Made by a program: the position numbers and the translations under genes. The notes under the pieces were generated by a model, which saw nothing but the letters and a program-made list of their open reading frames with translations, was not told where the DNA came from and searched no databases. A stretch of DNA of 64,000 bases, taken from NCBI RefSeq assembly GCF_010726245.1, contig NZ_AP022561.1, positions 372,001 through 436,000 on the forward strand. The letters are read 5' to 3'. This DNA is from Mycolicibacterium aichiense (GTDB lineage Bacteria > Actinomycetota > Actinomycetes > Mycobacteriales > Mycobacteriaceae). Below are positions 1-64,000 of this stretch, one piece after another (position 1 is the first letter of the stretch; each line of letters starts with the position of its first letter).

Positions 1-840
1 GATCGCGACCAGGCCGGTGATGGCACCCGCCGCCGCACCGACGCCGGTGACGTGGCCGTCCTTGAACTTCTCCACCGCCAGCCAGGCGAGCGTGGCGGCG
101 CAGGTGGCGACGAACGTGGTGACCATGACGATGGCCGCCGAATTGCCCGCAGCCAGAGCCGAACCGCCGTTGAACGCATACCAGCCGGCCCACAGCAGAC
201 CGGCACCGAGCAGTGTCAGCGGGACGTTGTGCGGCTTGCGCAGCTTGCCCCAGCTGGCGCCCTTGCCGAGCACGATGGCCACAGCCAGTGCGGCTGCACC
301 GGCGTTGATGTGCACCGCGGTGCCGCCGGCGAAGTCAATCGCCTTGAGGTTGTTGGCAATCCAGCCGCCGACCGCGTCCGGGGTGACGACGCCGTTGAAC
401 GCGAACACCCAGTGCGCGACGGGGAAATAGCAGAGGACCGCCCACAGGGTTGCGAAGACCATCCAGGCTGCGAACTTCATTCGGTCGGCCGCCGCACCGG
501 AGATCAGTGCGACGGTGATCGCGGCGAACAGCGCCTGGAACAACGCGAACAGACTGACCGGCAGACCGGAGATCGTGGTCTGTGACTCCAGCAGATTCTT
601 CATCCCGGCGAATTCGGTCAGGCTGCCGACGAATCCGCCATAGGACGTCCCGAATGTCATGGAGAAGCCGAACAAAATCCAGAGCACGCCGACGATGGCC
701 ACAGCGCCGAACGTCATCATCATCATGTTGGTGGAGCTCTTGACCGAGACCATGCCGCCGTAGAACAGCGCCAGGCCCGGGATCATCATCGTCAGCCCGA
801 TGATGCAACACAGCATGAATGCTGTGGTCCCTGTATCCAT
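1..840 (-). CDS. amt: Ammonium transporter Amt (3' end outside window)
   Basis: Amt/MEP/Rh channel that conducts ammonium or ammonia across the inner membrane. The visible 280 residues start with MDTGTTAFMLCCIIGLTMM and hold successive hydrophobic segments. Family motifs include GLALFYGGMV near residue 22 and a pore histidine in AVHINAGAAAL. About 280 of the usual 430-450 residues are present, the rest lying left of the window. The ATG is preceded by AGGAG at good spacing. It reads away from the ask/asd genes. From memory, fast-growing mycobacteria have an amt next to glutamine synthetase and GOGAT genes near ask, so those may follow outside. A GlnR-like box lies about 65 bp upstream. The family call is secure; which Amt paralogue it is, is inferred. 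Confidence 0.93.
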   Translation of the reverse strand, partial: MDTGTTAFMLCCIIGLTMMIPGLALFYGGMVSVKSSTNMMMMTFGAVAIVGVLWILFGFSMTFGTSYGGFVGSLTEFAGMKNLLESQTTISGLPVSLFALFQALFAAITVALISGAAADRMKFAAWMVFATLWAVLCYFPVAHWVFAFNGVVTPDAVGGWIANNLKAIDFAGGTAVHINAGAAALAVAIVLGKGASWGKLRKPHNVPLTLLGAGLLWAGWYAFNGGSALAAGNSAAIVMVTTFVATCAATLAWLAVEKFKDGHVTGVGAAAGAITGLVAI

Positions 841-900
841 CTAATCTCCTGCGGGTGGGCGGCCCGTCCATGGTTGGGCCGTTCACCGGCAGTGAACGAT

Positions 901-913
901 GTTTCTGTTACGT
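901..913 (-). promoter_or_regulatory. Candidate GlnR box upstream of amt
   Basis: Read on the minus strand the site is ACGTAACAGAAAC, an AC-N9-AC arrangement, which is the spacing reported for mycobacterial GlnR boxes. It lies about 60 bp before the amt start. The motif is short and can occur by chance; the support is its place before a nitrogen-uptake gene. Confidence 0.4.
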
Positions 914-974
914 AGACACCCTCGTGGTGTTGCCGCCGCGTTAAACGTTTGACGCTTCGCTACGCTGGGCGACC

Positions 975-1418
975 ATGCACCGACGTCCGCGCTGGGTCCT
1001 CACCATTACCGTGGTGGTCATCGCGGTCGGCTTCGCGATCTACTCGAAGTGGTTCGACGGGCCGCCGGAGAAGTGCAAGCCGGTGATCGACTTCCTTGAC
1101 TTCAGCCGCTCCCAGGCCGCGAAGATCGACTCCAAGGGCAACGAAGGCGTGCCGACCGTTGCCGAGGACACCGCGTACAAAGACTGGGCCGACGGCCTGG
1201 CCGAGCGGGCGCAAAAGGTGACCGATCCGAGCCTGGCCGCCCAGGCCACCGAGGTGGCACAGCTGGCCAATCAGTTCGTCAGTGGGTTGCCGACGTTGCG
1301 GTCTCAGACCCAGAACCGTGCGCCCGGCGCACCGGCACCGCCCCAGGTCTACGAGATGTCACTGCTCAACGACCGGATCGTCGCCAAGCTCGGCGAGCTC
1401 CGGAAGACCTGCTCCTGA
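975..1418 (+). CDS. Small membrane-anchored or exported protein, unknown function
   Basis: The 147-residue product begins with two arginine-rich residues and one hydrophobic segment (about residues 7-22, WVLTITVVVIAVGFAIYS), so it is a signal-anchor or exported protein. The remainder is hydrophilic and probably helical, with two cysteines at residues 34 and 146 that could pair outside the membrane. I recognise no domain. Its 3' end overlaps the convergent nitroreductase by 60 bp. It is divergent from amt, so the two share the 135-bp gap. Codon use matches the neighbours, which supports a real gene. Confidence 0.7.
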   Translation: MHRRPRWVLTITVVVIAVGFAIYSKWFDGPPEKCKPVIDFLDFSRSQAAKIDSKGNEGVPTVAEDTAYKDWADGLAERAQKVTDPSLAAQATEVAQLANQFVSGLPTLRSQTQNRAPGAPAPPQVYEMSLLNDRIVAKLGELRKTCS

Positions 1419-2012
1419 CGACGGCCATGCTCCTGACCAGTTGAGCACGATCTGCTCGAGCGGCAGACGCTCCCTGGGCCGGCCGTCGCGTTCGGCGATC
1501 TCCGGTGCCACCTGCGCGTAATCGCCCAGTGCGCCGACGGCAACCACCGCCAGTGGACGCAGCCCGTCCGGCAGGCCGAATGCGGTGCGGGCGCCGTCGA
1601 CGTCGAAGCCCGCCATCGGATGCACGATGAGGCCTTGGGCGACCGCTTCGACGGACAGATTCGCGATGGCCGCACCCGCATCGACCGCAGAGTAGAGCGC
1701 CGTGCGCTCGTCCTCGCCCTGGTCGGCGCAGACCAGGATCAGCGCGCCGGCCGCCTGGGCGTAGCTGTTGCCGCGGCGCAACAGGCCGGTCAGGGTGCTG
1801 AACCCGTCCTGACCGCGAAGGCCCACGACATACCGGACCGGCTGGCGATTGCCCCAAGTCGCTGCCCAGCGACCGGCCTCGAGCAGCGCGATCAGCTGCT
1901 CTGCGGTGACCTCCGCCTCGGGGGCGAAGGCCCGCGGACTCCATCGCGCGGCGATCGGCGGGTGGATCGGCACCCGGGTCCGGGCGTGGCGGTCCACGGG
2001 TTGGTCAGGCAC
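1359..2012 (-). CDS. Nitroreductase-family flavoprotein
   Basis: Predicted FMN-dependent oxidoreductase of the nitroreductase fold. Visible family features are an early RWSPRAF segment, then AGRWAATWGNRQPVRYVVG, which resembles the phosphate/FMN-contacting start of these enzymes, and a C-terminal LAVVAVGALGDY segment. The physiological substrate is unknown. I start at a GTG that gives MPDQPVDRHARTRVP, about 217 residues, a normal family length. No strong ribosome site is visible, and the frame stays open further upstream into the aspartate kinase gene, which I reject as coding. It is divergent from ask and overlaps the convergent membrane protein by 60 bp. Confidence 0.8.
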   Translation of the reverse strand: MPDQPVDRHARTRVPIHPPIAARWSPRAFAPEAEVTAEQLIALLEAGRWAATWGNRQPVRYVVGLRGQDGFSTLTGLLRRGNSYAQAAGALILVCADQGEDERTALYSAVDAGAAIANLSVEAVAQGLIVHPMAGFDVDGARTAFGLPDGLRPLAVVAVGALGDYAQVAPEIAERDGRPRERLPLEQIVLNWSGAWPSSGAGLPELAELGDDPVVEQ

Positions 2013-2065
2013 CGCCGCGACGTTACGCCCCGATCGGGGAGGAAAAAGCAGGTGCTGCGACCCCT

Positions 2066-2071
2066 TATCCT
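2066..2071 (+). promoter_or_regulatory. Candidate -10 element for ask
   Basis: The hexamer TATCCT fits the mycobacterial SigA -10 pattern TANNNT and lies 36 bp before the aspartate kinase GTG. No convincing -35 is visible, as is common in mycobacteria. A 12-bp perfect palindrome CCCCGATCGGGG at 2028-2039 lies just upstream, between the divergent nitroreductase and ask. Confidence 0.35.
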
Positions 2072-2107
2072 TAGAGCCGACATCCCACTCTTTCGAAAGG
2101 GCAGACA

Positions 2108-4422
<2,315 letters not shown>

Positions 4423-4430
4423 TCCGCTTT

Positions 4431-4454
4431 GCGCCGAAACGTGAGTTTGGGCGT
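4431..4454 (+). terminator. Imperfect hairpin after asd
   Basis: GCGCCGAAAC and GTTTGGGCGT pair in eight of ten positions around a GTGA loop, nine bases after the asd stop. It has no T-run, so it would be a weak or processing hairpin. It spans two of the possible starts of the next gene, which favours the later GTG start there. Confidence 0.35.
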
Positions 4455-5577
4455 GACAGTGCGAGTGGTGTGCGCAATTTCGTCGATCTCGGCGCTGGTG
4501 CTGGCGCCGACGGCGATTGCCGACCCACCGAGTCCGGCTCCTGACCCGATCCTCTCGCCGCTGGCGCCGGGCCAGGTGGTTCGGATCGGGCCGATCGCCG
4601 GTACCGGGACGCCGACGCGCGACTACGGCATCGGCGCCACCGACTTGTGCGAGTTCATGGAGTTCCCAACCGAATTGCTCCAGATCTGCGGTGACAGCTT
4701 CGCCGGCCAGGGCGTCGGGTTCGGTGGATGGTTCTCGCCGGTCGCGCTGCGGGTGGCCGGCGACTCGGTCGACGATCCCGAAGGGATTCGCTACACCGGG
4801 GTCGTCGGGGTGGACAAACCGCTGCTGGCCGACCCCAAGCCGCCAGGTGCTTCCCAGCTGCCCGCGGGGGTGGTGCAGATCAACCGGCAGAACTATCTGC
4901 TCGTGACCACCACCAACGACCTGGTGCCGCAGACGTCGCGGCTGGTGAAAGCCGTTGCCGGGCAGGGTGGTTGGCAGACCGTTGCGGGTTCGCAACGTCC
5001 AGCCTCCTACGCCGGCGGCCGTCAGACGCAGATCAGCGGCTACTACGACCCGATCCCCACCGGGGACTCGCAGACCGGCTGGGTATACATCGTGGCCAAC
5101 AACTTCGACCGGTCCGGGCCGGTGATGCTCTACCGCGCAACGCCAGAGAGCTTCACTGACCGCGCGCGCTGGCAAGGCTGGGCGGCCGGTCCGGCCGGGG
5201 GCTGGAACAAGACACCGACACCGTTGTGGCCGGACAAGATCGGCGAGATGAGCTTGCGGGAGGTCGACGGAAAGCCGGTGCTGTCGTACTTCAACGCCAG
5301 CACCGGCAACATGGAGATGCGGGTGGCCTACGACCCGACGGGTCTGGGAACCGCGCCGGTGACGACGGTGGTGCAGGCGGGCGACTGGCCTGATCCCGCT
5401 GAGAGCCTGCCGCCACCGGATGACAACCGGCTCGCGCAGCCCTACGGCGGCTACATCTCTCCGGGTTCGACACTGGACGAGGTGCGGGTGTTCATCAGCC
5501 AGTGGAACACCACGCCGCGCGACCGCGCGCCGTATCGCGTGCTGCAGTTCGCGGTGAACCCGATCAAGCCGTGGTGA
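4453..5577 (+). CDS. Secreted DUF4185-domain protein
   Basis: Starts MTVRVVCAISSISALVLAP and continues TAIADPP, a clear signal peptide cut after about residue 24. The mature 350 residues are rich in W, Y and G and have the DUF4185 look: the early GTGTPTRDYGIGATDLCEFM, the GDSFAG motif, and NNFDRSGPVMLYRA. The domain is thought to form a beta-propeller-like fold akin to sugar-binding or glycosidase scaffolds; no activity is proven. From memory the M. tuberculosis relative is Rv3707c, also beside asd. In-frame starts at 4429 (TTG) and 4441 (GTG) are possible; I chose the GTG that lies after a hairpin. Confidence 0.83.
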   Translation: MTVRVVCAISSISALVLAPTAIADPPSPAPDPILSPLAPGQVVRIGPIAGTGTPTRDYGIGATDLCEFMEFPTELLQICGDSFAGQGVGFGGWFSPVALRVAGDSVDDPEGIRYTGVVGVDKPLLADPKPPGASQLPAGVVQINRQNYLLVTTTNDLVPQTSRLVKAVAGQGGWQTVAGSQRPASYAGGRQTQISGYYDPIPTGDSQTGWVYIVANNFDRSGPVMLYRATPESFTDRARWQGWAAGPAGGWNKTPTPLWPDKIGEMSLREVDGKPVLSYFNASTGNMEMRVAYDPTGLGTAPVTTVVQAGDWPDPAESLPPPDDNRLAQPYGGYISPGSTLDEVRVFISQWNTTPRDRAPYRVLQFAVNPIKPW

Positions 5578-5627
5578 GTCCCGTCTTCAGCTGCGGGCGC
5601 TGTGTCCGCGGGTACCACGATTGTCGC

Positions 5628-5849
5628 TCAGGCGGTGCTGGCCTCGGGATCGACGAGCTTCGCTCGTATCCGCATCACCTGTATCTGGGCAACTCCCATT
5701 AGCAACACCGGCCACAAGAGACCCGCAGCGGCGATCAACGGGAGGCGTATCCCGGTCCGCACCGCCTCACCTGGGTGAAAGGCCTCGGAGAAAACCCAGG
5801 CCAGAAAAATGAATAGCGGAATGCCGGTGAGATAGAGGTACAACAGCAC
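5628..5849 (-). CDS. Small two-helix membrane protein, unknown
   Basis: The 73-residue product has two hydrophobic segments (LLYLYLTGIPLFIFLAWVF and LPLIAAAGLLWPVLLMGVAQ) joined by a short charged loop, so both ends face the same side. I chose the GTG with AAGGAG eight bases upstream, a strong ribosome site, over an in-frame ATG further upstream. I recognise no family. It is convergent with the DUF4185 gene and lies 76 bp downstream of the next minus-strand gene. The strong ribosome site is the main evidence that it is real. Confidence 0.6.
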   Translation of the reverse strand: MLLYLYLTGIPLFIFLAWVFSEAFHPGEAVRTGIRLPLIAAAGLLWPVLLMGVAQIQVMRIRAKLVDPEASTA

Positions 5850-5925
5850 AGCAGACGCTCCTTCACCGCAACCCCCGCGCAATAGTCGCAAAGTTCGCTG
5901 ATGCTGTCCAGTCGCCTACCGGAAC

Positions 5926-6492
5926 TCAGCGGTTGTCGCGCTTGGCTTGCCGCCGCGCACCCGTTGCAATCGACCCGGCCTCGCGCTTCTTGCGGCCCGG
6001 AGACTTACGGGACTGGTCCACCCGGGCCCGCCCAAGCGTCGCCACCTTGCCGCCGCCCTTGGCCGGCGCCGCCGGAGCCGAGCTTTCCTGACGGGCCCGG
6101 GCCAGCCGCTCATCCTTGAGTTCACGGGCGCTGCGCGCTGCCGCGACACCGAGTTGCTTGCTCACCCGTCCCAGCGCACCTTCGAAGATCTCGGCCTTGG
6201 CGCCATTGCGTTCGTTGGCCGATCGGGCCGCACCTCGGGCACCTTTCGCCGAGACCTTTGCCGCGCCCTTGCGGCGGTAGAGCCCGACGTACTTGTTTCG
6301 GGCGCGTCGAATCCTGCCGTGCAGGTCCAGCAGCGCGTCCTCGTCGAGGTCGGTGAGTGCGGCGGGCTCGGTCTCCCGGATCAACACGAACTCGGCCTCG
6401 GTCAGCGAGTTGAGCAGCTTGTTCATCTTTGGTTCATAGCGCGGGTCAGCCTGCTGCGGGTGGAAACGAACATGCGGGCCAGAATCCGTCAT
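5926..6492 (-). CDS. Basic cytoplasmic protein, unknown function
   Basis: The 188-residue product has an N-terminal globular part of about 75 residues (MTDSGPHVRFHPQQADPRYE; LTEAEFVLIRETEPAALTD). A long lysine- and arginine-rich, alanine-rich tail ends ATGARRQAKRDNR. There is no signal or membrane segment. The tail resembles those of nucleic-acid-associated proteins, which suggests DNA or RNA binding, but that is inference from composition. It is divergent from the Gly/Pro-rich membrane protein, 62 bp apart. I recognise no characterised family. Confidence 0.7.
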   Translation of the reverse strand: MTDSGPHVRFHPQQADPRYEPKMNKLLNSLTEAEFVLIRETEPAALTDLDEDALLDLHGRIRRARNKYVGLYRRKGAAKVSAKGARGAARSANERNGAKAEIFEGALGRVSKQLGVAAARSARELKDERLARARQESSAPAAPAKGGGKVATLGRARVDQSRKSPGRKKREAGSIATGARRQAKRDNR

Positions 6493-6554
6493 TCACAGTC
6501 TTTTCAAAGGTGGCACCTAACCCGCACTGGGCAGCACGCTCGCATGATCGACTC

Positions 6555-7031
6555 ATGACCGAAACACCCGAGCGGGCCGACGAGCCCGTAACCAGCCCCG
6601 TCGCTACTCTCGACCCCCCGCCACCGCCGCCGTACTACGGCCAGGTCCCCGTCGCCACCCGGCCCAACCGGCTGAACCAGGTCGCCGCCTGGGTCGCGAT
6701 CGTCGCGGGCACCGTCTTCATTGTCGGTGCGGTCTTCTTCACCGGCTTCATCCTCGGTCGCACCAGCGGCCATGGCGGTTGGCACCACCGCGGGGGAGAT
6801 GGTGACTCGCAGCAGTTCCACCACCGGGGCGGACCCGGTGGTCCCGGGATGATGATGCCCGGCGGCGGGCCCTGGGGTCCGATGGGTCCCGGCGGACCCG
6901 GCGGACCCGGCGGACCCGGCGGACCGGGAGCCCCGGGCGGGCAGGGTCCGGGCGCCGGCCCCGGAATCGCGCCCGGAGGCCCCGGCGGCGCCGGTCCCGG
7001 CGGCGCTGCCACCCCGACCCCGCGTCCCTGA
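6555..7031 (+). CDS. Single-pass membrane protein with Gly/Pro-rich tail
   Basis: The 158-residue product has a proline-rich cytoplasmic N-terminus (DPPPPPPYYGQVP) and one transmembrane segment (about residues 46-70, VAAWVAIVAGTVFIVGAVFF). A histidine- and glycine-rich stretch follows, and then a collagen-like run of GGP triplets to the C-terminus. Function is unknown. From memory a proline-rich protein occupies the same place in M. tuberculosis (Rv3706c region). The ATG is chosen because the frame upstream is antisense to the divergent basic-protein gene. The GGP part is encoded by 9-bp DNA repeats and may vary between strains. Confidence 0.72.
   Translation: MTETPERADEPVTSPVATLDPPPPPPYYGQVPVATRPNRLNQVAAWVAIVAGTVFIVGAVFFTGFILGRTSGHGGWHHRGGDGDSQQFHHRGGPGGPGMMMPGGGPWGPMGPGGPGGPGGPGGPGAPGGQGPGAGPGIAPGGPGGAGPGGAATPTPRP
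6891..6926 (+). repeat. Four 9-bp tandem repeats coding GGP
   Basis: The unit GGCGGACCC is repeated four times, the last copy ending CCG. It encodes the (Gly-Gly-Pro)n tail of the membrane protein. In-frame and GC-rich, it is a likely site of slippage. Confidence 0.8.
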
Positions 7032-7047
7032 CCGGACCGGCAGACGT

Positions 7048-7079
7048 GCCCAGCGTCCCACCCCCCGGGGACGCTGGGC
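7048..7079 (+). terminator. Perfect 12-bp stem terminator-like hairpin
   Basis: GCCCAGCGTCCC and GGGACGCTGGGC pair perfectly around an 8-base loop, 16 bp after the Gly/Pro-rich protein gene. No T-run follows, as is usual for mycobacterial terminators. It separates that gene from katA. Confidence 0.65.
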
Positions 7080-7178
7080 GCCCTGCTGTTCGCCGATCGC
7101 CCAGGTGTTGTTTGGGAGAGTAGAACGGGTCTTGGGTACTCGCCTTCCGAAAGGCGCTGACTCCAGATAGGGGAGACG

Positions 7179-8627
7179 ATGACTGAGAACTTTGCGACGA
7201 CAGATGCCGGTGCTCCAGCCCCGAGCCTCGAACATTCCCTGACCGTCGGGCCGGACGGCCCGATCCTGCTCCAGGACCACTACCTGATCGAGCAGATGGC
7301 CAACTTCAACCGCGAACGTATCCCGGAGCGACAGCCGCACGCCAAAGGTGGCGGTGCGTTCGGAACATTCGAAGTGACCCAGGACGTCAGCCGATTCACC
7401 AGGGCGGCGTTCCTGCAGCCCGGCACCAAGACCGACATGGTGGCCAGATTCTCCACCGTCGCCGGTGAACGCGGCAGTCCAGACACCTGGCGTGACCCGC
7501 GCGGATTCGCGCTGAAGTTCTACACCTCCGAGGGCAACTTCGACCTCGTCGGCAACAACACCCCGGTGTTCTTCCTGCGGGATCCGATCAAGTTCCAGAA
7601 CTTCATCCGCTCCCAGAAGCGCCTGCAGTCGTCGAACCTGCGTGATCACCACATGCAGTGGGATTTCTGGACGCTCTCACCGGAATCCGCGCATCAGGTC
7701 ACCTGGCTGATGGGGGACCGCGGCATTCCGAAGACGTGGCGAAACATGAACGGCTACTCCAGTCACACCTACAGCTGGATGAACGCGGCCGGCGAGCTGT
7801 TCTGGGTCAAGTACCACTTCAAGACCGACCAGGGCATCGAATTCCTCACCCAGGAGGAAGGCGACGAATTGGCCGGCAGCGACGGCGATTACCACCAACG
7901 GGACCTCTTCGACACGATCGAGGCCGGCGACTTCCCGAGCTGGACGCTGCACGTCCAGATCATGCCGTTCGAGGACGCCAAGACATACCGGTTCAATCCG
8001 TTCGACCTGACCAAGGTGTGGCCGCACAGCGACTACCCGCTGCACGAAGTTGGTCGAATGACGTTGAACCGCAACGTCACCGATTACCACGCTGAGATTG
8101 AGCAGGCCGCCTTCGAACCGAACAACATCGTGCCCGGCACCGGACTGAGCCCGGACAAGATGCTGTTGGCGCGCGGGTTCTCCTACAGCGACGCCCATCG
8201 GCACCGACTCGGGGTGAACTACAAGCAGATTCCGGTCAACACACCGAGAGTCGAGGTGCACAGCTACTCCAAGGACGGTGCGATGCGGATGCGCAACGTC
8301 ACCGACCCGGTGTACGCGCCGAACTCGGTCGGAGGCCCGCAGGCCGATCCCGCGCGGGCGGCTGAGGTGCACTGGGCCTCCGACGGCGACATGGTCCGCT
8401 CGGCCTACGCCCTGCGTCAAGACGACGACGACTGGGGCCAGGCCGGCACCCTGGTTCGGGAAGTTCTCGACGACGATGCCCGAGACCGGTTGGCGCACAA
8501 CGTCATCGGTCACGTCTCCAAGGGCGTCAAGGAGCCGGTGCTGTCCCGGGTGTTCGAGTACTGGCGCAACATCGATCCCGACCTCGGCAAGAAGATCGAG
8601 GAAGGCGTGCGAGGCAAGGCCGAGTAA
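7179..8627 (+). CDS. katA: Heme catalase KatA
   Basis: Monofunctional heme catalase that splits hydrogen peroxide to water and oxygen in the cytoplasm. The 482 residues match a small-subunit (clade 3) enzyme. The distal histidine is His54 in [17 protein letters not shown]. Arg90 lies in [20 protein letters not shown] and the distal asparagine is in DLVGNN (about 126-127). The proximal heme-binding segment is [16 protein letters not shown] with the axial tyrosine. GGGAG lies three bases before the ATG. It is distinct from KatG. The Ohr gene lies just downstream, separated by an inverted repeat, so the two form a peroxide-defence pair. Confidence 0.96.
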
Positions 8628-8635
8628 CGGTCGAC

Positions 8636-8684
8636 ATCGACATGAAGGTTGGGATAGCTGAATCTTCGCGACCTTCATGTCGAT
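8636..8684. repeat. Inverted repeat with perfect 14-bp arms
   Basis: ATCGACATGAAGGT (8636-8649) and its exact complement ACCTTCATGTCGAT (8671-8684) flank a 21-base loop, starting 9 bp after the katA stop. There is no T-run. It may terminate katA or regulate ohr, whose start lies 26 bp further on. Confidence 0.7.
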
Positions 8685-8709
8685 CTCGCGGCCTGGCATG
8701 ATCGAAGTC

Positions 8710-9138
8710 ATGAGTATCGAGGTCATCTACACCGCGGAATCGACGGCCAGCGGCGGCGGGCGTGACGGCCACGTGAAGTCGTCGGACAACCGAATCGATC
8801 TGGAAACCAGGCCACCCAAGGAAGCGGGCGGCAGCGGCGAGGGCACCAACCCCGAGCAACTGTTCTCGGCGGGCTATGCCGCCTGCTTCCTGGGCGCGCT
8901 GCAATTGGTGGCGCGCTCGGAGAAGATCAGGCTCGACAGCGCATCGGGTATCACGGCGCAGGTCGGCTTCGGCAAGGACGCCGACGGCGGGTACGGCATC
9001 AACGCCCACCTCATCGGCTATCTCCCCGGACTCGAGCAGGGTCAGGCCGAGGACCTGATGAACAAGGCTCACCAGGTGTGCCCGTATTCAAAGGCAACCC
9101 GGGGCAATATCGACGTCACGCTGACCGCCAAGGTCTGA
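8710..9138 (+). CDS. ohr: Organic hydroperoxide resistance protein (Ohr/OsmC family)
   Basis: Thiol peroxidase that reduces organic hydroperoxides with a pair of cysteines. The 142-residue product shows Cys59 in GYAACFLGALQ and Cys124 in HQVCPYSKATRGN, the two catalytic cysteines, with NPEQLFSAGYAACF typical of Ohr rather than OsmC. The N-terminal MSIEVIYTAESTASGGGRDG is the usual beta-hairpin. An ATG twelve bases earlier is also possible; neither has a strong ribosome site. It follows katA and lies one base before the next gene's GTG. Confidence 0.93.
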   Translation: MSIEVIYTAESTASGGGRDGHVKSSDNRIDLETRPPKEAGGSGEGTNPEQLFSAGYAACFLGALQLVARSEKIRLDSASGITAQVGFGKDADGGYGINAHLIGYLPGLEQGQAEDLMNKAHQVCPYSKATRGNIDVTLTAKV

Positions 9139-9139
9139 G

Positions 9140-9784
9140 GTGATGCGCAGCGCCGCCGCGGCCGCCGCAGTGCTGGCAGTAGGCGTGTTGGTGGCCGCTC
9201 CGGCGCAGGCCCGGCCGGCGGACCCGGGCGTTGTCTCCTACGCCGTGCTCGGCAAAGGGTCGGTCGGCAACATCGTCGGAGCCCCGATGACGTGGGAGTC
9301 GGTGAGCACCGACCCGGTGCAGGGGTTCTGGGTCGATCTGCCGGTCTGCAACAACTGGGCTGACATCGGGTTGCCCGAGGTGTTCAACGACCCCGACCTG
9401 GCGTCGTTCAACAGCGCGGTGACCCAAACGTCGGCGACCGATCAGAACCACCTGGTCAAACAGGCCATCGGGGTGTTCGCCACCGTCGACGCCGCCACCC
9501 GCGCCTACCATCGCGTCGTCGATCGCACCACGGGGTGTGCGGGTCAGACCACCGCCATGCACCTCGACGACGGAACAACTCAGGTGTGGTCGTTCGGCGG
9601 TGCGCCCCCGACGGCCACCGACGCAGTGTGGGTCAAACAGGAAGCAGAAACCGATCGGCGGTGTTTCACCCAGACACGGTTGCGGGAAAACGTGCTGTTG
9701 CAGGCCAAGGTCTGCCAGTCCGGCAACGGCGGGCCGGCGGTCAACGTACTGGCCGGCGCCATGCAGAACACACTGGGTCTATAG
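9140..9784 (+). CDS. Secreted sensor-domain (PknH-like) protein
   Basis: The 214-residue product has a signal peptide (about residues 1-25, ending APAQARPADPG). A mature domain follows with four cysteines (CNNW, GCAGQ, RRCF, KVCQS) able to form two disulfides. The pattern, ending in AVNVLAGAMQNTLGL, matches the PknH_C-like extracellular sensor fold used by mycobacterial kinases and lipoproteins. There is no kinase domain and no lipobox cysteine, so it is free in the periplasm or secreted. The length equals the remembered Rv3705c, which also precedes egtA. The ligand is unknown. GTG (9140) has AAGG at good spacing; ATG (9143) is possible. Confidence 0.82.
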   Translation: MMRSAAAAAAVLAVGVLVAAPAQARPADPGVVSYAVLGKGSVGNIVGAPMTWESVSTDPVQGFWVDLPVCNNWADIGLPEVFNDPDLASFNSAVTQTSATDQNHLVKQAIGVFATVDAATRAYHRVVDRTTGCAGQTTAMHLDDGTTQVWSFGGAPPTATDAVWVKQEAETDRRCFTQTRLRENVLLQAKVCQSGNGGPAVNVLAGAMQNTLGL

Positions 9785-9861
9785 CGAGGTCGGGTGAACG
9801 TCATCAACGGGTCAGCCGCGGATCGACGAAATTTGTCGGTGCGGTCTGGAAGATGGATGTC

Positions 9862-11151
9862 ATGACGTTCGTCGTCACCTCGGAGTCGGGCCGCGCACAT
9901 TGCGGTTCGGGTGCCGAAGAACGTGTCCTGAACAGCTCATCCTCGGCTGCCTTGCACATCGCGGGCGCCTCGTTGGACGACGGTCCGATCGGTCGGGTGG
10001 GTCTGGAACTCGAGGCGCACTGCTTCGATCTGGCCGACCCCCTGCGCCGTCCGGGCTGGTCGGAACTGAGCGACGTGATCGCCACCGTCGGGCCGCTGCC
10101 CGGCGGCAGCGCCGTCACCGTGGAACCGGGTGGTGCGGTCGAACTGTCCGGCCCGCCGGCTGCAGGCCCCCTGCCGGCCATCGCCGCGCTGGCGGCTGAC
10201 CGGTCGACGCTGTGTTCGGCGTTCGCCGAGGCCGGCCTCGGCCTGGTCCTGCTCGGCGCCGACCCGCTTCGCCGCACTCAACGAATCAATCCCGGCGCCC
10301 GCTACCAGGCGATGGAACAGTTCTTCGTGGCCTCCGGCACGGCGAGCGCAGGGGCGGCGATGATGACCTCGACGGCCTCGATCCAGATCAACCTCGACGC
10401 CGGTCCGCGCGACGGCTGGGCCGAGCGGGTGCGGCTCGCCCATGCGCTCGGCCCGACCATGATCGCGATCGCGGCGAATTCACCGCTGCTCGGCGGGGAC
10501 TTCACCGGCTGGGTCTCGACTCGACAGAGGGTGTGGAGTCAGCTGGATTCGGCGCGCTGCGGGCCCGTCCTGGGCGCGAGCGGTGACGATCCCTGCACCG
10601 ACTGGGCCCGCTACGCGCTCAAGGCGCCGGTGATGCTGGTGCACAACCCGGATCCGGTCGCGGTCACCGAGCATGTGCCGTTCGCGGATTGGGCCGACGG
10701 ACTGGTCCTCCTCGGCGATCGCCGCCCGACCACCGCCGACCTCGACTACCACCTCACCACGCTGTTTCCGCCGGTGCGCCCGCGCCGCTGGTTGGAGATC
10801 CGTTACCTCGACAGCGTGCCCGACGCACTACTGCCCGCAGTGGTGTTCCTCATCGTCACCCTGCTCGACGACCCAGCCCTCGCCGAGTTGGCCGCCGAGG
10901 CCGTCGAACCGGTCGCGACCGCATGGGACCTGGCAGCCAGGGTCGGCCTCAAGGACGACCGCCTCTACCAAGCGGCCAACCGCTGCATCGCGCTGGTCGC
11001 CGACCTGGCACCCGCGGAATTATCCGAGTCGATGCGGCGGTTGGTCCAGAACGTGGAAGAAGGACGCTGCCCAGCTGACGATTTCGCCGACCGGGTCATC
11101 GAGCGCGGTATCGAAGGTGCCGTCCTGCAGATGGCCGAGGCGACAGCGTGA
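9862..11151 (+). CDS. egtA: Glutamate-cysteine ligase EgtA
   Basis: Joins glutamate and cysteine with ATP to gamma-glutamylcysteine, the thiol donor for ergothioneine synthesis in mycobacteria. The 429-residue product has the GCS2-type core: [15 protein letters not shown] (metal and substrate binding), [39 protein letters not shown] and [13 protein letters not shown]. The start is an ATG with GGAAG nine bases upstream; an ATG nine bases earlier is an alternative. The gene opens the egt operon and its TGA overlaps the egtB GTG by four bases. A second GCS2-like gene lies 7.5 kb away. Confidence 0.96.
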
Positions 11152-12434
11152 TCGCACGCGAGACACTGGCCCGCGACCTCGAACGGGCCCGCCAGCGCAC
11201 ATCGATGTTGACCGACTTCGACGACGCCGAGTTGCATCGCCAGTACAGCCCGCTGATGAGTCCACTCGTCTGGGACCTCGCCCACATCGGGCAACAGGAA
11301 GAGCTGTGGCTGCTGCGCGACGGCGACCCGAATCGGCCCGGCATGCTGCCCGCCAACATCGAAGGCCTCTACGACGCGTTCGTGCACTCACGCGCCAGTC
11401 GCGTCGACCTCCCGCTGCTGTCACCGGCACAGTCCCGCGCGTACTGCAACAGCGTGCGGGCCGCCGCACTCGACGTGCTCGACACCCTGCCCCACCGCGA
11501 TGACGACGCCGAGGTCGCCTTCCGCTTCGGTCTGGTGATCAGCCACGAGAACCAGCACGACGAAACCATTCTGCAAGCGCTCAACTTGCGCAGCGGCGCA
11601 CCGATTTTGGCGCATCGGGTAACCCTGCCCCAGGGCCGTCCCGGGCTCGCCGGCAGTTCGGTTCTGGTGCCCGGTGGTCCGTTCGTCCTCGGCGTCGACG
11701 CGGTGAGCGAACCGCTGTCACTGGATAACGAACGCCCCGCCCATGTAGTCGATGTGCCGGCGTTCCGCATCGGCCGGGTGCCGGTGACCAACGCCGAATG
11801 GCGGCAGTTCGTCGACGACGGCGGCTACACCCAAACGCGATGGTGGTCACCGCGCGGATGGGAGCACCGGGTCCAGGCCGAGTTGAGTGCACCGGAGTTC
11901 TGGAATCCGGACGGCAGCCGAACCCGATTCGGCCACGTCGAGGACATTCCCGGCGACGAACCCGTCCAGCACATCACCTTTTTCGAAGCCGAGGCCTACG
12001 CGGCGTGGGCGGGCGCGCGGTTGCCGACCGAAATCGAATGGGAGAAGGCCGCCGCCTGGGATCCCGAGATGGGCGCGCGCCGTCGATACCCGTGGGGGTC
12101 GGCGGAACCGACGCCGCAGCGGGCCAATCTCGGCGGGCAGGCGTTGCGTCCTGCGCCGGTCGGGGCCTACCCCGATGGGGCGTCGGCCTACGGCGCCGAG
12201 CAGATGCTCGGAGATGTGTGGGAGTGGACCACCTCGCCGCTTCGGCCGTGGCCGGGCTTCACGCCGATGATCTATCAACGCTATTCAGAGCCCTTCTTCG
12301 ACGGTGACTACAAGGTGCTGCGCGGTGGTTCGTGGGCGGTTGGCGCCGACACGTTGCGGCCCAGCTTCCGGAATTGGGACCACCCGATCCGCAGGCAGAT
12401 CTTCTCCGGTGTCCGCCTGGCGTGGGACGTCTGA
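11148..12434 (+). CDS. egtB: Ergothioneine sulfoxide synthase EgtB
   Basis: Non-heme iron enzyme that couples gamma-glutamylcysteine to hercynine with oxygen, forming the C-S bond of ergothioneine. The 428-residue product has an N-terminal DinB-like domain with the iron histidines His46 (WDLAHIGQ), His133 and His137 (SHENQHDE). The C-terminal half is a formylglycine-generating-enzyme fold, with [43 protein letters not shown] and RGGSWA. The GTG start overlaps the egtA stop (GTGA), so translation is coupled. Confidence 0.97.
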
Positions 12435-13138
12435 TGTGCCGACACCTGGGCTGGCTGGGCGAACCGGTGACGATCGCCTCGTTGGTCCTCGACCCGCCGT
12501 GCGGGTTGAGAGTGCAGTCCTACGCGCCGCGCCGGCAGAAGCACGGGTTGATCAACGCCGACGGCTGGGGCGTGGGCTTCTACCCGTCCGATCTGCCGGG
12601 CAACGGGCCCTGCCGCTGGCGCAGCGCGTCACCGTTGTGGGGCGAGGTCTCGTTCGCCTCGGTGTCGCCGGCGTTGCGCAGCAATTGCGTTGTCGCTGCG
12701 GTACGTTCGGCGACGGTCGGCATGCCGATCGAGGCCAGTGCGTCCGCCCCCTTCAGCGATGGCACCTGGCTGCTGTCCCACAACGGGGTGGTCGACCGGG
12801 GCGTCTTGCCGGTCAGCGCGGCCGCCGAATCGACCGTCGACAGCGCCATGCTGGCGGCGCTGATCTTCGAGCGCGGACCGGAGAACCTCGGCCATACGAT
12901 CGCCGAAGTCGGGGCTGCCGATCCGGGTGCCCGGCTGAACATCATGGCCGCCAACGGATCTCGGCTTCTGGCCACCACCTGGGGTGACACACTGTCGGTG
13001 TTGCGCCGCAGTGACGGAGTTGTGCTGGCCAGCGAACCCTATGACGACCACCCCGATTGGCAAGACATCCCGGACCGGCATCTCGTCGACGTGAGCGGGG
13101 GACAGGTGACGCTCACCCCGCTGAAAGGAACTTCGTGA
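12434..13138 (+). CDS. egtC: Gamma-glutamyl hercynylcysteine sulfoxide amidohydrolase EgtC
   Basis: Removes glutamate from gamma-glutamyl-hercynylcysteine sulfoxide, the third step of the pathway. It is a class II glutamine-amidotransferase fold. After removal of Met1 the catalytic Cys2 is exposed (MCRHLGWLG), and [11 protein letters not shown] and LLSHNGVVD are the substrate-contacting loops. The product is 234 residues. The ATG overlaps the egtB stop by one base (TGATG). Its own stop overlaps the egtD GTG by four bases. All catalytic parts are present. Confidence 0.96.
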
Positions 13139-14100
13139 CGTTCACGCTGTCGAACTACCTGGCCGCCGACGCCGCCGCCCAGGCGCTGCGCGACGATGTG
13201 CTGCAGGGCTTGACGCAGACACCGAAGTCGTTGCCGCCCAAATGGTTCTACGACGCCGTCGGCAGTGATCTGTTCGACCAGATCACCCGGCTGCCGGAGT
13301 ACTACCCGACCCGCACCGAAGCACAGATCCTGCGGTCCCAGTCGGCGGCGATCGCGGCTGCAAGTGGTGCCGACACACTGGTGGAGCTCGGCAGCGGAAC
13401 GTCGGAGAAGACCCGGCTACTGCTCAGTGCCATGCGCGACAGCGGGTCACTGCGGCGGTTTGTGCCGTTCGACGTCGACTCGAGCGTGTTGGAACTGGCG
13501 GGAGCCGCGCTGGAGCAGGAATACCCGGATCTCGACATCGACGCGGTGTGTGGCGATTTCGAGGAACACCTGGCCAAGATCCCGTCGGGCGGTCGCCGGT
13601 TGTTCGTGTTCCTCGGGTCCACCATCGGCAATCTGACCGCTGCCCCGCGCGCGCAGTTCCTCACCGCGCTGGCCGACGTGCTGGACCCCGGGGACAGCCT
13701 GCTGCTGGGCACCGACCTCGTCAAGGACACCGGGCGGCTGGTTCGCGCCTACGACGACAGTGCCGGGGTCACGGCACGGTTCAACCTCAACGTGCTGACC
13801 GTGGTCAATCGGGAGCTGAGTGCCGACTTCGACATCGACGCCTTCGAGCACGTCGCCCGCTGGAACCCTGACGAGGAACGCATCGAGATGTGGCTGCGCG
13901 CAACGGCTCCGCAGCAGGTCGCCGTCGCCGGTCTGGACCTGCGTGTCGAGTTCGCCGCGGGCGAGGAGATGCTGACCGAGGTGTCGTGCAAGTTTCGGCC
14001 CGAGGCGGTAGCGCAGGAGCTGGAGGCCGCGGGGTTGCGGCGGACGCAGTGGTGGACCGACGAGGCCGGGGACTTCGGGCTGTCGCTGGCGGTGAAGTGA
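13135..14100 (+). CDS. egtD: Histidine N-alpha-trimethyltransferase EgtD
   Basis: Uses three S-adenosylmethionines to turn histidine into hercynine, the entry step of ergothioneine synthesis. The 321-residue length is that of characterised mycobacterial EgtD. Motifs: [18 protein letters not shown] near residue 35, then [17 protein letters not shown] for SAM binding, FLGSTIGNL, and [12 protein letters not shown]. The GTG start has GAAAGGAA upstream and overlaps the egtC stop. Confidence 0.97.
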
Positions 14101-15212
14101 GCGCACCCGACACCCTGGCTGACAGCTGGCGGGAAGCCCGGCTGCCCGCGGCCGGTGTGCACCTCGACAGCGCGGCATGTTCACGGCAGAGCCTGGCGGC
14201 GATCGAGGCGGCGGCCGCTCACGCCCGCCACGAGTCCGAGGTCGGCGGTTACGTCGCTGCGCAAGCAGCCGCTCCGGTTCTCGACGCAGGGCGCGCAGGT
14301 GTTGCGGTGTTGACCGGAATGTCCTCGGACGATGTCGTTTTCACCACCGGATCGGGCAACGCACTGCAACTCCTGCTCGGCGTCTGGCCGATGGAACGGA
14401 CCGTGGCGTGCCTGCCCGGCGAGTACGGCCCCAACCTGGTGGAGTTCACTGCGCGCGGCTTCACCCGACAGGAGCTCCCCGTCGACAGTCTCGGCCGGGT
14501 CGACCCGGAGGCGGCCCGCCGCACCCTGGCCGATACGCCCCCGGCGATGGTCCACCTGACCGCGGTCGGCAGCCACCGCGGTGTCGTACAACCAGTCGCC
14601 GCAGTCGCGGAGGTGTGCCGGGAGATCGGCGTCCCGCTGATCGTCGATGCCGCGCAGGCACTGGGCCACATCGACTGTGTGAGCGACGCGGATGCGGTCT
14701 ACTCGTCGTCGCGCAAATGGCTGGCGGGCCCGCGCGGGGTCGGAGTGCTGGCGGTGCGCCCGGCGCTGGCTGATCTGTTGCAATCCCCGCCGTGGGCCGG
14801 TGCGGTTTCGGCGTTGCAATGCCTGGAGCTCGGTGAAGCCAATATTGCTGCGCGGGTCGGCTTTTCGGTCGCAGTGGGACAGCATCTCGCGGCTGGGCCG
14901 GAGACGGTACGCCAGCGGCTGGCCGCGCTCGGACGTCAGACCCGCACGATGCTGGCCGAGGTGCAGGGGTGGCGAGTGGTGGAACCCGAGGACGCGCCGA
15001 CAGCGATCACCACGTTGGAGCCCACCGCTGGTGCCGACCCCGTCCAGGTGCGAGCCCGACTGATCGACGAGCACGGCATTGTCACCACCGCGGCCGGAGT
15101 CGAGCGCGCCCCGCTGGAGTTGACGACGCCGGTACTGCGGATCTCGCCGCACGTCGACGCCGGCACCGAAGACCTCGAAGCGCTGGTCGTCGCCCTGCGA
15201 GCGGTGACCTGA
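14097..15212 (+). CDS. egtE: Hercynylcysteine sulfoxide lyase EgtE
   Basis: PLP-dependent C-S lyase that releases ergothioneine from hercynylcysteine sulfoxide. The 371-residue protein has the class V aminotransferase fold. The PLP lysine is Lys207 in [14 protein letters not shown], the PLP-pocket aspartate is in [14 protein letters not shown], and [13 protein letters not shown] binds phosphate. The GTG overlaps the egtD stop (GTGA). It closes the operon; the next gene converges from the other strand 21 bp beyond. Confidence 0.95.
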
Positions 15213-15233
15213 AGGGCCTCAGCGCAATCGGCG

Positions 15234-16334
15234 TCAGGCCGCCAGGGCCGCCTGGCTACTCGGGGCGGCCAGACGAGCGCTCACCGACAGGTACTGGCCG
15301 CGCTGCCAGGCTTCCATGAAGCCCTCCAGCGGAACGGCCAAACCCTGTCCGCCCGTCCCACCGGAGTCGTTGATGTAGATGATGTCTTTGGTCTGGTTGA
15401 TCCCGAGCACCGTGATCGCGTGGTTGGCGGTACCGAACCGCCTCGCGCTGTGTGCGCCGCCGATCGCCTCGGCCCAGATCCGGTTGTTGACGGCAACCAG
15501 AACGGAGCTGGTGGTCAGCGCTGTTTTCAAGTTCGCCAACGCCAGATCGCCTTGGCTCTTGGTGTAGGTGGTCATCGTCGCGTCGACGCCGTGGTTCTCC
15601 ATCAGCGCCATGCTGTCCACGTAGTAGACGTACTCGTCGGCGACCGGGTCGTAGATGTTCCCCGTTCGCGCGACGTACTTTTTCAGCAGTTTGCTCCAGA
15701 CCGAACCGGTATTGCGCGAGGACGAATAGCTGGGAGTGTCCTTGGCTTCCTGGACGATGTCGGACCAGGTGGGCATGCCGCCCGGCCCCTTGAGCTGTCC
15801 GATCACCATGGCGGTCGAGGACAGCACGCAGGTGTTGTTGTTCCCCTGGGAGATGAAGTACTTCACGTTCTGCAGTGGATTGCCGTAGACCACGTCACCG
15901 GGGGCGGGTGGGTCTCGCAGCGGCGTTGTGGCGGTGGATGATTCATTCGCCGACGTCGGAGTGGGCTTTACGGTCAACCGGCCCAGGTCGCGCCCGAGCG
16001 TGGTCAGCGCATCCTGCACCGCATGCACCACCGCCGCCGGTGTAGGGAGCGCGGGCGGCTTCGGAAGGCGGCGCTGCGTTACGGTCGCCGCGACCGGTGC
16101 AGCTGTCGGCGTTTTCGCACTCGCGCGGGACTTGTTTGAGTCAGTAGCCTTTACGGAGCGTAGCGGGCCAGAGGTCCGCGCACTCGAGGCGGATGCCGAG
16201 CTCACCGAGGAGTGATTGGTGTCGGCCGGCGCGGCCGATGCGACCGGGCTTGCGCCCGCGAGCAGGATCCCCGCGCCGACGGCCAGCCCGCAGGCCGCGA
16301 GGGTCAAGGGGGCGAGTCGCCTGATCCGATTCAT
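15234..16334 (-). CDS. Secreted C39-like cysteine peptidase
   Basis: The 366-residue product has a signal peptide (MNRIRRLAPLTLAACGLAVG, cut near SAAPAD), a Ser/Ala/Thr-rich linker to about residue 140, then a papain-like domain of the Peptidase_C39_2 type. Expected catalytic residues are present: Gln163 and Cys169 in SQGNNNTCVLSST, His305 in ANHAITVLG and Asp323 in YINDSGG. The substrate is unknown. GGAG lies nine bases before the ATG. It lies 25 bp downstream of a larger paralogue lacking the cysteine, and the pair sits where egtE and an Rv3699-like gene are adjacent in the remembered M. tuberculosis order. The C-terminus ends AALAA. The fold is inferred from motif order only. Confidence 0.75.
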   Translation of the reverse strand: MNRIRRLAPLTLAACGLAVGAGILLAGASPVASAAPADTNHSSVSSASASSARTSGPLRSVKATDSNKSRASAKTPTAAPVAATVTQRRLPKPPALPTPAAVVHAVQDALTTLGRDLGRLTVKPTPTSANESSTATTPLRDPPAPGDVVYGNPLQNVKYFISQGNNNTCVLSSTAMVIGQLKGPGGMPTWSDIVQEAKDTPSYSSSRNTGSVWSKLLKKYVARTGNIYDPVADEYVYYVDSMALMENHGVDATMTTYTKSQGDLALANLKTALTTSSVLVAVNNRIWAEAIGGAHSARRFGTANHAITVLGINQTKDIIYINDSGGTGGQGLAVPLEGFMEAWQRGQYLSVSARLAAPSSQAALAA

Positions 16335-16359
16335 ACTTCGGCTCTCCGGTTCCGTAGCC

Positions 16360-17715
16360 TCAGGCCGCCAGCGCGAGATCGGCTTGTGTCAGGGGTTGGC
16401 CTGCCGCGGCCGCCAACGGGCGAGTGGCGATGCCCAGCGGGTAGTTCGGCTCCCATCCCTTCATGAAGTCGGTCAGCGACATCGCCCGGTTCTGGCCCTC
16501 GGCGCCCCACGCGGCGTCATTGACGAAGATCTGATCGGTCTCGGTGTTCATGCCGAGGACCACGACCAAATGGTTCGTGGGGTCGGTGTCACCCAGGATG
16601 GGGGTCTTGATGGTGACGAGGACGACCGAACCGGCGGTGAGTGCGGACGCCATGGTGGTCAGGGCCACGTCGGCCTTGGTCTTGGGGAAGTACGTCGTCG
16701 AGACGTTGATCCCGTTACCGCTTGTGCTGAGCAGCTCCAGGGCGTCACCGGTCCACACCCAGTCGGTGCCGTTGTCCAGGTACATCTTCCGGTATTGACC
16801 GGTGGCGCGGTCGCCGACGAACAATTGCCGGTCGACGCTGTCGGTGATCTTGGCTTTGGCGATCCAGTCCGCGATATTCGGCATCGTGCCGGTCAGCTGA
16901 CCTACCGCCATCACCACGGCGGCCAGGCCAGAGGTCTGTGCTCCGTCGGTGACCCAGTACTGCTTGGTGACGTCCGGATTGCCGATGATCGTCGGGACGG
17001 CGGGGTTGTCAAGGTCGACGTAGATGGCGGCATCGGCGGTGGTGATTCCGGATGCGCCCAGCTGCACCGCAATTGACCGCAGCGCGTTCTGTATCGCGCC
17101 GAGCGGTCCGTGCAGTTTTGCCGCGGAACCATTGTCGGCGACGATGGTGAACTCGTCCATGATGGCGCCCGCGGGCAGCGTGGTGTTGGGCGTGTAGGTG
17201 TAGGCACCCGTCACCGGGTCGAGAACCACCGAGCCGTTGCTCGGCTGGTCGCCGATCGAGTACTTGAGCGTGAAACCGTTGTTGCTCTTGCTGATTACGG
17301 TTCCCGACACGGTGCCGGCGGCGCCTGAAGTCTGGGTGCCCGATTCGATCGACGGCGCCTTGTTGGCGAAGATGTAGTTGAGCTGACGCATGAATGCCTG
17401 CACCGGGTTGAGCGTCGGTGTCGTGGCTGCCGCGCTGACGGGGGCCGTGGGCTTTGCCTGGCTGGTGCGGGTGCTTCGGGTCTTCGCGTCAGTTCGCGCG
17501 GGTCCGGCCTTGGCCGCAACCGGTGCGCGCCGGCTGGAGGCGAGGCCATGCTTCGTCGACGTCGCTTTGCCCGCGCTGGATGTGCTGCCGCCCGTGGATG
17601 ACCCGCCGGTGTCAGCGGTCGCGACCGCTGTGCCTGCCAACAGTGCGGCACCCAACCCCACCGCGACGAGGCCTGCGATCAGCCATGCATATAAGGCGGC
17701 GCACTGAGGCACCAT
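16360..17715 (-). CDS. Secreted C39-like pseudo-peptidase with VCBS-like domain
   Basis: Paralogue of the next gene: both share GQL after the active-site helix, NH-x3-VLG, the ND motif and a C-terminal ALAA. The 451-residue product has a signal segment (residues 10-35), a Ser/Lys/Ala-rich linker, a VCBS- or cadherin-like beta domain at about 133-197 (PSNGSVVLDPVTGAYTYTPN), then the C39-like domain from about 245. The catalytic cysteine is Ser262 (GAQTSGLAA) and the oxyanion glutamine is Asp257, while His382 and Asp400 remain. It is therefore probably inactive or altered, perhaps a binding partner. I start at the ATG with GGGA upstream; a GTG at 17733 is possible. Confidence 0.72.
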   Translation of the reverse strand: MVPQCAALYAWLIAGLVAVGLGAALLAGTAVATADTGGSSTGGSTSSAGKATSTKHGLASSRRAPVAAKAGPARTDAKTRSTRTSQAKPTAPVSAAATTPTLNPVQAFMRQLNYIFANKAPSIESGTQTSGAAGTVSGTVISKSNNGFTLKYSIGDQPSNGSVVLDPVTGAYTYTPNTTLPAGAIMDEFTIVADNGSAAKLHGPLGAIQNALRSIAVQLGASGITTADAAIYVDLDNPAVPTIIGNPDVTKQYWVTDGAQTSGLAAVVMAVGQLTGTMPNIADWIAKAKITDSVDRQLFVGDRATGQYRKMYLDNGTDWVWTGDALELLSTSGNGINVSTTYFPKTKADVALTTMASALTAGSVVLVTIKTPILGDTDPTNHLVVVLGMNTETDQIFVNDAAWGAEGQNRAMSLTDFMKGWEPNYPLGIATRPLAAAAGQPLTQADLALAA

Positions 17716-17897
17716 CGATTTCCCGGTCAGCACTGCGTCCCCTCGGCCCCGACTCCGATAAAGCACGGCCGGCGTCTGGTCTCCCGACGCCGAGGGACAG
17801 CCTAGGGGACGGTGCGGGAATTCGTTTGCTAGATCCAAAAACTCGGACGCAATAGTAGGCAACCGCAAATTCTTGCGCCGGCAGTGCCGGGCGGCAC

Positions 17898-18575
17898 TCA
17901 GCCGTTCTTGTGGGCGCTGAGCAAGTAGGCCGGCATCATCAGCCGGCCCTTCGTGTCGAGGTCGAACGGCATCGCACCCTCTGGTATGTCGGCGAACGCC
18001 GGTTTGTGGGAGTGGATCTTCGCCGGCCGGATGTCGTCGATCACGAAGTACTTCGACACCGCGGCGCGCAGCTCGTCCTCGTCGACTTCGTTGGGCTTGG
18101 TCTCGAGGTGCGGCGGGAAGGCACCCTTTGCGAAGACCAGCACGTAGAGCTGTGCCCCGGGCGCGGCGGCCCGATGGATCGCACGGAGGTAGGCGTCGCG
18201 GGCGTCGACCGGAAGCGAATGGAACAGCGTGCTGTCGATGATCGTGGCGAACTGCTCGTCGTAGCCGGTGAAGGAGGTGATATCCGCGCACACGAAAGTC
18301 ACGTTGCTCAAGCCGCGCTGCCGGGCGGCCTCGGTCGCCGCCGTGATCGCCGTTGGCGACACGTCGATACCGACGACGGTGGCGCCTGTCGCCGCGAGGG
18401 CCAAGGCGAGTTCGGCATGCCCGCAGCCGGCGTCCAGCACATGACCGCTGATCTTCCCGTCGCGAGCCAGAGCAGCAAGTTCGGGTTGCGGTTCACCGAT
18501 GTTCCACGGCGGCGGCCCGGCGAAGGCGCCCTCTTGTCTGTAGGCGCCGTCCCAGTCCATCACCTCAGAGTCCAT
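17898..18575 (-). CDS. Class I SAM-dependent methyltransferase
   Basis: Small-molecule-type methyltransferase of about 225 residues. Motif I is HVLDAGCGHAELALALAATG, motif II ends VVGIDVSPTAI, and the acidic motif is FVCADITSF. DSTLFHSLP resembles thiopurine- or tellurite-type methyltransferases. The substrate is unknown. From memory the equivalent is Rv3699, next to an Rv3698-like gene as here. The ATG is one of three close starts (TTG 18590, ATG 18575, ATG 18560), none with an ideal ribosome site. It lies 25 bp after the ligase-like gene, so the two are probably co-transcribed. Confidence 0.85.
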   Translation of the reverse strand: MDSEVMDWDGAYRQEGAFAGPPPWNIGEPQPELAALARDGKISGHVLDAGCGHAELALALAATGATVVGIDVSPTAITAATEAARQRGLSNVTFVCADITSFTGYDEQFATIIDSTLFHSLPVDARDAYLRAIHRAAAPGAQLYVLVFAKGAFPPHLETKPNEVDEDELRAAVSKYFVIDDIRPAKIHSHKPAFADIPEGAMPFDLDTKGRLMMPAYLLSAHKNG

Positions 18576-18600
18576 GTCCTCAACGTACAAGGACCCGCGG

Positions 18601-20079
18601 TCACTCGGTGCTGCCCCAGGTGTGCACCGGTTCGTTGCTGTGCATCAGGGTGCAGTAGCGCCGCAGCATCTCGGCGAGTGCCTGTGGTCGCGCCATGCCG
18701 CGATCCTGCAGCGCCTGCACCGTCGCGATCTGCCATGCCGACCCGTTGCGTCCAGTCTTGGCGCGACCCTCGATCACGCCGAGATAGCGGTCGCGTACTT
18801 CGGTGGCCACGCCCCAGCGCCGCAGCCCCTCATCGGCCATCGGGAGCAGGGTACGCAGCACCAACTCGTCGGGTGTGATCTCGCCGAGCCCGGGCCAGTA
18901 CAGCCGGGCATCCATGCCGTGCCGAGCAGATTCGATGAAGTTGTCATGTGCGGCAGTGAAACTCATCTTCGTCCACAACGGGCGGTCCTCTTCGGCCAAT
19001 ACTCGCAAGGCGCCGTAGTAGAACGCCGAGTTGGCCATCATGTCGACGACAGTGGGTCCCGCGGGCAACACGCGATTCTCCACCCGCAGATGCGGCCGGC
19101 CGTTCACGACATCGTAGACCGGCCGGTTCCAGCGGTACACCGTCCCGTTGTGCAGCCGCAGCTCGGACAGGGCAGGCGTGCGGCCGGCCGCCAACTCGGC
19201 TACCGGATCCTCGTCGGACATCTCGGGCAGCAAGGAGGGGAAGTAGCGGACGTTCTCTTCGAAGAGGTCGAAGATCGAGGTGATCCAGCGCTCCCCGAAC
19301 CACACTCGCGGACGCACGCCTTGGGCCTTGAGTTCGTCGGGCCGGGTGTCGGTCGCCTGGGCGAATAGCTCGATACGGGTCTCGGCCCACAGCTGGTGAC
19401 CGAAGAAGTACGGCGAGTTGGCGCCGAGAGCCAGCTGCGGACCGGCCAGCACCTGAGCGGCGTTCCAGTTGGCGGCGAAGTCGGCCGGGGATACCTGCAG
19501 GTGCAATTGCATACTGGTGCAGGCGGATTCAGGAGCGATGGACTCCGCGTGCATGCTCAGCCGCTCGGGGCCGGTGATGTCGATGAGGATGTCCTCGCCG
19601 CGGGCGGTGAAGATCGAATCGTTGAGCGCCTGATAGCGCAGCGACGGACTCATCCAGTGGCCGGTCAGGTGCTCGGGCATTAGCGTCGGCAGGATGCCGA
19701 TCATCACGATGTGCGCGTCGTCGGTGTTCGCCTTCGTCTCGGCGGCATTCAGGCTCGCCCGTACCTCGGCCTCCAACTCCAGTGCCGTCCGACCGGGCAG
19801 AGGTCGCGGCGGGACGTTGAATTCGATGTTGTAGGCGCCCAATTCGGTCTGGTAGGCCGGATCGGCGATCGCGGCCAAGACCTCCTGGTTCGACATCGCC
19901 GGCTGGTAGTCATCGGTGACCAGGTTGCACTCGATCTCCATGCCGGTCAGCGGTCGGTCGAATTCGAAGCTGGATTGGGCCAGCATTGTCTCGAACACGT
20001 CCAGACACAACTGGACCTTGCGCCGGTACTGCTGCCGATGCGCCCGGTTGAAGGTGGCGTGCGTGACCTCGTCGCCCAT
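18601..20079 (-). CDS. GCS2-family carboxylate-amine ligase (second glutamate-cysteine-ligase-like enzyme)
   Basis: The 492-residue protein belongs to the glutamate-cysteine ligase family 2. Evidence is DRPLTGMEIECNLV for metal binding near residue 42, AYNIEFNVPPRPLPG, a repeated Q/H-rich SMQLHLQVSP, and RLHNGTVYRWNRPVYD followed by LRVENRVLPAGPTVVDM. It is about 60 residues longer than EgtA in this window and clearly a different branch. The amino acid it ligates is not known, so I give no symbol. From memory it matches Rv3698. The ATG has no strong ribosome site. It pairs with the downstream methyltransferase, hinting at a small-molecule pathway. Confidence 0.85.
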   Translation of the reverse strand: MGDEVTHATFNRAHRQQYRRKVQLCLDVFETMLAQSSFEFDRPLTGMEIECNLVTDDYQPAMSNQEVLAAIADPAYQTELGAYNIEFNVPPRPLPGRTALELEAEVRASLNAAETKANTDDAHIVMIGILPTLMPEHLTGHWMSPSLRYQALNDSIFTARGEDILIDITGPERLSMHAESIAPESACTSMQLHLQVSPADFAANWNAAQVLAGPQLALGANSPYFFGHQLWAETRIELFAQATDTRPDELKAQGVRPRVWFGERWITSIFDLFEENVRYFPSLLPEMSDEDPVAELAAGRTPALSELRLHNGTVYRWNRPVYDVVNGRPHLRVENRVLPAGPTVVDMMANSAFYYGALRVLAEEDRPLWTKMSFTAAHDNFIESARHGMDARLYWPGLGEITPDELVLRTLLPMADEGLRRWGVATEVRDRYLGVIEGRAKTGRNGSAWQIATVQALQDRGMARPQALAEMLRRYCTLMHSNEPVHTWGSTE

Positions 20080-20126
20080 GGGGTCGATGGAACCGGTTCA
20101 GACCAAGCTGCGCAAGCAAATCGCCA

Positions 20127-20885
20127 TCACTCGCGCCGCCGCGCCCGCAGAACCTGGCGATCGAACGGGTTGGTGCTGACCTCCACCTCGACGCCGGCAT
20201 GGGCGCCGAGCGCGCGCAGCGCCGACGGGCTGTAGGAGCGCAGCGAGCTGACCAGACCGTCGTGCACGAACGGCCACCACACCAGCGGCGCCATCGCGGC
20301 CAGCTTGGCAATGTGCAGAAGCGAGGGCATCCGGGGCAGATCGATGACCAGGAGCTCGTCGGCCACCCGGGTGCCCTCGGCGAGAACCAGGGCGGCCTGG
20401 GTGGGCGGCAGATGGTGAAACGACAACGCGAAGACCGCCAGGTCGAACGAGCCGTCGTCGGCGTCGATCGCGGTCGCGTCGATGGTGCGCACTGTGGCGC
20501 GCGGGTGGTCACCGAGATCGGATGCCGCGATCGCCACCACCGACTCGGCGTTGACGTCGGAGATGGTGACGTGGGCGGTCGGATGCTGCTCGAGGACCCT
20601 GCGCGATAGTGCGCCATGACCGGCGCCGAGTTCCAGGATGGTGGGGTCGATGACGTCGGCGACCTCGCGCAGCACCAGCTCGGCATTGCGGTCGTGTTCG
20701 CGAAACAGGTTGCCGATCACGTCCAGCGCCGTCACGATTCCACGCTTGACCTCGTCGTCGACGTCGTCACGGTCGAGGTATTCCGGCCGGTCGGTTTCCA
20801 GCAGGCGATCCAGACACGACGCATCCGGGCCACCCCGCGGCATGTCGGCGATGTCGGTGATCTCGGATGCCATGTAGGCCATCAT
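20127..20885 (-). CDS. SAM-dependent methyltransferase
   Basis: About 252 residues with a class I methyltransferase core: [20 protein letters not shown] (motif I), [11 protein letters not shown] (motif II), [19 protein letters not shown] and [18 protein letters not shown] helical N-terminal region of about 75 residues precedes the core. The C-terminal [20 protein letters not shown] is typical of ubiE-like or small-molecule methyltransferases. The substrate is unknown. Several ATGs lie close together (20885, 20882, 20873) without a clear ribosome site. It is divergent from glpK and on the same strand as the GCS2-like gene, 47 bp upstream of it, so all three minus-strand genes could form one unit. 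Confidence 0.83.
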
Positions 20886-20934
20886 GGACGAAAGGTCGGC
20901 TGCATCGGCAGCATCACACGTCAGAGGAGCACTG

Positions 20935-22449
20935 TTGGCTGACTTCGTCGCCTCGATTGACCAGGGCACCACGAGCACCCGCTGCATGATCTTCGATCAC
21001 AAGGGCGCTGAGGTGGGCCGGCATCAGCTCGAGCACGAACAGATCCTGCCCAAGTCCGGGTGGGTGGAGCACAACCCCGTGGAGATCTGGGAACGCACGC
21101 AGACCGTCGTGGTCTCGGCGTTGAACAAGACGAAACTGTCCGTCGAGGACCTGGCTGCGCTGGGCATCACCAACCAGCGGGAGACCACACTGGTGTGGAA
21201 CCGCAAGACGGGACGGCCGTACCACAACGCGATCGTGTGGCAGGACACCCGCACCGACCGCATCGCGGCCGCGCTGGACCGGGACGGCCGCGGTGACATC
21301 ATCCGGCGCAAAGCCGGCCTGCCGCCGGCCACGTACTTCTCCGGGGGCAAGCTGCAGTGGATCCTGGAGAACGTCGACGGCCTGCGCGCCGACGCCGAAC
21401 GCGGTGACGCGTTGTTCGGCACTCCGGACACCTGGGTGCTGTGGAATCTGACCGGGGGAACGCACGGCGGCGTACACGTCACCGACGTCACCAACGCCAG
21501 TCGCACCATGCTGATGAACTTGGAAACCCTGGACTGGGACGATGAACTGTTGTCGCTCTTCGGGATTCCGCGCGCGATGCTGCCGGAGATCAGGCCGTCT
21601 TCGTCACCCGAGCCGTACGGGGTGACGCTACCCGCTGGACCGCTGGGCGGTGAGGTGCCGTTGACCGGGATCCTCGGCGATCAGCAGGCGGCGATGGTGG
21701 GGCAGGTGTGCCTGAGCCCCGGTGAAGCCAAGAACACCTACGGCACCGGCAACTTCCTGTTGCTCAACACCGGCGAGAAGATCGTGCGCAGCGAGAACGG
21801 GTTGCTGACCACCGTGTGCTACCAGTTCGGAGAAGCGAAACCTGTTTACGCCCTTGAGGGCTCGATCGCGGTGACCGGCTCGGCGGTGCAGTGGCTGCGC
21901 GATCAGCTCGGCATCATCAGCGGGGCTTCGCAGAGCGAGACCTTGGCCCGGCAGGTAGCTGACAACGGCGGCGTGTACTTCGTGCCGGCGTTCTCGGGAC
22001 TCTTCGCACCGTACTGGCGCTCGGATGCGCGCGGGGCGATCGTCGGGTTGTCCCGCTACAACTCGAACGCGCATGTCGCCCGCGCGACGCTGGAGGCGAT
22101 CTGCTATCAGAGTCGCGACGTGGTCGACGCTATGGAAGCCGATTCCGGTGTGCACCTTGAGATTCTGAAAGTCGACGGCGGCGTCACCCAGAACGAGTTG
22201 TGCATGCAGATCCAAGCCGATGTTCTGGGCGTGGACGTGGTGCGCCCGGTGGTTGCCGAGACCACCGCACTGGGTGCGGCCTATGCCGCCGGGTTGGCGG
22301 TCGGATTCTGGGCCGATCCCGATGACCTGCGCGCCAACTGGCAGGAGGACCGGCGATGGTCGCCGGTGTGGGACGACGATCAGCGTGAGGCCGGCTACGC
22401 CGGTTGGCGCAAAGCCGTGCAGCGCACGCTGGACTGGGTCGAGGTCTAG
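20935..22449 (+). CDS. glpK: Glycerol kinase
   Basis: Phosphorylates glycerol to glycerol-3-phosphate. The 504-residue FGGY kinase shows [19 protein letters not shown] (ATP phosphate loop), [38 protein letters not shown] and [12 protein letters not shown]. The start is a TTG with AGGAG five bases upstream; longer frames to the left lack such a site. From memory glpK (Rv3696c) holds the same place in M. tuberculosis. No glpF or glpD is adjacent. Its stop overlaps that of the convergent phosphatase gene by four bases. Confidence 0.96.
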
Positions 22450-23630
22450 GCCGTCAGCGCTGTGACGAACGAGTCGAGTGAGCACAGCTCGCCGGGGCAA
22501 CCGCGGATTGCCAGCGGAACCCACGTCGAATCGCCGTCGGTGAGTGCGCGGATCTGCTCCAGCGTTTGAGAGCGATACCAGGCTCGGACGGTTTGGTCTC
22601 CGTTCGGCGCCTCGAGCAGCTGGAAGACGAGCGCGCCGCCGGGTGCCGGTTCGTCATCGGCGAAACCTGTGACGGACCAATGGGCGTCGAGTAGGCCGGC
22701 GATGTTTGCGACCTCGGTGTCATGCCCGACGATGACGGTCAGCGGCGGCCCGGTGTCCACAGCGTCGCGGATGACGTCGGCGATCTTGCCCGCGTTGGCC
22801 ACAGCCAGTGGGCGGGGCCGGGCGATGATCGACAGCTCCAGCGCGTGAAGGCCTCCGACCAGCCGGATGTCGTCGGCGGTGGCACGTCCCCACCCGACAT
22901 CGGCACGCGGTTTGCCTTCGGCGTATTCGAGCTCCAACACTTCGGAGATCACCGACCCGTAGGCCAAGGCGCCGGTGAGTCGGGGGCGGTGGGCGCCGGA
23001 CGGGTCGACCTCGGTGCCGCTCTGCACATCAGCGAGACCGCACCGATCAGGCCGGTTGCCGCACACGATGTGGGTCACGGCGTCGAGCGCCGACTGGTAT
23101 TGCTGCGCGAGCGCAGTCACGCCGCCGGGCCCGACCGCCGACGCGACAGCCTCCTGTGCCGCAGCGGTCGTGATGTCCGATGTGCGGTACGCGTCGAAAA
23201 GCGGATCCGCTTCACCTTGTGGGGCATGGTGATTCACGATCCCGCAGCCGGGGGCCAGCGATGAGGCGTACGCGTCACCGGTCGCGATGGTGCGCTGCAG
23301 AGAGTCGGATACGACCCGGACGGAACCCGGGGGAGGGCAGGCGTGAGCGGGCAGTGTGCCGTCGGCGATGAAGCGGCGCGCGTCGGCGGCTGCGACAAGA
23401 CGAACGGCCGCCGCGCCGTGATCGGTGAGCCAGCCCGGGCGGGTGCTCCACGCCGGCCACGGGTCAGGAGCGATCGACACCGGGACTGGTGGTTCCTTGT
23501 TCGGCGGCCGCACCCCGTGGCGCATGAGCATGACAGTGCGGACGACACGCCAGGTGTCGGCTCGGCTGGCGGACGGTAGTGCCCCACCGAGAATGCAGAG
23601 TGTGACGGCCAGTGCGATCAGTCTCAGCAC
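22446..23630 (-). CDS. Secreted histidine acid phosphatase
   Basis: Branch 2 histidine phosphatase (acid phosphatase/phytase type) acting outside the cytoplasm. The 394-residue product has a signal peptide ([20 protein letters not shown], cut near SRADT). The catalytic RHGVRPP lies near residue 36 and the proton-donor pair HDTE is in [15 protein letters not shown]. Cysteines in [20 protein letters not shown] and GCPGELCS are likely disulfides. The GTG gives the best signal peptide. The substrate (sugar phosphate, phytate or other) is not evident. It is convergent with glpK, and I recall no M. tuberculosis equivalent at this place. Confidence 0.87.
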
Positions 23631-23650
23631 TGTGGCATCGAAGCATGAAC

Positions 23651-23691
23651 TGGGCGCGGTTTCGAGCGCTGTGCGCACGAAACCGCGCCCA
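23651..23691 (-). terminator. Hairpin with perfect 14-bp arms after padR
   Basis: TGGGCGCGGTTTCG (23651-23664) and CGAAACCGCGCCCA (23678-23691) are exact complements around a 13-base loop. On the minus strand it starts 8 bp after the padR stop and ends before the phosphatase gene, so it most likely ends padR transcription. It has no T-run. The related imperfect hairpin after asd shares the GAAAC/GTTT core. Confidence 0.65.
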
Positions 23692-23699
23692 AGTTCTGG

Positions 23700-24428
23700 T
23701 TACTCGGATTCGCCGAGGATCTGGTAGATCTCGCGGCGCGCATTGTTGACGATGTCGATGATGCGCTGCTGCTGCTCCGGGTTGGCAGCGAAAGCCGCCT
23801 GCCGCACGGCACCGAACAACTGGCCTACCGCAGCACGGATGTTGACCTGGCCCGGGTCGGCGCCTTCGGTGATCTCGTCCCACGGGGCGGTCTCGATCTT
23901 GTCGGCGGCGGCGCGGCCTTCGTCGGTCAGCTCGAAAAGCTTCTTGCTGCCTTCGGATTCGGTTGCCACCAGCAGGCCTTCGTCGGCCAGCAGCTGCAGA
24001 GTCGGGTAGACCGAGCCGGGGCTGGGCTTCCACAGATCCTGGGTGCGCTCGGCGATTTCCTGGATCATCTCGTAGCCGTGCATCGGCCGCTCGGCGAGCA
24101 GCTTGAGGATCGCGGCACGCACGTCACCGCGACGACCGCGGCCGCGGCCATGTCCGCGGCGACCGCCGCGTCCGCCGCCACCGGGACCGAAGCCGGGACC
24201 GAAGCCCGGGCCGAAACCGGGACCGAAGCCGCCGCGCGGGCCGAACGGCGGACCGTCGTGGTGGCCGCCATGCTCGCGGAACTGCTCACGCAGTTGATCG
24301 CGGAGCTCGCGACGGCCGTGCCGGCGGCCACGGCCGGTGGGTGCGAAACCGAAACCCGGACCGAAGCCGGGACCAAAGCCGGGGCGGCCCATATCCGGGC
24401 CTCCGAACTGGGGAAATGGGGTGTTCAT
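23700..24428 (-). CDS. PadR-family regulator with FGPG-rich N-terminal extension
   Basis: The 242-residue protein has an unusual first 100 residues of Phe-Gly-Pro-Gly repeats and Arg/Gly runs. A standard PadR winged helix follows: GDVRAAILKLLAERPMHGYE, IAERTQDLWKPSPGSVYPTL, and a wing at LLVATESEGSKKLFELT. A helical dimerisation tail (about residues 185-242) completes it. PadR proteins are usually repressors opened by small ligands. The low-complexity arm could give nucleic-acid contacts or condensate-like behaviour; that is speculation. A 27-bp inverted repeat 39 bp upstream fits self-repression. A second PadR gene lies upstream on the same strand. Confidence 0.9.
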   Translation of the reverse strand: MNTPFPQFGGPDMGRPGFGPGFGPGFGFAPTGRGRRHGRRELRDQLREQFREHGGHHDGPPFGPRGGFGPGFGPGFGPGFGPGGGGRGGRRGHGRGRGRRGDVRAAILKLLAERPMHGYEMIQEIAERTQDLWKPSPGSVYPTLQLLADEGLLVATESEGSKKLFELTDEGRAAADKIETAPWDEITEGADPGQVNIRAAVGQLFGAVRQAAFAANPEQQQRIIDIVNNARREIYQILGESE

Positions 24429-24466
24429 AGAGGTTCTCGTTTCTGGTCGGGAAACGCCGAATGCGC

Positions 24467-24493
24467 TTCCGATACGTTGACGATATATCGGAA
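24467..24493 (-). promoter_or_regulatory. Candidate PadR operator
   Basis: TTCCGATA (24467-24474) and TATCGGAA (24486-24493) form a perfect 8-bp inverted repeat with an 11-base spacer. A 10-bp palindrome CGATATATCG overlaps its right part. It is AT-rich against the surroundings, upstream of one padR and just after the stop of the other, so it is a good candidate for self-control. Confidence 0.55.
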
Positions 24494-24511
24494 ACTATCG
24501 CGATGCAACGG

Positions 24512-25036
24512 TTAGTTGGATCGCCGGTCGATTTCCTTGACCACCCAGCGCGCCCAGTCGGCCTCCATGGCCTCCACTCGCAGTCCGAATTCCAGGGCCG
24601 CGCGCCCGTAGAAGCCGACGTCGGTGTCGCCCCACTCCATACAGTCGCGCACCTGTTCGTAGCGGGTGAGCTCGGCTTCGGCGTGCTCGGCGACCGAGAC
24701 CATGTAGGCCCGGGCCTGCTCGGACGTCATCTCGCTGAGCAGGAACACCCGCAGCAACTCGGCGCTGCGGTAGGGCGGGTCGTCCTGGGGGTTGGTCATC
24801 CAGCGCAGCAGATCCTGGCGCCCGGCGTCGGTGACGCGGTACTCCTTGCGTCCACGCGGGCCGACGTCGGTGACCTCGATCAGGCCCGCATTGGCGAGCT
24901 TGTTGAGCTCGCCGTAAAGCTGGCTCTGAGTCGCCGGCCAGACGTTGGCCATCGAGACGTCGAAGCGTTTGAGCAGGTCGTACCCGCTGCCGGGCTCCTG
25001 GGCGAGAAGGCCCAGCGCCGCGTACCGAAGACTCAC
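24512..25036 (-). CDS. PadR-family transcriptional regulator
   Basis: The 174-residue protein has a normal PadR winged helix at its very start (MSLRYAALGLLAQEPGSGYD, SQLYGELNKLANAGLIEV, PRGRKEYRVTDAG). A Vir_act_alpha_C-type helical domain follows, for dimerisation. It starts with GTG. It is divergent from the carotenoid oxygenase across 89 bp that hold an inverted repeat with a TTGACA box, so that enzyme is the likely target. The ligand is unknown. It is unrelated in its tail to the neighbouring FGPG-rich PadR, so the pair is not a simple duplication. Confidence 0.92.
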   Translation of the reverse strand: MSLRYAALGLLAQEPGSGYDLLKRFDVSMANVWPATQSQLYGELNKLANAGLIEVTDVGPRGRKEYRVTDAGRQDLLRWMTNPQDDPPYRSAELLRVFLLSEMTSEQARAYMVSVAEHAEAELTRYEQVRDCMEWGDTDVGFYGRAALEFGLRVEAMEADWARWVVKEIDRRSN

Positions 25037-25058
25037 GCGACCATCGTAAGGCTCGACA

Positions 25059-25095
25059 TGTCAGTTATGGACTATCTCATACACCACTATTGACA
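25059..25095. promoter_or_regulatory. PadR-type inverted repeat overlapping a TTGACA -35 box
   Basis: TGTCAGTTATGG (25059-25070) and CCACTATTGACA (25084-25095) pair in nine of twelve positions over a 13-base spacer. The right arm ends in a perfect TTGACA. A weak -10 (CAGTTA) 19 bases later would place transcription start near the carotenoid oxygenase ATG, that is, a leaderless message. Binding by the divergent PadR would block it. Confidence 0.45.
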
Positions 25096-25125
25096 GGTCA
25101 TCAGTGGACTGTCACAGTTAGCGGC

Positions 25126-26472
25126 ATGACGGACACCACCACCGACACAACCAACTTGCCCGCCGAAGGGCAGTTCTTCCAGCGCGGTAACTACGCGCCG
25201 GTGCCGGACGAGCTCACCGAGTACACGCTGCCCGTCGAGGGAGCGATCCCGCCCGAACTCGACGGCTGGTACCTGCGCAACGGGCCGAACCCGCGGGAGG
25301 CCAACAGTCACTGGTTCACCGGCGACGGGATGATCCACGGCGTGCGCATCGAAGATGGCGCGGCCAAGTGGTACCGCAACCGCTGGGTGCGCACCGACAG
25401 TTTCGTCGACCCGTTCCCGCTGTACCGCGAGGACGGCACTCGTGACCTGCGGGCCGCCGTCGCCAACACCCACGTCGTCAACCACGCCGGCAAGACGCTG
25501 GCGCTGGTGGAGTCCTCGTTCCCGTACGAGATCACCAACGAGCTGGAGACGGTGGGCTGCTACGACTTCGGCGGCAAGCTGCAGAACTCGATGACTGCAC
25601 ACCCCAAGATCTGCCCGACCACCGGGGAACTCCACTTCTTCGGGTACGGCAGCATCTTCGAGCCGTACGTCACCTACCACCGCGCCGACGCCAACGGTGA
25701 GCTGACCGTCAACCGTCCGCTGGATGTCAAGGCGCACACCATGATGCACGACTTCGCGATGACCGCCGAGCACGTGATCTTCATGGACCTGCCGATCGTG
25801 TTCAACCTCGACATCGCGATGAGCGGCGAAGGTGACATGCCATACCGGTGGGACGACGACTACGGCGCCCGGCTCGGAGTGCTGCGGCGCGACGATCCGT
25901 TCGGCGAGGTGCGGTGGTTCGACATCGACCCTTGCTACGTCTTCCATGTCGCCAACGCACACGAATCCGTTGACGGGAAATCGATTGTGCTGCAGGCCGT
26001 CCGGTACGCCGAACTCTGGCGGGACAACGGCGGATTCGACGCCAACGCGGTGATGTGGAGCTGGACGATCGACCTGCAGAACGGCACGGTCAGCGAGCGT
26101 CAGCTCGACGACCGTGCGGTGGAATTCCCGCGGATCGATGACCGGCTGGCCGGCCTGCCCGCGCGCTACTCGGTCTCCGTCGGCGACGCCAGCCTGGTCC
26201 GCCACGACCTGACCGACGGCAGCGCCGTCGAGCACCGGTTCAGCACCGGACTGGTGCCGGGCGGGCCGGGCGAGGCGGTCTTCGTCCCGTCCACATCGGG
26301 ACCGGCCGACGAGAGCAACGGCTGGTACATCGCCTACGTGTACGACGGCGCGCGCGACGGAAGCGATCTGGTGATCCTGGATGCGTCGGACTTCGCGGGT
26401 AAACCGGTGGCCCGAATCCAGCTGCCGCGGCGGGTTCCATACGGCTTCCACGGCAACTGGATTCCCGCGTAG
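25126..26472 (+). CDS. Carotenoid cleavage oxygenase family enzyme
   Basis: Non-heme iron dioxygenase of the RPE65/carotenoid oxygenase family, which cleaves double bonds in carotenoids or lignin-type stilbenes. The 448-residue product has WYLRNGPNPREANSHWFTGD at the start. The four iron histidines are in MTAHPKI, TMMHDFAM, YVFHVANAHE and the C-terminal YGFHGNW. All ligands are present, so it should be active; the substrate is not evident. The ATG lies just downstream of a TTGACA promoter and the message may be leaderless. An SDR and an NTF2-like gene follow, possibly acting on its aldehyde product. Confidence 0.93.
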   Translation: MTDTTTDTTNLPAEGQFFQRGNYAPVPDELTEYTLPVEGAIPPELDGWYLRNGPNPREANSHWFTGDGMIHGVRIEDGAAKWYRNRWVRTDSFVDPFPLYREDGTRDLRAAVANTHVVNHAGKTLALVESSFPYEITNELETVGCYDFGGKLQNSMTAHPKICPTTGELHFFGYGSIFEPYVTYHRADANGELTVNRPLDVKAHTMMHDFAMTAEHVIFMDLPIVFNLDIAMSGEGDMPYRWDDDYGARLGVLRRDDPFGEVRWFDIDPCYVFHVANAHESVDGKSIVLQAVRYAELWRDNGGFDANAVMWSWTIDLQNGTVSERQLDDRAVEFPRIDDRLAGLPARYSVSVGDASLVRHDLTDGSAVEHRFSTGLVPGGPGEAVFVPSTSGPADESNGWYIAYVYDGARDGSDLVILDASDFAGKPVARIQLPRRVPYGFHGNWIPA

Positions 26473-26520
26473 CGGTACTCCGGCACCCGCCCGGCGTCGA
26501 CCCTGCGACGATATGAGCTC

Positions 26521-27270
26521 ATGGGCGACTTCAGCGCGCTACCGGGCACGGCCATCGTCGTCGGCGGCACCGGCGGGATCGGCGCCGAGATCGTCCGGAT
26601 GCTGGCCGCGCGCGGGTCCCGGGTGGGCTTCACTTACCGCGGCAACGCAAGCAAGGCGGCGGAACTCGCGGGAATAGGCGTCACTGCCGAGCAACTCGAC
26701 ATCACCGACGCCCCGGAGGTGCGGCGGGTTGTCGATGCCCTTGCCTACGACGGGGGCGTGCACACCGTCGTCCATGCCGCCGGCGCGCACGTGCCGATGC
26801 GGCACCTCAGCACCGTCGATCCCGACCGGTTCGATCAGCAGCTGGGCACCGACACCGCCGGCTTCTTCAACGTCGTCGCTGCCGCCCTGCCGCACCTTCG
26901 CTCATCGCGGGGCAGTCTCGTGGCCGTCACCACCGCCGCCACGCGACGCTTCGCGGTCCGCGACGGGCTGTCGGTCGCCCCGAAGGCCGCCATCGAAGCG
27001 CTGATCCGCGGGATCGCCGCCGAGGAGGGCAGATTCGGGGTGCGCGCCAACTGCGTCGGTCCGGGGATGCTCGTCGACGGCAACGCGCAGCGACTGATCG
27101 CCGACGGCGACCTCGACGAGAAGGCGCTCGACGCCGCCCGGCGCAACACCCCGCTGGGTCGCTTCGGCGATGCCGCCGATATCGCCGAGGCAGTGTGCTT
27201 CCTGGCTTCGCCGCGCGCCGGGTTCATCACCGGCCAGAAGCTGGACGTGGACGGCGGTTACGGTGTCTGA
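26521..27270 (+). CDS. SDR-family protein lacking the catalytic tyrosine
   Basis: Rossmann-fold short-chain dehydrogenase of 249 residues: nucleotide loop VVGGTGGIGAEI, AGAHVPMRHL in place of the NNAG region, and the C-terminal FLASPRAGFITGQKLDVDGG. In the active site the usual YxxxK reads SVAPK, so the tyrosine is a serine while the lysine stays, and TTAATRRF stands for the catalytic serine strand. Activity is therefore doubtful, or uses another residue. It shares eight bases with the next gene, so the two are translated together; the carotenoid oxygenase lies 48 bp upstream. Confidence 0.88.
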   Translation: MGDFSALPGTAIVVGGTGGIGAEIVRMLAARGSRVGFTYRGNASKAAELAGIGVTAEQLDITDAPEVRRVVDALAYDGGVHTVVHAAGAHVPMRHLSTVDPDRFDQQLGTDTAGFFNVVAAALPHLRSSRGSLVAVTTAATRRFAVRDGLSVAPKAAIEALIRGIAAEEGRFGVRANCVGPGMLVDGNAQRLIADGDLDEKALDAARRNTPLGRFGDAADIAEAVCFLASPRAGFITGQKLDVDGGYGV

Positions 27271-27763
27271 CCGGATAACCGATATCCACGCGATCCGCGA
27301 TGTGGTCGCTCTCTATTGCCGAGGCATCGACCGCCTCGACTTCGATCTTGTGCGGCAGGCCTACCACGACGACGGCATCGACCATCACACCGGTTTCGAT
27401 GGAACCGTCGGCGGATACGTCTCGTGGGTGAGTAAGAGCCTCGAATATCTCGCCGGAACAATGCATTTCATCGGCAACCACCACGTCGACTTCGTCGACC
27501 AGGACACCGCCATCAGCGAGACCTACGTGATGGCAACGCATTGGGGCCCGCCGGGCTCAGGCCGGCGCGCCAATTTCACCACCGGCGCACGCTACGTCGA
27601 CCTGATGGAGCGCCGAGCCGGCCGGTGGGCGATCGCTGAGCGCTGGGCGGTGCGGGAGTGGACCCGTCCGGACGTGTTCGTCGCCCCGGAACAGCCCGGA
27701 CCCCGCGGCACCCGCGACGCTGCCGATCCGCTGCCCGTCCTCATGAAACGCTTTGGCCTGTAG
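27263..27763 (+). CDS. SnoaL/NTF2-like domain protein
   Basis: The 166-residue product has the SnoaL_4-type cone fold: ITDIHAIRDVVALYCRGIDR, then DFDLVRQAYHDDGIDHHTGF with candidate catalytic His/Asp residues, and a C-terminal beta sheet (RYVDLMERRAGRWAIAERW). Such proteins act as isomerases, dehydratases or hydroxylase-like small enzymes on hydrophobic substrates. The GTG start lies inside the end of the SDR gene (eight-base overlap), so the two are coupled and may act on one substrate. Confidence 0.88.
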   Translation: MSDRITDIHAIRDVVALYCRGIDRLDFDLVRQAYHDDGIDHHTGFDGTVGGYVSWVSKSLEYLAGTMHFIGNHHVDFVDQDTAISETYVMATHWGPPGSGRRANFTTGARYVDLMERRAGRWAIAERWAVREWTRPDVFVAPEQPGPRGTRDAADPLPVLMKRFGL

Positions 27764-27788
27764 GGGTTGCGAGTACCCTCACCACACC

Positions 27789-28166
27789 ATGGCGGTGAAA
27801 TGGCTGGACGACCCGGAAGACCACGACTATGACGCGGCGGCGGACTATTTGAGCATGCTCGCCGAAGACGCCACAGTGACAGCCACGGTGACCGCCCTTC
27901 GATCGGTGAAACCGATGTACCGCAAGGCCAAAGACATTCTCCGAGCGGCCCGGCTGACGGCGCTGCCCGTGGACAATCCGCATGTGAAGTCCGATCTGGC
28001 GAAGATCGAGGCGGGCAAGAAGCTCTCCCCGATACTGCTGGTGCGTGGCACCCCTGCCGACGCCATGCAGATCGCCGACGGCTACCACCGGGTCTGCGCC
28101 AGTTTCCTCACCGACGAGAACACCGCGATCCCGTGCCGGCTGGTGTCGTGGGTGCACCCGGCGTGA
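27789..28166 (+). CDS. Small conserved protein with ParB-like core, unknown
   Basis: The 125-residue product starts MAVKWLDDPEDHDYDAAADY and contains LSPILLVRG, then IADGYHRVCASF and IPCRLV. This order resembles the ParB/sulfiredoxin core (a DGxHR motif after a strand), a fold for nucleotide binding or hydrolysis. There is no helix-turn-helix, so it is not a partition protein. Function is unknown. The ATG has no strong ribosome site. Its stop overlaps the next gene's GTG by four bases, coupling it to the antiporter. Confidence 0.72.
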   Translation: MAVKWLDDPEDHDYDAAADYLSMLAEDATVTATVTALRSVKPMYRKAKDILRAARLTALPVDNPHVKSDLAKIEAGKKLSPILLVRGTPADAMQIADGYHRVCASFLTDENTAIPCRLVSWVHPA

Positions 28167-29320
28167 GCTTCGGCTTCTCCACCCTGGCGTTGGTCGCGGT
28201 CGTCGGATTGGCCGGACCACTTCTGGCGTCGGTGCCGAGACTGCGGATTCCGGTCGTCATCGGCGAGTTGGCGGTGGGATTGCTTATCGGCAGAACGGGT
28301 TTCGGCCTCGTCGACCCCGGTGACAAGACATTCACGCTGCTGGCCGACATCGGGTTCGCGTTGGTGATGTTCGTGGTGGGCACGCATGTGCCGATCCGTG
28401 ACGTCACCCTGCGGTCCTCGATTCCGATGGCGGTCGTTCGGGCGGTTCTGGTCGGCGCGGTCGCGACCGGCTTGGCGGCAGGTTTGGCTGCGGTGTTCCA
28501 CACCGGTCACACCGGCGTGTATGCGGTGTTGATGGCGTCGTCGTCGGCAGCACTGGCCCTGCCGGTCATCCAGCAACTCGGCCTCGGCGGGGCCGCGGTG
28601 CAGGCCGTCACCGCGCAGATCGCGATCGCGGACGCGACGTCGATCGTGTTGCTGCCCTTGGTGATCGACCCGGGCCACGCGCTGGCCGCCGCCTCCGGCG
28701 CGCTGCTGATCGCACTCTGCGCCGGTGCGGTTTTCCTCGGGCTCTGGGTGTCCACCCGCAGAGGTTGGCGAAGGCGGCTGCATCACTTCTCCGAGCGGAA
28801 CAACTTCGCCCTCGAGTTGCGCATCAGCTTGCTCGTCCTGTTCGCGCTTGCGACCCTCGCGATCACCACCCACGTGTCGATCATGTTGGCCGGCTTCGCT
28901 CTGGGCCTGGCTGTCAAGGCTGCGGGCGAACCGAGGCGACTGGCCCGCCAGCTGTTCGGCATCACCGAGGGTTTGTTCAGCCCGTTGTTCTTTGTCTGGC
29001 TAGGAGCCTCGCTGCAGGTGCGTGAACTCGGCGACCATCCGGCCTACATCCTGCTGGGGGTTGGCCTGGGCGTCGGCGCGGTACTGGCGCACTGCGCCGG
29101 ACGGCTGACCGGACAGCCTCTGGCGCTGGCCGCGCTGGCCGCCGCCCAACTCGGAGTGCCGGTCGCCGCGGCCACTCTCGGCACGCAGAACCGTCTGCTC
29201 AACGCGGGCGAGCCCTCCGCCCTGATGCTCGGCGCGCTGCTGACCATCGGCGTCACGTCGATAGCCAGCGTGATCGCGGCTCGACGGCACCGGGCGCAGC
29301 CACCCGCCCCAGCTCCCTAG
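28163..29320 (+). CDS. CPA2-type cation/proton antiporter
   Basis: The 385-residue protein has about 11-12 hydrophobic segments in the Na+/H+ exchanger arrangement: IPVVIGELAVGLLIGRTGFG in helix 2, LADIGFALVMFVVGTHVPI, and AQIAIADATSIVLLPLV in the ion-binding helix with its aspartate. It lacks the TrkA-N (KTN) domain of KefB/C, so regulation must come from elsewhere. It moves sodium or potassium against protons. The GTG start overlaps the previous stop (GTGA). Confidence 0.87.
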   Translation: MSFGFSTLALVAVVGLAGPLLASVPRLRIPVVIGELAVGLLIGRTGFGLVDPGDKTFTLLADIGFALVMFVVGTHVPIRDVTLRSSIPMAVVRAVLVGAVATGLAAGLAAVFHTGHTGVYAVLMASSSAALALPVIQQLGLGGAAVQAVTAQIAIADATSIVLLPLVIDPGHALAAASGALLIALCAGAVFLGLWVSTRRGWRRRLHHFSERNNFALELRISLLVLFALATLAITTHVSIMLAGFALGLAVKAAGEPRRLARQLFGITEGLFSPLFFVWLGASLQVRELGDHPAYILLGVGLGVGAVLAHCAGRLTGQPLALAALAAAQLGVPVAAATLGTQNRLLNAGEPSALMLGALLTIGVTSIASVIAARRHRAQPPAPAP

Positions 29321-29364
29321 CGTCGCGACGTGTGCCGGTTGTCCGGTTGGGGTAGCCGACGTCC

Positions 29365-29706
29365 ATGAGCGCATCGAACGCCACCGAAACGCACCCCGAA
29401 AAGGCGCCGCGGGCTCGCCTCTGGATCAACTGGCTGCTGGCGCTGTCCACCCTCGTAGGCGCGGGCGCCGTCCAATTGTTCGCGATGGGCGCGGTGATGG
29501 GTACCGCTGCGTGCAGCAATCCCAATTGCCCGAAGCCGAGCGGCTTTCTCTACGGATTGCTCACCTACGGCGCTCCGGTGATCGCGGTGCTGGCTGTCTT
29601 CATCACCGTCTTCACGGCGAAACATCCCCGCGGCTGGGTGGTTCCCGTCATCGCGTGGGTCCTGCTGATCATCGACATCGCGATTCTGTTCGCTACGTTC
29701 TCCTAG
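29365..29706 (+). CDS. Small membrane protein with three helices, unknown
   Basis: The 113-residue product has a charged N-terminus (about 22 residues), then hydrophobic segments at about 21-46, 63-85 and 91-112. The first outer loop has two cysteines in ACSNPNCPKPSG that may pair. I recognise no family. The ATG follows a non-coding gap of 44 bp after the antiporter. Its 3' end overlaps the convergent AraC regulator by 14 bp. Confidence 0.7.
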   Translation: MSASNATETHPEKAPRARLWINWLLALSTLVGAGAVQLFAMGAVMGTAACSNPNCPKPSGFLYGLLTYGAPVIAVLAVFITVFTAKHPRGWVVPVIAWVLLIIDIAILFATFS

Positions 29707-30625
29707 CCCGGAAGGCAGCCGGGCTCAGGCCGTGGGCACGTTTGAACGCGGTGCTGAGCGCGAACGGTGTGCCATAGCCGACCTGGCGTGCGACGGCGCC
29801 GACGGTGAGGTCCGAGGAGCTCAACAGATCTGCGGCCAGGGCCAGCCGCCACGCGGTCAGGAACGCGATCGGTGAGTCGCCGACCAGCGCGGTGAATCGC
29901 CTGGCGAATGAAGCACGTGAACTCCCCACCGCGGCAGCAAGATTCGCAACGGTCCAGGGGTGAGCCGGTTCGTTGTACATGAGTCGAATCGCCGGACCGA
30001 CGAGCTCATCGGTCCCGGCGGTCCACCAGGGTGGAGCGTTGCCGGGCCGGCTGAACCAGGTTCGTAGGAAGTCCAGCAGGAGCAGATCGAGCAGCCGGTC
30101 GAGGAAGGCTTCCTGACCGGGGCCGTCGCGGACGGCCTCGGTGGCCAATGCTTGCGGAAGTGGACTGGCCCAGTCGGCGGCACGCAGCACGGCGATGTTC
30201 GGCAGCGCGCCCAGTAGCCGGGCGCTCACCGCGCTGTGGCCTTCATAGGCCCCCACAACGGCGCGGGTGGCGCCCGTCGCGCTGTTGCCCCACGTCCGCA
30301 CACCCAGCGTCATCGCGAACGCGAGGTCCTCACCGGTCAGCGTCGTGCACCGTTGACCCGGGTGGATGACGATCTGCGCGGGTGTTCCGATGTCGTCGGC
30401 GAGCACGTAATGCGCGGTGCCACGGGTCAGGGCCACGTCACCGGGATGCAGGGCGATCGCCTCGCCACCGTCCGGGCAGAGCACTGCGCCGCCGTCGGTC
30501 ACGCAGATGACCGTCAACGGCGCCTCGTCCTGGAGCCGCATGGACCAGGGTGGGTCGAGCACCATCCGCAGAACGAACGCGCCATGAGCGCGAACCCCGT
30601 CGAGCAGGCCCACCAACGCGTCCAC
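29693..30625 (-). CDS. AraC-family transcriptional regulator
   Basis: The 310-residue protein has a cupin sensor domain of the AraC_binding_2/Cupin_6 kind (MDALVGLLDGVRAHGAFVLR, then HPGDVALTRGTAHYVL). The C-terminal double helix-turn-helix reads WTVANLAAAVGSSRASFARRF, then LTVGAVARQVGYGTPFALSTAFKRAHGLSPAAFR. Such proteins often control a divergent enzyme gene, here the DUF1772 protein 83 bp away. The ligand is unknown. Confidence 0.93.
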   Translation of the reverse strand: MDALVGLLDGVRAHGAFVLRMVLDPPWSMRLQDEAPLTVICVTDGGAVLCPDGGEAIALHPGDVALTRGTAHYVLADDIGTPAQIVIHPGQRCTTLTGEDLAFAMTLGVRTWGNSATGATRAVVGAYEGHSAVSARLLGALPNIAVLRAADWASPLPQALATEAVRDGPGQEAFLDRLLDLLLLDFLRTWFSRPGNAPPWWTAGTDELVGPAIRLMYNEPAHPWTVANLAAAVGSSRASFARRFTALVGDSPIAFLTAWRLALAADLLSSSDLTVGAVARQVGYGTPFALSTAFKRAHGLSPAAFRARRT

Positions 30626-30685
30626 GCCGCCCAGAGTAGAGACTTAGGCGTATGAATCGACGAGCTTGAGCGATTCTGCGTCTCA

Positions 30686-30704
30686 TCAGTAGCCGGTCTA
30701 CTGA
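30686..30704. promoter_or_regulatory. Inverted repeat before the DUF1772 gene
   Basis: TCAGTAG-CCGGT-CTACTGA is a perfect 7-bp inverted repeat ending four bases before the ATG of the DUF1772 gene and 61 bp from the AraC gene start. It would sit on the ribosome site or, for a leaderless message, on the promoter. It could be an operator or a translational hairpin. Confidence 0.4.
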
Positions 30705-30708
30705 CAGC

Positions 30709-31170
30709 ATGTCGAACTCTCCCGTCATCGTGCTGGCCACCGTCGCCGCGATCGCCGCTGCCGTCGTCGGCGGCGTCTTCTATGCCTTCTCCACGTTCGT
30801 GATGCGTGGCCTGGACCGAACGGAGTATCCCGATGCCGCCGCCGCAATGCGCGGCATCAACGCTGAGGCGGCGACCAACGGCCCGTTCTTGATCCTCTTC
30901 ATGGGCTCGGCATTGGTTGCGGTCGTCGTGGGCGTCGCCGCCCTGACGCAATGGCGCCATCCGGGCAGCGGCTGGCTGGTGGTCGGGGCGGTGCTCGCGT
31001 TGGTGCCGTTCGTCGTGACGGTCGCGGTCAACGTGCCGCTGAACGACCGGCTGGCGGCCGGGTTGCCGTGGCAGGACTACTACCGGACGTGGACGCTGTG
31101 GAATCACGTGCGGACGGTCGGGGCGCTGGCCGGTTCGGTGCTGATGCTGATCGGCGTTCGGCTGCGCTAG
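30709..31170 (+). CDS. DUF1772 membrane protein (anthrone-oxygenase-like)
   Basis: The 153-residue protein has four hydrophobic segments and the DUF1772 pattern: GGVFYAFSTFVMRGL after helix 1, AMRGINAEAATNGPF, VNVPLNDRLA, and YYRTWTLWNHVRTVGAL in the loop before helix 4. The family includes fungal anthrone oxygenases and many uncharacterised bacterial membrane proteins. It is divergent from the AraC regulator, which probably controls it. It overlaps the convergent RDD gene by four bases. Confidence 0.88.
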   Translation: MSNSPVIVLATVAAIAAAVVGGVFYAFSTFVMRGLDRTEYPDAAAAMRGINAEAATNGPFLILFMGSALVAVVVGVAALTQWRHPGSGWLVVGAVLALVPFVVTVAVNVPLNDRLAAGLPWQDYYRTWTLWNHVRTVGALAGSVLMLIGVRLR

Positions 31171-32051
31171 CTGGGTGGTACGAACCCGTCAGTGCGGGGT
31201 GGGGGCGCCGGCGGCACGGGCCCCGGCGCCTGCGTGACCGGATATGACGGCGGCCCAGCAGGATACGACGGCGGCGGCCCGGCGGGGAAGTGCGGTGCAG
31301 GATCCGGCGGGCGGAGCCGAGTCAGCTCGCGGCGGTGCCGCTCGGCGAGCACGGCAGCCAGAATGTATTGCGGCGGCGTGCCCGGTGGCGGCGGAGGCGA
31401 AATGCGGCCTACGACGTCGACGGCGATGCGGAACGCCATATCGTCACGCACATAGGGATCCAATTCCGGTGCACGAGCCAGGAATTGGCGTGCCAGCTCA
31501 GCCTGCTCAGGGCCGAGCGCAGAGAGTTCCAACGAGGAAGCCCACCACGCCAGCGACGGAGGCATCACGGGCGGGGGCGGCATCTTCGGGCCGCGTTCAC
31601 TGATCACCACGGTTCCGGCGAACACGTCACCGATACGTTTGCCCCGTGGCGAGACCAGGCTGCAGATCACCGCGGGTCCACCCATGAACATCCAGATCTC
31701 CACGAAACCCGCCAGTGCCCGAAACAGCGCCTGGCGGAACCGTTCCGGGCCGCCGTCGTCGGACACCACCCGAAGGCCCATCGCGATCTTGCCGAGTGTC
31801 CTTCCCCGCGTGGCAGTCTCGAAAACGACCGGGTAGCCGACCATCACCAGCACCGTGAAGATGATCAGAACCGCGGCGGACAGCGCCTCGTCGAACTGGG
31901 TGATCGTGGCGGCCCACAGCAGCACACCGATGACGTAGCCGACCAGGATGACCGCGATGTCGATGAGCGCACTGACGGCCCGCACCGGCAGTTGGGCGAT
32001 CTGGACGTCGAGGACGACGGCGTCCCCGGTCACCACCGTCTCGGGCACCAT
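31167..32051 (-). CDS. RDD-family membrane protein
   Basis: The 294-residue product has an RDD domain of three or four helices. It opens with a variant of the usual Arg-Asp-Asp helix (VRAVSALIDIAVILVGYVI), then FETATRGRTLGKIAMGLRVV, and GPAVICSLVSPRGKRIGDV. The C-terminal 130 residues are cytoplasmic and end in a proline-rich tail (PPSYPAGPPSYP). RDD proteins are linked to ion or small-molecule transport, mostly uncharacterised. The ATG gives MVPETVVTGDAVV. It is divergent by 28 bp from the SpoIIM gene, and this pair keeps the remembered Rv3695/Rv3694c order. Confidence 0.9.
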   Translation of the reverse strand: MVPETVVTGDAVVLDVQIAQLPVRAVSALIDIAVILVGYVIGVLLWAATITQFDEALSAAVLIIFTVLVMVGYPVVFETATRGRTLGKIAMGLRVVSDDGGPERFRQALFRALAGFVEIWMFMGGPAVICSLVSPRGKRIGDVFAGTVVISERGPKMPPPPVMPPSLAWWASSLELSALGPEQAELARQFLARAPELDPYVRDDMAFRIAVDVVGRISPPPPPGTPPQYILAAVLAERHRRELTRLRPPDPAPHFPAGPPPSYPAGPPSYPVTQAPGPVPPAPPPRTDGFVPPS

Positions 32052-32079
32052 AACGGTCCACGGTACTAGTGTCGGCCGG

Positions 32080-33072
32080 GTGGACGTCGACGCATTCGTG
32101 CTGGCCCACCAGGACACCTGGACTCGGCTCGAGCACCTGGTCAAGCGGCGCCGGCGCCTTTCCGGGCCGGAGGTGGACGAACTCGTCGAGCTCTATCAGC
32201 GGGTCTCGACGCATCTGTCGATGGTGCGTTCGGCCTCGTCGGACTCGGTTCTGGTGGGTCGGCTCTCCAGCCTGGTGGCGCGGGCCCGCGCGGCCGTCAC
32301 CGGTGCGCACGCCCCCATGTGGCATGAGTTCGCCCGGTTCTGGACGGTGTCGTTCCCCGTGGTGGCCTACCGCGCATGGCGCTGGTGGCTGGCGACGGCC
32401 GTCGCGTTCTTCGCGGTGGCAACTGTCATCGGGATCTGGGTGGGCGGCAGCCCGGAGGTGCAGTCGGCGCTGAGCACACCGCAGGAGATCGACCATCTGA
32501 TCAACCACGACTTCGCCTCGTACTACAGCGAGAACCCGGCAGGCTCGTTCGCCTTGCGAGTGTGGGTGAACAACTCCTGGGTGGCCGCGCAGTGCATCGG
32601 GTTCGCGATCCTGCTCGGCATCCCGATCCCGTGGGTGATCTTCCAGAACGCGGCCAACCTCGGCGTGGTCGGCGGCTTGATGATCCACGCGGGCAAAGCC
32701 GATGTGCTGTTCGGGCTGCTGATTCCGCACGGGCTGTTGGAGCTGACGGCGGTCTTCTTGGCCGGAGCGGTCGGCATGCGACTGGGGTGGACGGTCATCT
32801 CCCCGGGCGACCGGCCACGGGGACAGGCGCTTGCCGAGCAGGGCCGTGCGGTGGTCGCGGCGGCGGTCGGGCTCGCCGGGGTGCTGCTGGTGTCGGGGCT
32901 GATCGAGGCGCTGGTGACGCCGTCACCGCTGCCCACCTTCGTCCGAATCGGCATCGGAGTGGCCGCAGAGGCCGGATTCCTGGCGTATGTCGTGTACTTC
33001 GGCCGCAAAGCCAGCCGCGCTGGAGAAACCGGCGACGTCGAGGACGCCCCCGACGTCGTGCCGACGGGTTGA
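32080..33072 (+). CDS. Stage II sporulation protein M (SpoIIM)-like membrane protein
   Basis: The 330-residue membrane protein has a hydrophilic helical N-terminal region of about 95 residues (DAFVLAHQDTWTRLEHLVKR), then a helix, a loop, and the SpoIIM core with GSFALRVWVNNSWVAAQC, WVIFQNAANLGVVGGLMI and LIPHGLLELTAVFLAGAVG. In Bacillus SpoIIM helps remodel peptidoglycan at the engulfment septum; in mycobacteria it is found with DUF58 and MoxR genes, as here, with unknown role. The GTG start is near-leaderless relative to the divergent RDD gene. It converges with the DUF58 gene, one base apart. Confidence 0.88.
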   Translation: MDVDAFVLAHQDTWTRLEHLVKRRRRLSGPEVDELVELYQRVSTHLSMVRSASSDSVLVGRLSSLVARARAAVTGAHAPMWHEFARFWTVSFPVVAYRAWRWWLATAVAFFAVATVIGIWVGGSPEVQSALSTPQEIDHLINHDFASYYSENPAGSFALRVWVNNSWVAAQCIGFAILLGIPIPWVIFQNAANLGVVGGLMIHAGKADVLFGLLIPHGLLELTAVFLAGAVGMRLGWTVISPGDRPRGQALAEQGRAVVAAAVGLAGVLLVSGLIEALVTPSPLPTFVRIGIGVAAEAGFLAYVVYFGRKASRAGETGDVEDAPDVVPTG

Positions 33073-33073
33073 G

Positions 33074-34396
33074 CTACAAGCGGCCGGTGGCCTTCATCGA
33101 CAGGTAGCGGTCGGCCAGGGCCGGCGCGAGATCCTCCGGCGCCGCGTCGACGACCTCGACACCGCTGTGCCGCAGTCGGCTGGCGATGCTGCGCCGGTCG
33201 TTGCGGGCCCGCTCGGCGGCAGCCGCGTCGTAAACCTGGGCAGCGTCGGCGCGACCGGCAGCCAGCTCGTCGACCCGCGGATCCGATACCGCGGCAACGA
33301 TCACCTGGTGTTTGGCCGACAGCCGTGGGAGCACCGGCAGCAGCCCCTCATCGAGCGCAGAGGAGTTGAGGTCGGTCAGCAGCACCACCAGCGCGCGGCG
33401 GCGCACCCGGCGCTGGACGGCAGCCACCATCGCGGTCGCATCCGATTCGATCAGCGCCGGCTCCAGCGGCGCCATCGCCTCCACCAGGTGGGCCAGCAGC
33501 TCGGTGCGGGATGCGCCGAACACCGCTGCGCGAGTGAGCCGGTCGTGCGCCAGGAAGTCGACGTGGTCGCCCGCGCGCGATGCCAGCGCGCCCAGCAGCA
33601 GTGCGGCGTCCATCGACCAGTCCAGCCGTGGCCAGCCACCCGGGTCCCGGGCGGTGGGATCGACACCGACGCGCCCCGCCGACGTGCGGCCGGTGTCGAG
33701 CACGATCACCACACGCCGGTCCCGTTCGGGGCGCCAGGTGCGCACCACTACGTCGGCGCGGCGGGCGGTGGCGCGCCAGTCGATCGAGCGGACGTCGTCG
33801 CCGACGACATACTCGCGGAGCGAGTCGAATTCGGTGCCCTGGCCGCGGATCAGCACCGGCATCAGCCCGTCGATCTCCCGCAGCCGGGCCAGCCGGGACG
33901 GCAGATGCTTGCGCGACAGGAACGGCGGCAGGATCCGAACCTGCCCCGCGATCGGATGAGACCGCTGCCGCCCGGCGACACCCAGCGGCCCGATCGAGCG
34001 GACGGTGATCACCTCCGAGCGCAGATCGCCGCGGCGAACGGGCCGCAGAACAGTTGTGACGGTGCCGGTTTCAGCCGCTCGCAACGACAGTGCATGCGCG
34101 CGGGGTTCGGCGCAGGCGCTGGGCGGCCAGGCATCGCGCACCGCACCGCGGAACCGGCGGCCGCCGGTGTTGTGGATGTGGATGACGGCATCGACCGTCT
34201 GCCCCAGCCGCGCGGAGGTGTCGGGCTCGCGGGTCAGGCGCAGGGCCTGCGGACTTCCGGCGAGCGCCATGTCGAGGGCCACGATGAGCAGCAGCACGAG
34301 CAGTGCAACGATGAATGTCGTTGCCGGCCAGGGCGACAGCGTGATCGGGAGGGCGCCCAGCAGGGCGATCAGGCCGGCGCGTCCGGTGAGGACCAC
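33074..34396 (-). CDS. DUF58 protein (MoxR-associated)
   Basis: The 440-residue product has two N-terminal membrane segments, a beta-sandwich region, and the DUF58 core GTEFDSLREYVVGDDVRSID with WRATARRADVVV. A von Willebrand-A-like half follows, with VVIVLDTGRTSAG and VVLLTDLNSSAL. DUF58 proteins act with MoxR ATPases in metal or envelope-related assembly, though the exact substrate is open. The GTG start overlaps the MoxR stop by one base (TAGTG). It belongs to a minus-strand operon running from the proline-rich membrane protein down to this gene. Confidence 0.9.
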   Translation of the reverse strand: MVLTGRAGLIALLGALPITLSPWPATTFIVALLVLLLIVALDMALAGSPQALRLTREPDTSARLGQTVDAVIHIHNTGGRRFRGAVRDAWPPSACAEPRAHALSLRAAETGTVTTVLRPVRRGDLRSEVITVRSIGPLGVAGRQRSHPIAGQVRILPPFLSRKHLPSRLARLREIDGLMPVLIRGQGTEFDSLREYVVGDDVRSIDWRATARRADVVVRTWRPERDRRVVIVLDTGRTSAGRVGVDPTARDPGGWPRLDWSMDAALLLGALASRAGDHVDFLAHDRLTRAAVFGASRTELLAHLVEAMAPLEPALIESDATAMVAAVQRRVRRRALVVLLTDLNSSALDEGLLPVLPRLSAKHQVIVAAVSDPRVDELAAGRADAAQVYDAAAAERARNDRRSIASRLRHSGVEVVDAAPEDLAPALADRYLSMKATGRL

Positions 34397-35379
34397 TAGC
34401 GCGGCACCGGCACCGCGGCCAGGATGCCGTCCAGCACGCCGTCGGGGGTAGCTCCTTCGAGTTCGGCCTCGGGGCGCAGCGCGATACGGTGCCGCAGCGT
34501 CGGCCGGGCCATGGCCTTGACGTCGTCGGGGGTCACGTATCCGCGTCCGGACAACCACGCCCAGGACCGCGCCGTGCCCAACAGGGCGGTCGCGCCGCGT
34601 GGTGACACACCGAGCTGCAGCGATGGGGAATTGCGGGTGGCGCCGACGATGTCGACGATGTAGGCCAACACCTCGTCGGCGATCAGCACCCGCTTGACCG
34701 CTTCGCGGCCCGCGGCCAGTTCGGCGGTGCCTGCCACCGGGCGGATGGCGCTCAGGTCGCGCGGATCGAATCCGTTCGCGTGCCGGGACAGGATCGCGAT
34801 CTCCTGATCGCGCGGTGGCAGCGGGACATTCAGCTTCAGCAGGAACCGGTCGAGCTGCGCCTCGGGCAACTGATAGGTGCCTTCGTACTCGATCGGGTTC
34901 TGGGTGGCGGCCACGATGAACGGGTCCGGCAGTGGCCGCGGCTCACCGTCGACGCTGACTTGACGTTCCTCCATCGCCTCCAGCAGTGCGGCTTGGGTTT
35001 TCGGTGGGGTCCGGTTGATCTCGTCAGCGAGCATGAGGTTGGTGAACACCGGCCCTTCGTGGAACACGAACGCCGCGGTCTTGGCGTCGTACACCAGCGA
35101 CCCGGTGACGTCACCCGGCATCAGGTCGGGGGTGAACTGAACCCGCTTGAAGTCCAGTTGCAGCGCGGCCGACATCGCCCGCACCAGAAGGGTTTTCGCC
35201 ACGCCCGGAACTCCCTCCAGGAGAACGTGTCCGCGGCACAGCAGGGCGATCACCAGCCCGCTCACCACGGCGTCCTGGCCGACGACGGCTTTGGCGATCT
35301 CACCGCGCAGGGCAAGCAGAGCGCTGCGCGCCGCATCGTGCTCGGCGATGGGGGCGGGAGGCTGGGCAAAGTTCGTCAC
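34396..35379 (-). CDS. moxR: MoxR-family AAA ATPase
   Basis: ATPase chaperone of the MoxR class. The 327 residues show Walker A EGVPGVAKTLLVRA, Walker B NLMLADEINRTPPKTQ, sensor 1 AATQNPIEYEGTYQLPEAQ with the arginine-finger region LDRFLLKL, and the C-terminal lid with SPRGATALL. It is usually encoded with DUF58 and vWA-like partners, as here, and is thought to remodel or activate them. From memory this is Rv3692 (moxR2). Its GTG start overlaps the upstream stop by four bases. Confidence 0.95.
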   Translation of the reverse strand: MTNFAQPPAPIAEHDAARSALLALRGEIAKAVVGQDAVVSGLVIALLCRGHVLLEGVPGVAKTLLVRAMSAALQLDFKRVQFTPDLMPGDVTGSLVYDAKTAAFVFHEGPVFTNLMLADEINRTPPKTQAALLEAMEERQVSVDGEPRPLPDPFIVAATQNPIEYEGTYQLPEAQLDRFLLKLNVPLPPRDQEIAILSRHANGFDPRDLSAIRPVAGTAELAAGREAVKRVLIADEVLAYIVDIVGATRNSPSLQLGVSPRGATALLGTARSWAWLSGRGYVTPDDVKAMARPTLRHRIALRPEAELEGATPDGVLDGILAAVPVPR

Positions 35380-36497
35380 GACGTCGTGACCTGCCTTTCG
35401 ATGTCATCGAGTGCGTTGGCTAGTTGGAGTAGATCGGTATCGGTCGACGGGGGAGGACCGAAAAGCAGGCGCTGCAGGGTGTTCGGGTCCCCCGCGTAGC
35501 GCTGGGCGACCGCAGATGTCACCGCCGCAGGAGAGGCGCTGGGGCCCAGGCCGAGTCGAGGTGCCAGCCGCTGCAGTGTCGCGGTGCGCAGAGCCTCGGC
35601 GGCCTGTCCGCGGGCTCGGCGAGACCTATAGAGCCGGGCGCGACCTTCGACGGTTTCGGACGCCCGCACCACCACCGGCAGTTTCTCGGCGACCAGCGGT
35701 CCCAACCGGCGGCCCTGCCAAACCGCCAGCAGCACCACCACCAGGCAGAGCTGCCACACCAACCAGTTGACCGCGTCGGGCATCAGATCGGTCAGCGATG
35801 AACCTTCTGCCCCTTCGCCTTCCGGCTTCTGCGGGGCATACCAGATCAGCCGTGGCCGGTCACCGGCCAGGTTCATCGCCAGCGCCGCGTTGCCTTCGCT
35901 GAGCAGGCCGCCGTTGGTCATGAAGTCCGCGCTGCCGACGACGGTGACGGTGCGTCCGCCGTCCTGATAGCGCACCACTGCGCCGCCGTAGCAGCGCGTC
36001 ACATCGATGTCGCCGGCCTTCTCATAGGTGTCGGTGGCGCCCAATTGCACAGTGCCGGCGCGGGTCGCCTCGCGCAGATTGCACTCGGGCTCGGAGGTGA
36101 GCATGCTGGCACCGCCGAGGCGGACGTCGGCGGCCAGCGCCTGTCGAGCCCGGGAGGTGGGCTCCAGCACCAGCCGGTCTCCGGGGACATCGGCCAGCCG
36201 GGTCAGCAGATCCGCACCCCGGGTGTTGTAGGTCTCGGCCGCCAGCAGGAGGCTGTCCGGGCGGGCGGAGTTTTCGACATCGGCCACGGTGTCGGCGACG
36301 ACGACGTCGACACCGCGGTCGCGCAGCAGGGCGACCAGGGCATGCGCCCCGTCGGGGCTGGTGGAATCCGGATCCATCCGGCCGCCCGGTCGCGGCGCGG
36401 TGAGGAACGCGCTGATCGCGGCGATCGCCGCGATCACGATCAGCGCCAAGGCAATCCAGCGTCCGGTACGCCACCGCTGGCCGAGGGTGGCGCTCAC
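35376..36497 (-). CDS. DUF4350 membrane protein
   Basis: The 373-residue product has one N-terminal membrane segment (IALALIVIAAIAAISAFLTA), a periplasmic domain of about 210 residues with the DUF4350 look (SPDGAHALVALLRDRGVDVVV; ALAMNLAGDRPRLIWY), a second membrane segment (LVWQLCLVVVLLAVWQGRRLG) and a cytoplasmic helical tail. I use the GTG that overlaps the upstream stop by four bases; a GTG 15 bases earlier is possible. It is between moxR and the DUF4129 gene, both linked by overlapping codons, so the proteins are probably one membrane complex. Confidence 0.88.
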   Translation of the reverse strand: MSATLGQRWRTGRWIALALIVIAAIAAISAFLTAPRPGGRMDPDSTSPDGAHALVALLRDRGVDVVVADTVADVENSARPDSLLLAAETYNTRGADLLTRLADVPGDRLVLEPTSRARQALAADVRLGGASMLTSEPECNLREATRAGTVQLGATDTYEKAGDIDVTRCYGGAVVRYQDGGRTVTVVGSADFMTNGGLLSEGNAALAMNLAGDRPRLIWYAPQKPEGEGAEGSSLTDLMPDAVNWLVWQLCLVVVLLAVWQGRRLGPLVAEKLPVVVRASETVEGRARLYRSRRARGQAAEALRTATLQRLAPRLGLGPSASPAAVTSAVAQRYAGDPNTLQRLLFGPPPSTDTDLLQLANALDDIERQVTTS

Positions 36498-37150
36498 CGC
36501 AGCGGAGCCCACGTGTCGGCGACGACGGGAGCATCGCCGCCGTCGGAAGAGGCCGGGCCGGCGTGCCGGCGCAGGGCCTCGTCGAGGGCGGCGACCATCA
36601 GGTAGTCCGGTTCGGTGCCGGGTTGTTCTCCGTAGGTGACATCATTGAAAACCGTTGCCGCCCGGCGTAAGTCGCCGCCGAAAGCGGGCAGAAGCTCGCC
36701 GGCGTCCGCGGCGAGTTCGTTGGCGGTGCGACCCGGGACCGCGTTGAGCAGTCCGATCTCCTCGAGATGGCGGGCGACCGCGCGAAGCCGGTGCCGGATG
36801 GCGGCAGCCCAGTTACCCTGCGTCGCATACGCCTGCGCGGTGGCCCGGTGTTCGGCCGAGCTGAGTTCGCGCGTGCCGAACAGGCCCGCATCACCACCCC
36901 GCTTGGTGCGCATCGTCCGCCTGGCGATCCGCACCGCGACGATGAACGCCACCAGCACGACGATCGCCAGCACCGCGATGGTCAACCACCCGCCCGGGAT
37001 GGAAGCCCCCTTGGCGATCACCCGATACAGCAGTTCCTGAAGCCACTCGTTGAGCCGGTCGGTCAACGATTCCTTCGGGTAGATCGGTTTGGCCAGCTCA
37101 CGCTGGGCCGCGTCGTGAGCGGTCTCCCGGTCGATGTCGATGACAGGCAT
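36494..37150 (-). CDS. DUF4129 membrane protein
   Basis: The 218-residue product has a hydrophilic N-terminal part (MPVIDIDRETAHDAAQRELA), one membrane segment (WLTIAVLAIVVLVAFIVAVR) and a C-terminal DUF4129 domain with HRATAQAYATQGNWAAAIRH, RLRAVARHLEEIGLL and ELLPAFGGDLRRAATVFNDV, reminiscent of the protein-glutamine gamma-glutamyltransferase/TgpA tail. Enzymatic activity is not expected from this fragment. It lies in the MoxR-DUF58 operon, coupled to the DUF4350 gene downstream and 13 bp from the gene before it. Confidence 0.88.
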   Translation of the reverse strand: MPVIDIDRETAHDAAQRELAKPIYPKESLTDRLNEWLQELLYRVIAKGASIPGGWLTIAVLAIVVLVAFIVAVRIARRTMRTKRGGDAGLFGTRELSSAEHRATAQAYATQGNWAAAIRHRLRAVARHLEEIGLLNAVPGRTANELAADAGELLPAFGGDLRRAATVFNDVTYGEQPGTEPDYLMVAALDEALRRHAGPASSDGGDAPVVADTWAPLR

Positions 37151-37163
37151 GGTGATCGGCGCG

Positions 37164-38408
37164 TCAGCGCCCCGGTGTGAGCCACAGATCGTCGGCGGCC
37201 CCGGTGTCCGCGGGCGCCGCGGTGGCACCGGTCTGCAGCACCAGATCGAACGCTTCCGCGCGGATGCGGGTGTCGGTGTACAGCAGCACCGTCACCCCTG
37301 CGGTGAAGGGTGCGACGATGATCTGTGCGATCGCACCGCCGATGGCCGTCAACGTCGTGGCAAGGATGATCGGTCCCGACGAGTCCGCTCCGAGAAGGAA
37401 CACCTGTCCGGCGATGCTGAACGGGACGGCGACCGCTCCGGCGATGACCCCGGCCACCACCGACGCCAGCAGCCGGATGCCGAATATGCGCCAGAAGTGG
37501 TTGCGTACCAAGCCAAACGAGCGCCGGATGGCTGCCATGACCGGTTTACGCTCGAGCACCACAGCTGCCGGCGCGAACGACAGCGCGGTGTACAGGTAGA
37601 CCAGCGCCGCGATCAGCCCGAGTACCAGCGGAATACCGACGATCACCGCTGCGGTGCCGTTGCCGGCCACCGCAACACCGGCGATGACCGCCACGACAAC
37701 GCCGACCAGCACCAGGACGGCGAGGACTTCGATGGCGCTGAAGCCGATCAGCGCCCACAGTCTGCCGCGGAGGCGCTGCCATGCCTCGCCGACGGTGATC
37801 TTGGTGCCGAAGACGGCTCGGCCCACGACGACGGTGAGCATGCCGGACAGCAGAATTCCGGCCAGGGCGGTGGTCAGCCCGCTGGTCGCACTGGACGCCG
37901 CGGAACCCAGCATTGCCGGCGTGGACAGCTCCTCGCCGGTCTGGGCGCCCACCTTGCCCATCGAGAGCAGCGGACCCAGCTGCAGGATCAGTGCCAGCGC
38001 CTGAGTGATCACCACGACGACCGTCGTCAGGCCCAGCGTGGCCTTCGGGTTGGCGCGGATGTAGCCGACGGCGCCGTTGAAGATGTCGCTGAGCGACAGC
38101 GGCCGCAGCGGAATGATGCCTGGTTTGGCCGCCATCAGAAGCTGCGGGCCATAGCCGGGCGGTGGGAATCCCGGGGGGCCGTAGCCGGGCGGTGGGTAGC
38201 CCGGGGGTGGGTAGCCGGGCGGGGGATATCCGGGCGGCCCGTAGCCGGGCGGGGGATATCCGGGCGGCCCGTAGCCGGGCGGGGGATATCCCGGTGGCCC
38301 GTAGCCGGGCGGCGGGTAGCCCGGCGGCGGATATCCGGGCGGCGGGAAGGGCGGTTGACCAGGCCATCCCGGTGGCGGTCCTGGAGGTCCGGCAGGCGGT
38401 ACCGTCAC
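37164..38408 (-). CDS. Membrane protein with YPPPG-repeat N-terminus
   Basis: First gene of the MoxR-DUF58 operon. About 90 residues of Tyr-Pro-Pro-Pro-Gly and Tyr-Gly-Pro-Pro-Gly repeats precede a region with six or more membrane segments (LSLSDIFNGAVGYIRANPKA opens it; LGLTTVVVVITQALALILQL; HFWRIFGIRLLASVVAGV; AGVTVLLYTDTRIRAEAFDL). The layout resembles the GDPD-type membrane domain (DUF7847-like), with no catalytic domain attached. The role is unknown. A GTG and a TTG six bases earlier are both possible; I use the GTG. The repeat DNA is a likely source of length variation. Confidence 0.85.
   Translation of the reverse strand: MTVPPAGPPGPPPGWPGQPPFPPPGYPPPGYPPPGYGPPGYPPPGYGPPGYPPPGYGPPGYPPPGYPPPGYPPPGYGPPGFPPPGYGPQLLMAAKPGIIPLRPLSLSDIFNGAVGYIRANPKATLGLTTVVVVITQALALILQLGPLLSMGKVGAQTGEELSTPAMLGSAASSATSGLTTALAGILLSGMLTVVVGRAVFGTKITVGEAWQRLRGRLWALIGFSAIEVLAVLVLVGVVVAVIAGVAVAGNGTAAVIVGIPLVLGLIAALVYLYTALSFAPAAVVLERKPVMAAIRRSFGLVRNHFWRIFGIRLLASVVAGVIAGAVAVPFSIAGQVFLLGADSSGPIILATTLTAIGGAIAQIIVAPFTAGVTVLLYTDTRIRAEAFDLVLQTGATAAPADTGAADDLWLTPGR
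38221..38310 (-). repeat. Three 30-bp tandem repeats coding YPPPGYGPPG
   Basis: The first two 30-bp units are identical and the third differs at a few positions. Further 15-bp half-units lie on either side, over about 38161-38345. They encode the Tyr/Pro/Gly repeats of the membrane protein. Confidence 0.85.
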
Positions 38409-38507
38409 CGGCAACCGTCCCCGACGTCGTAGCTCATCAGCCCATCCTGTCGAGCGGCGAAGTATTTCTCAACGTCCTCGCCGTCCCGGGCGCGTAGCGT
38501 TTGCGCC

Positions 38508-38972
38508 ATGGCGGAGCTCAAGGACCGGCTGAGATCGGACCTCACCGAAGCGATGAAGACCCAGGACAAGTTGCGTACCGCGACGCTGCGGCTGCTGCTC
38601 GCGGCGATCCAGACCGAGGAGGTCTCCGGCAAGCAGGCGCGGGATCTCTCCGACGAGGAGGTGCTGAAGGTCCTGGCGAGGGAGTCCAAGAAGCGCAGCG
38701 AGTCCGCCGAGATCTACACCCAGAACGGACGCGGCGAGCTGGCCGCCGAGGAACACGCCGAGGCCCGGATCATCGACGAGTACTTGCCGACTCCGCTGAC
38801 CGACGCCGAGGTGGCCGATGTGGCCGACACCGCGATCGCCCAGGTGGCCGAGGAGATCGGTGAGCGCCCGTCGACCAAGCAGATGGGCCTGGTGATGAAG
38901 GCGGCCAACGCGATCGCCGCGGGCAAAGCCGACGGATCGCGGCTGTCCGCGGCGGTCAAAGCACGCTTGTAG
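38508..38972 (+). CDS. GatB/YqeY-domain protein
   Basis: The 154-residue product is a stand-alone YqeY domain: MAELKDRLRSDLTEAMKTQD, TLRLLLAAIQTEE, EARIIDEYLPTPLTDAEV and RPSTKQMGLVMKAAN. YqeY resembles the C-terminal tRNA-binding part of GatB, and is thought to act on aminoacyl-tRNA or as a helper of amidation; its role is not proven. From memory the relative is Rv3688c. The ATG has no strong ribosome site. It is divergent by 99 bp from the proline-rich membrane protein gene. Confidence 0.93.
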   Translation: MAELKDRLRSDLTEAMKTQDKLRTATLRLLLAAIQTEEVSGKQARDLSDEEVLKVLARESKKRSESAEIYTQNGRGELAAEEHAEARIIDEYLPTPLTDAEVADVADTAIAQVAEEIGERPSTKQMGLVMKAANAIAAGKADGSRLSAAVKARL

Positions 38973-39008
38973 TCGTTTCGGTCTCCGGCGTCGGGGTACT
39001 CGTCGCGC

Positions 39009-39995
39009 ATGACGCGCTTCGGATACACCCTGATGACCGAGCAGAGCGGGCCCAAAGACCTTGTGCGCTACGCTGTTTCGGCTGAACAGGCAGGCTTCGA
39101 CTTCGAAGTCTCCAGTGACCACTTCTCGCCCTGGCTGACCTCCCAGGGGCACGCACCCAATGCCTGGACGACGCTGGGCGCTGTCGCGCACGCGACCGAG
39201 CGGGTGGCGCTCTACACCTACGTCACGTGCCCGACGATGCGCTATCACCCCGCCGTGGTCGCGCAACAGGCCGCCACCCTGCAGATCCTGGCCGACGGGC
39301 GATTCACCCTCGGTCTGGGTTCCGGTGAGAACCTCAACGAACACGTCGTCGGCAAAGGGTGGCCGACGATCCAGCGGCGCCAGGACATGCTCAAAGAAGC
39401 GATCGTCGTGATTCGCGAGCTCTTGAGCGGCGAGCTCGTGGACCACAAGGGCGACTACTTCGAGGTCGATTCGGCACGGATATGGGACGTCCCCGACGAA
39501 CCGGTCACCATCGGCGTCGCAATGTCGGGCGAGCGCTCGGTCGATGCCTTCGCGACGGTGAGTGACCATCTGATCGCCGTGGAACCCGACGGCAAACTGG
39601 TCGACGCCTGGCACCGGGCGCGCCAGGCCACCGGTCTGGCCGGTGGCGGGCGGATCATCGGGCAGATTCCGGTGTGTTGGGATCCCGACCGCGACGCCGC
39701 GATCCAGCGGGCGCACGACCAGTTCCGCTGGTTCGGCGGCGGCTGGGATGTCAACGCCGACTTGCCCACCCCGGCCGGGTTCGCCGGCGCCACCCAGTTC
39801 GTCAGACCGCAGGACGTTGCGGACAGCATTCCGTGCGGACCCGACCTGGACGCCATCGTGGAATCAGTCAAGAAGTACTGGGACGCCGGATTCACCGACA
39901 TCGCGCTCGTGCAGATCGGTGACGAAGGGCAGGACGAATTCCTGGCGAAGGCGGCTGAACCCTTGTTGGCGAAGCTGCGGGACGCCGCACACTGA
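39009..39995 (+). CDS. F420-dependent LLM-class oxidoreductase
   Basis: Bacterial luciferase-like fold of 328 residues. Motifs: MTRFGYTLMTEQSGPKDLV, SSDHFSPWLTSQGHAPNAW (typical of the F420-dependent glucose-6-phosphate dehydrogenase-like group TIGR03557), CPTMRYHPAVVAQQAATL and LGLGSGENLNEHVVG. The group uses coenzyme F420 to oxidise or reduce an unidentified substrate; this is not Fgd1 itself, as far as I can tell. It follows yqeY by 36 bp on the same strand. Confidence 0.92.
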   Translation: MTRFGYTLMTEQSGPKDLVRYAVSAEQAGFDFEVSSDHFSPWLTSQGHAPNAWTTLGAVAHATERVALYTYVTCPTMRYHPAVVAQQAATLQILADGRFTLGLGSGENLNEHVVGKGWPTIQRRQDMLKEAIVVIRELLSGELVDHKGDYFEVDSARIWDVPDEPVTIGVAMSGERSVDAFATVSDHLIAVEPDGKLVDAWHRARQATGLAGGGRIIGQIPVCWDPDRDAAIQRAHDQFRWFGGGWDVNADLPTPAGFAGATQFVRPQDVADSIPCGPDLDAIVESVKKYWDAGFTDIALVQIGDEGQDEFLAKAAEPLLAKLRDAAH

Positions 39996-40065
39996 TTGCA
40001 CATCCCTTGGTCGCGCAGCGTTTGGCACCGAACAGCTAGGGCCGGCGTGATGCGGCCCACCAACG

Positions 40066-40091
40066 GGTTCAAACGAAAGGTGTCGGGGTAA
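40066..40091 (+). promoter_or_regulatory. SigF-like promoter for the small acidic protein
   Basis: GGTTC-N15-GGGTAA, close to the mycobacterial SigF pattern GGTTT-N15-17-GGGTAT. It predicts transcription starting near 40098-40100, three to five bases before the ATG of the small protein, i.e. a nearly leaderless message. Two further SigF-like boxes lie in the next 3 kb. Confidence 0.5.
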
Positions 40092-40102
40092 TCCCGCTGG
40101 TC

Positions 40103-40276
40103 ATGACAGACCGCACCTCGGATGAAGAAGATCACGCCGACTACACCGACGACCACCAGGACGAGCCGCGTGGCGGACGGCCCGGTCCTGCGGACAAGGG
40201 CGGGCAAGGTGGGATGTCCACCCGCGAAGTGGCCCCTGACGTCGCCGCGTCGCCCGATCAGGAGCCGCCCGACTAG
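40103..40276 (+). CDS. Small acidic hydrophilic protein (57 aa), unknown
   Basis: Too short for usual ORF cut-offs. The 57-residue product starts MTDRTSDEEDHADYTDDHQD and is rich in Asp, Glu and Gly with no hydrophobic core, so it is probably disordered. Support: a SigF-like promoter only a few bases upstream of the ATG, a start far from other genes, and a stop that shares the four bases CTAG with the stop of the convergent gene. Many SigF-dependent stress genes are of this small, charged kind. No known family. Confidence 0.5.
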   Translation: MTDRTSDEEDHADYTDDHQDEPRGGRPGPADKGGQGGMSTREVAPDVAASPDQEPPD

Positions 40277-40971
40277 GACTCGGCGTCGCGTCCTTCTCGG
40301 CTGCTGCGGTACGCCTTGGCCCGGACGTTTCGCAACCATTCCGGCCAGACCTGTACGTCCGGTGCGCTGTGGCGGACCGGGTCGAACGAGACGTCATGCT
40401 CGGCGTGCTGGTTCAGCGGCACCACCTCGGTGAGCCGCAGGGTCGCCATCGGCTCGAATCCGCCGTTCCCGCGCGCTTGCTCGACGTCGAAGTCCAGGCC
40501 GTCGCCGTTGATCCGCTGGTGCACTGCCTGCAGTGACAATCCCGAGCCGCCGACGGGCGTGGTCAGGCGGGCGCGGATCCACCACAGTTCGTCCTCGTAT
40601 CGCAGCGGCAGCAGGCTCGAATACACCGCCTCTGACCATGACGTCACCGCACGCAATGCCACCCGGTTGGGTACGAAGGCGCTCGCCCCGAACCCCGCAG
40701 ACACCAGCAAGACGTCCCACGGGGTGGCAGCGAACGCGGCAGGGGGCATCCGCCAGGCCAGCCCAGCGGCATCCGGCAGGGCGCCGGGTGTGCCGAGAGC
40801 TTTGGAGACGCGCCCGACGATGTTGCCGGATTCGACCGGAAGACCTTCATGCGGTGGCGACAACCGCTCGATCGTGCCGTTGGCCAATACGCCGCTGGGA
40901 TGGAAGAAACGGCGCTGCCGCAGTGCGGCGCCGGCGGCAATGGGAAGGGCTGCAAGATCGGAAGCTTTCAC
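40273..40971 (-). CDS. Unrecognised protein with catalase-like N-terminal motifs
   Basis: The 232-residue product starts MKASDLAALPIAAGAALRQR. FFHPSGVLANGTIERL (His24) and, 30 residues on, GRVSKALGTPGALPDAAGLA (Arg54) follow. Their order resembles the distal heme site of KatA in this window ([15 protein letters not shown] with His54; [20 protein letters not shown] with Arg90). The catalase asparagine and proximal tyrosine motif are absent. The fold link is my inference from motif order. The GTG has GGAAGG eight bases upstream, a strong site; the frame further upstream is spurious. It is divergent from the methyltransferase and convergent with the small acidic gene. Confidence 0.75.
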   Translation of the reverse strand: MKASDLAALPIAAGAALRQRRFFHPSGVLANGTIERLSPPHEGLPVESGNIVGRVSKALGTPGALPDAAGLAWRMPPAAFAATPWDVLLVSAGFGASAFVPNRVALRAVTSWSEAVYSSLLPLRYEDELWWIRARLTTPVGGSGLSLQAVHQRINGDGLDFDVEQARGNGGFEPMATLRLTEVVPLNQHAEHDVSFDPVRHSAPDVQVWPEWLRNVRAKAYRSSREGRDAES

Positions 40972-41015
40972 ACCGAATGCCTTCCCGGTCGGTGGGGCGG
41001 GCAAACAACTCGCCG

Positions 41016-41041
41016 GGTTTAACGCCCCCGTAATGGGGCAT
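41016..41041 (+). promoter_or_regulatory. SigF-like promoter for the methyltransferase-CDGSH unit
   Basis: GGTTT-N15-GGGCAT: a perfect -35 and one mismatch in the -10 against GGGTAT. It predicts a 5' leader of about 47 bases before the methyltransferase start. GCCCC-CGTAAT-GGGGC within it can form a small hairpin. Confidence 0.5.
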
Positions 41042-41094
41042 GTATCTCGCAGCGCGGTGAGAAAACACGGGCGCGATCGACTGTCGAAAGGCCA

Positions 41095-41793
41095 ATGTTG
41101 ACCATTCTCTACCCCGACCTTGAAAGTTCGGTTGCAGCTGTTCCCGGCGTCTATGCGCCGCAACAGGATTCGCAGTTACTCATCGAAGCCATGACCATAT
41201 TTGGCGCTGTCCCCGGTCGCCGTGTGGTTGATCTGTGCACTGGAAGCGGCGTGATCGCGATTTCGGCCGCGCAGCTGGGCGCCGATAGCGTCACCGCATT
41301 CGACATCTGCCCCAAGGCGGTTCGATGTGCCGCCGACAACGCCGAAGAGGCCGGTGTCGGAGTTGAAACGCGGCTGGGCACCTGGGGCGACGCCCTCGCA
41401 GCCGGTCCGTTCGATCTCGTCGTCTCCAATCCGCCTTATGTGCCAACGAGTCCCGATGCCCACCTTGAGGAGATCTCCGCCGAAGTGGGTCCGTCGACGG
41501 CCTGGAATGCCGGCGTCGACGGCCGCCAGGTTCTGAATCCGCTGTGTGACTCGGCCGCGGAATTCCTGAGCAACAATGGAACGATGCTGATCGTGCAGTC
41601 GGAGTTCTCGGACACCGATCAGTCGCTGAGCCGCTTGCGGTCCGCTGGTCTGGACGCGGACGTTGTTCTGCGTCAGGTCATTCCGTTCGGGCCGGTGCTG
41701 AGCGCCCGGGCGTCGTGGATGGAGAGGATCGGTATGCTGCCCGCCGGCAGGCGGGAGGAGGAAATCGTGGTGATTCGCGCGGAAAAGCGGTGA
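41095..41793 (+). CDS. HemK-like class I methyltransferase
   Basis: The 232-residue product has the PrmC/HemK methyltransferase core: VYAPQQDSQLLIEA, motif I GRRVVDLCTGSGVIAISAAQ, DICPKAVRCAADNA, and the glutamine/amino-binding FDLVVSNPPYVPTSP with NPPY. It lacks the N-terminal helical domain of PrmC, so the target may not be a release factor. Its stop overlaps the CDGSH gene's GTG by four bases. The ATG has GAAAGG just upstream. It is preceded by a SigF-like promoter. The substrate is unknown; in this context it may modify a small molecule or a redox protein. Confidence 0.92.
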   Translation: MLTILYPDLESSVAAVPGVYAPQQDSQLLIEAMTIFGAVPGRRVVDLCTGSGVIAISAAQLGADSVTAFDICPKAVRCAADNAEEAGVGVETRLGTWGDALAAGPFDLVVSNPPYVPTSPDAHLEEISAEVGPSTAWNAGVDGRQVLNPLCDSAAEFLSNNGTMLIVQSEFSDTDQSLSRLRSAGLDADVVLRQVIPFGPVLSARASWMERIGMLPAGRREEEIVVIRAEKR

Positions 41794-42020
41794 GCGACGA
41801 CGAACCCCGGGTGGTCCGGATCGTCAGCGGCGGCCCCATGATGGTGCAGGGGCCGGTGCGGATCGAGATGCCCGACGGCTCCGTCGTCGAGTCCGACCGC
41901 TTCATGGTCGCGATCTGTATGTGCAAGCGCAGCAAGACCTATCCGCTGTGTGACACCAGTCATCGCCGTCGCCGGCGTACCGGCGACGGCGAGTCGTCAG
42001 CTGCTCAGCGGCCGGCGTAG
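41790..42020 (+). CDS. CDGSH-type [2Fe-2S] protein
   Basis: The 76-residue product carries one CDGSH signature: Cys43, Cys45, Cys54 and His58 in AICMCKRSKTYPLCDTSH, i.e. C-x-C-x8-C-x3-H, with Thr56 in place of Gly. It should bind one [2Fe-2S] cluster with three cysteines and one histidine, the mitoNEET type, and serve as electron carrier or redox sensor. It has no membrane anchor. Its GTG lies within the methyltransferase stop, so the two are translated together. Its 3' end overlaps the convergent iron-enzyme gene by 24 bp. Confidence 0.93.
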   Translation: MSDDEPRVVRIVSGGPMMVQGPVRIEMPDGSVVESDRFMVAICMCKRSKTYPLCDTSHRRRRRTGDGESSAAQRPA

Positions 42021-43019
42021 CGAGCTGCGTCCGCCGGTCCAGCATCGCATCAGGTGATCGGCTAGCCGGTCCTCCACCACCAGGTGGGCCCGGATTCCGA
42101 AGATGACATCCCGCTCCAGCGCCGGCTCCCGGCTCACCAGATCGCCTACGACGTCGGTGCGGACCACCTGCTCGTGTACGGCGTCAGCCTCCACGTGCTC
42201 ACGGTAAAACTGTGCACACGTGTCCGGCGCACCCATCCGCTCCATGGCATCGACCAGTCGACGCGACCCCGGCGACGAGGTGATCTCGGTGGAGGCGAAG
42301 TGTCCGATGGCAGCGCCCCGATACGCACGGTGCAGTCCGAACATCGACATCAGGTTCACCACGGTCAGCGACGCGGCGGGCACCGCGTCGATGTAGCCGA
42401 GGTAGCTCGCGTCGAGGCCAGCGGCGACCATCAGGTCGGCGAAGAGCTGCTGGTGCGCGTGATCGCTTCTGCCACCGCCGAATTCGTCGAACTCGATGGC
42501 CACGAACGCCGACTTGGCCAGTCCGGTCAGCCGGGGGATGGCCCACGCGTGCGGGTCGCCCTCTTTGAGGTGGTAGAGCGAGCGATGCACGAAGTACTCC
42601 TGCATCTGCTCCCAGGTGCCCTTGCTGCGCAGATAGTAGGACGGGCCGGTGCCGTCCGCCGGTTCGATCGTCAGCTTCGCCATCTCGGCGTCGGCCGTGT
42701 CTTCGGGACCGATGTCACCGACGTCGCGCTGCACAGCGGTCAGGAACGTCTCTTCGAGTTGGGCGCGCAGATACAGAAGTCCCGGGTTCCACTCCCAACC
42801 GGGATCGACTCCGGCAAACCCGCGGTAGTGCAGCTCGTAGCAGACGTAGAGCGCAAGCTGGATGTCGATGCCGTAAGGATCGGAGTCATGGAGCGATGCT
42901 TCGATCCGCTGCAGATAGTTGCGCGGCGCACGTTCGGTGAGAAGCTCGAGGACGGCCATCGATACCGGCCCACGAGCTTCAGGGAGGCGCGGTTCTACAA
43001 CTATGGGAGCAAGCGTCAC
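41997..43019 (-). CDS. Iron-containing redox enzyme (heme-oxygenase-like fold)
   Basis: All-helical heme-oxygenase-like protein of about 340 residues, PF14518 type. C-terminal motifs AIGHFASTEITSSPGSRR (Glu245) and FYREHVEADAVHE (His275-x3-Asp279-x2-His282) match the ligand spacing of heme-oxygenase-like diiron oxidases such as CADD; Glu179 and His187 are other candidates. Such enzymes activate oxygen for oxidative chemistry; the substrate is unknown. I choose a GTG giving MTLAPIVVEPRLPEARGPV, because it lies three bases beyond the predicted SigF-like start. Longer frames up to 43211 are possible. It converges on the CDGSH gene, which could supply electrons. Confidence 0.87.
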   Translation of the reverse strand: MTLAPIVVEPRLPEARGPVSMAVLELLTERAPRNYLQRIEASLHDSDPYGIDIQLALYVCYELHYRGFAGVDPGWEWNPGLLYLRAQLEETFLTAVQRDVGDIGPEDTADAEMAKLTIEPADGTGPSYYLRSKGTWEQMQEYFVHRSLYHLKEGDPHAWAIPRLTGLAKSAFVAIEFDEFGGGRSDHAHQQLFADLMVAAGLDASYLGYIDAVPAASLTVVNLMSMFGLHRAYRGAAIGHFASTEITSSPGSRRLVDAMERMGAPDTCAQFYREHVEADAVHEQVVRTDVVGDLVSREPALERDVIFGIRAHLVVEDRLADHLMRCWTGGRSSLRRPLSS

Positions 43020-43028
43020 TGAAAGCTT

Positions 43029-43055
43029 GTCCCCGCAGAGGCGAGGAGCTAAACC
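43029..43055 (-). promoter_or_regulatory. SigF-like promoter for the iron enzyme
   Basis: On the minus strand GGTTT-N16-GGGGAC: perfect -35, weak -10 (expected GGGTAT). It places transcription start near 43022, about three bases before the chosen GTG, so the message would be almost leaderless. It is the weakest of the three SigF-like sites in this locus. Confidence 0.35.
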
Positions 43056-43228
43056 CCGTCCGTCACTCCAGTTGCGGTTTTCCTTGTGTGAGCAAGCGGA
43101 CACCGAGACGTCGCAGCGACCGGGGCCCAAACCCAGCGGAGCAGCCAGTGGCCGAGACCACCGATCGAAACTGATTTCCGGCATGGGGGGACGATAATCC
43201 TCTGTCGACACCGAAGGGTTCAGATCAA

Positions 43229-44899
43229 ATGGACGCAGACGTCATCGTGATCGGCGCCGGCCTGGCCGGTTTGGTCGCCACCCACGAACTGACCAGCCGC
43301 GGTAAAAAGGTGCTGCTGCTCGACCAGGAGAACCAGGCCAACCTCGGCGGTCAGGCGTTCTGGTCGTTCGGTGGCCTGTTCTTGGTCGACACCCCCGAGC
43401 AGCGTCGGCTGGGTGTCAAGGACAGTCTCGAGCTCGCCTGGGGTGACTGGTCCGGAAGTGCGCAATTCGACCGGGTCGACGACGAGGACAGTTGGGCGGT
43501 GCGGTGGGCCCGCGCCTACGTCGACTTCGCCGCCGGTGAAAAACGCTCCTGGCTGCTGGGGCACGGCATCACGTTCCTGCCGACCGTCGGCTGGGCTGAG
43601 CGGGGTGACCTCCGCGCCGACGGGCACGGAAACTCGGTGCCGCGCTTCCACGTCGCCTGGGGCACCGGCACCGGCGTGGTCGAGCCGTTCGTCAACTCCG
43701 CACTGGCTGCCGCCGAGCGCGGCCTGGTGATCTTCCGGCACCGGCACCGGGTCGACGAACTGGTCATCGCGGACGGTGCCACAACCGGCGTGCGGGGCAC
43801 GGTGCTGGCGCCTGACGACGCACCACGCGGTGCGCCGTCGAATCGGGATCGACTGGGCGACTTCGAATTTCATGCTCAGGCCGTAATCGTCACCACCGGT
43901 GGCATCGGTGGGAACCACGACATCGTGCGGCGCTACTGGCCGCAGCGGATGGGCACACCGCCCACGTCGATGATCACCGGTGTGCCGGCCTACGTCGACG
44001 GGCGGATGCTCGACATCGCCGCCGGCTCCGGCGTGCGCCTGGTCAACCGAGACCGGATGTGGCACTACACCGAAGGTGTGCAGAACTGGGATCCGATCTG
44101 GCCGAAGCACGCCATCCGGATTCTGCCGGGACCGTCATCGATGTGGTTCGACGCACTGGGCCGGCGGCTGCCCCAGCCGTACCTGCCCGGCTACGACACC
44201 CTGGGCACGCTGCGCTATCTGCGCACCACCCCGGAGATCGCCGGGTACGACCACAGCTGGTTCATCCTGACCCAGAAGATGATCGAGCGGGAGTTCGCCC
44301 TGTCGGGTTCCGAGCAGAACCCCGACATCACCGGCAAGGACCGCACCGGATTCCTCAAGGAGCGGTTGTTCAGCAAGGGTGCGCCGGCGCCGGTGGAGGC
44401 CTTCAAGCGCAACGGAGCGGACTTCGCGGTGGCCGACGGTCTCGACGAACTGGTGGCGAAGATGAATGCGCTCACCGACGAACCGCTGCTGGATGCCGGG
44501 CTGATTCGCCGACAGATCGAGTCGCGCGACCTGCAGATGGCAAACCCGTACTCCAAAGACGCTCAGGTGCAAGGCATTCGCAACTCTCGTCGCTACATCG
44601 GCGACCGCATCGGCCGGACCGCCGCACCGCACCGGATTCTCGACCCGGCCGCGGGGCCGCTGATCGGGGTGAAGCTGCACATCCTGACGCGAAAGACTCT
44701 CGGCGGTATCCAGACCGATCTGTCGTCGCGGGCCATCGGAACGGACGGCCAGCCGATCGACGGGCTGTACGCGGCGGGGGAGGTCGCCGGCTTCGGCGGC
44801 GGTGGCGTGCACGGATACAACGCATTGGAAGGAACGTTCCTCGGCGGCTGCCTGTTTTCCGGGCGTGCCGCGGGTCGGGCGGCCGCGACAGCACTGTGA
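43229..44899 (+). CDS. FAD-dependent dehydrogenase, KstD/fumarate-reductase type
   Basis: The 556-residue flavoprotein opens with DADVIVIGAGLAGLVATHEL (FAD ADP-loop), then QANLGGQAFWSFGGLFLVD, and ends with GEVAGFGGGGVHGYNALEG, the FAD-contacting tail of the FAD_binding_2 family. Members include 3-ketosteroid delta1-dehydrogenases and fumarate reductases; from memory this one is closest to the mycobacterial Rv0785 type, annotated only as an FAD-binding dehydrogenase. The substrate is unknown. GAAGGG lies about ten bases before the ATG. It is divergent from the iron-enzyme gene. Confidence 0.9.
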   Translation: MDADVIVIGAGLAGLVATHELTSRGKKVLLLDQENQANLGGQAFWSFGGLFLVDTPEQRRLGVKDSLELAWGDWSGSAQFDRVDDEDSWAVRWARAYVDFAAGEKRSWLLGHGITFLPTVGWAERGDLRADGHGNSVPRFHVAWGTGTGVVEPFVNSALAAAERGLVIFRHRHRVDELVIADGATTGVRGTVLAPDDAPRGAPSNRDRLGDFEFHAQAVIVTTGGIGGNHDIVRRYWPQRMGTPPTSMITGVPAYVDGRMLDIAAGSGVRLVNRDRMWHYTEGVQNWDPIWPKHAIRILPGPSSMWFDALGRRLPQPYLPGYDTLGTLRYLRTTPEIAGYDHSWFILTQKMIEREFALSGSEQNPDITGKDRTGFLKERLFSKGAPAPVEAFKRNGADFAVADGLDELVAKMNALTDEPLLDAGLIRRQIESRDLQMANPYSKDAQVQGIRNSRRYIGDRIGRTAAPHRILDPAAGPLIGVKLHILTRKTLGGIQTDLSSRAIGTDGQPIDGLYAAGEVAGFGGGGVHGYNALEGTFLGGCLFSGRAAGRAAATAL

Positions 44900-45029
44900 C
44901 GCCTGCATGACGGTGTTCCTGAACTGAGCTTTGTCACGTTGCTGGCCGGATTCCCGATAGCTTAGAAAAACGTAAGTGTCGGTTTATCGCCCAGCCCGAT
45001 ACTATGGCGCCATCAGGAAGGAGGCCGAT

Positions 45030-45743
45030 ATGAGCCTTCGTCATACATCGCTTCGAGCGGTGGCTGCGACTTCGTTGTCGCTGGGGACCTTGTTTGCGGC
45101 GGCCGGTACGGGTGCAGCCGCCCCCAGCGCGACGGCTGATCAGGGGTCGGATCTGCAGACGTACCTCGACAGCTTGACGAATACATACAACAACACCATC
45201 GGTCGTTCGGTGGACGAGGCCCGCCAGACCGCCCAGGACCAGGCCGCGCAGAACGTCGGGCTCGCCATCGGGGTGCCGATCGCCAATGGGGCGATCGGTG
45301 GTACTACCGCGGTGGCCGGCAGTGTGGGCTCTGCGCTGGTGTTCTCCGCTTTCCAGAGTGGCAACCCGCTCGCGGCCTTGACGGGCGCGGCGGCTCCGGC
45401 GGCAGCCGCGGTTCCTGCCGCAGCAGCGGTTCCGGCGGCAGCTGCGTTGCCGGCAGCGCCGGTGTTGCCTCCGCCTCCGGCGGCCCCCGCGCTGCCACCG
45501 CCACCCGCGGTTGCCGCGTTGCCGGCAGCTCCGGTGTTGCCTCCGCCACCGGCAGCCCCTGCGCTGCCGCCGCCACCGGCGCTCGGCCCGCTGCCTCCGC
45601 CGCCCGCGATCGGACCGCCGCCGCTGCCGCCGCCACCCGCGCTGCCGCCGCCGCCGTGGATTCCGTTCCTGCCGGGCTCGCCGCCGCTACCCGGCCCGCC
45701 CCCACTGCCGCCCCCGCCGGGGCTGCCGCCACCACCGTTCTGA
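45030..45743 (+). CDS. Exported Ala/Pro-rich protein, unknown
   Basis: The 237-residue product has a signal peptide (MSLRHTSLRAVAATSLSLGT, cut near GAAAPSA) and a short domain (about residues 35-110; DLQTYLDSLTNTYNNTIGRS). A long Ala/Pro-rich tail follows, of LPAAPVLPPPPAAPALPPPP type, ending PPPF. GGAAGGAGG six bases before the ATG is an excellent ribosome site. The tail resembles cell-wall-spanning proline-rich arms of mycobacterial proteins. It has no PE/PPE or lipobox motif. A strong intrinsic terminator follows. Function is unknown. Confidence 0.8.
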   Translation: MSLRHTSLRAVAATSLSLGTLFAAAGTGAAAPSATADQGSDLQTYLDSLTNTYNNTIGRSVDEARQTAQDQAAQNVGLAIGVPIANGAIGGTTAVAGSVGSALVFSAFQSGNPLAALTGAAAPAAAAVPAAAAVPAAAALPAAPVLPPPPAAPALPPPPAVAALPAAPVLPPPPAAPALPPPPALGPLPPPPAIGPPPLPPPPALPPPPWIPFLPGSPPLPGPPPLPPPPGLPPPPF

Positions 45744-45763
45744 CGCGCAGCCGTTGAGGCTGG

Positions 45764-45796
45764 ACCGTTCGCCGTATGAGCCGGCGAACGGTTTTT
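45764..45796 (+). terminator. Intrinsic terminator
   Basis: ACCGTTCGCCG and CGGCGAACGGT form a perfect 11-bp stem with a 7-base loop, followed by TTTTG. It ends the Ala/Pro-rich protein gene. It also overlaps a possible early start of the next frame and so supports the later ATG for the hydrolase. Confidence 0.88.
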
Positions 45797-45895
45797 GCCT
45801 GTGCTCGCCTGGCCGGCCACGTCGACAAATCGCTTTGCGACCAGGGCAGTCCTGCTACGTTCGGCCTAACCACAGCGTCGTCGGGAGGTCGGGCC

Positions 45896-47284
45896 ATGGC
45901 AGCAGGCGTGTTCGTCGGACGAATCGGCGGCCTTGCCGCTGCCCTTGGAGTAGGTGCGGGCATAGCACTGGCTGCTCAAGGCGTCGCGTGGGCGGATACC
46001 GGATCCGGGTCGGACAGTCCGTCGTCGTCGGCGGCGTCGTCGACCAAGAGCACCTCCGCGTCCAGCGCGCGACAAAGACCTCGTTCGGCAGCGAAATCCC
46101 AAGCGCTGTCGGTGGTTTCGAATCCGGTGCGGCTCACGCCCACTGCCCCCACGCCCAAGGCACCCAACGTCGTGGCGGTGGCACTCTCGGTTCTCGGCGC
46201 CACCCGGCGCGACGACCAGGACTCCGTCTCGCCTGCGTTGGCAACAGTAAAGCCATCTGCCACAACGTCTTTGGTGGTAAGTCCCAGCATCGATGCCGTC
46301 GCACACGCCTCGTCGGCCAGGGCGACCGCGAGAGCAGAGGCGGTGCCCGCCGAGGCGGCACCGCCGGTCGACGAGAATTTGTACAGCGGTCCGCCACCCA
46401 CGATCTTCCAGCGCGCAGTGGTGGCCGGCCTACGCGTCATCAATTTCGTGACCAAGACCTTCAATCTGCCATTCAGCCTCAGTGGAACCAGCGCGCAGAT
46501 CCCGTTCTTCACCGACGGGAAGCCGGACTTCTTCCTGCTGTCCGGGATCACAGCGCAGAAGACCGAATACGAAGGCATGGCCGTGTGGACGCTGACGCCG
46601 CACGATCCCAGCGGCCAGTACGTGGTGGCCATTCACGGCGGCTCGTTCATCGGCCAGATCAGCATCTTCCACTGGTGGACCTACACCGACATGGCCCGCG
46701 ACACGCACGCTACGATCGTGGTCCCGCTGTATACCCTTGCCCCCGTTGGCACTGCCGCAACCGACATCCCGGTGATGGCCGACTTCATCGGCGCGCAGAT
46801 TGCCGCGCACGGTTCGGACAACGTGAGCGTGATGGGTGACTCGGCCGGCGGCACCATCGCCTTGGCCGCCCTGCAGAAGATCGTCAAGCGCACCGGCACC
46901 CAGCCGCATCGCCTGCTGCTGCTGGCCCCGGCGCTCGACCTCAGCGACACGTTCCCCAATCCGGTCGACGACCCGCTGCTGGGCAATCCCCACGATGGCC
47001 ACGACAACAACCTTCTGACGTGGGCGGGCGATCTCGCCACAACCGATCCCGTCGTCAGCCCGATCTTCGGATCGCTGGCCGGACTGCCGCCGACCACGGT
47101 GTACTCGAGCTCTCGGGATCTGCTGACCCAGCAGGCGCTGCGGTTGCGTGACAAGGCGACGGCGGCCGGCGCGGACTTCACGTTCGTGTTGCGAAAGGGC
47201 CAGTTCCACGACTGGACGATCTTCGCGCCCCTGCCGGACGCCTACCGGGAGCGTGCCGGGATCTATCAATCGCTGGGCCTGTAG
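45896..47284 (+). CDS. Exported alpha/beta hydrolase (lipase/esterase, HSL type)
   Basis: The 462-residue product has an N-terminal signal segment (about residues 1-34, ending GVAWADTG) and a Ser/Ala/Thr-rich linker to about 165. The catalytic domain shows HGGSF (oxyanion hole), VSVMGDSAGGTIALAAL with the nucleophile serine, LLLAPALDL and the histidine in GQFHDWTIF. The HGG and GDSAGG motifs place it in the hormone-sensitive-lipase family, like mycobacterial Lip enzymes. GGGAGG lies eight bases before the ATG. The linker is much like that of the C39 proteins of this window. The substrate is probably an acyl ester. Confidence 0.88.
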   Translation: MAAGVFVGRIGGLAAALGVGAGIALAAQGVAWADTGSGSDSPSSSAASSTKSTSASSARQRPRSAAKSQALSVVSNPVRLTPTAPTPKAPNVVAVALSVLGATRRDDQDSVSPALATVKPSATTSLVVSPSIDAVAHASSARATARAEAVPAEAAPPVDENLYSGPPPTIFQRAVVAGLRVINFVTKTFNLPFSLSGTSAQIPFFTDGKPDFFLLSGITAQKTEYEGMAVWTLTPHDPSGQYVVAIHGGSFIGQISIFHWWTYTDMARDTHATIVVPLYTLAPVGTAATDIPVMADFIGAQIAAHGSDNVSVMGDSAGGTIALAALQKIVKRTGTQPHRLLLLAPALDLSDTFPNPVDDPLLGNPHDGHDNNLLTWAGDLATTDPVVSPIFGSLAGLPPTTVYSSSRDLLTQQALRLRDKATAAGADFTFVLRKGQFHDWTIFAPLPDAYRERAGIYQSLGL

Positions 47285-47302
47285 TTTCCGACGAGCGGTG
47301 TG

Positions 47303-48019
47303 TCAGACCAACAGCGAACCGCCCTCCACCCTGATGACGGTGCCGGTGCCGAACGTCTGCTCCATGCAGTAGATGTAGGCGAGCACCGCGTCGTCCACCT
47401 CACCGATGCGACCCAATGGAATCCGTTGCGCCTCTTGGTCGAAGAGCGCGGTTCGATCGGCTTGCGCCATCTCATCCCACAGCGGGGTGCGGATCATCCC
47501 CGGTGCGACCGCGTTGACCCGGATCGGGGCGAGCTCGACCGCGAGCGCGGTGGTCAATGCGTTCATCGCTCCGCACAGACTGGATGGGAGCGGGCCGTAG
47601 CCGGGGTCCCACGCTGCCGTGCCACTGGTCAATGTGATCGAGCCACCACTGCGCAGTCGAGGGCCGAATACCCGTGCCGCGCTCAAAGCGCCGACGAACC
47701 GCGTTTGCAGGAAGCCGTTGACGACCGCCGGTGTGAGGTCTGCGAGCGCAGCCAATTCGAGTGATTCGCCGGCCGTGTACACCAGATGGTCAAGGTCGCC
47801 GACATCGGCGGCGAGCCGGTCGAGGGCCGAGGGGTCCGTGAGGTCGACGGTGGCCCCGCGCGCTCCGTCGGGCAATTCCGCCAGCGCACGGTCGACGCCG
47901 GTCTGATGGCGAGACGCGACATACGGGGTGGCGCCGCGGTCGGCCACGGCGTGTGCGACGCCGAGGCCGATACCGGAGGTGCCGCCGATGACGAGGACGT
48001 TGGTGTGCTTCAGGCTCAT
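47303..48019 (-). CDS. SDR-family protein lacking the Tyr-Lys catalytic pair
   Basis: The 238-residue product has the Rossmann loop VIGGTSGIGLGVAHAV and the terminal RVEGGSLLV. The active-site segment reads SGTAAWDPGYGPLPSSLCG, so the usual YxxxK is PSSLC: both tyrosine and lysine are missing, while the serine strand is kept. It is an atypical SDR, probably inactive as a normal dehydrogenase or using different chemistry. A LysR regulator is divergent by 70 bp and should control it. It converges with the exported hydrolase. Confidence 0.88.
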   Translation of the reverse strand: MSLKHTNVLVIGGTSGIGLGVAHAVADRGATPYVASRHQTGVDRALAELPDGARGATVDLTDPSALDRLAADVGDLDHLVYTAGESLELAALADLTPAVVNGFLQTRFVGALSAARVFGPRLRSGGSITLTSGTAAWDPGYGPLPSSLCGAMNALTTALAVELAPIRVNAVAPGMIRTPLWDEMAQADRTALFDQEAQRIPLGRIGEVDDAVLAYIYCMEQTFGTGTVIRVEGGSLLV

Positions 48020-48076
48020 GATTCAACGGTCCGCCGCGCGACCGCGTACGTCCAAGACTCTCTTCGTCGCCGAGCG

Positions 48077-48091
48077 ATACCCTCGGGGTAT
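48077..48091. promoter_or_regulatory. LysR-type operator at the lysR start
   Basis: ATACCC-TCG-GGGTAT is a perfect 15-bp palindrome containing T-N11-A (48078 to 48090), the core of LysR binding sites. It covers the lysR ATG and lies about 58 bp from the divergent SDR start. This fits self-repression and control of the SDR. Confidence 0.55.
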
Positions 48092-48965
48092 GAGCGGTCC
48101 CGACCTGGACATGCGCAAGCTTCGATACTTCGTCGCGGTGGCCGAGGAGCTGAACTTCGGTCGCGCCGCCCGCCGGCTGCACATCGCCCAGCCGGTGCTT
48201 TCTCGTCAGATTCGGGCCTTCGAGGACGAGCTCGGCGTCCGACTGCTGATCCGTGACACCCGAGGTACCACACTCACTGACGCGGGCAGCCAGTTGCTGC
48301 AGGATGCGCGCTTCTTGCTGTCAGAGTCAAAGGCATTGCAGGACAGGCTCACTCGAGCTGCGAGTAGCACCCGAGTCGTCAGGGTCGGCGTAATGCCCGG
48401 CCTGTTGGCGACCGCGGCCGTGCGGAGCTTCGCAGCGGCAAACCCGGCCCACCGTGCGGAGGTGGTCCCGATTGGTTGGGCCGCACAGCTCGAATCGGTG
48501 CGTAACCGCACTCTCGACGTGGTCTACGCCCGCGAGCCCATCGACCACCGCGGGCTCGGGGCTGCGGCGCTCCTCGAGGAACCGCGCGACGCGCTGCTGC
48601 CCGCCGACGACCCCCTTGCCCGCCGTCGGTCGGTGCGGCTCTCCGAGCTGGCCTCGTACCGCCCTCTGCAGGATCCCGCCCTGATACCGGAATGGTGCGC
48701 CCTCGCGATGCCCGAACACCGCCGCGGTGGTCACCGCATCGCGTCCACCATGGAGGAGAAACTCGAACGCGTCGCCGCGCACGAAGGATTCGCGATCCTC
48801 CCGCGGTCGGCAACAGCGTTCTACCGGCGGCCTGACGTCTGCGTCGTCCCCATCGAGGATCTGGCACCGGCTGGGGTCACGCTGATCTGGGATGCTGCTG
48901 TCGCCGATCCGGTCCGCGACGCATTTGTGACCGCCGCTCTGGCGTGCGCGGCTGAGACGGTCTGA
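48090..48965 (+). CDS. LysR-family transcriptional regulator
   Basis: The 291-residue protein has the LysR winged helix near residues 8-66 (MRKLRYFVAVAEELNFGRAA, QPVLSRQIRAFEDELG, RLLIRDTRGTTLTDAG) and a substrate-binding domain (VVRVGVMPGLLATAAVRSFA). It is divergent from the SDR, the usual arrangement with its target. The ATG lies in a palindromic operator; GGGG lies just before it. The ligand is unknown. Confidence 0.93.
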   Translation: MSGPDLDMRKLRYFVAVAEELNFGRAARRLHIAQPVLSRQIRAFEDELGVRLLIRDTRGTTLTDAGSQLLQDARFLLSESKALQDRLTRAASSTRVVRVGVMPGLLATAAVRSFAAANPAHRAEVVPIGWAAQLESVRNRTLDVVYAREPIDHRGLGAAALLEEPRDALLPADDPLARRRSVRLSELASYRPLQDPALIPEWCALAMPEHRRGGHRIASTMEEKLERVAAHEGFAILPRSATAFYRRPDVCVVPIEDLAPAGVTLIWDAAVADPVRDAFVTAALACAAETV

Positions 48966-48990
48966 CCCGCCTACGCCGTTTTACGCAAGA

Positions 48991-49020
48991 GGCCCTGACC
49001 GGCTTACCCGGATCAGGGCC
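48991..49020. terminator. Hairpin between lysR and tRNA-Pro
   Basis: GGCCCTGA and TCAGGGCC pair perfectly; an inner CCGG/CCGG stem with CTTAC loop extends it. It lies 25 bp after lysR and about 20 bp past the tRNA 3' end on the other strand, so it probably ends both transcripts. Confidence 0.7.
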
Positions 49021-49040
49021 ACTAGCTGCATCAACTGGAG

Positions 49041-49114
<74 letters not shown>

Positions 49115-49277
49115 CGTGAAGCCTCGACAGCGTATCGCACGCGACGGGTGAGAAGCCAAACGGCTTGTCGGGCCCTCGGCGAAGTTCACGGCGTGTCGCG
49201 GGATGGATCTGACTTGTCGGTGGCGTTATGGAAACTGACGGCGACACAAATGCGCCGAGCAGCGAAAGGTGGGGCGG

Positions 49278-49448
49278 ATGATGACCGCTTTGGGGGCCGT
49301 GGTGTACGGGGGTTTCTTCCTGCTCGCAGCGCTGTGGCTGGTGGTGACCGGTGACTACGACGTCGTCGACGAGCCGGACCAGACCCAGCCGCAGGAACGT
49401 TCGAACTCGGCCAGCGCGTCCGCGTGCTCGCCGGGATTGAGGTTGTGA
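49278..49448 (+). CDS. Possible small membrane protein (56 aa)
   Basis: [20 protein letters not shown] and [15 protein letters not shown] form one membrane helix and an acidic tail. GAAAGG lies about ten bases upstream. It is shorter than common ORF cut-offs and its 3' 94 bases overlap the end of the convergent PLP enzyme gene, so it may be real or a chance frame. Confidence 0.35.
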
Positions 49449-50473
49449 CCCGCTAACCACTCGGCGTCGTAGTAGGTGTCGGCATAGCGGTCGCCGCTGT
49501 CGGCGATCAGCGTGACCACCGAACCACCGACCCCGGCCGCGACCATCTCGGCCAGCAGGCCGAACGCGCCCCAGACGTTGGTTCCCGTCGAGGGCCCCAC
49601 GCGACGTCCCAAGACCCGTGACACATGGTGGGCCGCCGCGATCGACGCGGCATCGGGCACGCTCACCATGCGGTCGACGATCTCCGGCAGGAACGACGGT
49701 TCCACCCGCGGACGGCCGATGCCCTCGATCCGCGACGGCGCACCGGTGACGACATCGCGGCCGTGCGCGTAGGACGGGAAGAACGCCGAGTTCTCCGGGT
49801 CCACCACGCACAGCTTCGTCTCATGGCGTCGATACCGGACATAGCGCCCGATCGTCGCGCTGGTGCCCCCGGTCCCGGCGCCCACCACGATCCACGTCGG
49901 AATTGGATGGCGTTCGGCACTCATCTGGTGGTAGATCGACTCGGCGATGTTGTTGTTTCCCCGCCAGTCGGTGGCCCGCTCGGCGTTGGTGAACTGGTCC
50001 AGGTAGTGGCCGCCGGTCTCCTCGGCGATCCGCTGCGCCGCCGTGTACACCTCGCCGGGTTCGTCGACGAAATGACACCGCCCGCCCTGCGCCTCGATCA
50101 GCTTCACTTTCGACGCGCTCGTCGATGCGGTCATCACGGCGACGAACGGAAGCCCCAACAACGCGGCGAAGTAGGCCTCGGACACCGCCGTCGATCCCGA
50201 GGACGCCTCGACGACGGTGGTGTGCTCGCTTATCCAGCCGTTGCACAGCCCGTAGAGAAACAGCGACCGAGCCAACCGGTGCTTGAGGCTGCCGGTGATG
50301 TGGGTCGATTCGTCCTTGAGATAGAGCGCGATGTCGACGCCACCGCTCCACGACGCCGGCAGCGGGTAACGCAGCAGATGGGTATCCGCGCTGCGCCGGC
50401 TGTCGGCCTCGATCAACCGGATGGCGTTGTCCACCCAGCCGCGTGGCCGGGTGTGGGCGGCGACCGACGTCAT
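49355..50473 (-). CDS. cds1: PLP-dependent cysteine synthase-family enzyme (Cds1-like)
   Basis: Fold type II PLP enzyme of 372 residues. The PLP lysine is Lys64 in [15 protein letters not shown]. Phosphate and substrate binding are in [18 protein letters not shown] and [15 protein letters not shown]. From memory the relative is Rv3684, described as the L-cysteine desulfhydrase Cds1, which makes H2S, pyruvate and ammonia from cysteine. The ATG gives [20 protein letters not shown]; the frame upstream lacks family similarity. It lies 25 bp downstream of the phosphoesterase and probably shares its transcript. The catalytic assignment is by synteny and family, not proven. Confidence 0.87.
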
Positions 50474-50498
50474 CGCCGGCTGAGACAGCAGGCGGCGC

Positions 50499-51455
50499 TC
50501 ACCGCACCGAGGCGGTGGGGCTGGAACGCACCACGCTTCGCGTCTGGTCATGCCCGCCGGTCGGCGCGGCCACCAAGGTCAGCAGGGTGGCTTCGGGACG
50601 ACAGCAGAATCGGTACGGCGCGAACGGCGATGTGCCGATGCCCGCCGATACATGGAGGCCGGTATCGGCGCCCCAGCGCGAGGCACCCTTGACGCGGGAC
50701 CGGTCCAGATCGCAATTGGTGACCAGGGCGCCGTAGAAGGGCAGGCACACCTGCCCGCCGTGGGTGTGTCCGGCCATGATCAGCTGATAACCGTCGGCGG
50801 CGAAACGGTCCAACACCCGGGTGTAGGGGGCGTGCGCGACGCCGAGGCTCAGGTTGGCTGCGGCCGACGGCGGGCCGGCGATCGTGTCGTAGCGGTCCCG
50901 GCCCAGATGCGGATCGTCGACCCCGGCGGCGGCGATTGTCAGCCCGGCCACCTCGAAGTCGCGGCGATTATGGGTCAGATCCAGCCAGCCACGCTCGGTG
51001 AACGCCGCGCGCAGGTCCTGCCAGGGCAGCGGTTTGCCGTGGATACGACCTTTGCTGTCGTACAAGTACCGCGCGGGGTTCTTGAACTTCGGGGCGAAAT
51101 AGTCGTTGCTGCCGAACACAAAGACACCCGGCACCGACAGCAGGTCTCCGACCGCCTGCACCACCGCGGGCACTGCCTTGGGGTGCGACAGGTTGTCGCC
51201 GGTGTTGACCACCAGGTCGGGCTCCCAGCGGGCCAGCTCACGCAGCCAGGCCTGCTTGTGCCGCTGGGTCGGACGCATGTGGATGTCGCTGAGGTGCAGC
51301 ACCCGCAGCGGGGTGGAGCCGGGCGAGAGCACCGGCATCGTCACTTCGCGGACCACGAACGCGTTGCGTTCGATCACCGTGGCGTAGCCGACCGCAAGCG
51401 CGGCCGAGCCGGCAGCTACGAGAGCGGACGACTTCACAGCGGACGGCACAGCCAT
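50499..51455 (-). CDS. Membrane-anchored calcineurin-like metallophosphoesterase
   Basis: The 318-residue product has an N-terminal hydrophobic segment ([17 protein letters not shown]) and the metallophosphoesterase motifs [27 protein letters not shown] and [11 protein letters not shown]. It belongs to the YkuE-like group, which in some bacteria acts on lipid-linked or UDP-linked phosphodiesters at the membrane. The substrate here is unknown. It lies between ponA2 and the Cds1-like gene, all on the minus strand, in the remembered Rv3683 place. Confidence 0.92.
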
Positions 51456-51493
51456 ACGCGCAAGAATACTGCCCCTGCCCGCCCTTCACCCGA

Positions 51494-53926
51494 TCATGGT
51501 GGTGGCGGCGGCGGAGCCAGCAGCGGAACGGTGATCGGCGGCAGTCCGGGGATCTCGACCACGGTCTGCCCAAACGGCGCTCCGTCGAGCCCCGGTATCG
51601 GCGGCGCCCCCGGCGGAGGAGGCGGCGGCGCAGGCGGTATGCCATTGCTGATCTGGATCGTGATGATCGAGCCGGGAATCGTCTGCCCACCCGGCGATGT
51701 GCCGACCACCGTGCCGGCCGGGGATGTGCTGTTGACCGGGGTGGCCTGGTCGGCCACCTGGAAGCCCGATTCCTTCAGGCGGGTACGTGCCGCGTCCTGG
51801 GTCAGGCCCGACACCGTGGGCACCCGGGAGCCCGGTCCGCCGTCGACGTACCGCGGATCGGTGGGCGGCAGCGCGACGTCGCCGAAGTTCGTCGCGATCG
51901 GCTTCATCGCCGTGAACCAGGTCTTGGCGGGCTCGTTACCGCCGTAAAGGTTGCCGTCGCCGCACTGCCGCAGCGGGAAGGAACAGAGATCCGACGGGGT
52001 GCTGGAGTCGTCATAGATATAGGCGGCCGCCGCGTACCGGTTGGTGTAGCCGAGGAAACCCGAGGACCGGTGCGCCTCGGTGGTGCCGGTCTTACCGGAG
52101 CTCGGCAGGTCCCAGCCCACCGAGCGGGCCGACCCGGCCGCGGTACCGCTGACGTCGTCCTTGCTCAGCGCGTTGGACAGCGTGTTGGCCAACCCTTCCG
52201 GAACCACCTGATCGCAGGTCTCGGTGGTGACCGAGACCTCGTTGCCGTTGCGGTCGAAGAGCTTGTCGACCGGATTGGGTGGGCACCAGGTGCCGCCGGA
52301 GGCCAGCGTGGCCGCGACGTTGGACAGCTCGAGCGCGTTGACCTGAATCGGGCCCAGCGTGAACGATCCGAGATTCTGCCGCTTGATGAAGTCGGCGAGG
52401 CTCTCGTTGGTCTCCGGGTCGTACGGGCGCGCGGTGCCGGGCTCGGCGTAGGAACGCAAGCCCAGCTTGACCGCCATGTCGACGGTGCGCTGGACGCCCA
52501 CCTGGGAGATCAGCTTGGCGAACGCGGTGTTGGGCGACTGGGCCAGCGCGTCGGTGACGCTCATCGATCCGCGGTAGTTGCCGTCGTTCTGCACGCACCA
52601 GGTGTCACGCGGGCAGCCTTTGGCGCCGCCGCTGCCGAGGCCTTTGGCCTCGAAGCGGGCAGGGGCGTCGAGGTTGGCGTTGATTCCCATGCCCATATCC
52701 AGCGCCGCGGCCGTGGTGAAGATCTTGAAGATCGAGCCCGCGCCGTCGCCGGCGAGCGAAAAGGGTTGCGGCTGCATGGTTTCCCCGACCGCGGAGTTCA
52801 GACCGTAGGTCCGGTTACTGACCATCGCGACCACCGGATGCGCGTCCTTGCCCGGCAGCACGACACTCATGACGCTGGCGATGCCGTTGATGTCCGGCGG
52901 TGCAAGCGAGTCGACGGCGCTCTTCACCGAATTCTGGACATCGGGATCCAGCGTGGTCTTGATCAGATAGCCGCCCCTGGCGAGCTGGTCCTTGCTGATG
53001 CCGGCCCGTGCGAGGTACTCCTGCACGTAATCGCAGAAGAACGCGCGGTCGCCGGCGGCGATGCAGCCGCGCGGCAGTTCGTTCGGCTGCGGCAGGATGC
53101 CCAGCGGTTCCTGTTTGGCGGCCCGCAGCTCGTCAGCCTTACCCGGGACGTTGTCGATCATCGTGTCCAGCACGAGATTGCGGCGCGCCAGCGCGCCGTC
53201 GGGGTTGGTGTACGGGTTCAGCGCGCTGGTCGACTGCACCATCCCGGCCAGAAGCGCGGCCTGCTGCCAGTTCAGGTGTGAGGCGTCGATGCCGAAGTAC
53301 GTCTGGGCGGCGTCCTGGATGCCGAAGGCGCCGTTGCCGAAGCTGACCAGGTTGAGGTAACGGGTGAGAATCTCAGGCTTGGTGAATGTCTTGTCCAACG
53401 TGAGCGCCATCCGGATCTCACGCAGCTTGCGGGCCGGCGTGGTCTCCACGGCGGCGCGCTTTTCGGCGTCGGTCTGGGCGATCACCAGCAGCTGATAGTT
53501 CTTCACGTACTGCTGCTCGAGAGTGGATCCGCCCCGGGTGTCGACGTCGCCGGAGGCGTAGCCGGCCAGGCCGGTCAGCGTGCCTTTCCAGTCGACACCG
53601 TTATGTTCGGCAAATCTCTTGTCCTCGATGGACACAATTGCCAGCTTCATGGTGTCGGCGATCTTGTCGCTCGGAACCTCGAAGCGACGTTGGGAGTACA
53701 GCCAGGCGATGGGGTTGCCCTTGGCATCGACCATGGTGGTCACCGCGGGCACTTCGCCCTCGACCAACTGGGCGGAGCCGTTGGCCACCACATCGGAGGC
53801 GCGGTTGGAGATCAGGCCTATCCCGCCGACCACGGGAAATAGAAGCGCCGCCAGTATCACGCTGGCCAGCAGGCAGCACCAGGCCAGCTTGATGATCGTG
53901 GCCCCGGCTGGCGGGCGTTCCGACAT
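51494..53926 (-). CDS. ponA2: Bifunctional penicillin-binding protein PonA2
   Basis: Class A penicillin-binding protein (810 residues) that polymerises and cross-links peptidoglycan outside the membrane. One N-terminal transmembrane segment (LAWCCLLASVILAALLFPVV) precedes a GT51 transglycosylase with EDKRFAEHNGVDWKGTLTG and GGSTLEQQYVKNY. The transpeptidase has SIFK (catalytic serine in AGSIFKIF), SPN (LAQSPNTAFA) and KTGTT. One PASTA domain follows (VPTVSGLTQDAARTRLKESG) and then a proline-rich tail. It is divergent from whiB4 by about 290 bp. All catalytic parts are present. Confidence 0.96.
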   Translation of the reverse strand: MSERPPAGATIIKLAWCCLLASVILAALLFPVVGGIGLISNRASDVVANGSAQLVEGEVPAVTTMVDAKGNPIAWLYSQRRFEVPSDKIADTMKLAIVSIEDKRFAEHNGVDWKGTLTGLAGYASGDVDTRGGSTLEQQYVKNYQLLVIAQTDAEKRAAVETTPARKLREIRMALTLDKTFTKPEILTRYLNLVSFGNGAFGIQDAAQTYFGIDASHLNWQQAALLAGMVQSTSALNPYTNPDGALARRNLVLDTMIDNVPGKADELRAAKQEPLGILPQPNELPRGCIAAGDRAFFCDYVQEYLARAGISKDQLARGGYLIKTTLDPDVQNSVKSAVDSLAPPDINGIASVMSVVLPGKDAHPVVAMVSNRTYGLNSAVGETMQPQPFSLAGDGAGSIFKIFTTAAALDMGMGINANLDAPARFEAKGLGSGGAKGCPRDTWCVQNDGNYRGSMSVTDALAQSPNTAFAKLISQVGVQRTVDMAVKLGLRSYAEPGTARPYDPETNESLADFIKRQNLGSFTLGPIQVNALELSNVAATLASGGTWCPPNPVDKLFDRNGNEVSVTTETCDQVVPEGLANTLSNALSKDDVSGTAAGSARSVGWDLPSSGKTGTTEAHRSSGFLGYTNRYAAAAYIYDDSSTPSDLCSFPLRQCGDGNLYGGNEPAKTWFTAMKPIATNFGDVALPPTDPRYVDGGPGSRVPTVSGLTQDAARTRLKESGFQVADQATPVNSTSPAGTVVGTSPGGQTIPGSIITIQISNGIPPAPPPPPPGAPPIPGLDGAPFGQTVVEIPGLPPITVPLLAPPPPPP

Positions 53927-54072
53927 GAGCTACAGAGTAACGAGAGACCGGGACGGCTCTTGCGCAGCGTCCCAGGGCCGACGAGGATATCGACGGTATT
54001 TACGCAAGAGTCAGAAAAAGCCAGTTCATGATCGGTCTGGACGATCGTCCCAAAAAACCTGTGATTCAACTG

Positions 54073-54102
54073 TTGCGCAAAAGATACCTGACCACCTAAC
54101 TT
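54073..54102 (+). promoter_or_regulatory. Candidate promoter for whiB4
   Basis: TTGCGC-N18-TAACTT, a fair SigA-type promoter, placing transcription start near 54109 with a leader of about 110 bases. It lies in the 292-bp gap between ponA2 and whiB4, which is AT-richer than its surroundings. I found no clear CRP site there. Confidence 0.4.
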
Positions 54103-54218
54103 AAACAGACAGTGCGATACAGGTAACACTCCAAGTCGCAATGTGGCGTAGATCGCATACGCGGCCTACACCAGAAGATTGTCAGCCGCAGACCGCGGCC
54201 GGACGAAGGGGATCGTCG

Positions 54219-54572
54219 GTGTCAGGTATTCGGACCGCTGTTCGCAAGCCAAGCGCAGCGCTTTTGCACGGATCCATTCCAGGTGCGGACGGGGAAGCCC
54301 GGATTGCCTGGGTTTCGCGAGCTCTGTGCCGCTCAACCGACCCTGACGAGCTATTTGTCCGCGGCGCCGCCCAGCGCAAAGCCGCGGTCATCTGCCGTCA
54401 CTGTCCGGTCATGGCCGAGTGTGGCGCGGATGCGCTCGACAATCGTGTGGAATTCGGGGTCTGGGGCGGCATGACGGAGCGTCAGCGTCGTGCACTGCTC
54501 AAGCAGCACCCCGAGGTGGTGTCCTGGTCGGAATTCTTCGCCGCGCAGCGCAAGCACCGTAGCGTCAGCTAA
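54219..54572 (+). CDS. whiB4: WhiB4 iron-sulfur redox regulator
   Basis: The 117-residue Wbl protein has Cys37, Cys59, Cys62 and Cys68 (RALCRSTDPDELF; ICRHCPVMAECGADAL), which bind a [4Fe-4S] cluster, followed by FGVWGGMTERQRRALL, the Wbl turn and basic DNA-binding end. WhiB4 responds to oxygen and nitric oxide, and in M. tuberculosis controls antioxidant genes and condenses DNA when oxidised. The cysteine positions match that protein from memory. The GTG has GAAGGGG about eight bases upstream; a longer frame from 54141 is rejected. An intrinsic terminator follows. Confidence 0.95.
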   Translation: MSGIRTAVRKPSAALLHGSIPGADGEARIAWVSRALCRSTDPDELFVRGAAQRKAAVICRHCPVMAECGADALDNRVEFGVWGGMTERQRRALLKQHPEVVSWSEFFAAQRKHRSVS

Positions 54573-54582
54573 TTTTCGCGAG

Positions 54583-54613
54583 GAGTCCCGGCCGATCGGC
54601 CGGGACTCTCTTT
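54583..54613. terminator. Terminator between whiB4 and the Get3-like gene
   Basis: GAGTCCCGGCC-GATC-GGCCGGGACTC, a 26-bp perfect palindrome ending at 54608 and followed by TCTTT. It lies 10 bp after the whiB4 stop and 4 bp from the convergent gene's stop, so it serves both. Confidence 0.9.
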
Positions 54614-55745
54614 ACGCGGTCTCGCCCGTGATCTGATCGGCGATCGCCTGCAGGGCGTCGAGATCCGACACATCGAACGGTAGCGAGGGCACGCCGACCA
54701 CCGGTACATGCGGGTTGGCACCGGTGAACCGCGACAACAACCGGACTTCCCGCTTGGCGGTCTGCGCCCGGTCCGCGTGGATCTGCAGGACCGCCGCCGC
54801 AAGCTGATTCCCGTTATCCGGGCCAGCGGCTTCCAACTCCTCGATGCCGTCGATGGCTCGCTCCACGGTCAGCGCGGACAGCGTCGGGTGGGTGCGGTTG
54901 AGGATCAGCCCCGCCAACGGCATGCCCTCCGCGGAGAGCCGGTCGACGAAGAACGACGCCTCGCGAAGCGCATCCGGCTCAGCCGCCGACACCACCACGA
55001 ACTGAGTGCCGCGCCGCTTGAGCAACTCGTAGGTGCGGTCCGCCTTCTCGCGGAAACCGCCGAACGTCGAGTCCAGCGATTGCACGAAAGCCGAAGCGTC
55101 CGAGAGCATCTGCGAACCGAGGATGGTCGACATGGCCTTCATCGCCAGGCCGACGACACCAGTCACCAGCTTGCCGAAGCCGCGACCGGGTGCCAGGAGC
55201 AACCGCCAGAGGCGGCCGTCCATGAAGCTGCCGAGCCGCTTCGGTGCGTCGAGGAAGTCCAGGGCGTTGCGCGACGGCGGGGTGTCCACCACCACCAGAT
55301 CCCAGCGGTCCTGCCCGAGCAACTGGCCGAGCTTCTCCATGGCCATGTATTCCTGCGTGCCGGCCAGTGACGTGGCGACGGTCTGATAGAACTGGTTGTC
55401 CAGAATCGACTGTGCGCGTTCGGATCCCGAGTATTCGACGACCATCTCGTCGAACGTCCGGCGCATGTCGAGCATCATCGCGTAGAGCTCGCCGGTCACC
55501 TCGGGGGCCAGCGGCACCCGCTGCGGGGTGTTGCCGAGCTCCTCGATTCCCAAGGCCTGCGCCAGCCGCTTGGCCGGGTCGATGGTCAACACCACGACGG
55601 TTCGGCCGTATTCGGCGGCCCGCAAGGCCATCGACGCCGCGGTGGTGGTCTTGCCGACGCCACCGGCGCCGCAACACACCACGACCCGATTGGACTTGTC
55701 GGCCAGGATCGACTTCATGTCGAGTACTGGGGGAGTGGTGCTCAT
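54612..55745 (-). CDS. Get3/ArsA-like ATPase, subunit with C-terminal end of the pair
   Basis: The 377-residue protein is a deviant P-loop ATPase: [20 protein letters not shown] near residue 22, [34 protein letters not shown] for switch II, and [19 protein letters not shown]. From memory it is Rv3680, half of a heterodimer with Rv3679 that protects against oxidative and nitrosative stress when glycerol is present. It has no cysteine-rich arsenite site, so ArsA function is unlikely. It follows its partner by 35 bp on the same strand. Confidence 0.93.
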
Positions 55746-55780
55746 CTATCGGCTTCCTCTAATGGTCGTCTTCGCTCCGC

Positions 55781-56800
55781 TCATCGGACGCCTTGCTGCG
55801 CAAGCGTTTCCGCCAACTCGTACAAACTTCCCAGATCCACCCCGTCGGCGATCGTCGGTAGCTCCAGGCGCGGGACCTCGAGGCGGTCGAGTTGCTCGGC
55901 GCTTTCCGAGCGGGCTTTGATCCGGCTGGCGTGCTCGATGGTCTCCGTCAGCAGCCCGGCGAAGTCGTCGTCGGCCAGGTTGATGCCCACCTTGTCGAGC
56001 CCGGCGCGGACCGCGTCGGCATCGATGTCACCCTCGGCGGCCTTCGCGAGGTCGTCGGGCGGCAGGAACGGCGGAATGTTGCGGTTCACGATCACGCTGC
56101 CGATGGGCAGGTCGAGCTCTTTGAGTTCCTCGATGGCCTCGATGGTCTCCTGGATCGGCAGCGCCTCGAGCAGGGTGACCAAATGGATCGCGGTCTGTTC
56201 GGAGTGCAGCAGCTTGACCACGCCGTCGGCCTGCGAGTGCACCGGCCCGCCCTTGGCCAGGTCCGAGACGGCCTTCGTGACGTCGAGGAACCGGGCGATC
56301 CGGCCGGTCGGGGGAGAGTCGACGACGATCGCGTCGTACGCCGGACGCTTGTTGCGGTCCAGTCGCACCACCGACTCCTTGATCTTGCCGGTGAGCAGGA
56401 CGTCCCGTAGACCCGGCGCGATGGTCGTCGCGAACTCGATGGCACCGATCCGGCGCATCGCCCGGCCGGCCAGACCCAGGTTGTAGAACATGTCGAGGTA
56501 CTCCAGGAACGCCGCCTCGATGTCGACAGCCAGCGCGTTGACGTGGCCGCCGCCCTCGGCGGTGGCGATCTTCAGCTCCTCGTACGGCAGCGGCGGAACA
56601 TCGAACAGCTGCGCAATGCCTTGCCGCCCTTCGACTTCCACCAGCAGCACCCTGCGACCGCCGGCGGCCAGGGTCAGCGCGAGCGCCGCCGCGACCGTGG
56701 TCTTGCCGGTACCGCCTTTGCCCGTCACGAAGTGCAGACGCGCCTTGGTCAGACGGGAGGGCCAGGCCAGAGAGCTGCCGTCGCTCGATGTGGTCGCCAT
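55781..56800 (-). CDS. Get3/ArsA-like ATPase, first subunit of the pair
   Basis: The 339-residue P-loop ATPase shows ARLHFVTGKGGTGKTTVAAALA (deviant Walker A), LLVEVEGRQGIAQLF and RPAYDAIVVDSPPTGRIARFL. From memory it is Rv3679, the partner of the Rv3680-like protein encoded next. Get3 proteins shuttle membrane proteins in eukaryotes; the bacterial pair may be a stress-related carrier. It is divergent from the small DUF4177 gene, 65 bp away, which carries RidA and an MBL hydrolase. Confidence 0.93.
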   Translation of the reverse strand: MATTSSDGSSLAWPSRLTKARLHFVTGKGGTGKTTVAAALALTLAAGGRRVLLVEVEGRQGIAQLFDVPPLPYEELKIATAEGGGHVNALAVDIEAAFLEYLDMFYNLGLAGRAMRRIGAIEFATTIAPGLRDVLLTGKIKESVVRLDRNKRPAYDAIVVDSPPTGRIARFLDVTKAVSDLAKGGPVHSQADGVVKLLHSEQTAIHLVTLLEALPIQETIEAIEELKELDLPIGSVIVNRNIPPFLPPDDLAKAAEGDIDADAVRAGLDKVGINLADDDFAGLLTETIEHASRIKARSESAEQLDRLEVPRLELPTIADGVDLGSLYELAETLAQQGVR

Positions 56801-56865
56801 CAGTGCATGCTAGCCAAGCCCCTGTGGGCCCCGGCGGCAAAGGGAGCGGGCGATAGGCTTCGGTC

Positions 56866-57027
56866 ATGAGTCAACCGACGACATGGGAATACGCCACGGT
56901 TCCGCTGCTGACCCACGCGACCAAGCAGATCCTCGACCAGTGGGGCGCCGACGGCTGGGAACTGGTCGCCGTCCTCCCCGGTCCTACCGGTGAACAACAC
57001 GTCGCGTACCTGAAGCGGCCCAAGTGA
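56866..57027 (+). CDS. DUF4177-type small protein (53 aa)
   Basis: Below usual ORF cut-offs. MSQPTTWEYATVPLLTHATK and the later DGWELVAVLPG are the DUF4177 pattern, a small beta-alpha-beta fold of unknown role. Its stop overlaps the RidA GTG by four bases, which is strong evidence that it is real. From memory an equivalent lies at the same place (Rv3678A). Confidence 0.85.
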   Translation: MSQPTTWEYATVPLLTHATKQILDQWGADGWELVAVLPGPTGEQHVAYLKRPK

Positions 57028-57479
57028 CCGCATCCCAGAAACTGGCCGAGCTCGGCCTGACTCTCCCGACGCCCGCCAAGCCGCTGGCGGCGTACGTGCC
57101 CGCAGTGCGGACGGGCAATCTCATCTACACCTCTGGCCAGCTGCCGACCGAATCGGGCAGCCTCATCCACACCGGCAAGGTAGGCGCCGAGGTGACGGCA
57201 GAGCAGGCCAAGCAGGCCGCGCAGTTGTGCGCGCTCAATGCGCTGGCCGCCATCGACGCGCTGGTGGGTCTCGACAACGTGACGCGAGTGGTCAAGGTCG
57301 TCGGGTTCGTCGCGTCGGCACCCGGATTCACCGGTCAGCCCGGTGTCATCAACGGGGCCTCGGAGTTCCTGGGTGAGGTGTTCGGCGAGGCCGGCACGCA
57401 CGCCCGCTCCGCGGTCGGAGTCTCCGAGCTGCCGCTGAACGCGCCGGTGGAGGTCGAGCTCATCGCCGAGGTGGAATGA
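57024..57479 (+). CDS. RidA-family protein
   Basis: The 151-residue protein has the YjgF/RidA fold of the actinobacterial branch: [40 protein letters not shown] and [20 protein letters not shown]. RidA removes reactive enamines and imines formed by PLP enzymes; this branch (Rv3678c-like) lacks the classic catalytic arginine in an obvious place, so its activity is unproven. It is coupled by overlapping codons to the DUF4177 and MBL genes. Confidence 0.92.
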
Positions 57480-58276
57480 CCCATCCGGCGTACGGGATTC
57501 TGCGGCCGGTGACCGAATCGGCCTCCGTACTGCTGTGCAACAACCCCGGGATCATGACGCTGGACGGCACCAACACGTGGGTGCTGCGCGGGCCCGGCAG
57601 CGACGAGATGGTGATCGTCGACCCGGGTCCCGACGACGACGAGCACATCGGCAGGCTCGCCGAACTCGGCACCATTTCGCTGGTGCTGATCAGTCACAAG
57701 CACGAGGACCACACCGGCGGCATCGACAAGATCGTCGACCGCACGGGTGCGGTGGTGCGCTCGGTGGGCAGCGGGTTCCTGCGCGGGCTCGGCGGTCCGC
57801 TGAGCGACGGCGAAGTCATCGACGCCGCCGGCCTGCGGATCACCGTGATGGCCACCCCGGGTCACACCGCCGACTCATTGTCGTTCCTGGTCGATGGCGC
57901 CAAGGGCAAGCGCAGCGCCGGGAAAGGTCCGGTGCTGACCGCCGATACCGTGCTGGGCCGGGGGACCACCGTCATCGACGACGAGGACGGCAGCCTGACT
58001 CAGTACCTGGAATCCCTGCGCCGGCTGCAGGGGCTCGGACGTCGCACTGTGCTGCCGGGCCACGGTCCCGACCTCGACGACCTCGAAGCCGTCACTGCGA
58101 TGTATCTCGCGCATCGCGAGGAACGGCTCGATCAGGTACGCCAGGCTCTGCGGGTGCTGGGTGAGGACGCCAGTGCGCGCCAGGTTGTCGAGCACGTCTA
58201 CACCGACGTGAACGAGGAATTATGGGACGCGGCCGAGAAATCGGTGCGCGCCCAGCTGGACTACCTGCGGGCGTGA
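57476..58276 (+). CDS. MBL-fold metallo-hydrolase
   Basis: The 266-residue protein has the metallo-beta-lactamase core: [36 protein letters not shown] with HxHx[37 protein letters not shown] and [17 protein letters not shown]. The LACTB2-like order suggests a nuclease or thioesterase; the substrate is unknown. The ATG overlaps the RidA stop (ATGA). From memory it is Rv3677c. A 62-bp tandem repeat begins 12 bp after its stop. Confidence 0.93.
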
Positions 58277-58287
58277 CGTCGGCGGGC

Positions 58288-58608
58288 GCTTACCTCGCAC
58301 TGTGCCGATTCTCGCTTGGTTGCGCCCGGGCTCCGCTAGCTCCGCCCGCGCTTACCTCGCACTGTGCCGATGCTCGCTTGGTTGCGCCCGGGCTCCGCTA
58401 GCTCCGCCCGCGCTTACCTCGCACTGTGCCGATTCTCGCTTGGTTGCGCCCGGGCTCCGCAAGCTCCGCCCGCGCTTACCTCGCACTGTGCCGATTCTCG
58501 CTTGGTTGCGCCCGGGCTCCGCAAGCTCCGTCCGCGCTTACCTCGCACTGTGCCGATTCTCGCTTGGTTGCGCCCGGGCTCCGCAAGCTCCGTCCGCGCT
58601 TACCTCGC
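58288..58608. repeat. Five and a fraction 62-bp tandem repeats
   Basis: Five full copies start at 58288, 58350, 58412, 58474 and 58536, followed by an 11-base partial copy from 58598. Copies differ at only a few positions (CTAGC/CAAGC and CCGCCC/CCGTCC). The unit begins GCTTACCTCGCACTGTGCCG. The array fills the 323-bp gap between the MBL gene and crp, and the crp stop codon lies in the partial copy. It has no spacers, so it is a minisatellite, not CRISPR. Confidence 0.96.
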
Positions 58609-59274
58609 TCGGCGAGCCAACCGCTCGCTGTCGCTGATCAGCACGCTCTTGCCCTCCAGGCGGATCCACCCGCGGTGGGCGAAATCGGCCAGCGCCTTGT
58701 TCACCGTCTCGCGTGAGGCGCCGACAAGCTGGGCGATCTCCTCCTGCGTGAGGTCGTGGGTGACCCGCAGTGCGCCGCCCTCCTGGGTGCCGAATCGCTG
58801 TGCCAGCTGCAGCAGCTGCTTGGCGACGCGCCCCGGGACATCGGTGAAGATCAGGTCGGCGAGGTTGTTGTTGGTGCGGCGCAGGCGGCGAGCCAGCACC
58901 CGCAGCAACTGCTCGGCGATCTCGGGCCGGTCGGCGATCCACGCCCGCAGCGCGTCGCGGTCCATGGAGACTGCGCGTACCTCGGTGATGGTGGTGGCGC
59001 TAGACGTCCGCGGGCCCGGATCGAAGATCGACAGCTCACCGAACATGTCCGACGGACCCATGATTGTCAGCAGGTTTTCCCGGCCGTCCGGCGAGCGGCG
59101 GCCGATCTTCACCTTCCCGGAGATGATGATGTACAGCCGGTCGCCGGGCTCACCCTCGGCGAAGACCGTATGTCCCCGCGGGAAGTCAACCGGCTGAAGC
59201 TGTTTCGTCAGCGCGGAAACAGCGCTGGGTTCAACTCCCTGGAAGATTCCGGCCCTCGCCAGGATCTCGTCCAC
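58600..59274 (-). CDS. crp: cAMP receptor protein family regulator
   Basis: Global regulator of the CRP/FNR family (224 residues, the same length as mycobacterial Crp, Rv3676). The cyclic-nucleotide domain spans about residues 15-120 ([40 protein letters not shown]). The helix-turn-helix is [20 protein letters not shown] and the wing is [14 protein letters not shown]. It starts with GTG and ends LARRAR with its stop inside a 62-bp repeat unit. Promoter DNA lies in the 100 bp before the gene; I saw no perfect TGTGA-N6-TCACA site. Confidence 0.96.
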
Positions 59275-59374
59275 GTCGCCCCTCTTAAAGTCTTCGGTGA
59301 TATGAAATGCGCAGGCCAGCTGTGTGGCCGGGCACTGTCAGTCTAGTCGTTGCCGGTCTTTCGACGTGCCAACG

Positions 59375-59674
59375 CTACACACGATTGGCGTACTGAGTCC
59401 GGTGAAATTGCGGATTGGGACGTGCGTAGGCGTGTGAGCGCGTCGGCAAACCGGGCTCGTCATCGGCCAGTCGGGACGGTGTGTCGGCCCGTCTTGGCGC
59501 GGGTTCGGTGCGCGGCACAAGGTGCGCGGCCGGCGTCGTGGCGGCCCGTTCCAGATATTCGGTGACCTCGTCGGCGGCCTTGCGATCGACGTGCAAGGCC
59601 TCCTCAAGTCTTTGCAACCCGAACGTCGACAGCATCAAAAGCCCGGGGACACATACCGCGAGCAACCAGGTCAC
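59375..59674 (-). CDS. Small membrane-anchored protein, unknown
   Basis: The 99-residue product starts [20 protein letters not shown], one hydrophobic segment, then a helical acidic stretch ([20 protein letters not shown]) and a Pro/Arg-rich tail. It lies between crp and nth on the crp strand, where from memory Rv3675 is a small membrane protein too. An in-frame ATG 39 bases earlier is possible but lacks a ribosome site. It may share a transcript with crp. Confidence 0.6.
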
Positions 59675-59768
59675 GGGGGAAAGTAAACACGGGCAAGGTC
59701 TCAGCGGGATCACGAATTGTCACCGGTCAGTCCGCAGCTCGCCGGACCGGAGTCAGTACCCTTGCATC

Positions 59769-60581
59769 GTGACCACGAACAGCCCGTCAACCAGGCGCAA
59801 GACCGCTGGCGGCGCTGCGACCCCGCCGGCCGCGAGCAAGGCGGAAGCAAAGAAGTGGGACTCCGAAACCCATCTGGGCCTGGTCCGGCGCGCCAGACGG
59901 ATGAACCGCACCTTGGCCACGGCGTTTCCGCACGTCTACTGCGAGCTCGACTTCACCAACCCGCTGGAACTGACCGTCGCCACGATTCTGTCGGCGCAGT
60001 CCACCGATAAGGGCGTCAACCGGACCACGCCGGCGCTGTTCAAGAAGTACCGCACCGCCCTCGACTACGCGCAGGCGGACCGCACCGAACTCGAGGAGTT
60101 GGTCCGGCCCACCGGCTTCTACCGAAACAAGGCCAATTCACTGATCCGGCTGGGCCAGGAACTCGTCGAGCGGTTCGACGGCGAAGTACCGCGCACCCTC
60201 GACGAACTGGTGACATTGCCCGGCGTGGGCCGCAAGACCGCCAACGTGATCTTGGGCAATGCCTTCAACATTCCCGGTATCACCGTTGACACCCATTTCG
60301 GCCGCCTCGTCCGCCGCTGGCGGTGGACCGCCGAGGAAGACCCGGTCAAGGTCGAACACATCGTGGGCGACCTGATCGAGCGCAGTGAGTGGACATTACT
60401 GAGCCATCGAGTGATTTTTCACGGCCGACGGGTCTGCCATGCCCGAAAGCCGGCCTGCGGAGTGTGTGTGCTGGCCAAGGACTGCCCGTCCTTCGGTCTC
60501 GGGCCCACCGATCCGCTGACCGCCGCGCCGCTGGTCAAGGGCCCCGAGACCGAGCATCTGCTGGCCCTGGCCGGTCTCTGA
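59769..60581 (+). CDS. nth: Endonuclease III (DNA glycosylase/AP lyase)
   Basis: Base-excision repair enzyme that removes oxidised pyrimidines and nicks abasic sites. The 270-residue product has HhH-GPD features: [36 protein letters not shown] with the catalytic lysine, [15 protein letters not shown] with the aspartate, and a [4Fe-4S] loop [17 protein letters not shown] (C-x6-C-x2-C-x5-C). Its first 35 residues are a basic, Pro/Ala-rich extension. It starts with GTG. All active-site parts are present. Confidence 0.96.
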
Positions 60582-60602
60582 CGTTTCGGCCCGACTGCAC
60601 TG

Positions 60603-61244
60603 ATGACGACGTCGACCCGCTGGACGCTGGTGGTGCTCGCGGTGGCGGCCGCCCTGATCGCAGCATTTGCCCTCGAACTCGGCGACACCCCGTCGGGGTC
60701 GGGCGGTTCGCCGGGTGCCCAGCTATCGCGGACACACCGCGACGCCGACACGCCCGAGGCGCTGGCCGAGCCGCGCCGGCGCGCCGACCTGCCGCCGTGC
60801 CCGGCCGCGGCCGACAACCCCGGGCCGAAGGAGTTGCGCGGCATCGTCGTCGAGTGTGCGGGCGACGGCGCACAGGTAGATGTGGCCCGCGCGCTGGCCG
60901 GTCGCCCGGTGGTGCTCAACCTCTGGGCCTACTGGTGCGGGCCGTGCACGGAGGAACTGCCTGCGATGGCGGACTACCAGCGCCGAGTCGGGCCGGACGT
61001 GGCCGTGGTGACCGTGCATCAGGATGAGAACGAGACGGCCGGCCTGTTGCGACTGGCCGAGCTCGGCGTGCGACTACCCACGCTGCAGGACGGCCAGCGC
61101 CGGATCGCCGCGGCGTTGGGAGTGCCCAACGTGATGCCCGCGACCGTCATACTGCGCGCGGACGGTAGCGTTGCCAAAATCCTGCCGCAGGCGTTCACCA
61201 GTGCCGACGAGATCGCTGCCGCGGTGAAGAATGCAATGCAGTGA
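60603..61244 (+). CDS. Membrane-anchored TlpA/thioredoxin-like protein
   Basis: The 213-residue product has an N-terminal anchor (WTLVVLAVAAALIAAFALEL), an extracytoplasmic linker with two cysteines (Cys66, Cys85) and a thioredoxin fold with WCGPC (Cys112 and Cys115) in VVLNLWAYWCGPCTEELPAM. GVPNVMPATVIL holds the cis-proline loop. It likely reduces or oxidises disulfides outside the membrane. From memory it is Rv3673c. Its stop overlaps the next GTG by four bases, so it is co-translated with the NUDIX gene and marP. Confidence 0.93.
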   Translation: MTTSTRWTLVVLAVAAALIAAFALELGDTPSGSGGSPGAQLSRTHRDADTPEALAEPRRRADLPPCPAAADNPGPKELRGIVVECAGDGAQVDVARALAGRPVVLNLWAYWCGPCTEELPAMADYQRRVGPDVAVVTVHQDENETAGLLRLAELGVRLPTLQDGQRRIAAALGVPNVMPATVILRADGSVAKILPQAFTSADEIAAAVKNAMQ

Positions 61245-62044
61245 CGACAGACGAGAGAGACGCGCCGGTGACCCAGGGTTCCCCCCGATCGGCAGGCTTG
61301 GGCGCGCTCACCCCGGAGTACCGGCCGCCCTGGCTGGCACCGTTGGTCGACAACGTCGACCGTGTTCCGCATGCGTATCGCCGCAAGGTTCCCCCTGAGC
61401 TGTTGGCGGCGGTTGTCGAAGCGCGCGAGGCCGGGACCAATGCACGCGACGCCGCCGTGCTCGTGTTGTTCTCCGGGCCGAGCTCCGGTTACACCGACGG
61501 CCGGTTGCCCGACGACGCCGATCTGTTGCTGACGGTGCGGGCAGGCTCGCTGCGCCACCATGCCGGCCAGGCCGCGTTTCCCGGCGGGGCGGCCGACCCG
61601 GGGGACGACGGGCCGGTGGGCACTGCGCTGCGAGAAGCGCAGGAGGAGACCGGCATTGACCCCGACCGCCTGCATCCGCTGGCCGTCCTCGAGCGAATGT
61701 TCATCCCGCCCTCGGGTTTTCATGTCGTACCGGTGCTGGCGTACTCACCGGATCCGGGCCCGGTGGCCGTCGTCGACAAGGGTGAGACCGCGCTCGTCGC
61801 GCGAGTTCCGGTGCGGGCGTTCATCAATCCTGAGAACCGGCTGATGGTTTACCGCACGGGCGCTGGACGCGGCCTGGCGGGGCCGGCATTTCTGCTCAAC
61901 CAGATGTTGGTGTGGGGGTTCACCGGACACGTAATCTCAGCGATGCTCGATGTGGCCGGTTGGTCGCAACCGTGGAACAGCGAGGACGTCCGGGAGTTGG
62001 ACGAGGCCATGGCGCTCGTCGGAAGCAGTGAGGAGCCCCTGTGA
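61241..62044 (+). CDS. NUDIX hydrolase, CoA pyrophosphatase type
   Basis: The 267-residue product has a NUDIX box of the CoA-ase type: GSLRHHAGQAAFPGGAADPG, then TALREAQEETGI. The upstream LRHH-GQ-AFPGG pattern (UPF0035) is the CoA-specific signature, so it probably splits CoA or acyl-CoA to phosphopantetheine forms and 3',5'-ADP. From memory it is Rv3672c. The GTG overlaps the thioredoxin stop and its own stop overlaps marP. Confidence 0.93.
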   Translation: MTTDERDAPVTQGSPRSAGLGALTPEYRPPWLAPLVDNVDRVPHAYRRKVPPELLAAVVEAREAGTNARDAAVLVLFSGPSSGYTDGRLPDDADLLLTVRAGSLRHHAGQAAFPGGAADPGDDGPVGTALREAQEETGIDPDRLHPLAVLERMFIPPSGFHVVPVLAYSPDPGPVAVVDKGETALVARVPVRAFINPENRLMVYRTGAGRGLAGPAFLLNQMLVWGFTGHVISAMLDVAGWSQPWNSEDVRELDEAMALVGSSEEPL

Positions 62045-63228
62045 CGAGTTCGCAATGGCTGGACATCGCCGTGCTGGCGGTGGCGTTGGTGGCGGCCGTC
62101 TCGGGCTGGCGGTCCGGCGCGCTGGGTTCACTGATGTCGTTCGTCGGCGTCATCCTCGGCGCCATCGCCGGAGTGATGCTCGCACCCCACATCGTCAGCC
62201 ACATCAGCTCACCGCGGGCCAAGCTGTTTGCCGCACTGTTCTTGATCCTGGCTCTGGTGGTCGTCGGTGAGGTGGCCGGAGTGGTGCTCGGCCGGGCGGT
62301 ACGCGGCGCGATCCGCAACCGTGCGGTCCGCACCGTCGACTCGGTGATCGGCGTGGCTGTGCAGCTGCTGGTGGTGATGGTCGCGGCGTGGCTGCTCGCC
62401 AGCCCGCTGACGTCGTCGGACCAGCCGAACCTGGCCGCTGCCACGCGCGGCTCGAAAGTGCTTGCCGAGGTGGACAAGTACGCACCCGAGTGGCTCAAGG
62501 CCGTGCCCAAGCGGATGTCGGCACTGCTGCGCACCTCGGGGCTGCCGGATGTCTTGCAGCCCTTCGGCCGCACTCCCATTCAGGCCGTGGACGCCCCCGA
62601 CGCATCGCTGGCCGACAGCCTGGTTGTCGGCAATGCGCGTGCCAGCGTGGTGAAGATCCGCGGCGTGGCGCCCGGATGCCAAAAGGTACTGGAGGGCACC
62701 GGTTTCGTGATCGCCCCGAACCGGGTGATGTCCAACGCGCACGTGGTCGCAGGCTCGGACAGTGTCACCGTGGAAGCCGAAGGGCAGACCTACGACGCGA
62801 CCGTGGTGTCATATGACCCCAACGAGGACATCTCCATCCTGGACGTCCCGAACCTGCCGCAGCGCCCGCTGGTGTTCGCCGACCAGCCGGCCAAATCCGG
62901 CACCGACGCGGTCGTGCTGGGCTATCCCGGTGGCGGCGAGTTCGCGGCGACTCCGGCGCGGGTACGCGAGACCATCGAGCTCAACGGGCCGGACATCTAC
63001 CGCACGACGACGGTCAACCGCGAGGTGTACACAATCAGAGGAACTGTGCGCCAAGGCAACTCGGGCGGACCGATGATCAACCGGGCGGGCCAGGTGCTCG
63101 GCGTCGTGTTCGGCGCCGCAGTCGACGACAATGACACCGGTTTCGTGCTGACGGCCAACGAGGTGTCGCGGCAGCTGGCCAAGATCGGCAACACCGCCAA
63201 GGTGGCCACCGGGGCCTGCGTCACCTAG
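62041..63228 (+). CDS. marP: Membrane serine protease MarP
   Basis: The 395-residue protein has four N-terminal membrane helices (CvpA-like, about residues 5-120) and a periplasmic chymotrypsin-like domain. The catalytic triad is His233 in SNAHVVAGSDS, Asp263 in NEDISILDV and Ser341 in RQGNSGGPMINRAG. Cys213 and Cys393 are placed for the known regulatory disulfide. In M. tuberculosis MarP (Rv3671c) is needed for acid resistance and survival in macrophages, partly by activating the hydrolase RipA. The GTG overlaps the NUDIX stop. Confidence 0.96.
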   Translation: MTSSQWLDIAVLAVALVAAVSGWRSGALGSLMSFVGVILGAIAGVMLAPHIVSHISSPRAKLFAALFLILALVVVGEVAGVVLGRAVRGAIRNRAVRTVDSVIGVAVQLLVVMVAAWLLASPLTSSDQPNLAAATRGSKVLAEVDKYAPEWLKAVPKRMSALLRTSGLPDVLQPFGRTPIQAVDAPDASLADSLVVGNARASVVKIRGVAPGCQKVLEGTGFVIAPNRVMSNAHVVAGSDSVTVEAEGQTYDATVVSYDPNEDISILDVPNLPQRPLVFADQPAKSGTDAVVLGYPGGGEFAATPARVRETIELNGPDIYRTTTVNREVYTIRGTVRQGNSGGPMINRAGQVLGVVFGAAVDDNDTGFVLTANEVSRQLAKIGNTAKVATGACVT

Positions 63229-64000
63229 TGGTGTCGTAGACCTGCCCGAGGAACCGCCGCAGGTGATCGTTGACCTCGTCGGGGGCCTCTTCGTGGGCGA
63301 AGTGCCCGACGCCCGAGACCGCCACGAACCTGCCGCGGGGCGCGTACCGCTGGGTGCGGTCCACCGGGTCGGCGAGCACGTAGGGGTCTGCGTCGCCGCG
63401 CAGGTGTAGCAGCGGAACGACGAGCGGACGGTTCATCAGCTTCATGAATCGCCAACCCTCGCTGCGCAGTTGGCTGCGCACCGCCCAGCGCTGGTACTCC
63501 AGCGCGGAGTGCGCCGCCGACGGGATCTGGATGGCCCGGCGCATGTGCGCGATGGTTTCCGAAAAGTCCTCGGAAGCAAGCCATTTACCGGATGCGCGGC
63601 TGCGCACCAGATGCTCGAGCAGGTCGGCGTTGTGCCGGGTGAGGGCGCGCTCGGGCCAGATCGGTAGCTGATACCGCAGCAGCGTCGGCAGCAGGGCGCG
63701 GCCCTGGTCGCGCCTTCCGAGCGCCGAGGCCCGCAGTGCGGCGGGATGCGGCGAGCTCACCAGTGCGATCGCCCGCACCGCCCGCGGATGCAACACCGCT
63801 GTCGCCCAGCACACCAGGCCGCCGTCGGCGTGCCCCACCAGCGTGGCCGAGCTGTGGCCGAGCGCCCGGATCAACCCGGCGGTGTCACCGGCGAGGGTCC
63901 AGCCGTCGTAGCCGCGCGGGGGCTTGTCGCTGCCGCCGTAACCCCGCAGATCGACGGCGACCACCCGGGCGCCGGACAGACCGCGCAGCTGGTGGCGCCA
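63221..64000 (-). CDS. Alpha/beta hydrolase, EphE-like (5' end outside window)
   Basis: The visible 259 C-terminal residues are an epoxide-hydrolase-like alpha/beta hydrolase: VAVDLRGYGGSDKPPRGYDG, the nucleophile elbow TLVGHADGGLVCW, RGDADPYVLAD with the acid, and SGVGHFAHEEAPDEV with the histidine. The usual GHDWGG reads GHADGG, so the nucleophile position is alanine. From memory it is Rv3670 (ephE). It overlaps the end of marP by eight bases. The N-terminus and its start lie beyond the right edge. Confidence 0.85.
   Translation of the reverse strand, partial: WRHQLRGLSGARVVAVDLRGYGGSDKPPRGYDGWTLAGDTAGLIRALGHSSATLVGHADGGLVCWATAVLHPRAVRAIALVSSPHPAALRASALGRRDQGRALLPTLLRYQLPIWPERALTRHNADLLEHLVRSRASGKWLASEDFSETIAHMRRAIQIPSAAHSALEYQRWAVRSQLRSEGWRFMKLMNRPLVVPLLHLRGDADPYVLADPVDRTQRYAPRGRFVAVSGVGHFAHEEAPDEVNDHLRRFLGQVYDTTR

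What the first reader, a model, noticed from the sequence alone, without database searches (positions are those of the whole stretch)
40066..43055. Compact SigF-like redox/iron locus: catalase-like protein, HemK-like methyltransferase, CDGSH protein and iron oxidase
Five small genes in 3 kb all carry redox or iron signatures or lack a known family. The methyltransferase and the [2Fe-2S] CDGSH gene share start/stop bases, the heme-oxygenase-like iron enzyme converges on them with a 24-bp overlap, and an unrecognised protein with catalase-like motifs and a 57-aa acidic protein sit beside them. Three transcription starts have SigF-like boxes. Oxygen-activating diiron oxidases need electrons; a CDGSH protein encoded next door is a plausible source. 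Together this looks like a stress-induced oxidative modification or detoxification pathway that I do not recognise.
Basis: partly seen in the sequence, partly recalled or inferred. Interest (0 to 1): 0.8.

Follow-up and report, generated by a model that had tools for sequence, protein, structure and literature searches.

The report
Conserved diiron oxygenase and CDGSH pair
A mycobacterial stress locus encodes an iron oxygenase of the nitrogen-oxidising type beside a small iron-sulfur protein; the two genes also lie together in many other members of the phylum, which suggests that they work as partners.

The parts
41997..43019 (-). Heme-oxygenase-like diiron oxygenase (HDO), 340 aa, PF14518, SznF/RohS-type ligand set E153, E179, H189, E245, H275, D279, H282
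41790..42020 (+). CDGSH [2Fe-2S]-type protein, 76 aa; overlaps the methyltransferase by 4 bp and the HDO by 24 bp
   Evidence: 59.1 bits; 3Cys-1His motif, in relaxed form, in 125 of 127 CDGSH sequences from loci with an HDO; only CDGSH match in this genome
41095..41793 (+). HemK2/MTQ2-like SAM methyltransferase, 232 aa, with NPPY motif, without the PrmC N-terminal domain
   Evidence: (TIGR00537 97.6 bits, cut-off 87; TIGR03534 PrmC 109.4, cut-off 199.1 not reached; profile positions 64-226 only)
40273..40971 (-). Small catalase-fold protein, 232 aa (several relatives are named 'phosphodiesterase' by NCBI)
40103..40276 (+). 57-aa acidic protein, probably disordered (by eye); partial matches in the same place in related mycobacterial loci
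   Evidence: no family; 23-57 residues matched in L059-L062, L100, L101
40982..41006 (-). SigF-like promoter box of the catalase-like gene, GTTT-N16-GGGAA, 10 bp before the start
41017..41040 (+). SigF-like box of the methyltransferase-CDGSH unit, GTTT-N15-GGGCA, 54 bp before the start
   Evidence: exact in 8 of 8 orthologous loci examined
43030..43054 (-). SigF-like box of the HDO gene, GTTT-N16-GGGGA (one mismatch), 10 bp before the start
40067..40090 (+). SigF-like box of the 57-aa gene, GTTC-N15-GGGTA (one mismatch)
38975..38998 (+). SigF-like box before the upstream F420-dependent LLM gene, GTTT-N15-GGGTA
39009..39995 (+). F420-dependent LLM oxidoreductase (TIGR03557), syntenic neighbour and possibly co-regulated, not part of the core
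   Evidence: (510.6 bits, cut-off 210.4)

Best explanation
The core is a two-gene module, HDO + CDGSH, that recurs in several classes of Actinomycetota. The HDO is a diiron oxygenase of the SznF/RohS type (three His, four carboxylates) that most likely activates O2 to oxidise a nitrogen of an amino-acid-like or amine substrate (inferred from fold and ligands). The CDGSH protein is its dedicated redox partner: it re-reduces the diferric centre after each turnover, or supplies iron/sulfur to the labile cofactor (inferred). A HemK-like methyltransferase, and in other lineages a GCS2-type ligase or a family-2-like glycosyltransferase, act before or after that step on the same small molecule (inferred from recurring neighbours). 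In this mycobacterium the genes are switched on together by the general stress sigma factor SigF (inferred from recurring boxes), and a small catalase-fold protein made at the same time may remove leaking peroxide (inferred).
Against: The two genes are not one operon here, nor in the 52 of 72 named pairs on opposite strands (43 convergent, 9 divergent, 20 co-directional). Two of the 21 HDO genes have no CDGSH within 10 kb and a third has it 7.6 kb away. Of the 80 named loci 8 show none; 4 of these 8 have 4.5 kb or more on both sides, and none of the three Acidimicrobiales loci has CDGSH. HrmI, the nearest structure, is described as 3H/3C, not 3H/4C (PMC13108848), so fold and ligand class do not fix the reaction. 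No substrate, interaction or electron transfer was tested. That MSMEG_1770-1774 are these genes rests on order and annotation only: the published MSMEG_1771 promoter was not found in 396 genus genomes nor in genome contigs.
Confidence: 0.5

Rival explanations
1. CDGSH is not an electron donor but an iron or [2Fe-2S] supplier or repair factor for the labile diiron site of the HDO. NEET proteins are known to hand over clusters (recalled).
For: HDO cofactors are described as labile (PMC13108848 passages); the same co-location evidence fits equally.
Against: No evidence here separates it from electron donation. Lability is described for many HDOs, yet 0 of 29 lower-scoring PF14518 genes in the sample lie near CDGSH.
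Confidence: 0.2
2. The HDO works like DtpC of Acinetobacter baumannii: a stress-protective HDO that keeps hydrogen peroxide or free iron low in dried or starved cells, not a biosynthetic enzyme.
For: DtpC is an HDO co-transcribed with KatE; either limits peroxide in dried cells, and DtpC needs its HDO metal residues (PMC13232832: abstract, section 6 and part 1 of 2 of the discussion). The window HDO sits by a catalase-fold protein with SigF-like boxes, and MSMEG_1770-1774 are listed as changed in repeatedly spray-dried M. smegmatis (PMC5445863 passages).
Against: The catalase-like gene has one weak match near 80 other HDO loci. Ligase, methyltransferase and glycosyltransferase partners point to a substrate. 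The quoted DtpC residues (E143, H153, H232) match our spacing for the first pair only, and the DtpC sequence was not compared.
Confidence: 0.2
3. HDO and CDGSH are only co-regulated stress genes kept together by shared control, without a biochemical link.
For: Here they are convergent genes with separate SigF-like boxes; SigB/F/G-type sigma genes lie near some modules.
Against: The pair stays together in several classes with changing neighbours and orientations, and goes with one scoring group of PF14518 only.
Confidence: 0.1

Closest known systems
SznF, HDO domain (N-oxygenase of streptozotocin biosynthesis)
   Different: No cupin domain; about 18% identity; SznF is reported to act on N-methyl-arginine (PMC13108848 passage); no CDGSH partner known to me (recalled)
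HrmI (lysine N-oxygenase of hormaomycin biosynthesis)
   Different: Described as 3H/3C (PMC13108848 passage); about 18-20% identity; natural-product cluster, not a SigF locus (recalled)
RohS (2-aminoimidazole N-oxygenase)
   Same: Best profile hit (5e-16); also has the extra carboxylate ligand (E93, PMC11611611 passage)
   Different: Structure aligns from our residue 46-47 on; azomycin-type pathway (recalled)
DtpC of Acinetobacter baumannii
   Same: HDO linked to drying and oxidative stress, gene beside a catalase gene (PMC13232832)
   Different: Real KatE catalase in one operon; the term CDGSH has no hit in that text; ligand spacing differs as quoted
CDGSH/NEET proteins (mitoNEET and bacterial single-domain forms)
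   Same: PF09360 with the 3Cys-1His motif
   Different: Encoded with an HDO subfamily, which the listings of my paper searches do not show
M. avium subsp. paratuberculosis 33-kDa catalase-related protein (3e4w, 3e4y)
   Different: Window protein is shorter (232 aa against about 301 residues) and matches no Pfam catalase model

Membership tests
Heme-oxygenase-like diiron oxidases/oxygenases (HDO) | PF14518 profile match above cut-off | tested here: met
   191.9 bits, cut-off 28.9
Heme-oxygenase-like diiron oxidases/oxygenases (HDO) | Helical bundle with 3 His and 3 carboxylate ligands on core helices | tested here: met
   E179, H189, E245, H275, D279, H282 invariant in 33 of 33
Heme-oxygenase-like diiron oxidases/oxygenases (HDO) | Bound dinuclear metal and O2 activation | not testable with these tools
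   needs purified protein
3H/4C HDO subgroup (SznF, RohS) | Extra Glu ligand from an auxiliary helix (SznF E189, RohS E93) | tested here: met
   E153 aligns with SznF E189 and with a Glu of RohS, invariant in 33 of 33; class described in PMC13108848 (passage)
3H/4C HDO subgroup (SznF, RohS) | N-oxygenation of a substrate | not testable with these tools
   substrate unknown
CDGSH/NEET proteins | PF09360 and 3Cys-1His motif | tested here: met
   (59.1 bits, cut-off 29.5); motif read in the window protein; relaxed motif in 125 of 127 sequences
CDGSH/NEET proteins | Redox-active [2Fe-2S] cluster | not testable with these tools
   needs spectroscopy
PrmC/HemK release-factor methyltransferases | NCBI PrmC equivalog cut-off | tested here: not met
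   109.4 bits, cut-off 199.1
HemK2/MTQ2-like methyltransferases | TIGR00537 cut-off | tested here: met
   97.6 bits, cut-off 87 (a relative in L050 scores 83.6, below it)
Catalase (PF00199) | Family profile match | tested here: not met
   no catalase match in any of 45 members at E up to 10 (HMMER's filters drop most very weak matches)
Catalase fold superfamily | Catalase beta-barrel fold | tested here: met
Catalase fold superfamily | Distal His and proximal RxxxY haem ligand | tested here: inconclusive
   H24 and R217-x3-Y221 invariant in 45 of 45 and fall on the motifs of one of three catalase-family proteins in an alignment whose own score is not significant
SigF regulon | GTTT-N14-19-GGGTA-like box before the gene | tested here: met
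   GTTT-N15-17-GGGHW exact for catalase-like and methyltransferase genes, one mismatch for HDO and 57-aa genes
SigF regulon | Loss of expression in a sigF mutant | not testable with these tools
   published for MSMEG_1770-1774 (PMC4694148); sequence identity with these genes not verified
DtpC-type stress HDO | Sequence relation to DtpC | not tested
   I did not have the DtpC sequence

The most novel reading that the evidence does not exclude
Actinomycetota carry an undescribed two-component oxygenase: a seven-ligand diiron N-oxygenase with its own CDGSH [2Fe-2S] reductase, as far as I know the first NEET protein that would serve an oxygenase. Under general stress sigma control it makes an N-oxygenated amino-acid-derived metabolite (built or trimmed with a HemK-like methyltransferase, GCS2-type ligase and glycosyltransferase) that helps cells survive drying and oxidative stress.
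Probability: 0.3. Interest if true: 0.87.

Novelty: new variant of a known kind. Interest (0 to 1): 0.7.

Why it matters
To my knowledge the physiological electron donor of heme-oxygenase-like diiron oxygenases is not known (recalled; a term search of the 2026 review PMC13108848 gives no hit for 'ferredoxin', 'electron donor' or 'iron-sulfur'), and most bacterial CDGSH proteins have no assigned partner (recalled). A widely kept pair of the two makes both questions directly testable with two purified proteins. It would also place N-oxygenation chemistry, so far described in natural-product pathways, inside a general stress response.

Tried and rejected
A reading of the five genes as one unit was rejected: the catalase-like gene has one weak match near 80 named HDO loci. 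A catalase profile match was sought at E up to 10 and not found. A profile alignment of the catalase-like family to three stretches with catalase matches of this genome gave no significant score; for one of them (L108) my script took the wrong frame, so that row tests nothing. A CDGSH fusion in L085 was suspected and dropped, because the CDGSH part reads as a separate small gene at the end of a long open frame. The published M. smegmatis MSMEG_1771 promoter was sought to tie the locus to expression data: 0 of 396 genus genomes exactly and with up to 3 mismatches, 0 in genome contigs. PrmC function for the methyltransferase was rejected on its cut-off.

The SigF box is not enriched over the whole window (6 found, 3.27 expected); only its placement and recurrence count. 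My gene finder is a simple composition script that misses or lengthens some genes, so the neighbour counts rest on profile searches of all six frames. In L051 the HDO match is in two pieces; I counted it as present. Two of the 80 named loci (L150, L152) come from the two ends of one Actinoplanes contig.

Paper searches for CDGSH with HDO or oxygenase listed no paper on this pair. Limits: open-licence papers only; one search lists 20 of 26 papers; the term 'heme-oxygenase-like' does not match the spelling with a space.
Full report
WHAT IS THERE. The window lies at 372001-436000 of a 5.93-Mb one-contig genome. The nearest named relatives of the proteins are Mycolicibacterium and Mycobacterium species. 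Between 40067 and 43054 there are five genes: a 57-aa acidic protein (40103-40276 +), a 232-aa catalase-like protein (40273-40971 -), a 232-aa HemK-like methyltransferase (41095-41793 +), a 76-aa CDGSH protein (41790-42020 +) and a 340-aa PF14518 oxidase (41997-43019 -). CDGSH and PF14518 each match once in this genome.

THE PAIR. I searched the same 119 Actinomycetota genomes for PF09360 and PF14518 (neither match list is marked as cut). Of 50 PF14518 matches, 21 score 175 bits or more, among them the window's, and 29 score 170 or less. CDGSH lies within 2 kb of 18 of the 21 and of 0 of the 29 (Fisher P 7e-11; not corrected for relatedness). The three exceptions are one at 7.6 kb, one at 68 kb in a genome that also has a paired copy, and one without CDGSH on its 16-kb contig. 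The 21 come from 19 of the 119 genomes, so the module is widespread but not universal. CDGSH is within 5 kb in 72 of 80, within 1500 bp in 67 and within 500 bp in 45; 43 pairs are convergent, 20 co-directional and 9 divergent. Titles name Solirubrobacterales, Micromonospora, Actinoplanes, Geodermatophilus, Blastococcus, Modestobacter, Arthrobacter, Clavibacter, Kribbella and Streptosporangium relatives, among others. The 8 without CDGSH include all three Acidimicrobiales loci; 4 of the 8 are cut short on one side, 4 are not. In 40 regions from 37 genomes, which I chose by CDGSH from the listed matches to cover genera of the order, not at random, 35 have the HDO within 3 kb.

OPTIONAL PARTNERS. 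In the 80 named loci, within 5 kb of the HDO: a family-2-like glycosyltransferase in 23, a GCS2/YbdK-type carboxylate-amine ligase in 21, the HemK-like methyltransferase in 18, the catalase-like protein in 1 (46 bits). In the 40 order regions the methyltransferase scores over 190 bits in 17 and the ligase is present in 8. Family names come (PF00535 25.4 bits, cut-off 23.3; PF04107 131.5 bits, cut-off 21). Clustering of called genes in 100 loci found no other partner of similar frequency; one cluster of 10 is an opposite-strand frame inside the HDO gene, judged by its coordinates. A methyltransferase, an amide-forming ligase and a glycosyltransferase around an oxygenase look like small-molecule chemistry; that is inference.

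CONTROL. GTTT-N15-17-GGGHW, close to the published SigF consensus (PMC4694148, passages), stands 10 bp before the catalase-like gene, 54 bp before the methyltransferase and 10 bp before the F420 enzyme; HDO and 57-aa genes have one-mismatch boxes. In eight orthologous mycobacterial loci the methyltransferase box is exact in 8 of 8, the HDO box in 5 of 8 and, where the gene was tested, the catalase-like box in 5 of 6; the 57-aa gene has a one-mismatch box in 2 of 3. In the misses of the first three, and for the HDO of L100, the longest-frame start that I assumed lies upstream of the place where the box is expected; in L059 and L062 a box is visible there. Outside the genus, a SigB/F/G-type sigma gene lies within 5 kb of 3 of the 21 HDO genes (0.12 expected from gene density, P 3e-4) and within 12 kb of 5 (0.29 expected, P 1e-5). 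In M. smegmatis, MSMEG_1770-1774, which include a 'putative methylase' (1771) and a gene assigned to the same promoter (1772), fall by log2 3.3-6.4 in a sigF mutant (table passage of PMC4694148), and are listed as changed in repeatedly spray-dried cells (passages of PMC5445863). I could not reach M. smegmatis sequence, so that these are the same genes is likely but not shown.

MECHANISM. Shown: gene identities, recurring pairing, ligand set, predicted fold, boxes. Inferred: SigF turns on CDGSH and HDO together; the HDO binds two irons, takes up O2 as a peroxo species and oxidises a substrate nitrogen; CDGSH returns the electrons, or supplies iron/sulfur; methyltransferase, ligase or glycosyltransferase modify the same molecule. 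The nearest functional precedent for stress is DtpC of A. baumannii, an HDO that, like its operon partner KatE, keeps peroxide low in dried cells (PMC13232832: abstract, section 6 and part 1 of the discussion); I could not compare its sequence.

NOVELTY. HDO enzymes, CDGSH proteins and SigF regulons are known. The pairing of a seven-ligand HDO subfamily with CDGSH does not appear in the listings of my paper searches (open-licence library only). I file it as a new variant of a known kind.

Noticed in passing
window 39009-39995: F420-dependent LLM oxidoreductase (TIGR03557) has an exact SigF-like box 10 bp before its start and is a syntenic neighbour in several related mycobacterial loci; a 67% identical copy also sits beside HDO-CDGSH in another family of the order (L056).
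   Followed up: partly
window 7197-8333: A full-length catalase (PF00199, 618 bits) lies in the same window, one of three catalase-family matches in the genome.
   Followed up: no
window 9997-10914: GCS2-family ligase (PF04107, 242 bits), probably the EgtA of an ergothioneine cluster (recalled from gene order, not tested).
   Followed up: no
window 43229-44899: FAD-binding dehydrogenase PRK12834 (951.8 bits) follows the locus; of the 60 regions searched only the close relative L101 has it.
   Followed up: no
L085 8095-9033: A SigB/SigF/SigG-family sigma factor (TIGR02980 above cut-off) starts 4 bp after the open frame that holds CDGSH, in an unnamed member of the same class.
   Followed up: partly
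L052 8186-8458 and L065 7741-7947: CDGSH genes without an HDO nearby lie next to a CopZ-like gene in two loci, so a second, metal-linked CDGSH context may exist.
   Followed up: no
L064 and L054: Methyltransferase and CDGSH remain together without an HDO nearby, in a same-genus genome and in a same-family genome; the HDO may have been lost or moved.
   Followed up: no
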